Shown: piece by piece, positions 1-64,000 of the stretch
Layout of the letters: every line of letters begins with the position of its first letter
Position numbering within the stretch: position 1 is the stretch's first letter
Source of the DNA: Olsenella timonensis
GTDB lineage: Bacteria > Actinomycetota > Coriobacteriia > Coriobacteriales > Atopobiaceae
Length of the DNA: 64,000 nt
NCBI RefSeq assembly: GCF_900119915.1
Contig: NZ_LT635455.1
Coordinates: 992,001 to 1,056,000, forward strand
Direction of reading: 5' to 3'
The notes under the pieces: generated by a model
What the model saw: the letters and a program-made list of their open reading frames with translations, nothing else
Databases searched by the model: none
What the model was told of the DNA's origin: nothing
Made by a program: the position numbers and the translations under genes

Positions 1-796
1 GCGCTCCCCCATCGCCGCGAGCCCGCCGCTCTTCTCGATCCACTCGAAGACGAGGCCGCAGACGTAGATGCCCCAGCAGTTGGGCGTGTTGTAGAGCGAG
101 CCGGCGTCGGCCTGCGTCCTGAGGCGCAGCATCGTCGGGACGCCCGGAAGGTCGTCCGGGATGAGGTCCTCGCGCACGATCACGATCTGCACGCCGGCGG
201 GGCCGACGTTCTTCTGCACGCCGGCATGGATGAGCCCGTACCGTGTGACGTCGACCGGCTCGGAGAGGAACATCGAGCTCTGGTCGGCGACGAGGACGTG
301 GCCCTTGGCGTTGGGGAGCTCGGGAAACCTGGTGCCGTAGATCGTGTTGTTCTGACAGATGTAGAGGTAGCTCGCGTCCTCGCGGATGGGCAGGTCGGAG
401 CAGTCGGGAATGTACGAGAAGTTCCTGTCGGCAGAGCTGGCGACGGCCACGGCGTCGCCGAGGATCTGCGCCTCCTGGAAGGCCTTCTTTGCCCAGTTGC
501 CGGTGATCACGTAGTCGGCCTTGCCGTTTGCGGCAAGGTTCATGAAGACGGTGGAGAAGAGCAGCGAGTCGCCGCCTTGGGTGAAGATCACCTTGTAGTT
601 GTCGGGAATGCCCATGAGGCTGCGCAGGCGCGCCTCGGCGCCCTCGATGATTCCCTTGAAGACGGAGGATCGGTGACTCATCTCCATGACGCTCATGCCG
701 CAGCCGCGGTAGTCGAGCATCTCGTCTGCGCACCGCGCGAGGACGTCCTCGGGCAGCACGGCAGGGCCGGCGGAGAAGTTGTACACGCGTGACATG
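1..796 (-). CDS. serC: Phosphoserine aminotransferase, 3' part cut by window edge
   Basis: PLP-dependent transamination of 3-phosphohydroxypyruvate to phosphoserine in serine biosynthesis. The protein opens MSRVYNFSAGPAVLPEDVL, the family signature, followed by GCGMSVMEMSHRS (about 32-43). The PLP Schiff-base lysine is K195 in HAGVQKNVGPAG. About 265 residues are visible of a family length near 360, so the C-terminal quarter lies outside the window. The ATG at 796 is preceded by an AGGAGG-type site. Its divergent neighbour is tRNA-Pro, and a TATGAT at 832-837 (minus) could be its -10 element. Confidence 0.95.
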
Positions 797-923
797 GTCT
801 TCCTCCTGAGGTTGGCGTTGCCGTGGAACCATCATAGGCGGGCGCGCCACGAGCGCGACCGGCCGAAACGTGCGCGACACATCCGCCCGAGGCCGCGGGT
901 GCGTCCGATTCGAAAATCCTCGC

Positions 924-952
924 TTGCCAGCACGGCCACGGGATGCTATAGT
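924..952 (+). promoter_or_regulatory. Promoter of tRNA-Pro
   Basis: TTGCCA (924-929) and TATAGT (947-952) are separated by exactly 17 bp and lie 15 bp before the tRNA. This is a near-consensus housekeeping sigma-factor promoter. Confidence 0.75.
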
Positions 953-966
953 TCTTCCTCGCACGA

Positions 967-1043
<77 letters not shown>

Positions 1044-1051
1044 GAAATGAC

Positions 1052-1082
1052 GAGGCCGCAGGCAAAGCCTGTGGCCTCTTTT
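1052..1082 (+). terminator. Intrinsic terminator after tRNA-Pro
   Basis: A 12-bp stem (GAGGCCGCAGGC against GCCTGTGGCCTC, one G-U pair) closes on loop AAA and is followed by TTTT. Confidence 0.85.
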
Positions 1083-1110
1083 CGTGTTCGTCCTGTTGCC
1101 GGGTGGGGCG

Positions 1111-1986
1111 CTATGCGCAGGCGCGGACGTCCGCCCCCATCCCGTCGCAAATCTCGACCACGCCGGTGGCGCCGTCGATGTCCCGGATGACCTCGCCGAC
1201 GGCCGGAGCCACGACGCGGCTGCCCTCCAGCGGATTCTTGACGCTCACGATGGGCGTCGAGACCTCCGCCGTCACGTGACTGCGCTCGAAGGCGAGGTCG
1301 CACCCAAGCATACGGCAGCCGACGAGGCGCAGGCCCTCGCAGTAGCAGAGCGGCTGGGTTCCGACGATCGTGCAGTTCTCGAAGGTGACGTCCTCGCTGT
1401 ACCAGCCAAGGTACTCCCCCTTGACCCGGGAGTTGCGCACGACGACGTGCCTGGCGTGCCAGAGCGCGTCCTTCGTGTCGAGGTCGCAGCCGTCGAGGAC
1501 GGCGTCCTCGACATACTGGAACGAGTACTTGCCGCTGAGACGAACGTTGGCGAGTCGCAGGTGCGAGGAGCGCATCAGGAAGTACTCGCCCGCCGCGGTG
1601 CAGTCGGTCATCTCGATGCCGTTCGTGGACCAGCCGAACTCGGGGGAGTCTATGTCGCAGCTACGCATGCGGACGCGCTCGCACTCGCGCAGAGCCTTGA
1701 TGCCGTGCAGTCGGCTGTCCTCGACGACGACGTCGCGGCTGTACCAGAGCGCGGCGCGGCAGAGCTCGGTCATGTCGACGTGCCGCAGCTCGAGGCCGCG
1801 GTCATGCCAGAACGGGTAGCGCAGGTTCATGAGGGCGCCGTCGACCATGACGTCGTCGCACTCCTTGAAGGCGCTCTCGCCGTCCGCGGGACCGTCGAAG
1901 CGGCAGTTGCGGACGACGAGGCCTCGCTCCCCGTACAGGGCGCGCTCCGCGTCGAAGGTCCGGTTCTCGATGGTCTTGTCGCTCAT
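1111..1986 (-). CDS. DUF3737 family right-handed beta-helix protein
   Basis: A 291-residue cytoplasmic protein made almost wholly of short repeating strands (for example VVVEDSRLHGIKAL, EMTDCTAAGEYFLM, VVVRNSRVKGEYL), the look of a parallel beta-helix. I recognise it as the DUF3737 family, whose members have no established activity. The ATG at 1986 has AAAGGAAG upstream. It starts 41 bp after the alpha/beta hydrolase stop, so the two probably share a transcript driven from the LysR-side promoter. There is no signal peptide. The function is not inferred. Confidence 0.8.
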   Translation of the reverse strand: MSDKTIENRTFDAERALYGERGLVVRNCRFDGPADGESAFKECDDVMVDGALMNLRYPFWHDRGLELRHVDMTELCRAALWYSRDVVVEDSRLHGIKALRECERVRMRSCDIDSPEFGWSTNGIEMTDCTAAGEYFLMRSSHLRLANVRLSGKYSFQYVEDAVLDGCDLDTKDALWHARHVVVRNSRVKGEYLGWYSEDVTFENCTIVGTQPLCYCEGLRLVGCRMLGCDLAFERSHVTAEVSTPIVSVKNPLEGSRVVAPAVGEVIRDIDGATGVVEICDGMGADVRACA

Positions 1987-2027
1987 GGCTTCCTTTCGTC
2001 GCGAAGAGCGGGGACGGTTGTCCGCCG

Positions 2028-3017
2028 TTACCGCAGGTTGGTCTTGAAGAACGTCTGGATCTTGTCCCAGGGGATGGCGTCCCTGCCGCCGCCGTCGTAG
2101 AGGTCGGTGTGCGTGGCGCCCGGCACGATGACGAGCTCCTTGTTGTCGCCGCGGAGCAGCCCAAAGGCGTCCTCGCCCATGTAGCGGGAGTGCGCCGCCT
2201 CGCCGTGGAGCACCATGACGGCGCTCTCGATCTCGCCGGCGTAGGCGAGGATCGGCTGGTTGAGGAAGCTCTGGGTGCCGATGACGCTCCACCCCTCGTT
2301 TGAGTTGAGGGAGCGCGGGTGGTAGCCGCGCGGCGTCTTGTAGTAGTCGTGGTAGTCGCGCACGAACTGGGGGGCGTCCTCGGGAAGCGGGTCGACGACC
2401 CCGCCGGCTCGTTCGTAGGCGCCGGCCGCGTAGTCGCGCGTGCGCTGTTCGGCGAGGGCGCGTCGCTGGGCCTGGCGAGCCTCGGCGCTGTCGTCGGCGT
2501 CGAAGTACCCCCGTGCCGTGACGCGAGCCATGTCGTACATCGTCGATGCGACGGTCGCCCGGATGCGGGGGTCGAGCGCGGCGGCGTTGAGCGCGAGGCC
2601 GCCCCAGCCGCAGATGCCGACGATGCCGATGCGCTCGTCGTCCACGTCCTCACGACAGCTGAGGTAGTCGACGGCAGCGAGGAAGTCCTCGGTGTTGATG
2701 TCCGGAGAGGCCATGTAGCGCGGCTCGCCGCCGGACTCGCCCGTGTAGGACGGGTCGAAGGCGACGCTCAGAAGGCCGCGCTCGGCGAGCGTCTGCGCGT
2801 AGAGGCCGGCGCACTGCTCCTTCACGGCGCCAAAGGGGCCGCAGACGGCGACTGCCGGGAGGCTCGCGTCCGGCGCGGCGTCGCGAGGCCGGTAGAGGTC
2901 CGCCGCCAGCGTGATGCCGTAGCGGTTGCGAAACGTCACCTTCTCGTGGTCGACCCGCTCGGACCTGGGAAACGTCTTATCCCACTCGGCGGTCAGGCTG
3001 AGGCTCATCTCGCCCAT
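2028..3017 (-). CDS. Alpha/beta hydrolase (YcjY/dienelactone-hydrolase-like, Cys nucleophile)
   Basis: A 329-residue alpha/beta-hydrolase fold. The nucleophile elbow reads GICGWGG with C136 where most hydrolases have Ser, as in dienelactone hydrolases and YcjY-like proteins. A late Asp/His pair is suggested by ATHTDLYDGG near the C-terminus. The N-terminal MSLSLTAEWDKTF and VTFRNRYGITLAADLY are typical of this cytosolic group, often found beside LysR regulators. The start is the ATG at 3017 with AAGGGA upstream. It lies downstream of the small Cys-rich gene and upstream of the DUF3737 gene. The substrate is unknown. Confidence 0.85.
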   Translation of the reverse strand: MGEMSLSLTAEWDKTFPRSERVDHEKVTFRNRYGITLAADLYRPRDAAPDASLPAVAVCGPFGAVKEQCAGLYAQTLAERGLLSVAFDPSYTGESGGEPRYMASPDINTEDFLAAVDYLSCREDVDDERIGIVGICGWGGLALNAAALDPRIRATVASTMYDMARVTARGYFDADDSAEARQAQRRALAEQRTRDYAAGAYERAGGVVDPLPEDAPQFVRDYHDYYKTPRGYHPRSLNSNEGWSVIGTQSFLNQPILAYAGEIESAVMVLHGEAAHSRYMGEDAFGLLRGDNKELVIVPGATHTDLYDGGGRDAIPWDKIQTFFKTNLR

Positions 3018-3039
3018 GCTCGTTCCCTTCTTCGTGTGG

Positions 3040-3264
3040 TCACATCTCGGCGGAGACACGGCCGAGCAGGAGATCGATGGCGTCGATGCCGCGCTGGCTC
3101 GCGTGCATCTCGTCGACCAGGCGGGCGCGCTCGTCGAGCAGGACGCGCTTGGTCTCCCGCACGCGCCCCTCCTCGCAGCAGCATCGTGCGCGCGCGGCGG
3201 TCTCGCCGTCGCAGGCGCAGTCGATGAGGCAGCGCTCGATGTCGTGCGTCAGGTCTCCCACCAC
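3040..3264 (-). CDS. Small Cys-rich helical protein, unrecognised
   Basis: A 74-residue product with a GTG start and GAGAGGGGG just upstream. The first half holds cysteines at 12, 16 and 18 and a CCC triplet (28-30). The second half is a predicted helix (LLDERARLVDEMHASQRGIDAIDLLL) like the C-terminal coiled coil of MerR-type regulators, but there is no DNA-binding domain. It is the first gene of the unit reading into the hydrolase (22-bp gap) and is divergent from the LysR gene. I do not recognise a family. A metal- or thiol-sensing partner is only a guess. Confidence 0.6.
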   Translation of the reverse strand: MVGDLTHDIERCLIDCACDGETAARARCCCEEGRVRETKRVLLDERARLVDEMHASQRGIDAIDLLLGRVSAEM

Positions 3265-3310
3265 TGACCCCCTCTCGTCGACTTTGAGTTTAGCGACGTT
3301 GCGTCACCAT

Positions 3311-3340
3311 GTATAATTCCCATATCGCATGGAGTGTTAT
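3311..3340. promoter_or_regulatory. Divergent promoter with imperfect palindrome, candidate LysR operator
   Basis: TATAAT (3312-3317, plus strand) sits inside the imperfect dyad ATAATTCCCAT - ATCGC - ATGGAGTGTTAT between the divergent hydrolase unit and the LysR gene. On the minus strand the same bases offer TTATAC. The position and A/T-ended dyad fit a LysR-type regulator site, but this is inference from layout. Confidence 0.5.
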
Positions 3341-3375
3341 GCGTTGATGGAATGGGAAGGAGCGAGAAGAGGGGC

Positions 3376-4251
3376 ATGGAGCTGAGACACCTTCGCTACT
3401 TTCTGATGGTCGCGCGCGAGGGCACCATCTCGGGCGCGGCGGCGGCGCTGCACGTCTCGCAGCCCTCGCTCTCCCGGCAGATGCAGGAGCTCGAGCGCGA
3501 CCTGGGCTGTCGCCTCTTCGATCGCGGGAGCAGACGGATCGTTCTCACGGAGCCGGGCATGAGGCTGCGAAGGCGCGCAGAGGAGATCGTGGACCTCGTG
3601 GGACGGACCGAGGACGAGTTTCGTCTCACGGCCGACACCCTGGCCGGCGAGGTGCGCATCGGCGGCGGCGAGACGCCCGCGATGGGGCTCCTCGCCGACG
3701 TCATGTCCGAGTTCGTCGACGCATACCCGCTCGTCAGCTTCTCGCTCTTCAGCGGCAACGCGGAGAGCGTGAGCGAGCGGCTGGACCGCGGGCGGCTGGA
3801 CTTTGGCGTGTTCGTCGGACACGCCGACCTCTCCGGCTATGAGTTCCTGCAGCTTCCGGCGAGTGACCGCTGGGGCGCATTCATGCGCGAGGACGACCCG
3901 CTCGCCGCGCTCGACGCCGTGTCGCCGTCCGACCTCGCGCGACGCTCGCTCATCCTCTCTGAGCAGGCGAGCAGGGAGATGGGCGCCTGGTTCCACCGCG
4001 ATCTCGAGGACCTTGACGTCGTGGCAACCTACAACCTGCTCTACAACGCCGCCCTTCTAGCACGCCGTGGCATCGGCGTGGTGGTGAGCCTCGAGGGCAT
4101 CGTCGACACGACCGAGGACTCGGGGCTGGCGTTCAGGCCGCTCGAGCCCGCCATCTCGGCGGACGTGTTCATCGCCTGGAAGCGCTACCAGGCGTTCTCC
4201 CCCGCCGCAGAGGCGTTTCTCACCGCCGTGCGCGCCCGCTGGGGCGCCTGA
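3376..4251 (+). CDS. LysR-family transcriptional regulator
   Basis: A 291-residue DNA-binding regulator. The N-terminal winged helix (1-60) has the classical LysR pattern: MELRHLRYFLMVAREGTIS, AAAALHVSQPSLSRQMQELE, and RLFDRGSRRIVLTEPG. The rest is a periplasmic-binding-protein-like effector domain. The ATG at 3376 is chosen because it begins the fold and follows AAGAGGGG. It is divergent from the small Cys-rich / hydrolase / DUF3737 genes and presumably regulates them together with itself. The effector is unknown. Confidence 0.93.
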   Translation: MELRHLRYFLMVAREGTISGAAAALHVSQPSLSRQMQELERDLGCRLFDRGSRRIVLTEPGMRLRRRAEEIVDLVGRTEDEFRLTADTLAGEVRIGGGETPAMGLLADVMSEFVDAYPLVSFSLFSGNAESVSERLDRGRLDFGVFVGHADLSGYEFLQLPASDRWGAFMREDDPLAALDAVSPSDLARRSLILSEQASREMGAWFHRDLEDLDVVATYNLLYNAALLARRGIGVVVSLEGIVDTTEDSGLAFRPLEPAISADVFIAWKRYQAFSPAAEAFLTAVRARWGA

Positions 4252-4292
4252 GACCGTCCTCTCGTGCCCCCCAATGACGGGTTTGGATTTGA

Positions 4293-4354
4293 AAAGCGGT
4301 CGCTCAGTGCTTGAGGTCTGATAAAGCGGCAGCTCAGCGACTTGCTCGTTGAGC
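4293..4354. repeat. Two diverged 30-bp-spaced direct repeats with a hairpin, convergent intergenic region
   Basis: AAAGCGGTCGCTCAGTG (4293-) and AAAGCGGCAGCTCAGCG (4323-) recur exactly 30 bp apart. The second copy forms a 9-bp stem GCTCAGCGA / TCGTTGAGC with loop CTTGC (4332-4354). It lies between the convergent LysR and nicotinamidase-like genes, so it may act as a bidirectional terminator. There is no T-tract. Confidence 0.4.
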
Positions 4355-4410
4355 ACGGAACGCCTCACGCACGAGAAGGTGAACCCAGACCCTGCGCTGG
4401 ACGGGCGGGG

Positions 4411-4968
4411 CTAGGCGAGCGCGGCCTCGAGCTCGGCTGCCGTGCAGAGCGTGGAGCCGTAGCACTTCTCGCAGTGCTCGAGCGCACCCTCCTGCGTGCC
4501 GCACAGGAAGGTCATCGTGGCGTCGGTCACCACGATCGAGGAGTAGTTGTTGAAGTAGGCGTCGGCAAGGGTGTGGAGCACGCAGATGTTGGTGTCCGCT
4601 CCCACGGCGATGACGGTCGTGACCCCCAGCTCGCGCAGGGTGAGGTCGAGGTCTGTCTGGAAGAATCCGGAGTAGCGGCGCTTGGGGACGGTGATGTCGC
4701 CGGGCGCCTGCTCGATCTCGGGGAAGACGCGGACCTCGCCGGCGATGCCGTGCTCGCCCCAGAGGTCGAGCTCGCGGTCGAGCCCGCGAACGTGCGCGTC
4801 GTTGCAGTAGAGCACCGGCACGCCGGCGGCATGGCAGACGGAGACGCAGCGCGCCACGGCGGCGCGGTAGGCGGCGGTCGCGGCGTCGGGGTCATAGAGC
4901 GAGTCGTCGCCCACGGCCTCGATGGCGTCGATGACGAGCAGGGCGGCGGCGTTCTTGTCGATCTTCAT
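4411..4968 (-). CDS. Isochorismatase/nicotinamidase-family cysteine hydrolase
   Basis: A 185-residue cytosolic hydrolase of the isochorismatase-like fold. The catalytic triad of the amidase branch is visible: D14 (ALLVIDAIE), K96 (ITVPKRRYSGFF) and C129 (VGADTNICVLHT). The Cys and GADTNIC motif favour an amidase (nicotinamidase-like) over isochorismatase proper. The start is the ATG at 4968 with GAGAGGGGA upstream. An NAD-salvage or small-amide role is possible, but substrate specificity cannot be read. It is divergent from the MGMT-type gene (41 bp). Confidence 0.88.
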   Translation of the reverse strand: MKIDKNAAALLVIDAIEAVGDDSLYDPDAATAAYRAAVARCVSVCHAAGVPVLYCNDAHVRGLDRELDLWGEHGIAGEVRVFPEIEQAPGDITVPKRRYSGFFQTDLDLTLRELGVTTVIAVGADTNICVLHTLADAYFNNYSSIVVTDATMTFLCGTQEGALEHCEKCYGSTLCTAAELEAALA

Positions 4969-5009
4969 GTGGTCCCCTCTCGGTTGGGTGCTAGTCTGAA
5001 GGATAGCGG

Positions 5010-5336
5010 ATGGGAGGTGTCGTGGAGGAGTCGTTCTTCGAGCGGGCGTGGGATGTCGTGAGGCAGATCCCCGAGGGGCGCGTGGCCAGCTACGGGCAGG
5101 TGGCACGCCTCATGGGCGCGCCGAGGTGCGCGCGGCAGGTGGGCTATGCGATGCACGGCAGCCCTGGGGTCACCGGCGGCGTGCCCTGCCACCGCGTGGT
5201 CTTCGCGGACGGCTCCCTGGCGTCGGGCTTTACCTTCGGCGGCGCGGGCGAGCAGCGCCGCATGCTCGAGGCAGAGGGCGTGCGGTTTCGTCCGGACGGG
5301 CGCGTTGACATGGGGAGCTTCTCCTGGGAGGCATAG
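5010..5336 (+). CDS. Short MGMT-type protein (O6-alkylguanine transferase DNA-binding domain)
   Basis: A 108-residue protein containing only the C-terminal methyltransferase/DNA-binding domain of MGMT. The active-site motif is VPCHRVV with C60 retained. Alkyltransferase-like (ATL) proteins of the same size have Trp here. The helix-turn-helix region VASYGQVARLMGAPRCARQVGYAM with its arginine finger is intact. It could therefore be a minimal repair enzyme or a lesion-flagging protein. The ATG at 5010 has AAGGA upstream. The flavodoxin gene follows after 48 bp on the same strand. Confidence 0.88.
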   Translation: MGGVVEESFFERAWDVVRQIPEGRVASYGQVARLMGAPRCARQVGYAMHGSPGVTGGVPCHRVVFADGSLASGFTFGGAGEQRRMLEAEGVRFRPDGRVDMGSFSWEA

Positions 5337-5384
5337 GCTCAGCGGAACGGGTACAAGAGGGATGGTCCATCAAAGGGAGGCATC

Positions 5385-5864
5385 ATGTCATACGCGATCA
5401 TCTGCTGCTCGAAGACGGGCAACACCAGAAAGCTCGCCGACCGCGCGCGCGAGGTGCTGGGCGAGCATGACGAGTGCTCACCGGCCGAGGCGCAGCTCGT
5501 CCTTCTCGGGTCCTGGACCGACAAGGGCGGTCTCGACCCGTCGCTGGCGGAGAGGCTCCCCCAGCTTGCCGGCAAGCGCGTCTTCCTCTTCGGCACATGC
5601 GGCTTTGGCGGGAGCGCTGAGTACTACGAGCGCGTGCTCGAGCGCTTTGCCTCAGGGCTTCCAGCGGATGCCGAGGTCGTCGGACGCTTCATGTGCCAGG
5701 GCCAGATGCCGCCCGCCGTGCGCGAGCGCTATGTCAGGATGGCCGAACAGGACCCAAAGAGGTTCGCGCCCATGATCGAGAACTTCGACCGCGCGCTGGG
5801 CCACCCCGACGCTGCCGACCTCGACGCCTTCGAGGCGGCCCTGCGCGACTCGGTCATGCTCTGA
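5385..5864 (+). CDS. Flavodoxin-family protein (BilS-like)
   Basis: A 159-residue cytosolic flavoprotein. The FMN phosphate loop is the N-terminal SKTGNTRKLAD. The middle GSWTDKGG and FLFGTCGFGGS, then MCQGQMPPAVRERY, match the gut-bacterial flavodoxin group I associate with BilS, the partner of bilirubin reductase BilR. No reductase gene lies nearby, so the electron partner is unknown. The ATG follows GGGAGG. The gene ends 11 bp from the convergent ABC-F gene. Confidence 0.8.
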   Translation: MSYAIICCSKTGNTRKLADRAREVLGEHDECSPAEAQLVLLGSWTDKGGLDPSLAERLPQLAGKRVFLFGTCGFGGSAEYYERVLERFASGLPADAEVVGRFMCQGQMPPAVRERYVRMAEQDPKRFAPMIENFDRALGHPDAADLDAFEAALRDSVML

Positions 5865-5875
5865 GTCAGGCTTGA

Positions 5876-7678
5876 TCACTCGATCCCAAGGCGCTCGCCG
5901 AGCTCGAGCCACTCGTCCTCGAGTGCCTCGCGCTCGGCCAGGCATGCGTCAAGCGCCTCCTGCGCAGCCATGAGGGCGGCATAGTCGCTCGCGTCCACCG
6001 CGGCCATCTCCGCCCGCAGGCGGTCGGGCTCTCCCGCCGTCTTGTCCAGCTTGCGGCTTACCGCGTCGAAGCGCTTCTTGAGCTCGCGACGCTCCTGGTT
6101 GGTGAGGCCGGCATCGGTCGGGCGAGAAGGACCGTCCTTCTGCGCGGCGTCCGCCGCCTGCGGCTCGCGGCTCCTCTCGGCAAGGAGGCGCAGGTACTCG
6201 TCGACCCCTCCTGGCACGTGGCGTACGCGGCCGTCGAGAAGCGCGAACTGGTCGTCCGTCACACGCTCCATGAGGTAGCGGTCGTGGCTCACCACAAGCA
6301 GCGTCCCGGGCCAGCTGTCGAGCAGGTCCTCCATGACGGCCAGCATGTCCGTGTCTAGGTCGTTGCCAGGCTCGTCGAGGACGAGCACGTTGGGCTCCTC
6401 CAAGATCACGCAGAGGAGCGCGAGGCGCCGGCGCTGCCCCCCGGAGAGGTCCCGTATGAAGCTCTGCAGCTCGCGCTGCTCGAAGCCAAGCCGCTCGATG
6501 AGCTGCGTGGGACTCTGCGGCTTGCCGCCGACGAGGTAGCTCCGCTTGTAGCGGCCGAGGACCTCGAGCACCCGCCAGTCGTCCCTCTCGCCAAGCGCGT
6601 CCAGGTGCTGGCTCATGAAGCCGAAGCGCACCGACGCACCGACCTTCACGGTGCCGGACGTGGGCGCGAGCGCGCCCGTCATGAGGGCGAGCAGCGTGGA
6701 CTTGCCCGCCCCGTTGGCACCCAGGATGCCGTAGCGGTCGCCCGGTCCGACGATCCACGAGACGTCGTCGATCACGCGCGGGCCGTTCGCATAGGCAAAG
6801 CTCACGTCCTTCATCTCGATGACCTGCTTGCCCAGGCGGCTCACGGCGAGGCGCCTGAGCTCGAGCGGGTTTCTGAGCGGCGGGTCGTCAGCTATGAGGG
6901 CGCGTGCGGCCTCGACGCGAAACTTCGGCTTGCTCGTGCGCGCCTTCGCGCCGTGCGCGAGCCAGTTGAGCTCCTTGCGCAGCGTGTTCTGGCGGCGCTC
7001 CTCAATGACGGCGGCCTGGCGCTCGCGCTCGACGCGCTGCTGGATGTAGGCGGAGTAACCGCCCTCGAAGGGGTCGATTCGCCGGTCGTGGACCTCCCAC
7101 ATCTGCTCGCAGACCTCGTCGAGAAACCACCGGTCGTGGGTGACCACGAGCAGCGCTCCCTCGCCGGCCGGCCAGCGGCGCTTGAGGTGGTCGGCCAGCC
7201 ATTCGATGGCGGCGAGGTCGAGGTGGTTGGTGGGCTCGTCCATGAGGATGACGTCCCAGGTGTGGCAGAGCACGCGGCAGAGATCGGCGCGGCGCCGCTG
7301 GCCGCCGGAGAGCTCGCCCACGAGCCCGTCGAGGTCGAGGTCGCCCACCAGCTCGTCCAGGATCGCGCGTATGCGGGCGTCCGAGGCCCACGTGTACTCG
7401 GGGACGTCCCCGAAGATCGCGCGACGCACGGGGTCCCTGTCGTCCAGCTCGTCCGCCTGACCGAGGTAGCCCACGGCGATTCCGCGGCGCCAGGTCACCG
7501 TGCCGGAGTCTGGCTCCAGCGCCTGACCGACGATCTCGAGCAACGTGGACTTGCCGTCGCCGTTGCGGCCGACGATGCCGATGCGCTCGCCCTCGTTGAT
7601 GCCGATGGTCTGCTCTTCGAGCACGCGCTTGCCGGGCCACTCGTGCCCCACGCGCTCAAGGCCGATGAGGATGCCCAC
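5876..7678 (-). CDS. ABC-F ATPase, Uup-like
   Basis: A 600-residue soluble protein with two ABC ATPase domains and no membrane segments. First domain: Walker A GRNGDGKST, signature LSGGQ, Walker [11 protein letters not shown]. Second: [25 protein letters not shown], the N-D form characteristic of Uup. The inter-domain linker contains AKARTSKPKFR and the C-terminus is a charged coiled coil, as in Uup, a ribosome- or branched-DNA-associated factor. The start is a GTG overlapping the nfo stop (TAGTG), so it is translationally coupled as the last gene of the long operon. Confidence 0.9.
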   Translation of the reverse strand: MGILIGLERVGHEWPGKRVLEEQTIGINEGERIGIVGRNGDGKSTLLEIVGQALEPDSGTVTWRRGIAVGYLGQADELDDRDPVRRAIFGDVPEYTWASDARIRAILDELVGDLDLDGLVGELSGGQRRRADLCRVLCHTWDVILMDEPTNHLDLAAIEWLADHLKRRWPAGEGALLVVTHDRWFLDEVCEQMWEVHDRRIDPFEGGYSAYIQQRVERERQAAVIEERRQNTLRKELNWLAHGAKARTSKPKFRVEAARALIADDPPLRNPLELRRLAVSRLGKQVIEMKDVSFAYANGPRVIDDVSWIVGPGDRYGILGANGAGKSTLLALMTGALAPTSGTVKVGASVRFGFMSQHLDALGERDDWRVLEVLGRYKRSYLVGGKPQSPTQLIERLGFEQRELQSFIRDLSGGQRRRLALLCVILEEPNVLVLDEPGNDLDTDMLAVMEDLLDSWPGTLLVVSHDRYLMERVTDDQFALLDGRVRHVPGGVDEYLRLLAERSREPQAADAAQKDGPSRPTDAGLTNQERRELKKRFDAVSRKLDKTAGEPDRLRAEMAAVDASDYAALMAAQEALDACLAEREALEDEWLELGERLGIE

Positions 7679-8532
7679 TATGCCGTCGCCTCCCCTGCGG
7701 CGAGGCGACGCAGCAGGGCGATCTCAGCCCCCCAGCCGTCGAGCCCCGTCTGCGGGGTCTCCAGGACCATGGGCAGGCCCTCCAGGCGCGGGTTTGTGAC
7801 CACGGCGCGGAAGGTCCCGAGGCCGAGCGCGCCCACCCCTATCCGCTCGTGGCGGTCCTTGTGCGATCCGAGAGGGTTCTTGGAGTCGTTGAGGTGCAGG
7901 GCGCGCAGGCGCTCCAGGCCGATCACGCGGTCGAACTCGTCGAGCACGCCGTCGAGGTCGTGCACGATGTCATATCCCGCGTCGGCAACGTGGCAGGTGT
8001 CCAGGCACACGCCCAGCAGCTCGTCATGTGCCACGCCGTCGATTATGCGCGCGAGCTCCTCGAAGCTGCGACCCACCTCGGTCCCCTTGCCCGCCATGGT
8101 CTCGAGCAGCACCGTCGTTGCCTGCCCGGGCTCGAGCACCTCGTTCAGGCCCTCGCAGATGAGACGAACCCCCACGTCCGCACCCTGCTTTACGTGAGCG
8201 CCGGGGTGGAGGTTGTAGAGGTGCCCGGGCAGGAGCTCCATCCGCGCCAGGTCCTCGCGCATCGCGCGCCGGGCGAACTCGACGGTCTCCGGCTTCGAGG
8301 AGCACAGGTTGTAGGTGTAGGGGGCATGGGCCACGAGCGGGCCGATGCAATGCTCCTCAAGCGTGGCGAGGAACGCCGCGAGATCCGCGTCGTCGAGCGC
8401 GCGGACGTTGCCGCCGCGTGGGTTGCGCGTGAAGAAGGCGAACGTGGTCGCGCCGATCGAGACGGCGTCGTTCGCCATGGCGGCGTAGCCGGCAGCCGTC
8501 GAGAGGTGGCAGCCGATGACGAGCCCGCTCAT
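7678..8532 (-). CDS. nfo: Endonuclease IV (AP endonuclease)
   Basis: A 284-residue Zn-dependent TIM-barrel enzyme that incises DNA 5' of abasic sites in base-excision repair. Diagnostic motifs: VLLETMAGKGTEVG, LGVCLDTCHVADAGYD and LHLNDSKNPLGSHKDRHERIG, which supply the trinuclear zinc ligands (E, D, H). The ATG overlaps the coaBC stop in ATGA form, and its own stop overlaps the ABC-F GTG. Full length for the family. Confidence 0.96.
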   Translation of the reverse strand: MSGLVIGCHLSTAAGYAAMANDAVSIGATTFAFFTRNPRGGNVRALDDADLAAFLATLEEHCIGPLVAHAPYTYNLCSSKPETVEFARRAMREDLARMELLPGHLYNLHPGAHVKQGADVGVRLICEGLNEVLEPGQATTVLLETMAGKGTEVGRSFEELARIIDGVAHDELLGVCLDTCHVADAGYDIVHDLDGVLDEFDRVIGLERLRALHLNDSKNPLGSHKDRHERIGVGALGLGTFRAVVTNPRLEGLPMVLETPQTGLDGWGAEIALLRRLAAGEATA

Positions 8533-9734
8533 CGGACCAGCTCCCTCGCGACACTGTCAAGGATGGCGTTCGCGACGTCGGTGAGCGGCATGGTCTCGAG
8601 CTGTCTCACACCCTGCTCGCTCACGAGCGCGACGCGGTTGGTGTCGGCGCCGAACGTGGACTCGGGTCGGCTCACGTCGTTGGCGACGATGAGGTCGGCG
8701 CCCTTGCCGCGGAGCTTCTCCGACGCGTGGGCGAGAAGGTCGTCGGTCTCGGCCGCAAAGCCCACGACCATGCGGTCGCCCTTCCCGGCGCAGAGGTCCG
8801 CCAGGATGTCCGCGGTCTCCGCGAGCGCGATCGCGTCCAGGTGCTCGCGGCTCTTCTTGAGCTTGTGGTCGGCGGGAGCGGTGGGAGTGTAGTCGGCGAC
8901 GGCGGCGCTGCAGATCGCCACGTCGGCGTCCTCGAACTCCGAGAGCATCGCGTCATGCATCTCCGCGGCGCTCTCGACGTCGACGCGACGCACGCCGACG
9001 GGGGTCGAAAGCGCCACGGGCCCGGAGACGAGCGTGACCCTGGCCCCGCGGCGCGCGGCGGCGTCGGCGACTGCGTAGCCCATCTTGCCGGTCGAGCGGT
9101 TTGCGATGTAGCGCACCGGGTCGATCGCCTCGTGCGTGGGTCCCGCGTTCACGAGGACGCGCAGGCCGGCGAGGTCGTGCGGGGCGAGAAGCGCAAGCGC
9201 GGCGCCCACGACCTCGTCGACGCCCGCGAGCTTGCCCTCCCCCACGTCGCCGCAGGCCAGCCGTCCGCTGTCGGGTCCGACAAAGCGCACGCCTCGCGCG
9301 CGCAGCGTCTCGACGTTTGCCTGCGTGGCCCGGCTCTGCCACATGTGCACGTTCATGCCGGGGGCCGCGAGCACGGGGCAGGCGCAGGCCAGCAGCGTCG
9401 TGGTGAGGCAGTCGTCGGCGATGCCGCAGGCCATCTTGGCGAGCACGTTGGCCGTCGCCGGCACGACAACGGCAACGTCGGCCCACTCGGCGAGGGCGAT
9501 GTGAGGGATGGCGGAGTCAGGCCAGTCGTAGAGCGACGTCGCCACGGGCGAGCCGGACAGGGCCTCGAAGGTCGCGTCGCCCACGAAGCGCGTCGCGTCC
9601 GCGGTCATGGTCACGCGCACCTCGCAGCCGGCCCTCTGGAGGCCGCGCAGCACCTCGCAGGCCTTGTACGCGGCGATGCCGCCGCAGACGGCGAGAAGGA
9701 CGCGCCGCGGGCGCTCGTGCCTCTCGGCGCTCAC
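8529..9734 (-). CDS. coaBC: Bifunctional phosphopantothenoylcysteine decarboxylase / phosphopantothenate-cysteine ligase
   Basis: A 401-residue fusion enzyme of coenzyme A synthesis. The N-terminal FMN domain (CoaC, about 1-190) has LLAVCGGIAAYKACE, the substrate flap APGMNVHMW and GRLACGDVGEGK. The C-terminal CoaB part has VLVNAGPTHEAIDPVRYIANRSTGKMG and ICSAAVADYTP. The GTG at 9734 is chosen because it is preceded by AGGAGG and forms a GTGA overlap with the upstream gene. It lies upstream of nfo in the long operon. Confidence 0.96.
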   Translation of the reverse strand: MSAERHERPRRVLLAVCGGIAAYKACEVLRGLQRAGCEVRVTMTADATRFVGDATFEALSGSPVATSLYDWPDSAIPHIALAEWADVAVVVPATANVLAKMACGIADDCLTTTLLACACPVLAAPGMNVHMWQSRATQANVETLRARGVRFVGPDSGRLACGDVGEGKLAGVDEVVGAALALLAPHDLAGLRVLVNAGPTHEAIDPVRYIANRSTGKMGYAVADAAARRGARVTLVSGPVALSTPVGVRRVDVESAAEMHDAMLSEFEDADVAICSAAVADYTPTAPADHKLKKSREHLDAIALAETADILADLCAGKGDRMVVGFAAETDDLLAHASEKLRGKGADLIVANDVSRPESTFGADTNRVALVSEQGVRQLETMPLTDVANAILDSVARELVR

Positions 9735-10453
9735 GCCTGGTCCTCCTCTGAGGTGATGAGTATGCGGTGGCAGTACGGGCACTCCGTGATCTCGTCGCCC
9801 TGTGCGAGGTCGTGGAACTGGCTCGGCTGAAGGCTCACGCGGCACACCGACGGCACGTTGCCGCGGAGGCGCTCGACGGCAAGCCCCTTGAAGCGCCTGC
9901 GCGCGGCCTCGTAGCGCTCGAGCAGCCCGCTCGGCAGCCGCGCGGCGAGCTCGTCGCGCTCGCGGGACAGCCTGACGATGTCGGCGCGCAGCGTGGCAGA
10001 GCCCTCCGCGAGGTCGGACTCGGTGCTCGCCCGCTCGGCGTCGAGGCGCTCGGCGGTGAGGCGCGCGTTGCGCTCGGCGCGCTCGAGCCTCCCCAGCCGC
10101 TCGCGCAGGGGCCCGAGCGTGAACTCTGACTTCTCTATGCGCTTCGCAAGCGAGGTGAGCTGCTGCTCGAAGTCGCGGATCTCGCGGTGCGTGTGGTCGC
10201 CGGCGTCGGCGGCCGCCTGGACCTCGACGGTCTTCTCGCGGTAGTGCGCGAGCGCCTCCTCGGCGTCGGCGATCTCGGTCTCGACGTCCTTGCGCTGCCC
10301 GACGATGCCGGTGAGCTCCGAGGCGACCTTTCGCTTTGCGAGCTCGATCGTCTTGAGGCGCTTGCGCTGCGGCATGGCGGAGAGGGTCGAGGCATGCTTG
10401 AGCAGCGCGAGGTCGACCTCCTGGAGCTTGGTGAGTGCCGTGGCTTCGGTCAT
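9731..10453 (-). CDS. Coiled-coil zinc-ribbon protein (DUF164 / COG1579)
   Basis: A 240-residue protein of two long antiparallel helices (about 5-185, Lys/Glu/Ala-rich) capped by a C-terminal ribbon. Only three of the usual four zinc cysteines are visible: C204 (SVCRVSL) and the pair C225/C228 (ECPYCHR). The first position of the proximal knuckle is Pro201. COG1579 members are nucleic-acid-binding candidates of unsettled function. The ATG at 10453 has AGGAAGG upstream. It starts 1 bp after the cysteine desulfurase stop and overlaps coaBC. Confidence 0.85.
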   Translation of the reverse strand: MTEATALTKLQEVDLALLKHASTLSAMPQRKRLKTIELAKRKVASELTGIVGQRKDVETEIADAEEALAHYREKTVEVQAAADAGDHTHREIRDFEQQLTSLAKRIEKSEFTLGPLRERLGRLERAERNARLTAERLDAERASTESDLAEGSATLRADIVRLSRERDELAARLPSGLLERYEAARRRFKGLAVERLRGNVPSVCRVSLQPSQFHDLAQGDEITECPYCHRILITSEEDQA

Positions 10454-10454
10454 G

Positions 10455-11645
10455 TTACCTTCCTCTCAGCGAGCGCCCCTTCGTGCGCTCGTCGACGATT
10501 CCAAGGAGCGTGTCGGCGAAGCGGTCGAGCGTGTCGGCGCCCACCCGCTCGTCGAAGGAGACCCGGAGCGAGCCCAGCGCCTGCTCGCGGGGAATCCCCA
10601 TGGCGAGAAGGACATGGCTCGCGTCAAGCGATCCGGAGGAGCAGGCAGACGCGGCGGACACCGCGAATCCCGCCTGGTCGAGCGCGAGGATGAGCGTCTC
10701 CGAGTCGAGCTCTGGCACCATGACGCTGACGATCCCCGGGAGGCGGTCCACGCCGACTCGGGTCGTGGTGGTTGGGAAGATGCCGCTTCCCGGCGCACAG
10801 AGGCGCCCGTAGAGGCGCTCGGCGCGCTCGGAGACGAGCGCGCGGGTCTCGTCAAGGCGCCCCGTGCAGGCCCGCACGGCCGCCGCAAAGCCAAGGGCGC
10901 CGCGAACGTCCTGCGTGCCGGCCCTTCTCCCCTGCTCCTGTCCGCCCCCGAAGAGCTGGGGTCGCAGCGGGGCCCGACCACGCACCGCGAGCGCTCCCAC
11001 GCCCACCGGCCCGCCCACCTTGTGCGCGGCGACGCTTACGGCGTCAACGTCGTCGAGGTCGAGCGGGACACGGCAGAACGCCTGGACAGCGTCGGTGTGA
11101 AAGAGCGCGCCATGGGCATGGGCGAGCCGGGCGAGCTCCGCGACGGGCTGGACGACGCCCGTCTCGTTGTTCGCGCTCATGACGGAGACGAGGCAGCACG
11201 TTTCGTCGAGCTCCTCCTCGAGTGCCGAGGGATCGACGGTCCCGTCGCGCCGGGCGCGCACGAGCGCGACGTCGAACCCGCGCGAGCGGAGCGGGCCCGC
11301 CAGGTCGAGCACCGAGTCATGCTCGATCGCCGAGACGAGGACGCGCGTGCGTCGGGCGCTCCTCGCACGGGCGCCCTCGGCGAGCCCCAGGACGGCAAGG
11401 TTGTTGGACTCGGTCCCGCCCGAGGTGAAAGTCACGTCGGAGGGACGAAAGCCCCCGCCCAGCGCGCGGGCGATCTCGCGCCGGGCCTCGTCGAGGGCGC
11501 GCGCGGCGAGCCTCCCGGGCGTGTGGAGCGAGTTGGGGTTGGCGCCGGCGTAGGCGGAGTCCTCGTAGGCGCGCTCCGCCCCAAGGGCCTCGGGGCGCAG
11601 GGGCGCGGAGGCCGCGAAGTCGAGGTATTCGGTCTGAGCGGGCAT
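10455..11645 (-). CDS. Cysteine desulfurase (NifS/IscS family)
   Basis: A 396-residue PLP enzyme that moves sulfur from cysteine onto its own persulfide for Fe-S clusters or tRNA thiolation. Visible: YLDFAASAPLRPEA, FTSGGTESNNLAV, the catalytic H109 (SAIEHDS), the PLP lysine K209 (VAAHKVGGPVG) and the persulfide C335 (SAASACSSGSL). The short SSG loop suits the IscS/NifS class. No iscU-like scaffold gene is adjacent, so the sulfur acceptor is unknown. The ATG at 11645 lies 10 bp after the rpe stop. Confidence 0.92.
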   Translation of the reverse strand: MPAQTEYLDFAASAPLRPEALGAERAYEDSAYAGANPNSLHTPGRLAARALDEARREIARALGGGFRPSDVTFTSGGTESNNLAVLGLAEGARARSARRTRVLVSAIEHDSVLDLAGPLRSRGFDVALVRARRDGTVDPSALEEELDETCCLVSVMSANNETGVVQPVAELARLAHAHGALFHTDAVQAFCRVPLDLDDVDAVSVAAHKVGGPVGVGALAVRGRAPLRPQLFGGGQEQGRRAGTQDVRGALGFAAAVRACTGRLDETRALVSERAERLYGRLCAPGSGIFPTTTTRVGVDRLPGIVSVMVPELDSETLILALDQAGFAVSAASACSSGSLDASHVLLAMGIPREQALGSLRVSFDERVGADTLDRFADTLLGIVDERTKGRSLRGR

Positions 11646-11655
11646 GGCGGCGATC

Positions 11656-12333
11656 CTATGCCGTCTTTGAGAGCCCGCGCTCGGCATGGCGGCGCAGCTC
11701 GCTGATGGCGACGGCACGGTCAGCGGTGCGGAAGACCGACGAGCCGGCGACGATCACGTTGGCGCCCGAGGCGACGACGTCGGCCACGTTGTCCATGACG
11801 ATGCCGCCGTCGACCTCGATGCGGGGATTGACGCCATGCTCGTCACAGAGGCGGCGGAGGCGGCGGAGCTTCTTGAGGGACGACTCTATGAAGCGCTGCC
11901 CGCCGTAGCCGGGGTCGACCGTCATGACGAGGACCATGTCGAGGTCGTCGATGATCGGCTCGAGCACTGAGACGGGGGTCGCGGGATTGAGCGCCATCGA
12001 GGCCTTGGCGCCGTGGTCGCGGATAGTCGAAACGATGCGATGGGCATGCGTCGCCGCCTCGTAGTGGAAGGTGAGCGTGTCAGCGCCGGCGTCGAGGTAG
12101 CTCTCGACCTTCTCGTCGGGGTTGGTGATCATCAGGTGGACGTCGACGGGCAGCGACGTGGACTCCTTCACGGCGCGCAGGAAGTCCACGCCGAACGAGA
12201 TGTTGGGCACGAAGTGGCCGTCCATCACGTCGAGGTGGACGAGGTCGGCGGACGACGCGTCGGCGAGTTCCTCGGCGATGTGGCCGTAGTCGGCGGCGAG
12301 GACGGAGGGGGCAATGAGGACGGGCGCGTTCAT
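11656..12333 (-). CDS. rpe: Ribulose-phosphate 3-epimerase
   Basis: A 225-residue TIM barrel interconverting ribulose-5-phosphate and xylulose-5-phosphate in the pentose phosphate pathway. Motifs: IAPSVLAADYGHI, VHLDVMDGHFVPNISFG, DVHLMITNPD, VLVMTVDPGYGGQRFI and IEVDGGI, carrying the metal ligands and catalytic aspartates. The ATG overlaps the plsY stop by one base (TGATG), so the two are coupled. Confidence 0.97.
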   Translation of the reverse strand: MNAPVLIAPSVLAADYGHIAEELADASSADLVHLDVMDGHFVPNISFGVDFLRAVKESTSLPVDVHLMITNPDEKVESYLDAGADTLTFHYEAATHAHRIVSTIRDHGAKASMALNPATPVSVLEPIIDDLDMVLVMTVDPGYGGQRFIESSLKKLRRLRRLCDEHGVNPRIEVDGGIVMDNVADVVASGANVIVAGSSVFRTADRAVAISELRRHAERGLSKTA

Positions 12334-13004
12334 CAGCGGCTCTCCTTCTCAGACTTGTGGAACGAGAAGCGGCGCTCCTCGCCGTGCACGAGGCGTCGCA
12401 CGTTCTCCCGATGGGACCAGACGACAATCACGGCCGCGACGACGACCGGCAGGACGGACGCCAGGGGGAAGCCGAGGGCCACGCACCACACGGGCAGCGA
12501 TGCCGCGGCGGCGACGGAGCCGAGCGAGACGAGCCGCGTGGGGATGACGAGCACGAGGAAGACCGCGAGCAGCCCGAGGCCAATTGGCCAGTAGAGTCCG
12601 AGCGCGGCACCAAAGCCCACGGCGATGCCCTTGCCACCGTGGAAGTGCAGGTAGGGTGAGAACACATGCCCGCAGATGCAGCCGAGGAAGACGACCGTGA
12701 GGGCGGTCCCGAAGAACGTGGTGTGGTCGAGCGCGGCGGCGTCGCCGCCGAAGAACACGAGGGCGAGCACGAGTCGCGACAGGAGCATCCACACGAGGCC
12801 CTTGCCGAGGTCGAGCAGCAGCGTGAGCGCGGCGGCCCCCTTGCCGACGGAGCGGGCGACGTTGGTGGTGCCGATGTTGCCCGAACCGGTGGTGCGCACG
12901 TCCACGTGCCCCATCGCGCGTGCGACGATGAGGCCGAAGGGGACGCCGCAGACGAGGTACGCGCCCAGGGTGAGGAGCGCGGTCAGCGCGTAGAACCCGC
13001 TCAT
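12333..13004 (-). CDS. plsY: Glycerol-3-phosphate acyltransferase PlsY
   Basis: A 223-residue integral membrane enzyme transferring acyl groups from acyl-phosphate to glycerol-3-phosphate, the first step of phospholipid synthesis. It has about five hydrophobic segments and the three family motifs: GSGNIGTTNVAR, FHGGKGIAVGFG and the C-terminal HRENVRRLVHGEE. The ATG at 13004 overlaps the der stop in ATGA form. It lies in the long operon between der and rpe. Confidence 0.95.
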   Translation of the reverse strand: MSGFYALTALLTLGAYLVCGVPFGLIVARAMGHVDVRTTGSGNIGTTNVARSVGKGAAALTLLLDLGKGLVWMLLSRLVLALVFFGGDAAALDHTTFFGTALTVVFLGCICGHVFSPYLHFHGGKGIAVGFGAALGLYWPIGLGLLAVFLVLVIPTRLVSLGSVAAAASLPVWCVALGFPLASVLPVVVAAVIVVWSHRENVRRLVHGEERRFSFHKSEKESR

Positions 13005-14332
13005 CGCTCGCCTCCCTCGCTCTTGCGGCGGAACTTGAGGCGAACCGGCGTCCCCGTCAGGTCGATGCGTGCGCGAAGCCGATTCTCCAGGAAGCGCTCG
13101 AAGTTGTCGTCGACGAGGTCGGGCGCGTTGCACCAGAAGGTGTAGACCGGCGGCCTGGAGCCGGTCTGGGTGGCGTAGTTGATCTTGAGGCGACGGCCCC
13201 GCTCGCTCCTCGTGTGACCGCCCTCGCGAATCTCAGCGAGAAGGGCGTTGAGCTCGGAGGTCCTGATCTGCGAGGCGTGTGCCTGCGCGGCGCGGACGGC
13301 CAGCTCGAGGACCTTGTCGGTGGCGCGGCCCGTAAGCGCCGAGACGTTCACCGTCGGGATCCACGACGCGAACGCGAGGCGCTTGTCGATGGAGGCGACG
13401 ATGTCGTCTCGCTGCTGGTCGGTCTCGACGAGGTCCCACTTGTTGAGGACGAGGACGAGTCCGCACCCGCGGTCGATCGCCATGCCGGCCACCTTCTGGT
13501 CCTGCTCGGTCACGCCGACGGTGGCGTCCACAACGAGCAGGCAGACGTCGGCGCGGTCGATCGCCTGGAGTCCGCGAACGAGGCTGTAGTACTCGACGTC
13601 CTCGTGGACCTGCGACTTCTTGCGCATCCCGGCGGTGTCGACGAGACGGATGGGCTGGCCCTTCCACTCGATGAGGGTGTCGATGGCGTCCCGGGTCGTG
13701 CCGGCCACGTCCGACACGATCGATCGCTTCCTGTTGGCAAGACGGTTTGCGAGGCTCGACTTCCCGACGTTGGGGCGCCCGACGATGGCGAGCGAGAGCA
13801 GGTCCGCCTCGGGCTCGTCGTCTGTGGGCTCGGGCAGGGCGGCGACGATCTCGTCGAGGAGATCGCCGGTGCCATGGCCATGGGCCGCGGAGAGCGGGCG
13901 CGGCTCGCCGACGCCGAGGGCGTAGAAGTCCCAAAGGCCGTCCTGCTCGGTGGCGGGGTTGTCCTTCTTGTTCACGACGAGGAAGACGGGCTTGTCCTGC
14001 CGGCGCAGGACGCGGGCGACCTCCTCGTCCTCGTCGGTCACGCCGGTCGAGCCGTCCACCACGAAGACGATGACGTCGGCCTCCTCGCAGGCGAGAAGCG
14101 CCTGCTCACGAATGCGCGGGGCGAAGACGTCCTTCGACTTCGCGGACTCGATGCCGCCCGTGTCGATCAGCGCGAAGTCGCGGCCGTTCCAGTCGGCGTC
14201 GTGATAGGAGCGGTCCCGCGTGACGCCGCGCGACTCGTGCACGATGGCGTCACGGCTCACCGCGATGCGGTTCACCAGCGTGGACTTGCCGACGTTCGGC
14301 CGGCCGACCACGGCGACTACGGGTTTGGGCAT
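13001..14332 (-). CDS. der: Ribosome-assembly GTPase Der (EngA)
   Basis: A 443-residue GTPase with two tandem G domains and a C-terminal KH-like domain, essential for 50S maturation. First domain G1 GRPNVGKST, DTGG (G3), NKKD (G4). Second domain GRPNVGKSS, DTAGM, NKWD. The C-terminal KINYATQTGSRPPVYTFWCN is typical. The start is the ATG at 14332. The gene starts 121 bp after the DUF512 stop and could be read from the same promoter. Confidence 0.97.
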   Translation of the reverse strand: MPKPVVAVVGRPNVGKSTLVNRIAVSRDAIVHESRGVTRDRSYHDADWNGRDFALIDTGGIESAKSKDVFAPRIREQALLACEEADVIVFVVDGSTGVTDEDEEVARVLRRQDKPVFLVVNKKDNPATEQDGLWDFYALGVGEPRPLSAAHGHGTGDLLDEIVAALPEPTDDEPEADLLSLAIVGRPNVGKSSLANRLANRKRSIVSDVAGTTRDAIDTLIEWKGQPIRLVDTAGMRKKSQVHEDVEYYSLVRGLQAIDRADVCLLVVDATVGVTEQDQKVAGMAIDRGCGLVLVLNKWDLVETDQQRDDIVASIDKRLAFASWIPTVNVSALTGRATDKVLELAVRAAQAHASQIRTSELNALLAEIREGGHTRSERGRRLKINYATQTGSRPPVYTFWCNAPDLVDDNFERFLENRLRARIDLTGTPVRLKFRRKSEGGER

Positions 14333-14453
14333 CTCTTCTCCTCGCTATTCGATTCACCTGCCCAGCTTACCACGAGCGGTTGATAATCACCGGTGAGCGC
14401 AAGAAATCCCCACCCTCGCGCACGCACGGGCGAGCAGGGCGTCGTTTGGGCGC

Positions 14454-15842
14454 TCAGAGGCCGAGTCCGAGCGCGGCGGCGAGCGCGTCGAGGTAGTCGC
14501 CCGGGTTGGGAACGCTCGAGCAGACGACCGCGCCGCGCCCGCGCAGCTCGTCGACGAGGTGGCCCTGGGTGTCGCCGTCGAGCGTGAGGCGGTCAAAGTT
14601 GAACATCACCTCCGGCAGCACGACCACCTCGCCCGCGAGGTCATCGGGGAGCTGCGCGAGCAGGTCGGCGGCGACGATGAGGCCCGTGACGTTGACGTCG
14701 CCCCCGAAGTAGTCGTTTCGGATCGCCCTCGCCCGGGCGCGGCCGGTGGGTGACAGCGTGCGACAGAAGGTGTCGATGGTCTCCAGGGCAGCCTCGCCGC
14801 ACACCAGCGAGGCGGAGAGCCCCCTTGCCGCAAGCTCGTCGTCGACCGAGCGAAGCTCCGCGGCTCGTGTTCGCGAGACGAGGCTCGTCTCGTCGAGGAA
14901 GCTCCTGAGCATCCCGATGCCGTCGTAGAACTGCGGGTAGCCGTCGTAGGTCTCGGCCGGGGGGACCGGGAGGCGGGCGTCGACGTAGAACTCGTCGGAG
15001 AGCTGGAAGCGCGTGATGCCGAGCGCGCTTCTCGCACGCTCCTGGTAGGGCTCGACGAGCGACACGACCGCGCGCGACGCCTCGACGTCATCGGAGTAGG
15101 AGCTCTTGAACCGGCGGCTGTGCTTGGTGTACCCGAGCGGGACCACCGCCAGCGAGGTGATGCCGGGGTGCGCCTCGACCCAGTCGAGCGTCGCGACGAG
15201 CTCGTCGCCGTCGTTGACGCCCGGGCACAGCACGATCTGCGCATGGACCTCGATGCCACCCGCGAGCAGACGCTCGAGCACCTCGACGCCGCGCGCGGCA
15301 CGGGGGCCGATCAGCGAGCGTCGGACCTCGGGCGTGATCGCGTGGATGGAGACGTTCATCGGCGAGAGGCCGCAGGTGACGATGCGCTCGGCCTCCTCGT
15401 CGGTGACGTTGGTGAGCGTCACGAAGTTGCCCTGGAGGAAGGAGAGGCGGTAGTCGTCGTCGCGCAGGGTGAGGGTGGGGCGGGCCTCGGGGGGCAGCAT
15501 GGCCATGAAGCAGAACTGGCAGGCGTTCACGCAGGTGCGCACGCCGTCGAAGAGCACGTCGGTGAAGTCGATGCCCCAGTCCTGGCCAGGCTCTCGCCAG
15601 AGCTGGCAGGTGGCGGTGGTGTCGTCGCGCGGGTCAAGGACCTCGAGCTCGCAGGCGGCTCCGTCCGCCTCCCAGCGCCAGTCGATGAGGTCACGCGGCT
15701 CGACGCCGTTCACGCGGACGATGCGCATGCCGGGCTCGACGCCCGCCTCCCAGGCTGGGCTGCCCTCCTCGACCCCGGCGACCCAGGCGCCTCTCGCCCG
15801 CGGCCTCGTCGAGGCGTAGTCGGCGCGCGTCTGATCGGCCAT
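14454..15842 (-). CDS. DUF512 radical-SAM protein with N-terminal PDZ domain
   Basis: A 462-residue protein. Residues about 18-60 form a PDZ-like segment (GSPAWEAGVEPGMRIVRVNG). A radical-SAM-type cysteine motif CX3CX2C follows at C104, C108 and C111 (RTCVNACQFCF). The remainder, with LSFLQGNFVTLTN, VSIHAITPEVR and QIVLCPGVNDG, is the DUF512 / COG1625 architecture. Members commonly sit beside der in Firmicutes and Actinomycetota, yet their reaction is not established. The ATG at 15842 follows GGGGGG. It is the first gene of the long operon, downstream of the repeat-bearing intergenic region. Confidence 0.9.
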   Translation of the reverse strand: MADQTRADYASTRPRARGAWVAGVEEGSPAWEAGVEPGMRIVRVNGVEPRDLIDWRWEADGAACELEVLDPRDDTTATCQLWREPGQDWGIDFTDVLFDGVRTCVNACQFCFMAMLPPEARPTLTLRDDDYRLSFLQGNFVTLTNVTDEEAERIVTCGLSPMNVSIHAITPEVRRSLIGPRAARGVEVLERLLAGGIEVHAQIVLCPGVNDGDELVATLDWVEAHPGITSLAVVPLGYTKHSRRFKSSYSDDVEASRAVVSLVEPYQERARSALGITRFQLSDEFYVDARLPVPPAETYDGYPQFYDGIGMLRSFLDETSLVSRTRAAELRSVDDELAARGLSASLVCGEAALETIDTFCRTLSPTGRARARAIRNDYFGGDVNVTGLIVAADLLAQLPDDLAGEVVVLPEVMFNFDRLTLDGDTQGHLVDELRGRGAVVCSSVPNPGDYLDALAAALGLGL

Positions 15843-15938
15843 GTCGCGACCCCCCGTTCTTCTCGCCCGGACGCTGCGGGGCGCTCTCCTCGTTCCCCTA
15901 CGATACCCAATATGCGCTTTCCTACATAATTCGCCCCG

Positions 15939-16021
15939 AAAACGTTGGAAGTCGCGTATCCAGAAGCCTTAGTACGCGAATTCCAACAGAACAGAGGGCA
16001 AAAACGTTGGGAGTCGCGTAT
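15939..16021. repeat. Three copies (direct, inverted, direct) of an 18-bp motif upstream of the DUF512-der operon
   Basis: ACGTTGGAAGTCGCGTAT (15942-15959), its reverse-complement-like TACGCGAATTCCAAC (15973-15987) and ACGTTGGGAGTCGCGTAT (16004-16021) fill most of this 206-bp intergenic gap. An additional inverted pair CCCAATA / TATTGGG (15906-15912 and 16020-16026) flanks them. The copies are AT-richer than the surroundings and sit upstream of the DUF512 start, so they look like regulator-binding sites. Confidence 0.6.
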
Positions 16022-16048
16022 TGGGTGAACGAGAAGAGCGTGCGCTCG

Positions 16049-16891
16049 CTACTCCCCCACCAGCTCCGCGATGCGCGTGCGCACAGCCTCGATCTGGCTC
16101 GCGGGCGTGCTCGCGCCGGCGGTGATTCCGATCACGTCTGCTCCCTCGAACCACTCGGTTCGCAGCTCGTCCGCGCCCTCGACGTGGTGCGTGCGCGGGC
16201 AGCGGGCCGCCGATATCTCGGCGAGGCGCGTCGTGTTGGCGGAGTTGCGCCCGCCGATGACCACGACGACGTCGGCCTGGCGCGCGAGCTCGTCGGCGGC
16301 CGCCTGATGCCCCGAGGTGGCCTCGCAGATGGTGTTGATGACGCGGACCTCTTCGGCTTGGTCGAGCAGGGCTTCGACGACCTCGGCGAGCAGGGTCCGG
16401 CGGGCCGTGGTCTGAACGACGACGCCGACCTTGCGCGCCGACGGGCAGGCACGCGCCTCGTCGGCCGAGCCCACGACCCTCGCGCCGGGCGCATGGGGAA
16501 GCGTCGCCTCCACCTCGGGGTGGCCGGCCTCACCTACGACGACGACCTGGTAGCCCTCTCTCGAGAGGCGCTCGGCTGCCAGGTGGACCTTCTTGACGAA
16601 GGGGCAGGTGGCGTCGAGCACGCGCGCGCAGAGCTCCCGGGCCCGGGCCTCCTCGGCGGGCGCCGTGCCGTGGGTGCGCAGCAGCAGCGTGTCGCCCGCC
16701 GCGTCCTCCGGGGAGTCCACGGCGTCGACGCCGAGCGCGGCGAGGTCGGCGACGACGCGCGGGTTGTGGATGAGCGGCCCGAGCGTGTGGACGGCGCCGG
16801 AGCGCTCGGCCGCCGCACCCTCGACCATCTGCAGGGCGCGCTCGACGCCGTAGCAGGCGCCCGCCTCGCTCGCGATGCGGATTCTTGCCAC
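16049..16891 (-). CDS. ispH: 4-hydroxy-3-methylbut-2-enyl diphosphate reductase
   Basis: A 280-residue [4Fe-4S] enzyme making IPP and DMAPP in the last MEP-pathway step. The three cluster cysteines are C13 (AGACYGVERAL), C95 (DATCPFVKKVH) and C188 (NTICEATSGHQ). HTLGPLIHNPRVV and THGTAP are also conserved. The start is a GTG directly abutting the plsC stop. The MEP partners dxr and ispG are in the window, but 18-20 kb away in another cluster. Confidence 0.95.
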   Translation of the reverse strand: MARIRIASEAGACYGVERALQMVEGAAAERSGAVHTLGPLIHNPRVVADLAALGVDAVDSPEDAAGDTLLLRTHGTAPAEEARARELCARVLDATCPFVKKVHLAAERLSREGYQVVVVGEAGHPEVEATLPHAPGARVVGSADEARACPSARKVGVVVQTTARRTLLAEVVEALLDQAEEVRVINTICEATSGHQAAADELARQADVVVVIGGRNSANTTRLAEISAARCPRTHHVEGADELRTEWFEGADVIGITAGASTPASQIEAVRTRIAELVGE

Positions 16892-17629
16892 CTAGTCCAC
16901 CCCCGGGTGCTCGGCGCGCAGCTCGTCGCGCAGCGCGTAGACCCGCGCCATGCCGAGACGCTCCATCTCGGCGAGCTGCTCCTTGCGCGTCCCGCTGGCG
17001 AGGTCCGACCATTCGATCGGCTCGCCGGCCCTGAGGTAGACGCGATGGCGGAAGCGCAGGCGCCGCGCCCCGATGATCGCGAGCGGCTGGACGGGGGCCT
17101 TGGCGAGCTGGGCCATGATGGCATAGCCGCCATGGCTCTCGGCCTCGGCGTCGTCACGCACGCGCGTGCCCTCGGGATAGATCAGGACGCACTCACCGCG
17201 CATGAGCATCGCCCGGGCCCGGCGAACCGTCTTCATGTCGGCCGTGCCGCGCTCGACGGGGAAGCCCCCCGCGCGCGAGAAGAGCCATGTCGCGACCCCG
17301 ATCCTATCGAACTCGCTCTTGTAGACGATGCGAACCGGGACGTGCGCGAGCCAGAGCGTGACGACTGCGACGACGGGGTCGAGCATGGACTCGTGGTTCA
17401 TGATGATGACGCGCCCGCGCGCGTCGTCGCACAGCAGCTCCGGGCGGTCGACGCTCCAGGGCCACAGAAGCTTGGTGACGACCCACAGTATGCGCACGAC
17501 CGCGCCGATGAAGAGGCGCCCGGGCAGCGGGAAGTCGCGGATGTCGTGGTCGTAGTAGTCCTCATAGGTGTTGCCGCGGAAGGCGTGCATGCGTGCGCGA
17601 CCGCCGGTCTCGGCCCGCCCGGCGCTCAT
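16892..17629 (-). CDS. plsC: 1-acyl-sn-glycerol-3-phosphate acyltransferase family protein
   Basis: A 245-residue membrane-associated acyltransferase making phosphatidic acid. The HX4D catalytic motif is in IIMNHESMLDP. The glycerophosphate motif is GGFPVERGTADMKT, and YPEGTR is block III. A hydrophobic segment near 42-60 (FIGAVVRILWVVTKLLW) suggests membrane association. The ATG overlaps the cmk stop (ATGA). This places phospholipid acylation in the cmk-ispH transcript. Confidence 0.92.
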   Translation of the reverse strand: MSAGRAETGGRARMHAFRGNTYEDYYDHDIRDFPLPGRLFIGAVVRILWVVTKLLWPWSVDRPELLCDDARGRVIIMNHESMLDPVVAVVTLWLAHVPVRIVYKSEFDRIGVATWLFSRAGGFPVERGTADMKTVRRARAMLMRGECVLIYPEGTRVRDDAEAESHGGYAIMAQLAKAPVQPLAIIGARRLRFRHRVYLRAGEPIEWSDLASGTRKEQLAEMERLGMARVYALRDELRAEHPGVD

Positions 17630-18336
17630 GATGCCCTCCCCTCGGCGCGTGCGGCAAGCTCCGGCAGAAGGGCCAGGATCGCGGAGACGACCTCCTCGAA
17701 GCCGAGCTCCGACGAGTCGATGCGATGGGCGTCGTCAGCAGCGCGCAGGGGCGAGGCCTCGCGCGAGGAGTCGTACTCGTCGCGGCGCACGAGGTCGGCA
17801 AGGACCGCGCGCTCGTCGGCGGCGTCGACGGCGACGTCGTCGCCGGTCGCGAGGTTGCCGCCGCGGCGCTGGACCGCGCGGCGCCGTGCCCGGGCCTCGG
17901 GCGAGGCGCTGAGAAAGACCTTGAGGTCAGCCTGCGGGAAGACGACGGTGCCGATGTCACGTCCCTCGGCGACGACGTCACCGCGCTCGCCGGCGGCGCG
18001 CTGCAGCGCGACCATCGTCTCTCTGACACGGGGGTTCGCCGACACCGGGGAGACGGCGCGCTCGACCTCGGGCGTGCGAATCTGCGCCGTCGCGTCAACG
18101 CCGTCGACGAGGACCCGCTGGCCGTCGTCCGCGCTCGTAAACTCGATGCGCACGTCACGCGCGACCTCGGCCACGGCGTCGGCGTCCTCGGGGTCGACGC
18201 CGCGCTCGAGGCAGGCGTAGGCGACCGAGCGATACATCGCCCCCGTGTCGAGGTAGGTGAGGCCGCAGCGGCGTGCTATCTCGCGCGCGACCGAGGACTT
18301 TCCGGAGCCCGAGGGCCCGTCAATGGCTACGATCAT
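17626..18336 (-). CDS. cmk: Cytidylate kinase
   Basis: A 236-residue (d)CMP kinase. P-loop AIDGPSGSGKSSVAREIA, then LTYLDTGAMYRSVA, GRDIGTVVFPQADLKVFLSAS and the LID-region arginines. The ATG at 18336 is preferred over the overlapping GTG at 18339 because AGGAG lies 5 bases before it. The start overlaps the rluB-type gene by 17 bases, so the unit is coupled. Confidence 0.96.
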   Translation of the reverse strand: MIVAIDGPSGSGKSSVAREIARRCGLTYLDTGAMYRSVAYACLERGVDPEDADAVAEVARDVRIEFTSADDGQRVLVDGVDATAQIRTPEVERAVSPVSANPRVRETMVALQRAAGERGDVVAEGRDIGTVVFPQADLKVFLSASPEARARRRAVQRRGGNLATGDDVAVDAADERAVLADLVRRDEYDSSREASPLRAADDAHRIDSSELGFEEVVSAILALLPELAARAEGRAS

Positions 18337-19156
18337 CACTACTCCTTGTCCTGGGGCAGAGCCTGTCGAGGGCGGCCCGCTCGCGGTCGGTCAGCTCGCG
18401 CCAGCGCCCCTCGGGGAGGTCGCCGAGCGCGAGCGGGCCGAAGGCGTCGCGGTGCAGGGCGAGCACGCGGTGACCGACGGCGAGCAGCATCTTCTTGACC
18501 TGGTGCTTGCGCCCCTCGTGAATCGAGAGCCCCACGACGGCGTTGGGCTCCCCGCCGCCGGTGCGGCCGGCGCCGCGGGGGGCGACCGTCGCGAAGAGCG
18601 CGTCGTCGGGAGCGAGGAGCGTCGCCGTGGCGGGCGCGGCCGGCCCGTCATCGAGCATGATACCGCGACGGAGCCGGTCGAGGTCGGCCTCGCTGGGGGT
18701 GCCCGAAACGAGCGCAACATAGTGCTTCTCGACGTGCCTCGACGGGTGCAGCAGCGCCTGGCCGAGGTCGCCGTCGGTGGTGAACAGCAAAAGGCCCGTC
18801 GTGTCGAGGTCGAGACGGCCCACCGGGAAGATGCCGGGATGCTCGCTCGTGGGCACGAGCTCGGCGACGGTGCGCCTGCCCTGCGGGTCGCTCATGGTCG
18901 TGACGTAGCCGGCGGGCTTGTTCAGCATGATGGTCACGGGCCGCCCCTCGAGCCGGCAGACGCGTCCGTCGACGGTCACCTCGTCGCGCTCGGGGTCGAC
19001 CTTGCTGCCGAGCTCCGTCACCACGGCGCCGTTCACGCGCACGCGGCCCTCGGTCATGAGGCGCTCGGACCCGCGCCTGCTCGCGACGCCCGCGCGGGCG
19101 AGGAATCGCTGCAGGCGCATCGGGTAGAGGCCGCTCTCGCGCAGGGGCTCACTCAT
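18320..19156 (-). CDS. rluB: Pseudouridine synthase, RluB/RsuA family
   Basis: A 278-residue rRNA pseudouridine synthase. The N-terminal S4 domain (MRLQRFLARAGVASRRGSERLMTEGRV) is followed by the catalytic domain with Asp in PVGRLDLDTTGLL and IHEGRKHQVKKML. Large-subunit (RluB) versus small-subunit (RsuA) specificity cannot be decided by eye; RluB is likelier next to scpAB. The start at 19156 overlaps scpB by 8 bases. An internal ATG at 19120, which begins the S4 domain, is the alternative. Confidence 0.88.
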   Translation of the reverse strand: MSEPLRESGLYPMRLQRFLARAGVASRRGSERLMTEGRVRVNGAVVTELGSKVDPERDEVTVDGRVCRLEGRPVTIMLNKPAGYVTTMSDPQGRRTVAELVPTSEHPGIFPVGRLDLDTTGLLLFTTDGDLGQALLHPSRHVEKHYVALVSGTPSEADLDRLRRGIMLDDGPAAPATATLLAPDDALFATVAPRGAGRTGGGEPNAVVGLSIHEGRKHQVKKMLLAVGHRVLALHRDAFGPLALGDLPEGRWRELTDRERAALDRLCPRTRSSDDRSH

Positions 19157-19835
19157 CGCTCGCGCCCTCGCCGGCGGCGTCCGTCTCGTAGTCGTCGAGC
19201 AGGTCGCGCTCGTCGTCAACGTCCTCTGCGGCCTCCTCGAGCGTGGAGGACAGCGAGCGCCCGGAGAGGCGCTCGCGGATGAAGCGGCGCGACTCCTCGT
19301 CGGGGGCAAAGTCCTCCAGCGGCGGCAGCTCGCGCAGGCTCCTCAGGCCGAAGTGCTCGAGGAACAGGCGCGTCGTTCCCCAGAGCTGGGCGCCGCCGTG
19401 GTCGCGGTCGCGCCCGACCTCCCGCACGAGGCCCTTCTCGCGCAGGGATGCGATGACGCCGTCGGAGTTGACGCCGCGTATGGCGCGCACGCCCTCGCGC
19501 GTAACGGGCTGGTGGTAGGCGATGACGGCGAGCGTCTCGAGCGCCGCCTGGGAGAGGCGGCGCGTGTCCCAGGAGAGTACGTAGTCGGCAACCTGGTCGT
19601 GATAGGCGGGATGCGTGAAGAGCCGCCATCCGCCGGCGACCTCGCGCAGCTGGAAGCCGCGGTTGGCGTCGGCGTACTCGGCGGAGAGCTCGGCGAGCGC
19701 CTGCGCCGCCTCGCCCGGCTCCACGCCCGCCGCGCGGGCGAGCTCGGTCGCCGGCACCGAGTCGTCAGAGACGAGCAGGAGCGCCTCGAGGAGCCCCTTG
19801 AGCGACCCCGACTCGATTCGTTGCATGTCAGCCAC
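19149..19835 (-). CDS. scpB: Segregation and condensation protein B
   Basis: A 228-residue subunit of the SMC-ScpA-ScpB condensin, with two winged-helix domains. Motifs: LLEALLLVSDDSVPATELA at the start, and AALETLAVIAYHQPVTREGVRAIRGVNSDG in the second wing. The acidic tail (VDDERDLLDDYETD) is dispensable-looking. The GTG start at 19835 has AAAGGAG seven bases upstream. Downstream of scpA, upstream of the pseudouridine synthase. Confidence 0.95.
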   Translation of the reverse strand: MADMQRIESGSLKGLLEALLLVSDDSVPATELARAAGVEPGEAAQALAELSAEYADANRGFQLREVAGGWRLFTHPAYHDQVADYVLSWDTRRLSQAALETLAVIAYHQPVTREGVRAIRGVNSDGVIASLREKGLVREVGRDRDHGGAQLWGTTRLFLEHFGLRSLRELPPLEDFAPDEESRRFIRERLSGRSLSSTLEEAAEDVDDERDLLDDYETDAAGEGASDE

Positions 19836-19882
19836 GTGCTGTCTCCTTTGCTCTCTTCATGTCCGACGGGCCGCGACCTCGA

Positions 19883-20695
19883 TCAGGCGAGCTCGGCCGC
19901 CGTCGACTCGTCGAGCTCGTAGGCGGGGGCGCCCTCCACGTGGGTGACGTCGATCTCGCCGAAGAGCTCGCCCTGCGTGACGTCGACGATCCCGCGCTTG
20001 TAGAGCTCGAGGACCGCGAGGAAGTTGGCGACCACCGTCTCGGGGTCGTCATGTCCGTCAAGCAGCTCGCTGAACGTGACGCTTCCGCGGCCGCGCACCA
20101 GGCGATCGACGGCGGCGATCGTGAGGGCGACCGGGACCCGACGGGGCGCGACGTGCTCGGCCTCCAGCAGGAAGGTCTCGTGCTGGCTGTCGATGTCGGC
20201 GCAGATGACGGCCAGGCTGCGCAGCGTGATGCCCTCGAGGTAGTCGGGCATGAGGCCGAGGAACTCCGGGTCGGCGCCGACGGTCCTCGGCAGCATGCGG
20301 GACTCAGCATCGGCGCGCGCGCCGAGGGCAGCCGCGGCGCTGCGGAACTGCTTGTACGCGATGAGACGGGCTATGAGGACCTCGCGCGCCTCGTCGGGGC
20401 TGAGGCCGTCGAGGTCCGCGTCCCCCTCCTCGCCGAGGTCGTCGCCCGAGGGGGCCGCAGGCTCGTCAGGGACGAGGGAGGCGGCCTTGATGTCGAGCAG
20501 GGTCGAGGCGACGAGCACGAAGTCGCTCGCCACGTCGAGGTCGAGATCGCGCATGCGCTCTACCTCGTCGAGGTACTGGGAGGCGACCTCTGCGATGGAT
20601 ATGGACCCGATGGTGACGCGCTGCCTGCTCACGAGCTGGAGCAGCAGGTCGAAGGGGCCTGAGTACGCCTGGGTCGACACGCGATAGGAGGCCAT
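19883..20695 (-). CDS. scpA: Segregation and condensation protein A
   Basis: A 270-residue kleisin bridging the SMC heads. The N-terminal FDLLLQLVSRQRVTIGSISIAEVASQYLDEV binds the SMC neck, and the C-terminal VVANFLAVLELYKRGIVDVTQGELFGEI is the winged helix. The ATG at 20695 starts two bases after the M50 protease stop. The linker (about 85-105) is acidic. Confidence 0.95.
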   Translation of the reverse strand: MASYRVSTQAYSGPFDLLLQLVSRQRVTIGSISIAEVASQYLDEVERMRDLDLDVASDFVLVASTLLDIKAASLVPDEPAAPSGDDLGEEGDADLDGLSPDEAREVLIARLIAYKQFRSAAAALGARADAESRMLPRTVGADPEFLGLMPDYLEGITLRSLAVICADIDSQHETFLLEAEHVAPRRVPVALTIAAVDRLVRGRGSVTFSELLDGHDDPETVVANFLAVLELYKRGIVDVTQGELFGEIDVTHVEGAPAYELDESTAAELA

Positions 20696-20697
20696 GT

Positions 20698-21393
20698 CTA
20701 GAGCCCCCCCATGAGCAGGTCGTAGAGCGCGCCGGCGGTCCGGTTGAGATAGATGCCAAGCGGGTCGAAGCCGAGGAGCCCCGGAAGGACGTAGAGGGCG
20801 ATGATGAGTATCGGCATGGCATAGCCCTCGAGCCGGTAGAACTCCGCGCGCGCCCTCCCGCTCAGGAAGTACAGGACGACCTTGGAGCCGTCGAGCGGGG
20901 GCAGCGGTATGAGGTTGAAGAAGCAGAGCACGAGGTTGACCCAGACGTAGCTGGTGAGGACCTGCAGCAGCAGGGAGGCCGCGGCGATTGGGAGGCTGCC
21001 CGAGACGACGCCGCCCACGATGGGGTCCCATGCGAGATTCAGGACGCCCGCCCCCAGGGCGGCCTGCAGGAGGTTCGAGCCAGGCCCGGCGAGCGCCACG
21101 AGCAGCTCGTCACGCCGGGGATGGCGAAGGCGGCTTGGGTTGTAGGGCACCGGCCTGGCGAACGCGAACACGGGTCCGCCGAGAAGCGCCATGACGAGCG
21201 GCAGCAGCACAGAGCCAAAGCCGTCAAGGTGCGCCCTCGGGTCGAGGGTCAGGCGACGCGCGTCGCGGGCCGTCGTGTCGCCGCACGCGAGGGCAGCGTA
21301 GCCGTGCGCCACCTCGTGCACGACGGCGGAGAACATGACGAGCAGCACGGTGATGACCACCGAGACGATCTCGTCGGCCGTATAGCCCATCAT
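20698..21393 (-). CDS. Site-2 protease family (M50) membrane metalloprotease
   Basis: A 231-residue polytopic membrane protein. The zinc motif HEVAHG is in the first membrane segment and the third ligand lies in PLPPLDGSK. NPSRLRHPRRDELLVALAGPGSN is the other conserved block. This short YwhC-like form, with no PDZ domain, commonly precedes scpA. Its substrate is unknown. It starts with ATGATG and has GGAGGAGG upstream. Confidence 0.9.
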   Translation of the reverse strand: MMGYTADEIVSVVITVLLVMFSAVVHEVAHGYAALACGDTTARDARRLTLDPRAHLDGFGSVLLPLVMALLGGPVFAFARPVPYNPSRLRHPRRDELLVALAGPGSNLLQAALGAGVLNLAWDPIVGGVVSGSLPIAAASLLLQVLTSYVWVNLVLCFFNLIPLPPLDGSKVVLYFLSGRARAEFYRLEGYAMPILIIALYVLPGLLGFDPLGIYLNRTAGALYDLLMGGL

Positions 21394-21418
21394 CGCCGCG
21401 TCCTCCTCCCACGCAGGG

Positions 21419-23410
<1,992 letters not shown>

Positions 23411-23425
23411 GTGGCTGCCCCGGAG

Positions 23426-23812
23426 CTAGTCGGCGATGGTGAGGTGGATCGCGAAGCCGGCGATCTCCTCCTTGAAGTAGATGAGGTAGGTGCGGCCGGA
23501 GCCGTCGGGGCAGAGCGTGCGCGAGGACTCGTTGAACTCGACGCCGCGCGCCTCGTACCACGCCTGGGCGGCGTCGATGTCGTCGACGTGCAGCCCGATG
23601 TGGCCCTTCTCGCCGCGGCCGCCGTTGTTCATGACCTCGACGAGGCTGCCGGCGAACGAGGACACCGGGAAGGGCTCCTCGCCGCGCTCGATGCCGAGCA
23701 GGGTGCAGAGGGCGTCCGCCGTGGACGCGGCCTCCTCGGGCGTGTTCGTGTTGATGCCGACGTGGGCGAGCCTGAGCCCAAAGAGCTCGGCGGGGTTCTC
23801 TGACGTTTTCAT
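23426..23812 (-). CDS. VOC / glyoxalase-family protein
   Basis: A 128-residue single-module vicinal-oxygen-chelate protein: RLAHVGINTNTPEEA at the start, HIGLHVDDIDAAQAWYEARGVEF in the middle, RTYLIYFKEEIAGFAIHL at the end. The metal-site residues (His and Glu) are plausible but the substrate is unreadable. The ATG at 23812 has GGGAGGA upstream, and a TATACT at 23840-23845 (minus) is a likely -10. The next gene is the ABC-F, 15 bp away. Confidence 0.8.
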   Translation of the reverse strand: MKTSENPAELFGLRLAHVGINTNTPEEAASTADALCTLLGIERGEEPFPVSSFAGSLVEVMNNGGRGEKGHIGLHVDDIDAAQAWYEARGVEFNESSRTLCPDGSGRTYLIYFKEEIAGFAIHLTIAD

Positions 23813-23921
23813 GCGGTCCTCCCTGTAGTCAACCCATCCAGTATAGGCGAGAAGGACGACAGGCTGGGGGCTGCCGACAAGCCCCATCGGATTATCGCAC
23901 GAGCAGAGTATGCGCCGGCGA

Positions 23922-25415
23922 CTAGCCCACGCGGCGGAAGCGCACGAGGTCGCAGCCCGGTTCGGTGTGGAGTGGCATGGCCAGGCCGTCGATCGAGCCA
24001 CCCGTCTCGGCCAGGTGGAAGTGGACGGGCATGCCGGGCGGCAGCTCGCCGAGGACGTCGTCGAGCACGAAGGTGTCGTAGTGGAAGTGGTCGAGGGGCA
24101 GGCGCCAGTGGTTGAAGTCCAGGGTGAGCGCGCCGGCCTCGCACGTGACGCGGACCTGCTCGTAGCCGGGCCTCGCGTAGATGCCCGCGTAGTCCTCGAG
24201 CGTGTGCGAGGGCGCGGTGCCGAGAACCCGCTCGCCCCTGAGCCGTGCGGCCATCTCGGCCTCCCGCCCGCCCTTCTCGACGGCGTATTCGTGATAGCGC
24301 CCGACCCAGTCTCCCCCGCTCACGCCGAGGTGATGGTCGAGCACCTCGTGCGCGAGCGCGACGTGCAGCAGGCTCCCGTTCATGTTGGTGAGGGCGACGA
24401 CGCCGAGGTCCTCGTCGGGGAGGAGCCCGACGAACGAGGAGAACCCGTCGATGTTGCCGCTGTGCTTGACGAGCCTCCGGCCGCGGTAGGACTCGACGAA
24501 CCAGCCCAGCCCGTAGCAGTGGAAGCAGGACTCGTCCTGCGGCATGTCCAGCGGACGGTCGAGGATCGTCTGCGGCGCATGGAGCGTCGCGAGGGCGGCC
24601 GGCGAGAGGACGTCTGCGGGCGCCGAGTCGTCACCGAGGTGGAGGCGGGCCCAGACGAGCAGGTCGTCGACACAGGAGCTGATGCAGCCGGCGGGCGCGA
24701 AGGGAGAGCCCACGCCGGCGGAGCGGTCCTCGACGGAGCTTTTGTAGTACGGAATGGGAACGCGCCCGTGGACGGGGTCGCGCCCGTCGGGACGGCCGTA
24801 GCCGACGGCATGGTTCCTGTCCTCGGTGAGCTCGTCTACGTAGAGCCTACTGCGACGCATGCCGAGGGGCTCGAGGATGCGGCGGCTCACGAGCTCCTCG
24901 AAGGTCGTACCGGTGAGGCGCTCGAGCACGCGGCCGGCCAGCACGTAGCACTGGTTGTTGTACTGGAAGGTCGTGCGGATCGGGCGGTTTGGCTCAAGGA
25001 AGCGCAGGTTGTGGACGATGTCGTCGCGCGTGTAGTCGGTCCCGTACCAGGAGTACTCGTGGCGCGGGAGTCCCGTGCGGTGGCACAGGAGGTCGCGCAC
25101 GCTGACCGTGCGCGTTGCATAGTCGTCATGGAAGCGGACCTCCGGGACGTAGTCCCTCACCGGGGCGTCCCAGTCGAGCGCGCCCTCCTCGACGAGCATC
25201 GCGGCGAGCGCAGCGGTGAACGCCTTCGTGCAGCTCGCGATCTGATAGAGCGTCCGGGAGTCGGCGGAGAGGCCGCGCTCGACGTCACGCAGGCCGAAGG
25301 CGCCCGAGAACACGGTCTCGCCCCGATGGGTGACGCCGAGGGCGACCGACGGGCTCTCCCAGAGCTCGAGCCCGCGCTCGGCCATGTCGCTCAGTTCATT
25401 GAAGAAGTCTGCCAT
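23922..25415 (-). CDS. Serine hydrolase, beta-lactamase class C / D-aminopeptidase type
   Basis: A 497-residue penicillin-binding-protein-fold hydrolase. Catalytic motifs: S61-C-T-K64 (SxxK), Y152-N-N154 (YxN) and H318-S-G320 (KTG equivalent). A C-terminal beta-barrel-like domain follows (DUF3471-like; LEDYAGIYARPGYEQVRV). No signal peptide is seen, so it is probably cytoplasmic. The ATG at 25415 is preferred to the overlapping GTG at 25418. It is 39 bp downstream of the dipeptide epimerase gene, suggesting the two act on murein- or food-derived D-amino-acid peptides; that pairing is inference. Confidence 0.87.
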   Translation of the reverse strand: MADFFNELSDMAERGLELWESPSVALGVTHRGETVFSGAFGLRDVERGLSADSRTLYQIASCTKAFTAALAAMLVEEGALDWDAPVRDYVPEVRFHDDYATRTVSVRDLLCHRTGLPRHEYSWYGTDYTRDDIVHNLRFLEPNRPIRTTFQYNNQCYVLAGRVLERLTGTTFEELVSRRILEPLGMRRSRLYVDELTEDRNHAVGYGRPDGRDPVHGRVPIPYYKSSVEDRSAGVGSPFAPAGCISSCVDDLLVWARLHLGDDSAPADVLSPAALATLHAPQTILDRPLDMPQDESCFHCYGLGWFVESYRGRRLVKHSGNIDGFSSFVGLLPDEDLGVVALTNMNGSLLHVALAHEVLDHHLGVSGGDWVGRYHEYAVEKGGREAEMAARLRGERVLGTAPSHTLEDYAGIYARPGYEQVRVTCEAGALTLDFNHWRLPLDHFHYDTFVLDDVLGELPPGMPVHFHLAETGGSIDGLAMPLHTEPGCDLVRFRRVG

Positions 25416-25454
25416 CACGTGCCCCTGCCCCTTCCCGCGCTCGCGGCGCTGCGT

Positions 25455-26534
25455 CTAGAAGTCAAGCTCGATGCCGAGGCCGGGCCTGTCGAGCAGGCGG
25501 AACGTGCCGCCCTCGCGCGTGAAGCCGCCCTCGATGCCGTCGTCGTCACCAACGAAGAAGGTGAAGCTGTCGCAGTCGGCCTCGACGACCGCGCCCTTCG
25601 CGGCGACGAGGCTGATTCCGGCGGTGAGGCTGATCTTGTTCTCCATCATGCAGCCGACCATGCAGCCCACGCCGGCGCGCTCGGCGACGTCGGCGATCTC
25701 GGCCCCGCCGAGCAGACCACCGCACTTCATGAGCTTGATGTTGAAGAAGTCTGCGGCGTGAAGGGCCGCAGCGCGACGCGCGTCATGTACGTCATGGATG
25801 GACTCGTCGAGCATGAGCTTGACCGACGTCGTGTTCCTGCGCATGAGCTCGGCGGCCCCGTCGAAGTCCCACCAGGGCAGGAACTGCTCGGCCGCGTCGA
25901 TCCTGAGCGCCTCGAGCTCGCCGAGCGCGGCGAGGGCGGTCTCGACGGAGTAGCCCTGGTTGGCGTCGACGCGGATCCGGACGTCGTCGCCCACGCTCGA
26001 TCTGATGACCGAGAGCGCCTCGAGGTCGTGCTCCGGGTCGAGACCTATCTTGACCTTAAGGATGTCGAAGCCCATCTCGGACACGCAGCGCTCGGCCTCG
26101 CGCCGCATGCGCTCGGGCGAGTCGATGCCGACCGTGACGTCGTTCACCACGACGGGGTCGGACCCGCCCAGCAGCCTGTACAGGGGCAGGCCTCGGTACT
26201 TGCCCGCGATGTCATGGAGCGCGATGTCAAAGGCGCACTTCGCCGACCCGTTGCCGTGGATGCGGGCGTCCATGAGCGCGTGCGCGCCCTCGATGTCGAG
26301 GGCGTCGGCACCCATGAGCGCCTCGGCGAGGTCTTTGAGCACCAGGCGGCAGGTGTCCATGGTCTCACCCGTGACGAAGGGCAGCGGCGCCGCGGAGCCG
26401 AGGCCGTAGAGACCCTCGTCGGTCTCTACCCGCACCATCCAGCTGTCAGCGCTGTCCATCGTCCCATAGGCAACGCGAAAGGGCTGCTTGAGCGGGGCGG
26501 AGAACCTCTCGATCCTGACGTTGGCAATCCTCAT
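25455..26534 (-). CDS. Dipeptide epimerase / enolase-superfamily protein (L-Ala-D/L-Glu epimerase-like)
   Basis: A 359-residue muconate-lactonizing subgroup protein. Catalytic KxK in FDILKVKIGLD. Metal ligands are D in IRVDANQGYS, E in AAEQFLPWWD and D in LMLDES. The second lysine is in NIKLMKCGG. The DxD-type end motif is also present. These are the residues of L-Ala-D/L-Glu epimerase-like dipeptide epimerases, but substrate preference varies. The ATG at 26534 follows GGAGG. It is divergent from the acyltransferase gene (96-bp shared promoter region). Confidence 0.87.
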   Translation of the reverse strand: MRIANVRIERFSAPLKQPFRVAYGTMDSADSWMVRVETDEGLYGLGSAAPLPFVTGETMDTCRLVLKDLAEALMGADALDIEGAHALMDARIHGNGSAKCAFDIALHDIAGKYRGLPLYRLLGGSDPVVVNDVTVGIDSPERMRREAERCVSEMGFDILKVKIGLDPEHDLEALSVIRSSVGDDVRIRVDANQGYSVETALAALGELEALRIDAAEQFLPWWDFDGAAELMRRNTTSVKLMLDESIHDVHDARRAAALHAADFFNIKLMKCGGLLGGAEIADVAERAGVGCMVGCMMENKISLTAGISLVAAKGAVVEADCDSFTFFVGDDDGIEGGFTREGGTFRLLDRPGLGIELDF

Positions 26535-26598
26535 CGTGTGACCTCCAGCTCTCAACGGTTAGCTGCATAGTAGTACCAATGTCGTCAGCATGCGGCCC

Positions 26599-26604
26599 TA
26601 TAAT
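26599..26604 (+). promoter_or_regulatory. -10 element for the acyltransferase gene
   Basis: A consensus TATAAT lies 27 bp before the acyltransferase ATG in the divergent gap. No clear -35 box is seen at 17 bp. Confidence 0.45.
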
Positions 26605-26630
26605 GGGCGTGTAGTGAAGAGACACACTGA

Positions 26631-28550
26631 ATGCGATGGTTGGCTGTGGATTATCAGAGAGATTACGCGAGACCGACACGGTCGAGACGCACGAGGCCCG
26701 TGACCGAACAGGCGTCTGCTGCGGCACCAGCGCTCGACGAACGTCGCCAGGGGGCGGGGCGCATCGGCGCGATCGAGGGCATCCGCACCCTCTCCATCGT
26801 CGCCATCCTGCTCTACCATGCCGACCCGTCGTGGCTGCCCGGGGGCTTCTTCGGCGTCTCCGTGTTCTTCGTCCTCACCGGGTACCTGACGACGATCTCC
26901 CTCGAGAGAGAGATCGAACGTACGGGAGGCGTCGACTATCTGCGCTTCGTCGTGCGACGACTGGTCCGGCTTGTTCCCTCCGTCGTCGTCGCCGTGGGCG
27001 TGACGACCGTTCTCTGCGCGCTCTTCGCCCACCCCCTGCTCCCCAAGCTCAAGTCCGACGTGCTGAGCGCCCTCCTGTTCTTCGAGAACATCCATTACAT
27101 CCTGAGCGACGTCCCCTACTTCGCAGCCGCGGGACTCCCCTCTCCCCTCACCCATCTTTGGTTCCTCGGCGTCACGATGCAGTTCTACCTCGTGTGGCCG
27201 CTCCTGCTCCTCCTGCTACGTCGCGTCTGCCCCACGCGCAGAGTCCTTCTCGGCGCCGTGGGCGCCCTCGTGCTCGTCTCGGCCGTCGAGATGGCCGTCC
27301 TCTACGACCCCTCGGACACCAGCCGCGTCTACTACGGGCTCGACACGCGTGCCGCCGAGCTCCTCGTAGGCGCCCTCTGTGCGCTCGCGACCGAGGGCGC
27401 GGGCTGGCAGCTCGCCACGTCGGCGCGTGACGGCCGCGGGCGCGTCCCGCTTCCCGCGTGGGGCTACGAGCTCGCCGGCGTCGCCGCCCTCGCGCTGCTC
27501 GTGGTCATGGCGTTTGCGATCGACGGCTTCTCGCCGCTCACCTACTACGGCGGCACGCTCGTCGCGGCGCTTCTCGCCGCCGTGCTCGTGGGCGTCGTCT
27601 GTCGCGGTGGCGCGCTCGCCCGCGTCCTCGGCGCCCCGCCGCTCGTCGCCGCCGGGGCGGTGTCCTTCTCGCTCTACCTCTGGCACTATCCGCTGCTGCT
27701 CGTGATGAACCCCGCCACGCGGACCACCGAGCTCCCCTGGTGGGGATGGGTGCTCGAGTTTGCCCTCATCGCCGTCGTGAGCGTCGCTTCGTACGTCTTC
27801 GTGGAGCGCGGCGAGGGGAGGCCGTGGCTCCTCGGCCAGAGCAGGGTTCGCGTCGCGCTCTACGTCGTCACGGCCGTCTCCCTCCTCGTGCTTGCCATCG
27901 CTCCCGTCGAGGCGGCCCAGACCGGGGTCCCGGTGGACCAGCAGGCGGAGAGCTCCCAGGAGACCTCCGCCGAGGTCGACGATGCGACTGATTCAGATGA
28001 GGAGCAGGAGGAGGAAGAGAAGGACGAGGTCGTCGTCCCCGATCCCTCCGACTACACGGTCGATCCCGAGACCGGGGTCACCGACGCCAAGGTCCTGCTC
28101 GTCGGGGACTCCGTCTCCCTCGGCGCGCAGGAGCGCTTCAACGAGATATTCCCCAACGGCTGGATGGACTCGGCGATCAGCCGACAGGTCAGCGTGGGTA
28201 TCGACGTCTATCGCGCCTGCTCGGTCACCGGGCACGACGCGCCCGTGGTCATCTTCGCGCTCGGCAGCAACGGTCCGGCGTCCGAGTCGGACGTGCGCGC
28301 GCTCATAGACGCCTGCGGGCCCGAGCGCCGCGTCCTTCTCGTCAACACGCGCGTCCCGGGTGCGCAGCAGGACTACAACAACTCGCTCTACGCACAGATG
28401 GCCTCAGAATACGACAACGTCGAGGTCGTCGACTGGTACGCCGCGAGCGCGGGTCACGACGAGTACTTCTGGGACGACGGGACGCACCTCAGGCCCGAGG
28501 GCGCCGACGCCTACGTGACCATGCTCCGTCAGGCCGTCACCGGGCGCTAG
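26631..28550 (+). CDS. OatA-like O-acyltransferase with C-terminal SGNH domain
   Basis: A 639-residue membrane protein. The N-terminal acyltransferase-3 part (about 45-425, some ten hydrophobic segments) has IEGIRTLSIVAILLYHADP and SFSLYLWHYPLLL. An acidic linker (DSDEEQEEEEKDE) follows. Then comes an extracytoplasmic SGNH domain with VLLVGDSVSLG at about 490 and the catalytic DxxH in WDDGTHLRPEG. This is the peptidoglycan O-acetyltransferase (OatA) layout, known to block lysozyme; other cell-wall glycan acylation is possible. The ATG at 26631 has a weak ribosome site. Its 3' end overlaps convergent pdxA by 14 bases. Confidence 0.87.
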   Translation: MRWLAVDYQRDYARPTRSRRTRPVTEQASAAAPALDERRQGAGRIGAIEGIRTLSIVAILLYHADPSWLPGGFFGVSVFFVLTGYLTTISLEREIERTGGVDYLRFVVRRLVRLVPSVVVAVGVTTVLCALFAHPLLPKLKSDVLSALLFFENIHYILSDVPYFAAAGLPSPLTHLWFLGVTMQFYLVWPLLLLLLRRVCPTRRVLLGAVGALVLVSAVEMAVLYDPSDTSRVYYGLDTRAAELLVGALCALATEGAGWQLATSARDGRGRVPLPAWGYELAGVAALALLVVMAFAIDGFSPLTYYGGTLVAALLAAVLVGVVCRGGALARVLGAPPLVAAGAVSFSLYLWHYPLLLVMNPATRTTELPWWGWVLEFALIAVVSVASYVFVERGEGRPWLLGQSRVRVALYVVTAVSLLVLAIAPVEAAQTGVPVDQQAESSQETSAEVDDATDSDEEQEEEEKDEVVVPDPSDYTVDPETGVTDAKVLLVGDSVSLGAQERFNEIFPNGWMDSAISRQVSVGIDVYRACSVTGHDAPVVIFALGSNGPASESDVRALIDACGPERRVLLVNTRVPGAQQDYNNSLYAQMASEYDNVEVVDWYAASAGHDEYFWDDGTHLRPEGADAYVTMLRQAVTGR

Positions 28551-29601
28551 GTCGCCCGGAGGACAGGCGGATCGCGTAGTCGATGGCGTTGACGAGCGAG
28601 CGCTCGCTCGACTCCCCGGTCCCGGCCAGCGCGAAACCCGTCCCGTGGTCGACGGACGTGCGGATGATCGGGAGCCCGAGCGTGACGTTCACGCCCTCGA
28701 CGGCGTCCCATGCGCCCCGCTCGCGGTCAAAGCGGAAGCCGAGCATCTTGGTGGGTATGTGCCCCTGGTCGTGGTACATGCAGACGACGATGTCGTACCA
28801 CCCGCCGTTCATCTCGGGGAAGACGCTGTCGGGCGGCAGGGGCCCGCGGGCGTCGATCCCCTCGGAGCGCGCGGCCTCGATCGCCGGGATGATCTCCTCG
28901 ACCTCCTCGGTCCCAAAGAGCCCGTTCTCACCGGCGTGCGGGTTGAGGCCGGCAACGGCGACGCGAGGTCGCTCGATGCCGAGGTCGCGGCAGGCCCGCC
29001 ACGCGAGACGTATCACCTCGAGCACGCGGGGCGTGCGCACGCGCTCGCACGCCTCCCTGAGGGAGCAGTGCGTGGACACGTGCGCGACGCGGAAGTCGTG
29101 GTGGCAGAGCATCATGGCGTAGCTGGCGGTGTGCGTGTAGTGGGCGTAGATCTCAGTGTGGCCGTCGAAGTGCATGTCGCGCGGGGCGAGGGCGAGGTTG
29201 AGGGCCTCCTTGTTGAGGGCGTTGGTAACCGTGGCGTCGACCTCACCGGCGAGCGCGAGCTCGATGGTCGTCCTCACGCTCTCGAAGGCAGCCCAGCCGG
29301 CTTCCGGGGAGACGCGGCCCAGCTGGAGCGCGGCGACGTCCGGCACGAGCGCGAGGTCGAGCACGTCGATGACACCGGGGACAAAGCGTGCGCCGGATAC
29401 CTCGGAGACGGCGTTGACCCTGACCTCCGGGTGGCTCACGTAGCCTCGCGCACGGCCTATCACTCCCGCGTCGCCCACGACGATGGGCCGGCACCGGTCG
29501 TAGAGCGCCACGTCGGAGAGGGCCTTGACGCAGAGCTCAGGGCCGTTCCCGGCCGGGTCGCCCATCGTGATCGCGACGACGGGGCGTTCTTCTCGGCTCA
29601 T
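28537..29601 (-). CDS. pdxA: PdxA-family dehydrogenase (4-phosphoerythronate/threonine type)
   Basis: A 354-residue NAD-dependent dehydrogenase. ITMGDPAGNGPEL is the signature start. Metal histidines appear in GHTEIYAHYTH and VCMYHDQGHIPTK, and LPIIRTSVDHGTGFALAG closes the site. It may make the PLP precursor (true PdxA), or be PdxA2 for D-threonate/D-erythronate phosphates. No other vitamin B6 gene is near, which favours the catabolic version. The ATG overlaps the acetamidase-like stop (ATGA). Confidence 0.87.
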   Translation of the reverse strand: MSREERPVVAITMGDPAGNGPELCVKALSDVALYDRCRPIVVGDAGVIGRARGYVSHPEVRVNAVSEVSGARFVPGVIDVLDLALVPDVAALQLGRVSPEAGWAAFESVRTTIELALAGEVDATVTNALNKEALNLALAPRDMHFDGHTEIYAHYTHTASYAMMLCHHDFRVAHVSTHCSLREACERVRTPRVLEVIRLAWRACRDLGIERPRVAVAGLNPHAGENGLFGTEEVEEIIPAIEAARSEGIDARGPLPPDSVFPEMNGGWYDIVVCMYHDQGHIPTKMLGFRFDRERGAWDAVEGVNVTLGLPIIRTSVDHGTGFALAGTGESSERSLVNAIDYAIRLSSGRPSAR

Positions 29602-30539
29602 GGCTGTTCCTCTCCCGAGCGCGCCGCACGGCCCTCGGGCACGAGGAAGCGCTTCTCGACCTTGCAGACATAGGGGCTGAAGGGACCGTCGTCACCGTGC
29701 AGCATGGTGCAGCGTGCCTCGAGCACCTGACCGAGCAGGAGGTAGGCCTCCTTGGGGTCGAAGCCGTAGTCCTCGACCATCCACCAGATGAGCTCGCGAC
29801 ACGCGGCGCAGAACGAGTCCTTCATCCGGTCGAGGTTGGCTATCGTCATGATGTGGGTGTCGTTCTCGGCGCGAAGCCAGCCGTGCGACGCGTACCCGGG
29901 TCGCAGAGAGAGTCTCAACGTCACCGTGGCGGCGCACTCGATGGCGCCGCCGTGGGGAATTTCGCCGTCGCCCATGATGGCGTGGCAGTCCCCCACGTGC
30001 AGCAGCGCGCCCTCGACCTCGACCGGCAGGTAGAGCGTCGTCCCGGGGCAGATCTCCTGGACGTCCATGTTGCCGCCGTTGCGGTAGGCGTAGCGGTTCG
30101 TCTGTGGCTCCCCCGCCGGCGCCGTGGCGATCGTGCCGATCATGGGGCGCACGGGCAGGGTGAGGGCATCGCTCCAGAGAACCCGCCCGTCCTCGATGCG
30201 CACCGTCTTGGTGACGACGTCCCAGTCGTTCTCCCAGATGAGCTGCGAGAGCGGGTTTCTCCACCCCGCGAAGCCGGTGTAGCCGAGCGGTCCGGGGGTC
30301 ACGTCGAGCACCTCGACGACGAGGGTGTCCCCGGGGCGCGCGCCCTCCACGGCCACGACGGTCGCCAGGTTGGGTCCGCGGCTCTTGCTGGGGTCCCAGA
30401 GATCTTCGATGCCGTTGAGCCAGTCCCCGCCGTTGAGCTGGGTCTCGATCTCGACGACACTGCCGGGGGCGACCGTGGCCGCGGGCTCGTGCGCGGCGTC
30501 GAGGGTGTTGTAGACGCGCTCCTTGCCGACGTGGATCAT
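29598..30539 (-). CDS. Acetamidase/formamidase family protein
   Basis: A 313-residue protein of the FmdA/AmdA family. Motifs: PGSVVEIETQLNGGDW near the start, LHVGDCHAIMGDGEI with family-typical acidic and His residues, and LSLRPGYASHGWLRAENDTHIMTI. Members hydrolyse formamide, acetamide or other small amides. Here the pairing with a PdxA-like enzyme (ATGA overlap) suggests a small-acid or amide catabolic unit; the substrate is unproven. The ATG at 30539 follows GGGGGAGG. Confidence 0.85.
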   Translation of the reverse strand: MIHVGKERVYNTLDAAHEPAATVAPGSVVEIETQLNGGDWLNGIEDLWDPSKSRGPNLATVVAVEGARPGDTLVVEVLDVTPGPLGYTGFAGWRNPLSQLIWENDWDVVTKTVRIEDGRVLWSDALTLPVRPMIGTIATAPAGEPQTNRYAYRNGGNMDVQEICPGTTLYLPVEVEGALLHVGDCHAIMGDGEIPHGGAIECAATVTLRLSLRPGYASHGWLRAENDTHIMTIANLDRMKDSFCAACRELIWWMVEDYGFDPKEAYLLLGQVLEARCTMLHGDDGPFSPYVCKVEKRFLVPEGRAARSGEEQP

Positions 30540-30558
30540 AGGCGGCCTCCCCCGTCTC

Positions 30559-30599
30559 AAACGAAACGGGCCGCCGGGCATGAAAACCCGACGGCCCGT
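30559..30599 (-). terminator. Intrinsic terminator of the minus-strand tRNA operon
   Basis: A 13-bp stem (ACGGGCCGTCGGG with one mismatch to its partner, 30566-30599) is followed on the minus strand by TTTCGTTT. It separates tRNA-Ala from the acetamidase-like gene. Confidence 0.75.
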
Positions 30600-30606
30600 G
30601 AGCGTC

Positions 30607-30682
30607 TGGTGGAGATAAGGGGGTTCGAACCCCTGACCTCGTGACTGCCAGTCACGCGCTCTCCCAACTGAGCTATATCCCC
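30607..30682 (-). tRNA. tRNA-Ala (anticodon GGC), copy 1
   Basis: Acceptor GGGGATA pairs with TATCTCC, including the G3:U70 alanine identity pair. The anticodon stem CGTGA/TCACG has loop CTGGCAG (anticodon GGC), and CCA is encoded. It is identical over 76 bases to the copy at 31035 on the other strand. It follows tRNA-Val by two bases. Confidence 0.95.
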
Positions 30683-30684
30683 GC

Positions 30685-30759
30685 TGGTGGGCGATGCTGG
30701 ATTCGAACCAGCGACCCCTTCCGTGTGAAGGAAGTGCTCTACCCCTGAGCCAATCGCCC
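30685..30759 (-). tRNA. tRNA-Val (anticodon CAC)
   Basis: Acceptor GGGCGAT pairs with ATCGCCC. The anticodon stem CTTCC/GGAAG has loop TTCACAC, giving CAC (GUG codons). T-arm GCTGGTTCGAATCCAGC, CCA encoded. First gene of the two-tRNA minus-strand unit. The 230 bp beyond it (30760-30989) hold no gene that I see. Confidence 0.95.
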
Positions 30760-30989
30760 GTGCGAGTTGATATCCTAACAGAACTTCGACCGGATGGCAC
30801 GAGATTTTTAGCGCCGCTCGGTTTTTCTGCACACGCGCAGGTCGGGCGAAGAACGAGGTGTGTTCTTTGGGGAGGCCGTAAAACAGGTTTCGGGCTGCAC
30901 CTGCCCCAGATTCCAGAGCGAACGAGGGTCTCGTTGGCACAGCATCCCGCTCCCCCTCCAACGTCGCGACGTCATTCGAAAATTGGGTG

Positions 30990-31017
30990 TTGACCCCTCC
31001 GGCCAGTCTGGTATAGT
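30990..31017 (+). promoter_or_regulatory. Promoter of the plus-strand tRNA-Ala
   Basis: TTGACC (30990-30995) and TATAGT (31012-31017), 16-bp spacer, 17 bp before the tRNA start. Confidence 0.75.
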
Positions 31018-31034
31018 TTCTTTCGCACCAACCC

Positions 31035-31110
31035 GGGGATATAGCTCAGTTGGGAGAGCGCGTGACTGGCAGTCACGAGGTCAGGGGTTCGAACCCCCTT
31101 ATCTCCACCA
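31035..31110 (+). tRNA. tRNA-Ala (anticodon GGC), copy 2
   Basis: Identical to the minus-strand copy at 30607-30682, with the same G3:U70 pair, anticodon GGC and encoded CCA. The two copies form a perfect inverted repeat around tRNA-Val and both promoters. Confidence 0.95.
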
Positions 31111-31120
31111 TGTGAACAAG

Positions 31121-31150
31121 GGCGGCGGCTTCGGTCGCCGCCTTTCTCGT
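31121..31150 (+). terminator. Hairpin with short T-run between tRNA-Ala and the CAU tRNA
   Basis: Stem GGCGGCG / CGCCGCC, loop GCTTCGGT, followed by TTTCTCGT. It may terminate tRNA-Ala or act as a processing hairpin, since the next tRNA begins only four bases later. Confidence 0.55.
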
Positions 31151-31153
31151 ATC

Positions 31154-31229
31154 GGGCTCATGGCGCAACGGTTAGCGCAGGGGACTCATAATCCCTGGGT
31201 TGCAGGTTCGAATCCTGCTGGGCCCACCA
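31154..31229 (+). tRNA. tRNA with anticodon CAU (elongator Met or Ile2)
   Basis: Acceptor GGGCTCA pairs with TGGGCCC. The anticodon stem GGGGA/TCCCT has loop CTCATAA, giving CAU. T-arm GCAGGTTCGAATCCTGC, CCA encoded. The first pair is G-C, so it is not the initiator tRNA. Elongator Met versus lysidine-modified Ile2 cannot be separated by eye. Confidence 0.9.
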
Positions 31230-31237
31230 AAAAAGAC

Positions 31238-31276
31238 GCAGGTCGGGAGCACCTTTGCCCCCGACCTGCTTTCTTG
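31238..31276 (+). terminator. Intrinsic terminator after the CAU tRNA
   Basis: A 10-bp stem GCAGGTCGGG / CCCGACCTGC (31238-31247, 31260-31269) followed by TTTCTTG. Confidence 0.75.
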
Positions 31277-31339
31277 TCAAACCTCCGCCAAGCCGCCCTC
31301 GACGGCATGCAGCCCCGGGCCTGCGCCGCGCAGCCTGCC

Positions 31340-32368
31340 TCACGCCTCCCAGAGCATGTCGCGCGTAACGTCCGCCGTGGTCGCGGCGCCGCACATCTCC
31401 ATCACGTCGGCAAGCTCGGAGCGCAGCTGCGCGAGGTAGGACCCCACACCCTCGGCTCCCCCGCCGAAGGCGGCCACCACGAACGGACGGCACACGAGGC
31501 ACGCGCGTGCGCCCAGCGCGAGCGCACGGAACACGTCGAGACCGCTGCGCACGCCACCGTCAACGAGCACCTCGACACGGTCCCCCACCGCGTCCGCGAT
31601 CCCGCCGAGCACGTCAGCCGTGGCCGGAACGCCGTCGAGCACGCGCCCGCCGTGGTTGGAGACCACGATCGCGTCCACGCCCGCATCGGCCGCCCGCTCG
31701 GCGGCGCGAGCCGTCATGACTCCCTTGAGGACGAAGGGCACGCCCGCCTCGTGGCACCGAGCGGCGACCTCGGCCACCTGCGTCGCATCCATGGCGCCAG
31801 CGGGCGGCTGCTGGCCACGAAGGAAGGGCAGCCCAGCGGCGTCAATGTCCATCGCCACCGCCGCGGGACGGGCGGCGAGGGCCTGGTCGAGCTTGCTCGA
31901 CATCGTCGCCGCGTCCCAGGGCTTGACCGTCGGGACACCCGCGCCGCCCAGGCGCGCGACGACCTCGCATGCCTCGGCCATGATCGAGGCGTCGAGCCCG
32001 TCGCCGGTGAAGGCAAGCGTACCGAAGTCGGACGCGGCCGTGAGCACGCATTCGTTGTAGTCCGCGGTGTCGTACTTCTCGCCGTAGTGGCGCTGGACGT
32101 CGCCGACCGGTCCGACCATCACGGGAAGCGAGAGCTCGCGCCCGAGCGCGCGGGCGCGGGTGTCCGCCGAGAAGTTCTCGTGCATGGTGTCCATGTTCAC
32201 CGTGCGGCGCTGCCAGGCGGCCCAGTTGCGGTTCGCGACGCGCCCGACGCCCTTGTCGCCCGGGCCGGGCATGACGCCTGCGCACGCCCTCCCGTCACAG
32301 GTGGGGCAGGCCCTGCAGAAGGGGCCTATCTGGCCGCGCGCAGAGGCGGCCAGGTCTTGGTATGTCAT
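31340..32368 (-). CDS. FMN-dependent alpha-hydroxy-acid oxidizing protein with N-terminal Cys cluster
   Basis: A 342-residue TIM-barrel flavoprotein related to lactate/glycolate oxidases. The FMN and substrate motifs include VVSNHGGRVLDG (catalytic His, Arg), VLVDGGVRSGLDV and FVLKGVMT. The N-terminus carries CX2CX2CX4C (C18, C21, C24, C29), which is absent from classical oxidases but typical of an anaerobe subgroup. The electron acceptor may therefore not be oxygen. The ATG at 32368 follows AGAGGAG. It lies 48 bp downstream of proS, probably in the same transcript. Confidence 0.85.
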   Translation of the reverse strand: MTYQDLAASARGQIGPFCRACPTCDGRACAGVMPGPGDKGVGRVANRNWAAWQRRTVNMDTMHENFSADTRARALGRELSLPVMVGPVGDVQRHYGEKYDTADYNECVLTAASDFGTLAFTGDGLDASIMAEACEVVARLGGAGVPTVKPWDAATMSSKLDQALAARPAAVAMDIDAAGLPFLRGQQPPAGAMDATQVAEVAARCHEAGVPFVLKGVMTARAAERAADAGVDAIVVSNHGGRVLDGVPATADVLGGIADAVGDRVEVLVDGGVRSGLDVFRALALGARACLVCRPFVVAAFGGGAEGVGSYLAQLRSELADVMEMCGAATTADVTRDMLWEA

Positions 32369-32416
32369 CCGGACTCCTCTCGATGCCCCGATCGATGACG
32401 AGGGGCACACGCTCCG

Positions 32417-34132
32417 TCAGGCGCGGGCGGGAACGACGCGCTCGGTGAGCCAGGCGGCGAGCTCGCCCAGGGGGACGTCGACGCGCTCCCCCGTCTCGCG
32501 GACCTTGACCTCGGCGACGCCTGCGGCGACGCCACGCTTGCCCAGGATGACCTGATACGGGATTCCGATGAGGTCGGCGTCGGCAAACTTGACGCCGGGG
32601 CGCTCCCTGCGGTCGTCGAGAAGGACCTCGAGGTCGGCGGCGCAGAGCTCGGACACGACACCCTCCGCGACCGGCGCCACGACGTCATCGCCCACCGCGA
32701 GGGGCACGACCTCGACCTCGTAGGGCGCAACGCACACGGGCCAGGAGATGCCGTGCTCGTCGTTGTGCTGCTCCACGACTGCGGCGAGCGTGCGGGATAC
32801 GCCGATGCCGTAGCAGCCCATGAGGAAGGGGCGCTCGACGCCGTCCTCGTCGGCGAAGGTGGCGCCCATTGCCTCCGAGTACTTGGTGCCGAGCTGGAAG
32901 ACCTGGGAGACCTCGATGCCGCGCGCGCTCTTGAGCGGGGCGCCGCAGCGCGGGCACGGGTCTCCCTCGTGCACGCTCACGAGGTCGGCCCACTCGTCAA
33001 CCGTGAAGTCGCGGCCCGGGCGTGCGCCGGTGTAGTGGTAGTCGACCTCGTTGGCGCCGCACGTCCAGCTCGTGCTCTCGCGCAGGGACTCGTCGCAGAC
33101 GAGGCGGACGCCCTCGGGCAGGCCCACGGGGCCGATGAAGCCCTTGTGGAGGCCGGCCTCCTCGAGCTCCTCGTCGGTCATGAGGTGGTAGGCGCCAAAG
33201 AGCTTGGACGCCTTGATCTCGTTGAGCTCGTGGTCGCCCGGAACGATGGCCACGACGCGAGAGCCGTCCTCGGCCACGAGCGCGAGCGACTTGCGCGTGC
33301 CGTTCTCGGGAAAGCCGAAGAAGGCGGCAACGTCCTCGATGGCCCCGAGGCCCGGCGTGTGGACCTTCTCGAGCTCGCCGTTGCCGGGGCCCTCGCTCAC
33401 GGGCACCTTGGTGGCCGCGGCCTCGACGTCGGCGGCGAACCCGCAGTCGCACCAGACGAGCTCCGCCTCGCCGGAGTCGGCGAGCGCCATGAACTCGACC
33501 GAGGTGTCCCCGCCGATCTGGCCGGAGTCGGCGACGACGGGAAGGGCGTACAGCCCGCAGCGCTCGGCTATGCGGGCGTAGGCATCCTTCTGCTGGTCGT
33601 AGCACTCCTGAAGCGACTCCTGCGTGGCGGAGAAGCTATAGGCGTCCTTCATGATGAACTCGCGGCCGCGCATGAGGCCGAAGCGCGGGCGCATCTCGTC
33701 GCGGAACTTGTCCTGGATCTGGTAGAGGGTGCAGGGAAGCTGCTTGTAGGAACGCAGCTCGTTCCTGACGAGGTCGGTAAACGTCTCCTCGTGCGTGGGC
33801 CCGAGCGCGAACTCGCGACCGTGACGATCCGCGATGCGCATGAGCTCGGGGCCGTAGGCGTCCCAGCGGCCGGACTCGTGCCAGAGCTCGGACGGCGTGA
33901 GGATCGGAACCATCATCTCCTGGGCGCCGATCGCCTCCATCTCGTCACGGATGACGGCCTCGATCTTGCGTATCGAGCGCCAGGCGAGCGGCAGGTAGCT
34001 GTAGAGCCCGGCGGCGGTCTTGCGGATCATTCCGGCGCGCAGAAGCAGCCTGTGGCTCGAGAGCTCGGCCTCCGCCGGGTCCTCCTTCAGCGTGGGGGCG
34101 TAGAGCTGGGACATCTTCTGGTAGCGCTTCAC
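32417..34132 (-). CDS. proS: Prolyl-tRNA synthetase, bacterial type
   Basis: A 571-residue class II synthetase. Class II motif 1 region (LYSYLPLAWRSIRKIEAVIRDEMEAIGAQEM), motif 2 (YQIQDKFRDEMRPRFGLMRGREF) and motif 3 (GCYGIGVSRTLAAVVEQ) are intact. The editing INS domain lies between about 225 and 400. The C-terminal anticodon domain ends the protein. The start is a GTG with AAGGGA upstream. It follows ispG after a 284-bp gap bearing inverted repeats, so it probably has its own promoter there. Confidence 0.96.
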   Translation of the reverse strand: MKRYQKMSQLYAPTLKEDPAEAELSSHRLLLRAGMIRKTAAGLYSYLPLAWRSIRKIEAVIRDEMEAIGAQEMMVPILTPSELWHESGRWDAYGPELMRIADRHGREFALGPTHEETFTDLVRNELRSYKQLPCTLYQIQDKFRDEMRPRFGLMRGREFIMKDAYSFSATQESLQECYDQQKDAYARIAERCGLYALPVVADSGQIGGDTSVEFMALADSGEAELVWCDCGFAADVEAAATKVPVSEGPGNGELEKVHTPGLGAIEDVAAFFGFPENGTRKSLALVAEDGSRVVAIVPGDHELNEIKASKLFGAYHLMTDEELEEAGLHKGFIGPVGLPEGVRLVCDESLRESTSWTCGANEVDYHYTGARPGRDFTVDEWADLVSVHEGDPCPRCGAPLKSARGIEVSQVFQLGTKYSEAMGATFADEDGVERPFLMGCYGIGVSRTLAAVVEQHNDEHGISWPVCVAPYEVEVVPLAVGDDVVAPVAEGVVSELCAADLEVLLDDRRERPGVKFADADLIGIPYQVILGKRGVAAGVAEVKVRETGERVDVPLGELAAWLTERVVPARA

Positions 34133-34241
34133 GTGCTCTTCCCTTCTGATGGGTTCGGTGCAACGCCCATGATTCTACGACAAGACGGTCCTTCTCGCCC
34201 GGTCGGGCCTCATGGGCGCAGCGTAGCTCGAACGCGTCCGC

Positions 34242-34351
34242 CGAGTGTACGAAAAGACGTGCGCATATCGGCCCATATGAGCAATCGTTCATATGTCAAC
34301 TGCGAAAACGCGCTGCGGAAGAGGAATCGAGCCTCGAGTTTCGTACACTCG
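34242..34351. repeat. Nested inverted repeats upstream of proS
   Basis: CGAGTGTACGAAA (34242-34254) recurs inverted as TTTCGTACACTCG (34339-34351). Between them is a second palindrome, CATATGA-GCAATCGT-TCATATG (34274-34295). The region is AT-richer than its surroundings and lies 110-220 bp before the proS start, within a 284-bp gap where I see no gene. The inner palindrome resembles operators of ArsR/SmtB-type repressors, but no such regulator is in the window. Confidence 0.6.
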
Positions 34352-34416
34352 ACGCATCGCCGCAGACAAGGGCGCGAGCACCGGGCGAGAAGGACGGGCA
34401 TGTGCCGTGCCGGGGG

Positions 34417-35496
34417 CTACGAGAACCGTCGCCCGATCTCGGCGAGGAGCTCGTCCACGGCGTCGGCCTCGTCAACGGTGCGGATCTTCTCGCCCTGCGC
34501 GAACAGGACCGCCCTGCCGCGCCCGCCCGCGAGCCCGATGTCAGCTCCCTTGGCCTCGCCGGGACCGTTCACCACGCACCCCATCACGGCGACGGTGATG
34601 GGGGCCCGCACGTCGGCGAGGCGCCGCTCGACCTCGGCGGCGACGCCCATGAGGTCCCACTGGCAGCGTCCGCAGGTCGGGCAGCTCACGAGCTCGGGGC
34701 GGAGGCGGCGCAGACCGACGGCCGAGAGCAGGTCCCATGCCACGCCGACCTCCTCGACGGGGTCGGCCGTGAGCGAGAGGCGGATGGTGTCGCCGATGCC
34801 CTCCATGAGCAGCGCGCCGACGGCGGCGGCGTTCTTGACGGTGCCCTGGCGCAGGGTCCCCGCCTCGGTTACGCCGATGTGCAGCGGCACCTCGGGCAGC
34901 GAGCGGGAGAGGGCCCGGTTGACCTCAACGGTGGTGGTGACGTCGTGCGCCTTGGCGGAGAGGACGACGTCGGTAAACCCCCTCTCGCGAAAGTGCTCGA
35001 CGAACGAGGTGGCCGACCCCACGAGCTTCTCGACGTGCGTGAGGTCCTCGCGCTCGGCAAACGCCGGGTCGAGCGAGCCGGCGTTCACGCCGATGCGGAT
35101 GGGGACGCCGGCCGCGCCCGCCTCGTCGATCACCGCGTCGACGCGGCTCCAGCTGCCGATGTTGCCCGGGTTCACGCGCAGCGCCGCGGCACCCCGGCGG
35201 CACGCCTCGATGGCGAGCCGATGGTCGAAGTGGATGTCGGCGACGACGGGCACCGGAGAGGCATCGCAGACGGCGCCAAAGCCGTCGAGCGCGTCGGCGG
35301 CGGGCACCGCGACGCGCACGATCTCGCAGCCAGCATCAGCAAGCCGACGAATCTGGGCGAGCGTCGCCGCGGCGTCGGAGGTGTCCGTGGTGCACATGGA
35401 CTGAACCGAGACGGGCGCCCCTCCGCCGACGACGACCCCCCCGACGTGCACGGGACGCGTCAGCTCGCGTGGGGCGCGCTCACTCGTAAGGCTCAT
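34417..35496 (-). CDS. ispG: 4-hydroxy-3-methylbut-2-en-1-yl diphosphate synthase
   Basis: A 359-residue [4Fe-4S] MEP-pathway enzyme. The N-terminal TIM barrel has PVSVQSMCTTDTSD and LRVNPGNIG. The C-terminal cluster cysteines are in ELVSCPTCGRCQWDL and VAVMGCVVNGPGEAKGADIG. It lies 8 bp after rseP in the conserved dxr-rseP-ispG order. Confidence 0.97.
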   Translation of the reverse strand: MSLTSERAPRELTRPVHVGGVVVGGGAPVSVQSMCTTDTSDAAATLAQIRRLADAGCEIVRVAVPAADALDGFGAVCDASPVPVVADIHFDHRLAIEACRRGAAALRVNPGNIGSWSRVDAVIDEAGAAGVPIRIGVNAGSLDPAFAEREDLTHVEKLVGSATSFVEHFRERGFTDVVLSAKAHDVTTTVEVNRALSRSLPEVPLHIGVTEAGTLRQGTVKNAAAVGALLMEGIGDTIRLSLTADPVEEVGVAWDLLSAVGLRRLRPELVSCPTCGRCQWDLMGVAAEVERRLADVRAPITVAVMGCVVNGPGEAKGADIGLAGGRGRAVLFAQGEKIRTVDEADAVDELLAEIGRRFS

Positions 35497-35504
35497 CGTT
35501 CCCC

Positions 35505-36890
35505 CTAACCAAGGACGAGACGGGCGATGTCGTTTCTCAGCACGACGACGAAGACGAAGGCGACGAAGGCGAGGCCGACGTAGCTCAGACCGTTGACGAC
35601 CCGCGGGGAGAGCGGTCGGCGGATGAGTGCCTGCACGGCCTCGATGAGAATCTTCCCGCCGTCAAAGGGTGGAATGGGCAGAAGGTTCATGAAGCCGAGC
35701 GACACCGAGATGGCGGCGACGATGACCGCGAGGTCGTACGCGCCGCTCGAGGCGGCCTCGGACGTCATCACGGCGATGCCGACGACCGACGACGACTGGT
35801 CGAGCACCTCCATGGTGTGCTGGGGCTGGATGAGCTGGGCAACGGCGGCTCCTGCCTGGGCGACATAGTCAAGCGTGAAGGAGGCTGCCTCGCCGAGCGA
35901 CGGGTGGTAGGTGGCGATCGACGCGCTCACCCCCACGAGCTCGGTCGGGACGCCGTCGGGCAGGTCGACCGTGACCTCGCGCGCGACCCCGTCCCGCTCG
36001 TAGGCGACCTCGAAGTCGCGCCCCTGGGCGAGCGGCTCCGAGAGCGCGTCGACGACGTCCTCCCAGGTCGAGACTTCTTTGCCGTCGACGGAGGTCAGCA
36101 CGTCCCCCGCCTCGATGCCGGCCTCGGCCGCCGCGGATCCCGCCGTCACCGACCCGACGGCGCTCACGTTGGCGACGTAGTCGACCCCGCGTACCATGAC
36201 GGCGGCCGTCACGATGACAAAAGCGAGAAGGACGTTCACGAGGGGCCCCGCGGCGAGCATCACGAGGCGCTTGAGGAACCCGACACCCTGGTAGGTCCTC
36301 GATCCTTCGCGCGCGAGAAACTCCTCGGGAGAGAGGCCGGTGTCACGGGGGACGCCGGCGGCGGTCGATCCGGGTCTGTCGAAGTCGTGCCCACGGTCGT
36401 ACTCGGTGAGCAGGTCCGCGTCGCGCGCGACGCTCTCGAAGGCCGCGGGATAGGACGACTGGTCGGGGCGCTCGCCGAGCTCGGGATCATAGTACGGGCG
36501 AATGCTCGCCCAGTCCACGAGGGTGTCGAGGATGCCGTAGGCGCGGTCCTCGTCGACACCGAGCTCCGTCGCGAGATCGCGGGCGCTCATCCGCCCGCGC
36601 CTGGTGACCAGGTCGAGCGCCGGCGCGAGAAGCTCGTCAGGGGTTCCCCCCATGCCACAGATCCTGGTGTAGCCCCCCAGCAGGAGCGGCGTCACACCGA
36701 ACTCGGTCCCGACGCGACGGCTCTTGAAGGAGAGCCTGAACCGGGAGGGAAAGCCAAGGAACAGCTCGGTCGCACGAACGTGGAAGAGGCGGGACGCGAG
36801 ATAGTGTCCCGCCTCATGGACGAAGACGAGGACGGAGAGGACGAGGACGCCCCAGAACACGGTCCATGCCACTCCGAGCACGCCGCTCAC
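35505..36890 (-). CDS. rseP: RIP metalloprotease RseP with an extra inserted domain
   Basis: A 461-residue polytopic site-2 protease. HEAGH (25-29) gives the zinc site and PIPPFDGGK (about 406-413) the third ligand. A PDZ domain spans about 240-310 (AAAEAGIEAGDVLTSVDGKEV). Between the first membrane segment and the second is an extra stretch of about 120 residues (82-200), part of which (RGRMSARDLATELGVDEDRAYGILDTLVDW) looks like a winged helix. RseP cleaves membrane-anchored anti-sigma factors and leader remnants. The GTG at 36890 overlaps dxr (GTGA) and has GGAGG eight bases upstream. Confidence 0.92.
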   Translation of the reverse strand: MSGVLGVAWTVFWGVLVLSVLVFVHEAGHYLASRLFHVRATELFLGFPSRFRLSFKSRRVGTEFGVTPLLLGGYTRICGMGGTPDELLAPALDLVTRRGRMSARDLATELGVDEDRAYGILDTLVDWASIRPYYDPELGERPDQSSYPAAFESVARDADLLTEYDRGHDFDRPGSTAAGVPRDTGLSPEEFLAREGSRTYQGVGFLKRLVMLAAGPLVNVLLAFVIVTAAVMVRGVDYVANVSAVGSVTAGSAAAEAGIEAGDVLTSVDGKEVSTWEDVVDALSEPLAQGRDFEVAYERDGVAREVTVDLPDGVPTELVGVSASIATYHPSLGEAASFTLDYVAQAGAAVAQLIQPQHTMEVLDQSSSVVGIAVMTSEAASSGAYDLAVIVAAISVSLGFMNLLPIPPFDGGKILIEAVQALIRRPLSPRVVNGLSYVGLAFVAFVFVVVLRNDIARLVLG

Positions 36891-38086
36891 CTGCAGACCT
36901 CCGCGAGCGCCGCGCGGGCGCGCCCTCGCGCGAGGGCGTCTACCTCGTCGAGCTGCTCGAGGGACTCGACGCGCTCGACGCTCGTCTCGTCCATGACGCG
37001 CGAGACGACGCGCTCGATGTCGAGGAACCCGCACATGCCCCGGCAGAAGGCGGCGTTGGCAACCTCGTTGGCGGCGTTCATGGCGCAGGGGAGCGTGCCG
37101 CCCGTCCGCCCCGCCTCGCGCGCGAGGGCGAGGCAGCCGAAGGTGCCCTCGTCGGGCTCGTCGAACGTCAGCGGGCCCGCCTCCCACCAGTTGACCGGGT
37201 CCCCAACGGCCTCCCAGCGCTCGGGATAGCTGAGCGCGTACTGTATCGGCGCGCGCATGTCGGAGGCGCCGAGCTGGGCCTTCACGACGCCGTCGGCAAA
37301 CTCGACCATCGAGTGGATCTTGCTCTGTCGGTGCACGAGCACCGCGATGTCGTCCACGCCGACGCCGAAGAGGTGGTGGGTCTCGATGACCTCGAGGCCC
37401 TTGTTCATGAGCGTCGAGCAGTCGATCGTGATCTTGGCCCCCATGGACCAGGTGGGGTGAGCGAGCGCGTCGGCGACGGTGACGTGCTCGAGCTCGGAGC
37501 GCGTGCGCCCATAGAAGGGCCCGCCGGAGCACGTGAGCCAGATGCGTCGCACGTCCTCATGGCGCTCCCCCACCAGGCACTGGAAGATGGCGCTGTGCTC
37601 GGAGTCAACGGGAATCAGGCGACCCGGCCTGACGAGCGGCATGAGCAGGTCGCCGCCGCAGACGATCGACTCCTTGTTGGCGTAGGCGAGCACCTTGTCG
37701 GCAAGGAGAGCCTCGTAGCCGGCGTGAATGCCGGCAAAGCCGACGAGGGCGTTGACGACGACGTCAACCTCGGGAAGCGCCGCGAGCCGGGTGACGGCGC
37801 CAGGGCCTACGCCGAGGGCGCATCCCGTCGGAAGGTCGTCCAGGACGGTATCGTGCGCATGCGACGCGTCCGCGACGGCCACATGCGACACGCCGAACTC
37901 CCGGGCGGCGGAGACGAGCGCCTCGGTCGAGGAGTCAGCAGAGAGCGCGACGACCTCGACGCGCTCGGGGTGATGCCTGCACACGTCGAGGGTCTGCGTC
38001 CCGATCGATCCGGTGCACCCGAGGACGGCGACGCGCAGGCGAGCCCCCTCGGCCGTCGAGGGGGCCGAGGGCCTGGGGACGATCAT
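36887..38086 (-). CDS. dxr: 1-deoxy-D-xylulose 5-phosphate reductoisomerase
   Basis: A 399-residue NADPH enzyme making MEP. The Rossmann start is VAVLGCTGSIGTQTLDV. NKESIVCGGDL, IPVDSEHSAIFQCL and SGGPF match the metal and substrate sites, and the C-terminal helical domain is present. The ATG overlaps the cdsA stop (ATGA) and GGAGG lies upstream. With ispG and uppS nearby it supplies isoprenoids for the undecaprenyl carrier. Confidence 0.97.
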   Translation of the reverse strand: MIVPRPSAPSTAEGARLRVAVLGCTGSIGTQTLDVCRHHPERVEVVALSADSSTEALVSAAREFGVSHVAVADASHAHDTVLDDLPTGCALGVGPGAVTRLAALPEVDVVVNALVGFAGIHAGYEALLADKVLAYANKESIVCGGDLLMPLVRPGRLIPVDSEHSAIFQCLVGERHEDVRRIWLTCSGGPFYGRTRSELEHVTVADALAHPTWSMGAKITIDCSTLMNKGLEVIETHHLFGVGVDDIAVLVHRQSKIHSMVEFADGVVKAQLGASDMRAPIQYALSYPERWEAVGDPVNWWEAGPLTFDEPDEGTFGCLALAREAGRTGGTLPCAMNAANEVANAAFCRGMCGFLDIERVVSRVMDETSVERVESLEQLDEVDALARGRARAALAEVCR

Positions 38087-39033
38087 TGCAGGACACCTCC
38101 GAGAAAGAGAAGGAAGAGGGCGGCCGTGCTGCCGAAGAGCATGGAGTCGGAGCGGTCGAGCAGCCCGCCGTGACCGGGCAGGACGTTGCCGGAATCCTTG
38201 ACTCCCGCACCGCGCTTGAGACGCGACTCGAAGAGGTCCCCGACGACTCCCACGACGCCGACGACGGCGCCGAACAGCGCGGCGACGGGAAGGCTGAGGT
38301 CGGTGAGGACGAAGGTAGCGAGCAGCACCCAGACGAGGACGGAGCCGACGAGGCCGCCGAGGAAGCCCTCGACGCTCTTGTTCGGGGAGATGCGCGGGGC
38401 GAGCTTGTGCGCACCGAGCGCGGAGCCGACGAAGTACGCGAACGCGTCGTTGACCCAGACGGAGAACATCACGCCGAACGTCACGAGCGCGCCGGTCATC
38501 CCCGGGTCCACCTTGCGGATCAGGATGAGGGTCGCAAACGCGAGCGACGTGTAGAGCGGACCGAACGCGGTGACCGCGACGTCGGCGACGTTGGCGCGAG
38601 GGGCGAAGACGTACCAGCACGCGCAGGAGACGAGCAGGAGCAGAACGACGAAGGCGCAGGCGACGATGCCGTGGAAGTATGCGGCGGCAGGGAACAGCAG
38701 GGCGCTGACGAGGCCGAGCGTCTCGTTGGGCATGCGCCCCCCCATCCTGCAGATCCTAAAGAACTCGGAGCAGCACAGCCATGCCTCGGCGGCGACGAGC
38801 AGCGCCGTCGTGAGGGGTCCGCACAGCACGCATGCGAGCGTGACGATGGCGTAGATGGCACCGGAGGTCGTGCGGGTGAGAAGGCGCTCGGCGGAGCTCC
38901 TCGCCTTCTGACCGCGCAGGTCGCCCGCCGCCCTGGCCTCCTCCTTGGAGGCCCGGCGCCCCTCCAGGAGCACGATCTGGCGATCGAGCCCCTCGCCGCG
39001 GGGGTCGTCCCCCCTGTTCCTGCGCAGCCTCAC
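38083..39033 (-). CDS. cdsA: Phosphatidate cytidylyltransferase
   Basis: A 316-residue membrane enzyme making CDP-diacylglycerol, with about eight hydrophobic segments. The family signature is at the C-terminus: GDLFESRLKRGAGVKDSGN followed by PGHGGLLDRSDSM. ISPNKSVEGFLGG precedes it. The start is taken as the GTG at 39033, which forms a GTGA overlap with uppS. The N-terminus up to residue 50 is charged and cytosolic. Confidence 0.94.
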   Translation of the reverse strand: MRLRRNRGDDPRGEGLDRQIVLLEGRRASKEEARAAGDLRGQKARSSAERLLTRTTSGAIYAIVTLACVLCGPLTTALLVAAEAWLCCSEFFRICRMGGRMPNETLGLVSALLFPAAAYFHGIVACAFVVLLLLVSCACWYVFAPRANVADVAVTAFGPLYTSLAFATLILIRKVDPGMTGALVTFGVMFSVWVNDAFAYFVGSALGAHKLAPRISPNKSVEGFLGGLVGSVLVWVLLATFVLTDLSLPVAALFGAVVGVVGVVGDLFESRLKRGAGVKDSGNVLPGHGGLLDRSDSMLFGSTAALFLLFLGGVLQ

Positions 39034-39815
39034 GAGCGGACCACTCCCCCGAACCTCCGGGAGCGGCTCTGGAAGGCCCTCACGGCACGAAGGAAGTCCC
39101 ACCTGTCGAAGTCGGGCCAGAGGGTGTCGGTGACGTAGAACTCGGTGTAGGCGAGCTGCCACAGGAGGTAGTTGGAGAGCCTGAGCTCTCCGGAGGTCCT
39201 GATGAGCAGGTCGGGGTCGGGAAGGTCGGAGGTGTAGAGGCGGGCGGCGACCGACGACTCGTCTATGTCGTCGACCGCGAGGAGTCCCTCGGCGACGTCA
39301 CGCGCGACCAGGCGCGCCGCGCGGGCGATCTCGGCGCGGGAGCCGTAGTTGACGGCGAGCGCGAAGACCATGCCCGTATGGTCGGCGGTCTCGTCGAGCC
39401 CACGCTGGAAGACGACTCTCGTGCGCTCCGGAAGGGCGCCAAGATCCCCGAGGAAGCGCAGACGGACGTTCTCCTGATGGAAGAGCGGGAGCTCCTTCAC
39501 CAGCGTGGTGGCGAACAGGTGCATGAGCAGGTCGACCTCGCGCTGAGGGCGACGCCAGTTCTCGGTGGAGAACGCGTAGACCGAGAAGACGTCCAGCCCG
39601 AGCCTCACGCTCGTCGTGACGGCCTCCCTCAGCGCATCGACGCCCGCGACGTGACCCTTGGAGCGATCGAGGCCACGAGCGGTCGCCCACCTGCCGTTAC
39701 CGTCCATGATGATCGAGACGTGCCGGGGGATGCGCTCGAGGTCGAGGTCGGCGAGCGACGCGTCGGCGGGCGCGTCGGCATAGTACTGCCGGAGCTTTTC
39801 GATGTCGAGGCGCAC
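39030..39815 (-). CDS. uppS: Isoprenyl (undecaprenyl) diphosphate synthase
   Basis: A 261-residue cis-prenyltransferase producing the lipid carrier for cell-wall synthesis. HVSIIMDGNGRWA with the catalytic Asp, then GHVAGVDALRE, FSTENWRRP and PDLLIRTSGELRLSNYLLWQLAYTEF. The start is the GTG at 39815, whose first base overlaps the frr stop (TAGTG). Confidence 0.96.
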   Translation of the reverse strand: MRLDIEKLRQYYADAPADASLADLDLERIPRHVSIIMDGNGRWATARGLDRSKGHVAGVDALREAVTTSVRLGLDVFSVYAFSTENWRRPQREVDLLMHLFATTLVKELPLFHQENVRLRFLGDLGALPERTRVVFQRGLDETADHTGMVFALAVNYGSRAEIARAARLVARDVAEGLLAVDDIDESSVAARLYTSDLPDPDLLIRTSGELRLSNYLLWQLAYTEFYVTDTLWPDFDRWDFLRAVRAFQSRSRRFGGVVRS

Positions 39816-40360
39816 TAGATCTCCATCACCTCGGCGCTCTTGGACTTGAGCATGTCCTCGATCTTGGCGACGTAGGCGTCGGTGATCTTCTGTACCGCCT
39901 TCTTCTCGCGGGACTGCTCGTCGTCAGAGAGCTCCTCGTCGCGCTCGATCTTGCCGTTGACGTCGCGACGGACGTTGCGCACCGAGACGCGCGCCTCCTC
40001 GGCGAGCTCCTTGCACTCCTTGACGAGCTCGCGACGACGCTCCTCGGTAGGCTTGGGGAACGGGAGGCGAATCGAGGTTCCGTCGTTGGAGGGCGTGATG
40101 CCGAGGTCGGAGGTCTCGATGGCCTTCTCGATGGCGCGCAGGGCACTCTTGTCCCACGGCTCGACGACGAGCATGGACGCCTCGGGGACCTTAATGCCGG
40201 CAAGCTGGGTGATCGGGGTGGGCTGGCCGTAGTAGTCGACCATGATGGGTGCGAGGATCTGCGCGTTCGCGCGCCCCGTGCGAACGCGTGCGAAGTTCGC
40301 CTTCAGCGTCTCGACGCACTTGCCCATGTTCTTCTCGGCGCGGTCGGTGTACTGGCTCAT
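39815..40360 (-). CDS. frr: Ribosome recycling factor
   Basis: A 181-residue protein splitting post-termination ribosomes with EF-G. NFARVRTGRANAQILAPIMVDYYGQPTPI is diagnostic, along with LPFPKPTEERRRELVKECK. The ATG at 40360 follows GGAGGA that overlaps the pyrH stop region, so it is coupled to pyrH. Confidence 0.97.
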   Translation of the reverse strand: MSQYTDRAEKNMGKCVETLKANFARVRTGRANAQILAPIMVDYYGQPTPITQLAGIKVPEASMLVVEPWDKSALRAIEKAIETSDLGITPSNDGTSIRLPFPKPTEERRRELVKECKELAEEARVSVRNVRRDVNGKIERDEELSDDEQSREKKAVQKITDAYVAKIEDMLKSKSAEVMEI

Positions 40361-40362
40361 GT

Positions 40363-41085
40363 CTAGTCCTCCTCGACGACGGTCGTGCCAACGCTCTCGC
40401 CCTGCACGGCGCGCATGAAGACGCCGGGCTGCTTGATGTCGAAGACCATGATGGGCATGTGGTTGTCATGGCAGAGTGCCGTCGCGGTGGCGTCCATCAC
40501 CTTGAGGTCGCGGTTCAGGACCTCGCGATAGGTGATGGTGTCGAAGCGCCTCGCTCCGGGGTTCTTCTTGGGGTCGGCGTCGTAGATGCCGTCGACGTTG
40601 GTCGCCTTCATGAGAACCTCGGCGCCGATCTCGCAGGCGCGCAGCGCGGCGGCGGTGTCGGTGGTGAAGTAGGGGTTGCCCGTCCCGGCGGCGTATATCG
40701 TGACGCGGCCCTTCTCGAGGTGGCGGATCGCACGGCGACGGATGTAGGGCTCGGCGATCTGGCGCATCTCGATGGCGCTCATCACGCGGCAGTCCATGCC
40801 GTTGCGCTCGAAGCAGTCCTGCAGCGAGAGCGAGTTGATTACGGTCGCGAGCATGCCCATGTTGTCGCCCTGGGCGCGGTCCATGCCGGCCGCGGCGCCC
40901 TGGAGCCCGCGGAAGATGTTTCCTCCGCCGACGACGACCGCCACCTGGACCCCGGTCTCCCAGACCGGCTTGATCTCCTCGGCAAGCCGCTGTGGCACGG
41001 CGGGGTCGATGCCGTAGTCCTGGCTGCCCATGAGGGCCTCCCCCGAGAGCTTGAGCAGCACGCGCTTGTATCTCACCTCAGGCAC
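40363..41085 (-). CDS. pyrH: UMP kinase
   Basis: A 240-residue hexameric amino-acid-kinase-fold enzyme. [27 protein letters not shown] and [15 protein letters not shown] are typical. The GTG at 41085 is chosen for its position immediately before the fold and AGGAAAG nine bases upstream. Its TAG stop overlaps the frr ribosome site. Confidence 0.96.
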
Positions 41086-41137
41086 TGTGTCTCGCTTTCC
41101 TCGCTGCCCCTGAACGGGACGGGTAATGTCCTGCTTG

Positions 41138-41143
41138 ATTCTA
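41138..41143 (-). promoter_or_regulatory. -10 element for pyrH-frr
   Basis: TAGAAT on the minus strand, 53 bp before the pyrH GTG, just downstream of a strong GC hairpin (GGGCCGGGGG / CCCCCGGCCC, 41151-41173). No good -35 is visible, because the hairpin occupies that position. Confidence 0.4.
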
Positions 41144-41193
41144 GCAGAGCGGGCCGGGGGGCTCCCCCGGCCCGACCTTCTCCACACATGAAG

Positions 41194-41223
41194 ACGGGGC
41201 CGGCGAACTGTCGCCGACCCCGT
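41194..41223 (-). terminator. Hairpin terminator after tsf
   Basis: A 13-bp stem (41194-41206 with 41211-41223, one mismatch, loop 4 nt) follows the tsf stop. A second strong hairpin (41151-41173) lies behind it. The T-tract is short, so termination efficiency is uncertain. Confidence 0.55.
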
Positions 41224-41244
41224 GACAGACAATGACTCGAAATG

Positions 41245-42120
41245 CTACTCGGTCTCGCCGAAGGTGTAGCGGACGAAGCTCATGACCTCGATCTGGTCGT
41301 CGACGTCCTTGGAGACGTTCTTGGCGAGCTGGCCGATCGTGAGGGAGCCGTCCTTGACGAACTCCTGCTCGGTCAGGACGCTCTCCTTGAAGTACTTCTC
41401 GAGACGACCCTGGGCCATCTTCTCCTGGATGGCCTCGGGCTTGCCGGACTCGGCGGCCTGCGCCTTGTAGATGGCGAGCTCGTGCTCGACGATCTCGGCG
41501 GGGACGTCATCGCGGCGCGCGGAGACGGGCGCAGCGGCGGCAACCTGCATCGCGACGTCGTGCGCGAAGGTCTTGAACTGATCGCTCTGGGCGGTCTCGG
41601 CCTTGGCGAACTTGAAGGTCACGATGTCGGCGAGCTTGCCACCGAGGTGGACGTAGCTGCCGAGGGCACCGTCGGCGGCGGCGACGCGCTGGAAGCGCGC
41701 GACCTTCATGTTCTCGCCGATCACGTGGATCATCTCGGTGAGCTCGGCCTCGACGGTGGACTCGCCCATGGCGCACGCCTTGAGGGCGTCGACGTCGGCG
41801 GGGTCGTTCTCGGCGACGATCTTGGCGAGCTCCAGGGCGAAGCCGCAGAACTTGGGGTTGGTGCCGACGAAGTCGGTCTCGCAGGTGAGCTCGAGCAGGG
41901 CGCCGACCTTGCCGTCCTCGGAGACGTAGGCGGCGATGGTGCCCTCGTTGGTGTCGCGACCGGCGCGCTTGACGGCCTTGGCGATGCCCATCGTGCGAAG
42001 GATGTCAACGGCCTTGTCGATGTCGCCGTCTGCCTCGACGAGCGCCTTCTTGCACTCCATCATCGGGGAGTCGGTCATCTCGCGAAGCTGCTTGACGAGA
42101 GCGGCGGTAACCTGAGCCAT
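41245..42120 (-). CDS. tsf: Elongation factor Ts
   Basis: A 291-residue guanine-nucleotide exchange factor for EF-Tu. MAQVTAALVKQLREMTDSPMMECKKAL and TCETDFV are the standard signatures. The ATG at 42120 follows GGAGA. The gene lies 34 bp after rpsB. Confidence 0.98.
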   Translation of the reverse strand: MAQVTAALVKQLREMTDSPMMECKKALVEADGDIDKAVDILRTMGIAKAVKRAGRDTNEGTIAAYVSEDGKVGALLELTCETDFVGTNPKFCGFALELAKIVAENDPADVDALKACAMGESTVEAELTEMIHVIGENMKVARFQRVAAADGALGSYVHLGGKLADIVTFKFAKAETAQSDQFKTFAHDVAMQVAAAAPVSARRDDVPAEIVEHELAIYKAQAAESGKPEAIQEKMAQGRLEKYFKESVLTEQEFVKDGSLTIGQLAKNVSKDVDDQIEVMSFVRYTFGETE

Positions 42121-42154
42121 GGTTTCTCTCCTATTCTGAGCGGTGGTCGATTGA

Positions 42155-42922
42155 CTACTCGGCGTCCTGGGCGGCGACGGGCGCGTCGGCCTCGGCGGCG
42201 GGCACTGCCTCGCCGGCCATCTCCTCGGCGCTGATCTGCTCCTTGCCGGAGCCGGCGAGGACGGCGTCGGCGGAGAGCTCGCACATGAGGGCGACGGAGC
42301 GGATGGCATCGTCGTTCGCGGGGATGCCGTAGTCGACGACGTCGGGGTCGGAGTTGGTGTCGAGCAGGCCGACGACGGGGATGTGCAGGCGGTTGGCCTC
42401 GCGGATGGCGATCTCCTCGCGCTTGGTGTCCACGACGAAGATGGCCTGGGGCAGCGCGGTCATGGTGCGAACGCCGCCGAGGTTCTTCTGGAGCTTCTCG
42501 AGCTCCTTGGTCAGCAGCGCCTGCTCCTTCTTGGGCAGGGTGGCCATGCGGCCGTCCTCGACCATGGCCTCGAGCTCCTCCATGCGGGAGATGCGGGAGC
42601 GCATGGTCACGAAGTTGGTGAGCATGCCGCCGAGCCAGCGCTGGTTGATGTAGGGCATGCCGCAGCGCTCGGCCTGGGCGGCGATGGGCTCCTGGGCCTG
42701 CTTCTTGGTGCCGACGAACAGGATGGTGCCGCCCTTGGAGGCCGTCTCCTTGAGGAAGGTGTAGGCACGGTCGGCGCCGAGCATGGTCTGCTTGAGGTCG
42801 AGGATGTAGATGCCGTTGCGCTCGCCGAAGATGTAGGGCTTCATCTTGGGGTTCCAGCGGCGGGTCTGGTGGCCGTAGTGGCAGCCGGCGTCGAGCAGGG
42901 TCTGGATGGTGATCTTAGCCAT
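42155..42922 (-). CDS. rpsB: 30S ribosomal protein S2
   Basis: A 255-residue protein. [40 protein letters not shown] and [23 protein letters not shown] are diagnostic. The acidic, Ala-rich tail is longer than in many S2 proteins. The ATG follows AGGAGG seven bases upstream. The leader of about 135 nt is long enough for regulation, but I see no clear conserved structure. Confidence 0.98.
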
Positions 42923-43059
42923 GGTAACCTCCTGTGGTTGATCCTCCGCGTGGGGTCGACCTCGCAACGCCACCCATGGCCTGGCTTGAGTCATGGGCAC
43001 CACGGCGCGCGAGTAGCCACGCGTGCGACGTATGCCGTGCGGGCGCACAGCGAATTGAA

Positions 43060-43088
43060 AGTATAGACGCTGCGGGCCTGCGTGTCGA
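43060..43088 (-). promoter_or_regulatory. Promoter of rpsB-tsf
   Basis: TCGACA (43083-43088) and TATACT (43060-43065), 17-bp spacer, on the minus strand 138 bp before rpsB. It lies just past the xerC stop. Confidence 0.75.
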
Positions 43089-43117
43089 GCGTCTCCTTGC
43101 GCCGCTTCACGAACGCT

Positions 43118-44056
43118 CTACGAGCGGGGATGCGCGCGACGCGCGGCGTCCTTCAGCCGCTCGACCGACAGGTGCGTGTAGATCTGCGTGGTCGCGAGGC
43201 TCTCGTGCCCGAGCAGCTCCTGCACGCTTCGCAGGTCGGCGCCCCCGCCGAGGAGCTCGGTCGCGAAGGTGTGGCGCATCGCGTGCGGCGTGAGCGAGGG
43301 GTCGAGGCCGGCCTGGGCCACGCGCCGCTCGAAGACGGTCCTGAGCGCGTCGGGAGACATCGGGTTGCCGCGCGTGGAGACGAACAGCGCCGAGCAGGGC
43401 CTCCCGGGGCGGACGAGCCTCGTCCTCCCCCGCCTGACGTAGTCGTCCACCCGGTCGAGCGCCTCCTGGTAGACGGGGACGATGCGCTCCTTCGAGCCCT
43501 TCCCGAAGAGCCTGACCTGCGCCGAGGCGGGGTCGACGTCGTCAACCCCGAGACCGGAGACCTCGGAGACGCGGGCCCCCGTCGCGTAGAGCAGCTCGAG
43601 AAACGCGCGGTCCCGGAGACTGACGGCGTCGTCTCCCTCGCAGGTCGAGAGGAGCCTCCGCGCGTCCTCGTCCGACATCGTCCTGGGCAGGGTGCGGGCG
43701 AGCTTGGGGCTCGAGAGGGCGACGGCTGCCGCCGAGCCGCAGCGGCCCTCCCGCTGCATCCATCGATAGAGCCCCCGCAGCGCGGAGAGGTGGCGGGAGA
43801 TCGTCTGGGGGGTGTAGCCGGCTCGCGTGAGATCGACGAGATAGCTGCGCAGGTCGCGATGGGTGAGGTCGAGCGGGGAGACGCCCTCCCGACGCGCCCA
43901 CGCGAGAAAGGCAGCAAGGTCGGTGCGATACGCGCGCAGCGTGTTGCCAGAGAGGTGGCGGACGCCACTAAGCATTGCCAGATAGTCCTCGACCGAGGCC
44001 TCGAAGCGGCGCTGGGAGTCGTCGCGAGCGAGGGCCTGGGGCGTCTGCTCGCTCAT
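43118..44056 (-). CDS. xerC: Tyrosine recombinase XerC/XerD
   Basis: A 312-residue chromosome-dimer-resolution recombinase. The catalytic set R162, K186, H258, R261, H284 and Y293 is complete (ATGARVSE, GKGSKER, TPHAMRHTFA, LLGHESLATTQIYTH). The N-terminal SAM-like domain spans about 20-105. The location between trmFO and rpsB matches the chromosomal xerC position, so it is not a phage integrase. The ATG overlaps trmFO (ATGA). Confidence 0.93.
   Translation of the reverse strand: MSEQTPQALARDDSQRRFEASVEDYLAMLSGVRHLSGNTLRAYRTDLAAFLAWARREGVSPLDLTHRDLRSYLVDLTRAGYTPQTISRHLSALRGLYRWMQREGRCGSAAAVALSSPKLARTLPRTMSDEDARRLLSTCEGDDAVSLRDRAFLELLYATGARVSEVSGLGVDDVDPASAQVRLFGKGSKERIVPVYQEALDRVDDYVRRGRTRLVRPGRPCSALFVSTRGNPMSPDALRTVFERRVAQAGLDPSLTPHAMRHTFATELLGGGADLRSVQELLGHESLATTQIYTHLSVERLKDAARRAHPRS

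Positions 44057-64000: not shown

Follow-up and report, generated by a model that had tools for sequence, protein, structure and literature searches.

Putative phased protein-binding arrays at gene junctions of Olsenella timonensis and its relatives

The repeats between ispH and a radical-SAM/DUF512 gene of Olsenella timonensis form one array of a dispersed intergenic family, the members of which are regarded here, at a probability of about one half and from their sequence, as putative phased binding arrays of a clade-specific protein. The arrays have a strict geometry, their sites are conserved at fixed junctions, and the family is restricted to one clade, within which some genomes have lost it wholesale. 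We infer that a single clade-specific, trans-acting protein binds these arrays, and its role may perhaps lie in DNA architecture or in insulating transcription units from one another, as opposed to the control of one operon.

The array at the ispH-DUF512 junction

The window, i.e., the whole stretch of DNA that was analysed (64,000 nucleotides), covers positions 992001-1056000 of contig C1 of the source genome (G000, 2.18 Mb). The array (15907..16024, unstranded) is located between ispH (LytB, PF02401; 16049..16891, minus strand), which lies upstream with its stop codon 28 bp from site 4, and the radical-SAM/DUF512 gene (PF19238 and PF04459; 14454..15842, minus strand), which lies downstream with its start 68 bp from site 1. 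It consists of two 56-bp modules, both matching the model R1 on both strands, and holds four copies of a 17-bp motif at 15911-16020 in alternating orientation (-,+,-,+) and exact 31-bp steps, the sites starting at 15911, 15942, 15973 and 16004. Site 1 (TATGCGCTTTCCTACAT; 15911..15927, minus strand; PWM score 16.6) is degenerate and site 2 (15942..15958, plus strand; 29.7) is the perfect consensus; these are followed by site 3 (TACGCGAATTCCAACAG; 15973..15989, minus strand, or G000:C1:1007973-1007989 in genome coordinates; 22.4) and site 4 (ACGTTGGGAGTCGCGTA; 16004..16020, plus strand; 26.4). The inner spacers of module 1 (15928..15941) and module 2 (15990..16003), as well as the inter-module spacer (15959..15972), are each 14 bp long. 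The array stands within an inverted bracket that surrounds most members of the family, with CTTCTCG as its left half (15859..15865) and CGAGAAG as its right half (16030..16036), and no sigma-70-type promoter match was obtained in 15700-16200 of the window.

A sequence-only reading of this region had described three copies of an 18-bp motif, two direct and one inverted, flanked by a CCCAATA/TATTGGG pair. The direct copies, ACGTTGGAAGTCGCGTAT (15942-15959) and ACGTTGGGAGTCGCGTAT (16004-16021), are indeed the sole window matches at up to 3 mismatches over 18 bp, with 0/100 dinucleotide shuffles giving two matches, and the inverted near-copy (15973-15989, 3/17 mismatches) is real. The three copies stand but their number does not, as the degenerate fourth (15911-15927) lies one 31-bp step before 15942; similarly, CCCAATA (15906-15912) and TATTGGG (16019-16025) are present, but as the outer edges of sites 1 and 4 instead of a separate flanking pair. 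The motif was correctly said to occur nowhere else in the window, and 11 further clusters are found in the rest of the genome. A different intergenic element with a similar bracket (CTTCTCGCCCGG ... CCGGGCGAGAAGG) and an inner inverted repeat (CGAGTGTACGAAAA / TTTCGTACACTCG) was observed at 34133-34416 of the window.

Distribution in the source genome

A search of the whole genome with the 17-mer at up to 3 mismatches yielded 39 matches, 35 of them inside 12 clusters (reversed-pattern control, genome-wide: 4 matches), and all 20 matches at 0-1 mismatch fall inside these clusters. The clusters comprise 11 full four-site arrays and one pair, every one of them at a gene junction; the genome-wide scan that had been proposed as a check on a generic repeat thus returned 46 sites in 12 clusters and not hundreds of scattered copies. 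The covariance model (R1) of the 56-bp module recovers 23 modules in this genome, each on both strands. Nine of the 12 arrays lie within one 364-kb stretch (P =.00025;.0098 with the A4-A6 triplet collapsed), and no origin- or terminus-linked pattern was seen in their placement in this genome, where dnaA is positioned at 1.993 Mb.

According to a simple gene caller, with uncertain calls at junctions A7 and A12, the junctions are convergent at A4 and A5, divergent at A2 and A8, and co-directional at A3, A6, A9, A10 and A11 as well as at A1, between rplX and rplE. Many arrays start 10-35 bp past a stop codon, and the genes at array junctions share no functional theme. The five genes scanned near the A4-A6 triplet (ArsR-type, Cro/C1-type, a phosphoribosyltransferase and two without a Pfam match) offered no partner-gene candidate. 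Two conserved genes without a Pfam match (358 and 347 aa; L080 13542-14618 and 12306-13349) were noted beside A5. The rplX-rplE gap of the ribosomal-protein operon spans 300-944 bp in the 23 genomes measured (e.g., L188 1810-2290), with the rplE end being outside the locus in 6 more, and its layout consists in most genomes of a large hairpin, followed by a varying repeat region and a conserved leader.

Geometry and site sequence

Site positions were located with a weight matrix, in which a perfect site scores 29.7, in 57 arrays from five genomes. Here, the step between neighbouring sites is exactly 31 bp in 147 of 151 cases, the remaining steps being two of 30 bp, one of 32 bp and one gap of 62 bp at which a site is missing. 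The step between modules, which is not imposed by the module covariance model, is as strict (46/48 exact) as that within modules (101/102 exact). The 17-bp core of the site (TACGCGAYTTCCAACGT) is asymmetric, with two strongly conserved blocks, TACGCGA and TTCCAAC, about one turn apart, and the module consensus is CAATACGCGAnTTCCAACGTTTT..AAAACGTTGGAAGTCGCGTATTG.

Half-sites end on their inner side in a tail of either T type (CGTTT) or A type (such as CAGAAT). In the 97 of 105 modules that belong to arrays of exactly 118 or 56 bp, and in which orthologs are not independent, the two halves combine as T/T in 28, T/A or A/T in 66, other in 3 and A/A in none; within the source genome alone, the A/A deficit is borderline (P =.054). 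This asymmetry is unlike a base-paired stem and would agree with each module being occupied by an asymmetric protein complex. The sites of the source genome hold 31.2 bits of information per 31-bp site, as against about 16.5 bits required to locate 46 sites, a surplus that would equally follow from common descent of copied elements.

Conservation, carriers and loss among relatives

Conservation in relatives, which had been raised as a further check, is borne out by the motif being kept at junctions of four related species: these members of the same clade carry 45 more arrays, mostly at identical junctions. The array-rich genomes are G000, G003, G004, G025 and G030, and the named relatives with the motif are Thermophilibacter gallinarum DSM 107455, 'Olsenella uli' An820, Atopobium sp. 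UBA1382 and an uncultured Olsenella bin. By their flanking genes, the 57 arrays sort into 16 groups, one of which merges two neighbouring junctions. In 53 ortholog pairs (matched by flanking genes; 118-bp arrays only, 44/57, as for the paralogs below), identity amounts to.88 for sites,.70 for inner spacers,.66 for inter-module spacers and.49 for flanks, i.e., the adjoining 34 bp on each side, although the comparison is ungapped and the flank contrast is hence overstated. This gradient, from sites at.88 through spacers at 66-70% to flanks at 49%, indicates that sites and geometry are under selection. Paralogs within one genome retain.81 identity in sites,.41 in the inter-module spacer (conserved edges included) and.30 in the flanks; the spacers of paralogs are thus nearly unrelated in sequence, and the 31-bp spacing has outlived the loss of spacer sequence.

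In a nine-protein tree, from which G011 was omitted (coverage.23), all placeable carriers of the TACGCGA family are gathered in one clade (support.99), and a search of 140 genomes of the bacterial family gave a match at 1e-6 in 7, all in this genus. Two of 20 named loci, L061 (Acidobacteria) and L076 (Alphaproteobacteria), gave no R1 match and were taken as chance. Within the clade, G025 has 25 modules against one each in its neighbours G014 and G028, and G016 has two against 12 in its sister G004; the remaining modules are located at junctions of group A8 in G014, of A11 and A4 in G016 and of A10 in G028, and the rplX-rplE junction of G014 bears no trace of an array. Such near-total loss in G014, G028 and G016 suggests that the arrays depend on one trans-acting, losable protein. 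At the ispH-DUF512 junction, 28 relatives had both ends read (G005 gave no DUF512 end and G011 no ispH match), and orthologs of the window array (15907..16024) are present in G003 and G025 only.

Other element families in relatives

The ispH-DUF512 junction is short and devoid of an array in G002, G006, G012, G021 and G029, carries a palindrome at 41-bp steps in G023 and a repeat at 31 bp in G013, and holds a common AATAACGCAC element in G004, G008, G014, G015, G016 and G028. This last element, strongly conserved and about 80 bp long (AATAACGCACAAAATCG ...; L117, L120-L125, L128 and L129, variant included), stands at the place where G000, G003 and G025 have the array, and its variant in G020, G024 and G027 shows compensated arm changes; its distribution on the nine-protein tree is hard to explain by descent alone. 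The rplX-rplE junction likewise harbours palindromes in G009 (at 41 bp), G008, G015 and G029 (at 30 bp) and G011 (at 40 bp). The palindrome ACCCARAWCCRGWTYTGGGT (L242), related to the 41-bp one, occurs at 21 places in G009, 52 in G018 and 36 in G022, with exact 41-bp runs at three places in G009 and steps of often about 135 bp in G018. A second family, TTTGCGATTYGTAACG, has the same geometry as the arrays (L082 4901-5013 in G004; L115 1498-1608 in G016) and coexists with the TACGCGA family in G004.

The loci already fetched were further scanned, irrespective of sequence, for triplets of inverted axes at equal distances (28-43 bp, then 26-45 bp), the best shuffled total being 33 of 51 in 60 loci. 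Apart from the TACGCGA arrays, others of different sequence, with totals of 39-41 and axes 30.5 or 31.0 bp apart, were detected in G016, G004, G011, G010 and G002; weak R1 matches had served to fetch the loci of G016, G010 and G011, so that their spacing is biased, which does not apply to G004 (L082) and G002 (L240). An equally strong match, L233, has axes at 26.5 bp and consists of palindromes beside a Y1 gene. The 26-45 bp scan additionally returned L126 at 41 bp, L205 at 30 bp and L142, which resembles coding DNA, at 30 bp.

Comparison with known systems

The AraC-type regulators RhaR and RhaS, of a kind with two HTH motifs, recognise two inverted, asymmetric half-sites of 17 bp. The arrays resemble these in having two contact blocks one turn apart, inverted sites and about three turns between centres, but differ in having four sites and in recurring at a dozen places, convergent gene ends included, that belong to no common pathway. 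NrdR boxes, placed about 31 bp apart, share the three-turn spacing but are short palindromes at nrd genes. As in MITEs, the arrays are short, dispersed, present in several copies and provided with terminal inverted repeats; unlike in MITEs, no matching transposase or autonomous relative was found in the source genome, and the phasing of old copies is strict. Lrp-type regulators are described as binding sites two or three turns apart and wrapping DNA (PMC2995911), and the arrays share with them a series of sites placed on one face at distances of two or three helical turns and extending over about 100 bp. The dimer site of such regulators is a short near-palindrome, while the array sites are asymmetric and alternate in direction. 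RptR, a repressor that binds repeats, was also compared and differs from the arrays.

REP/BIME/REPIN elements are the nearest described kind. Like the arrays, they are reported as extragenic inverted units in regular alternating orientation whose families differ between related species (PMC2817692, PMC3733652, PMC3116915). In these accounts, their stems are 5-13 bp long and the elements often number more than 100 per genome (PMC2817692, PMC3733652, PMC3116915); those with a RAYT have a short stem, one end of which bears a GTAG or CGTC tag (PMC3733652), and inverted copies of the repeat flank the RAYT gene. The arrays differ from elements so described in their longer arms, in a number of 23 modules per genome and in junctions conserved across species, and their module consensus is devoid of the GTAG or CGTC tag as defined in PMC3733652. 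Y1 genes were detected in 28 of the 31 genomes (no match in G002, G005 and G014), the copy of G004 being broken, and 20 fetched Y1 loci of RAYT size (L219-L238) include many that are flanked by other palindromes, such as GGGGTCTGTCCCC and AAAAGGGGTCTGTCCCCTTTT. The R1 module was absent from the 8 Y1 loci scanned (G000, G003, G025, G030, G004 and G016), a ninth, L218 of G003, being outside the scan. An identity as RAYT-linked REPs was rejected, since neither the tag nor a RAYT association was found in the tests run. No report of such arrays in Olsenella, Atopobium, Thermophilibacter or Collinsella was found in the open-access literature.

Alternative explanations

The sequence-only reading had interpreted the copies as operators through which a cooperatively binding regulator would control the DUF512-der operon. 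Its suggestion of cooperative protein binding holds to the extent that oriented and regularly spaced copies imply cooperativity, and the phased sites fit such putative binding, as the position of the array 68 bp before the DUF512 start fits an operator; specific control of this operon is, in contrast, improbable. Eleven other junctions of the genome, without a common function, carry arrays, and the presence of convergent gene ends and of the ribosomal-protein operon (rplX/rplE) among them argues against an operon-specific regulator; besides, G030 and G004 have no array at the ispH-DUF512 junction although they carry other arrays. The complementarity of the array arms and the stop codon that often closely precedes the array (by 10-35 bp in many) would be expected of an RNA element, i.e., two 3' untranslated region hairpins stabilising or ending transcripts, but the arm pairing is not conserved, which makes this reading very improbable. 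In the 23 modules of the source genome, pairing cells amount to 76.2%, a value reached by 500/500 shuffles (mean 79.1), changes on both sides of the arms are fewer than in shuffles, and RNAalifold retains only 6 pairs; the T-type and A-type inner tails account for arm pairing not exceeding that of shuffles. Moreover, no terminator match was obtained at the window array and no Rfam match up to E=1 in 15800-16150, and a spacing as strict between modules as within them speaks against RNA hairpins. Sites of a site-specific recombinase could also present inverted arms around a GC-rich core and near-identical copies at two junctions; with flanking genes retained on both sides at the shared junctions compared, and no rearrangement seen at arrays, this appears the most remote of the explanations considered.

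A more serious, though still doubtful, competitor is a selfish miniature element (MITE- or BIME-like), for which the sites would be ends for a transposase or spreading machinery, without gain to the host. The inverted ends of the arrays lie inside the inverted CTTCTCG/CGAGAAG bracket: TTCTCG stands on the left in 41/57 arrays and CGAGAA on the right in 36/57 (wrong orientation in 8 and 4), giving 77 oriented matches against a shuffle mean of 2.8, and within 90 bp at least one of the two is present in 49/57 arrays and both in 28. Furthermore, near-identical arrays occur at separate junctions of one genome (G025_b/G025_f, spacer identity.93). Of the 40 full-length arrays with a full-length ortholog, 12 are closer to an array at another junction than to that ortholog; both observations point to copying or gene conversion. 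A swap between G025_b/f and G030_e/i was rejected, as a near-identical duplicate pair at two junctions explains their crosswise likeness, and the flank-based pairing barely moves the identity figures. The junction of a kinase and an ABC gene carries an array of the second (sister) family, TTTGCGATTYGTAACG, in G004 and G016 but none in G000, and is short in G003; at this one junction, empty in G000, the edges of the array in G004 bear short, similar but imperfectly matching sequences (CACCGT / CACCCGT), which may represent a target-site duplication. In other species, different palindromic families occupy the very junctions of the arrays. Set against these points, the sites and 31-bp steps of old copies are retained although their flanks and spacers have diverged, and the best spacer match lies at the own junction in 28/40 arrays, so that homogenisation alone is insufficient. 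No 17-mer at 0-1 mismatch occurs outside the arrays in the source genome, and hence no transposase element with such ends is seen there; the Y1 transposase genes examined in six clade genomes are not flanked by arrays either. A phage or plasmid origin was rejected as well, the idealised array having no match in phage and plasmid collections and the full-module pattern none in viral contigs, in which the 17-mer gave one match (L239), a single site within a phage gene without an array. Copying from one junction to another, in the manner of a small mobile element, was probably how the elements once spread, and the arrays have been kept in place by selection since then; as old copies keep their sites and phase at fixed places, they are distinct from a plain relic. 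A host function is accordingly given even odds, with the selfish account ranked as the less probable of the two.

Interpretation and implications

If the arrays are bound by a clade-specific protein, the four asymmetric sites, each of about 27-31 bp and three helical turns per step, would all face one side of the helix. A module of two inverted sites may then take up a dimer and the whole array a higher oligomer, resulting in a regular assembly of protein along one face of the DNA over about 120 bp, and the TACGCGA and TTCCAAC blocks would suit a protein whose subunits each contact DNA through two helices. As the arrays stand between units that have no function in common, an architectural or insulating role seems likelier than control of a metabolic regulon. 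A bolder and rather unlikely extension is a genus-wide marking, in which an oligomeric protein would read phased arrays at the boundaries of transcription units, the recognition sequence being replaced between close species while position and helical geometry (30-31 bp, and 41 bp in some species) are kept; in such a case, any change in the protein would have to be matched by its dozens of sites.

Should the proposed protein-bound arrays be confirmed, the Olsenella/Thermophilibacter genus of Coriobacteriia would possess undescribed, strictly phased arrays at gene boundaries, along with a binding protein that is predicted to be kept in some species and lost in others. The 31-bp phase would provide a simple experimental handle, and the group as a whole would offer a natural experiment on the joint change of specificity of a DNA-binding protein and its many sites.
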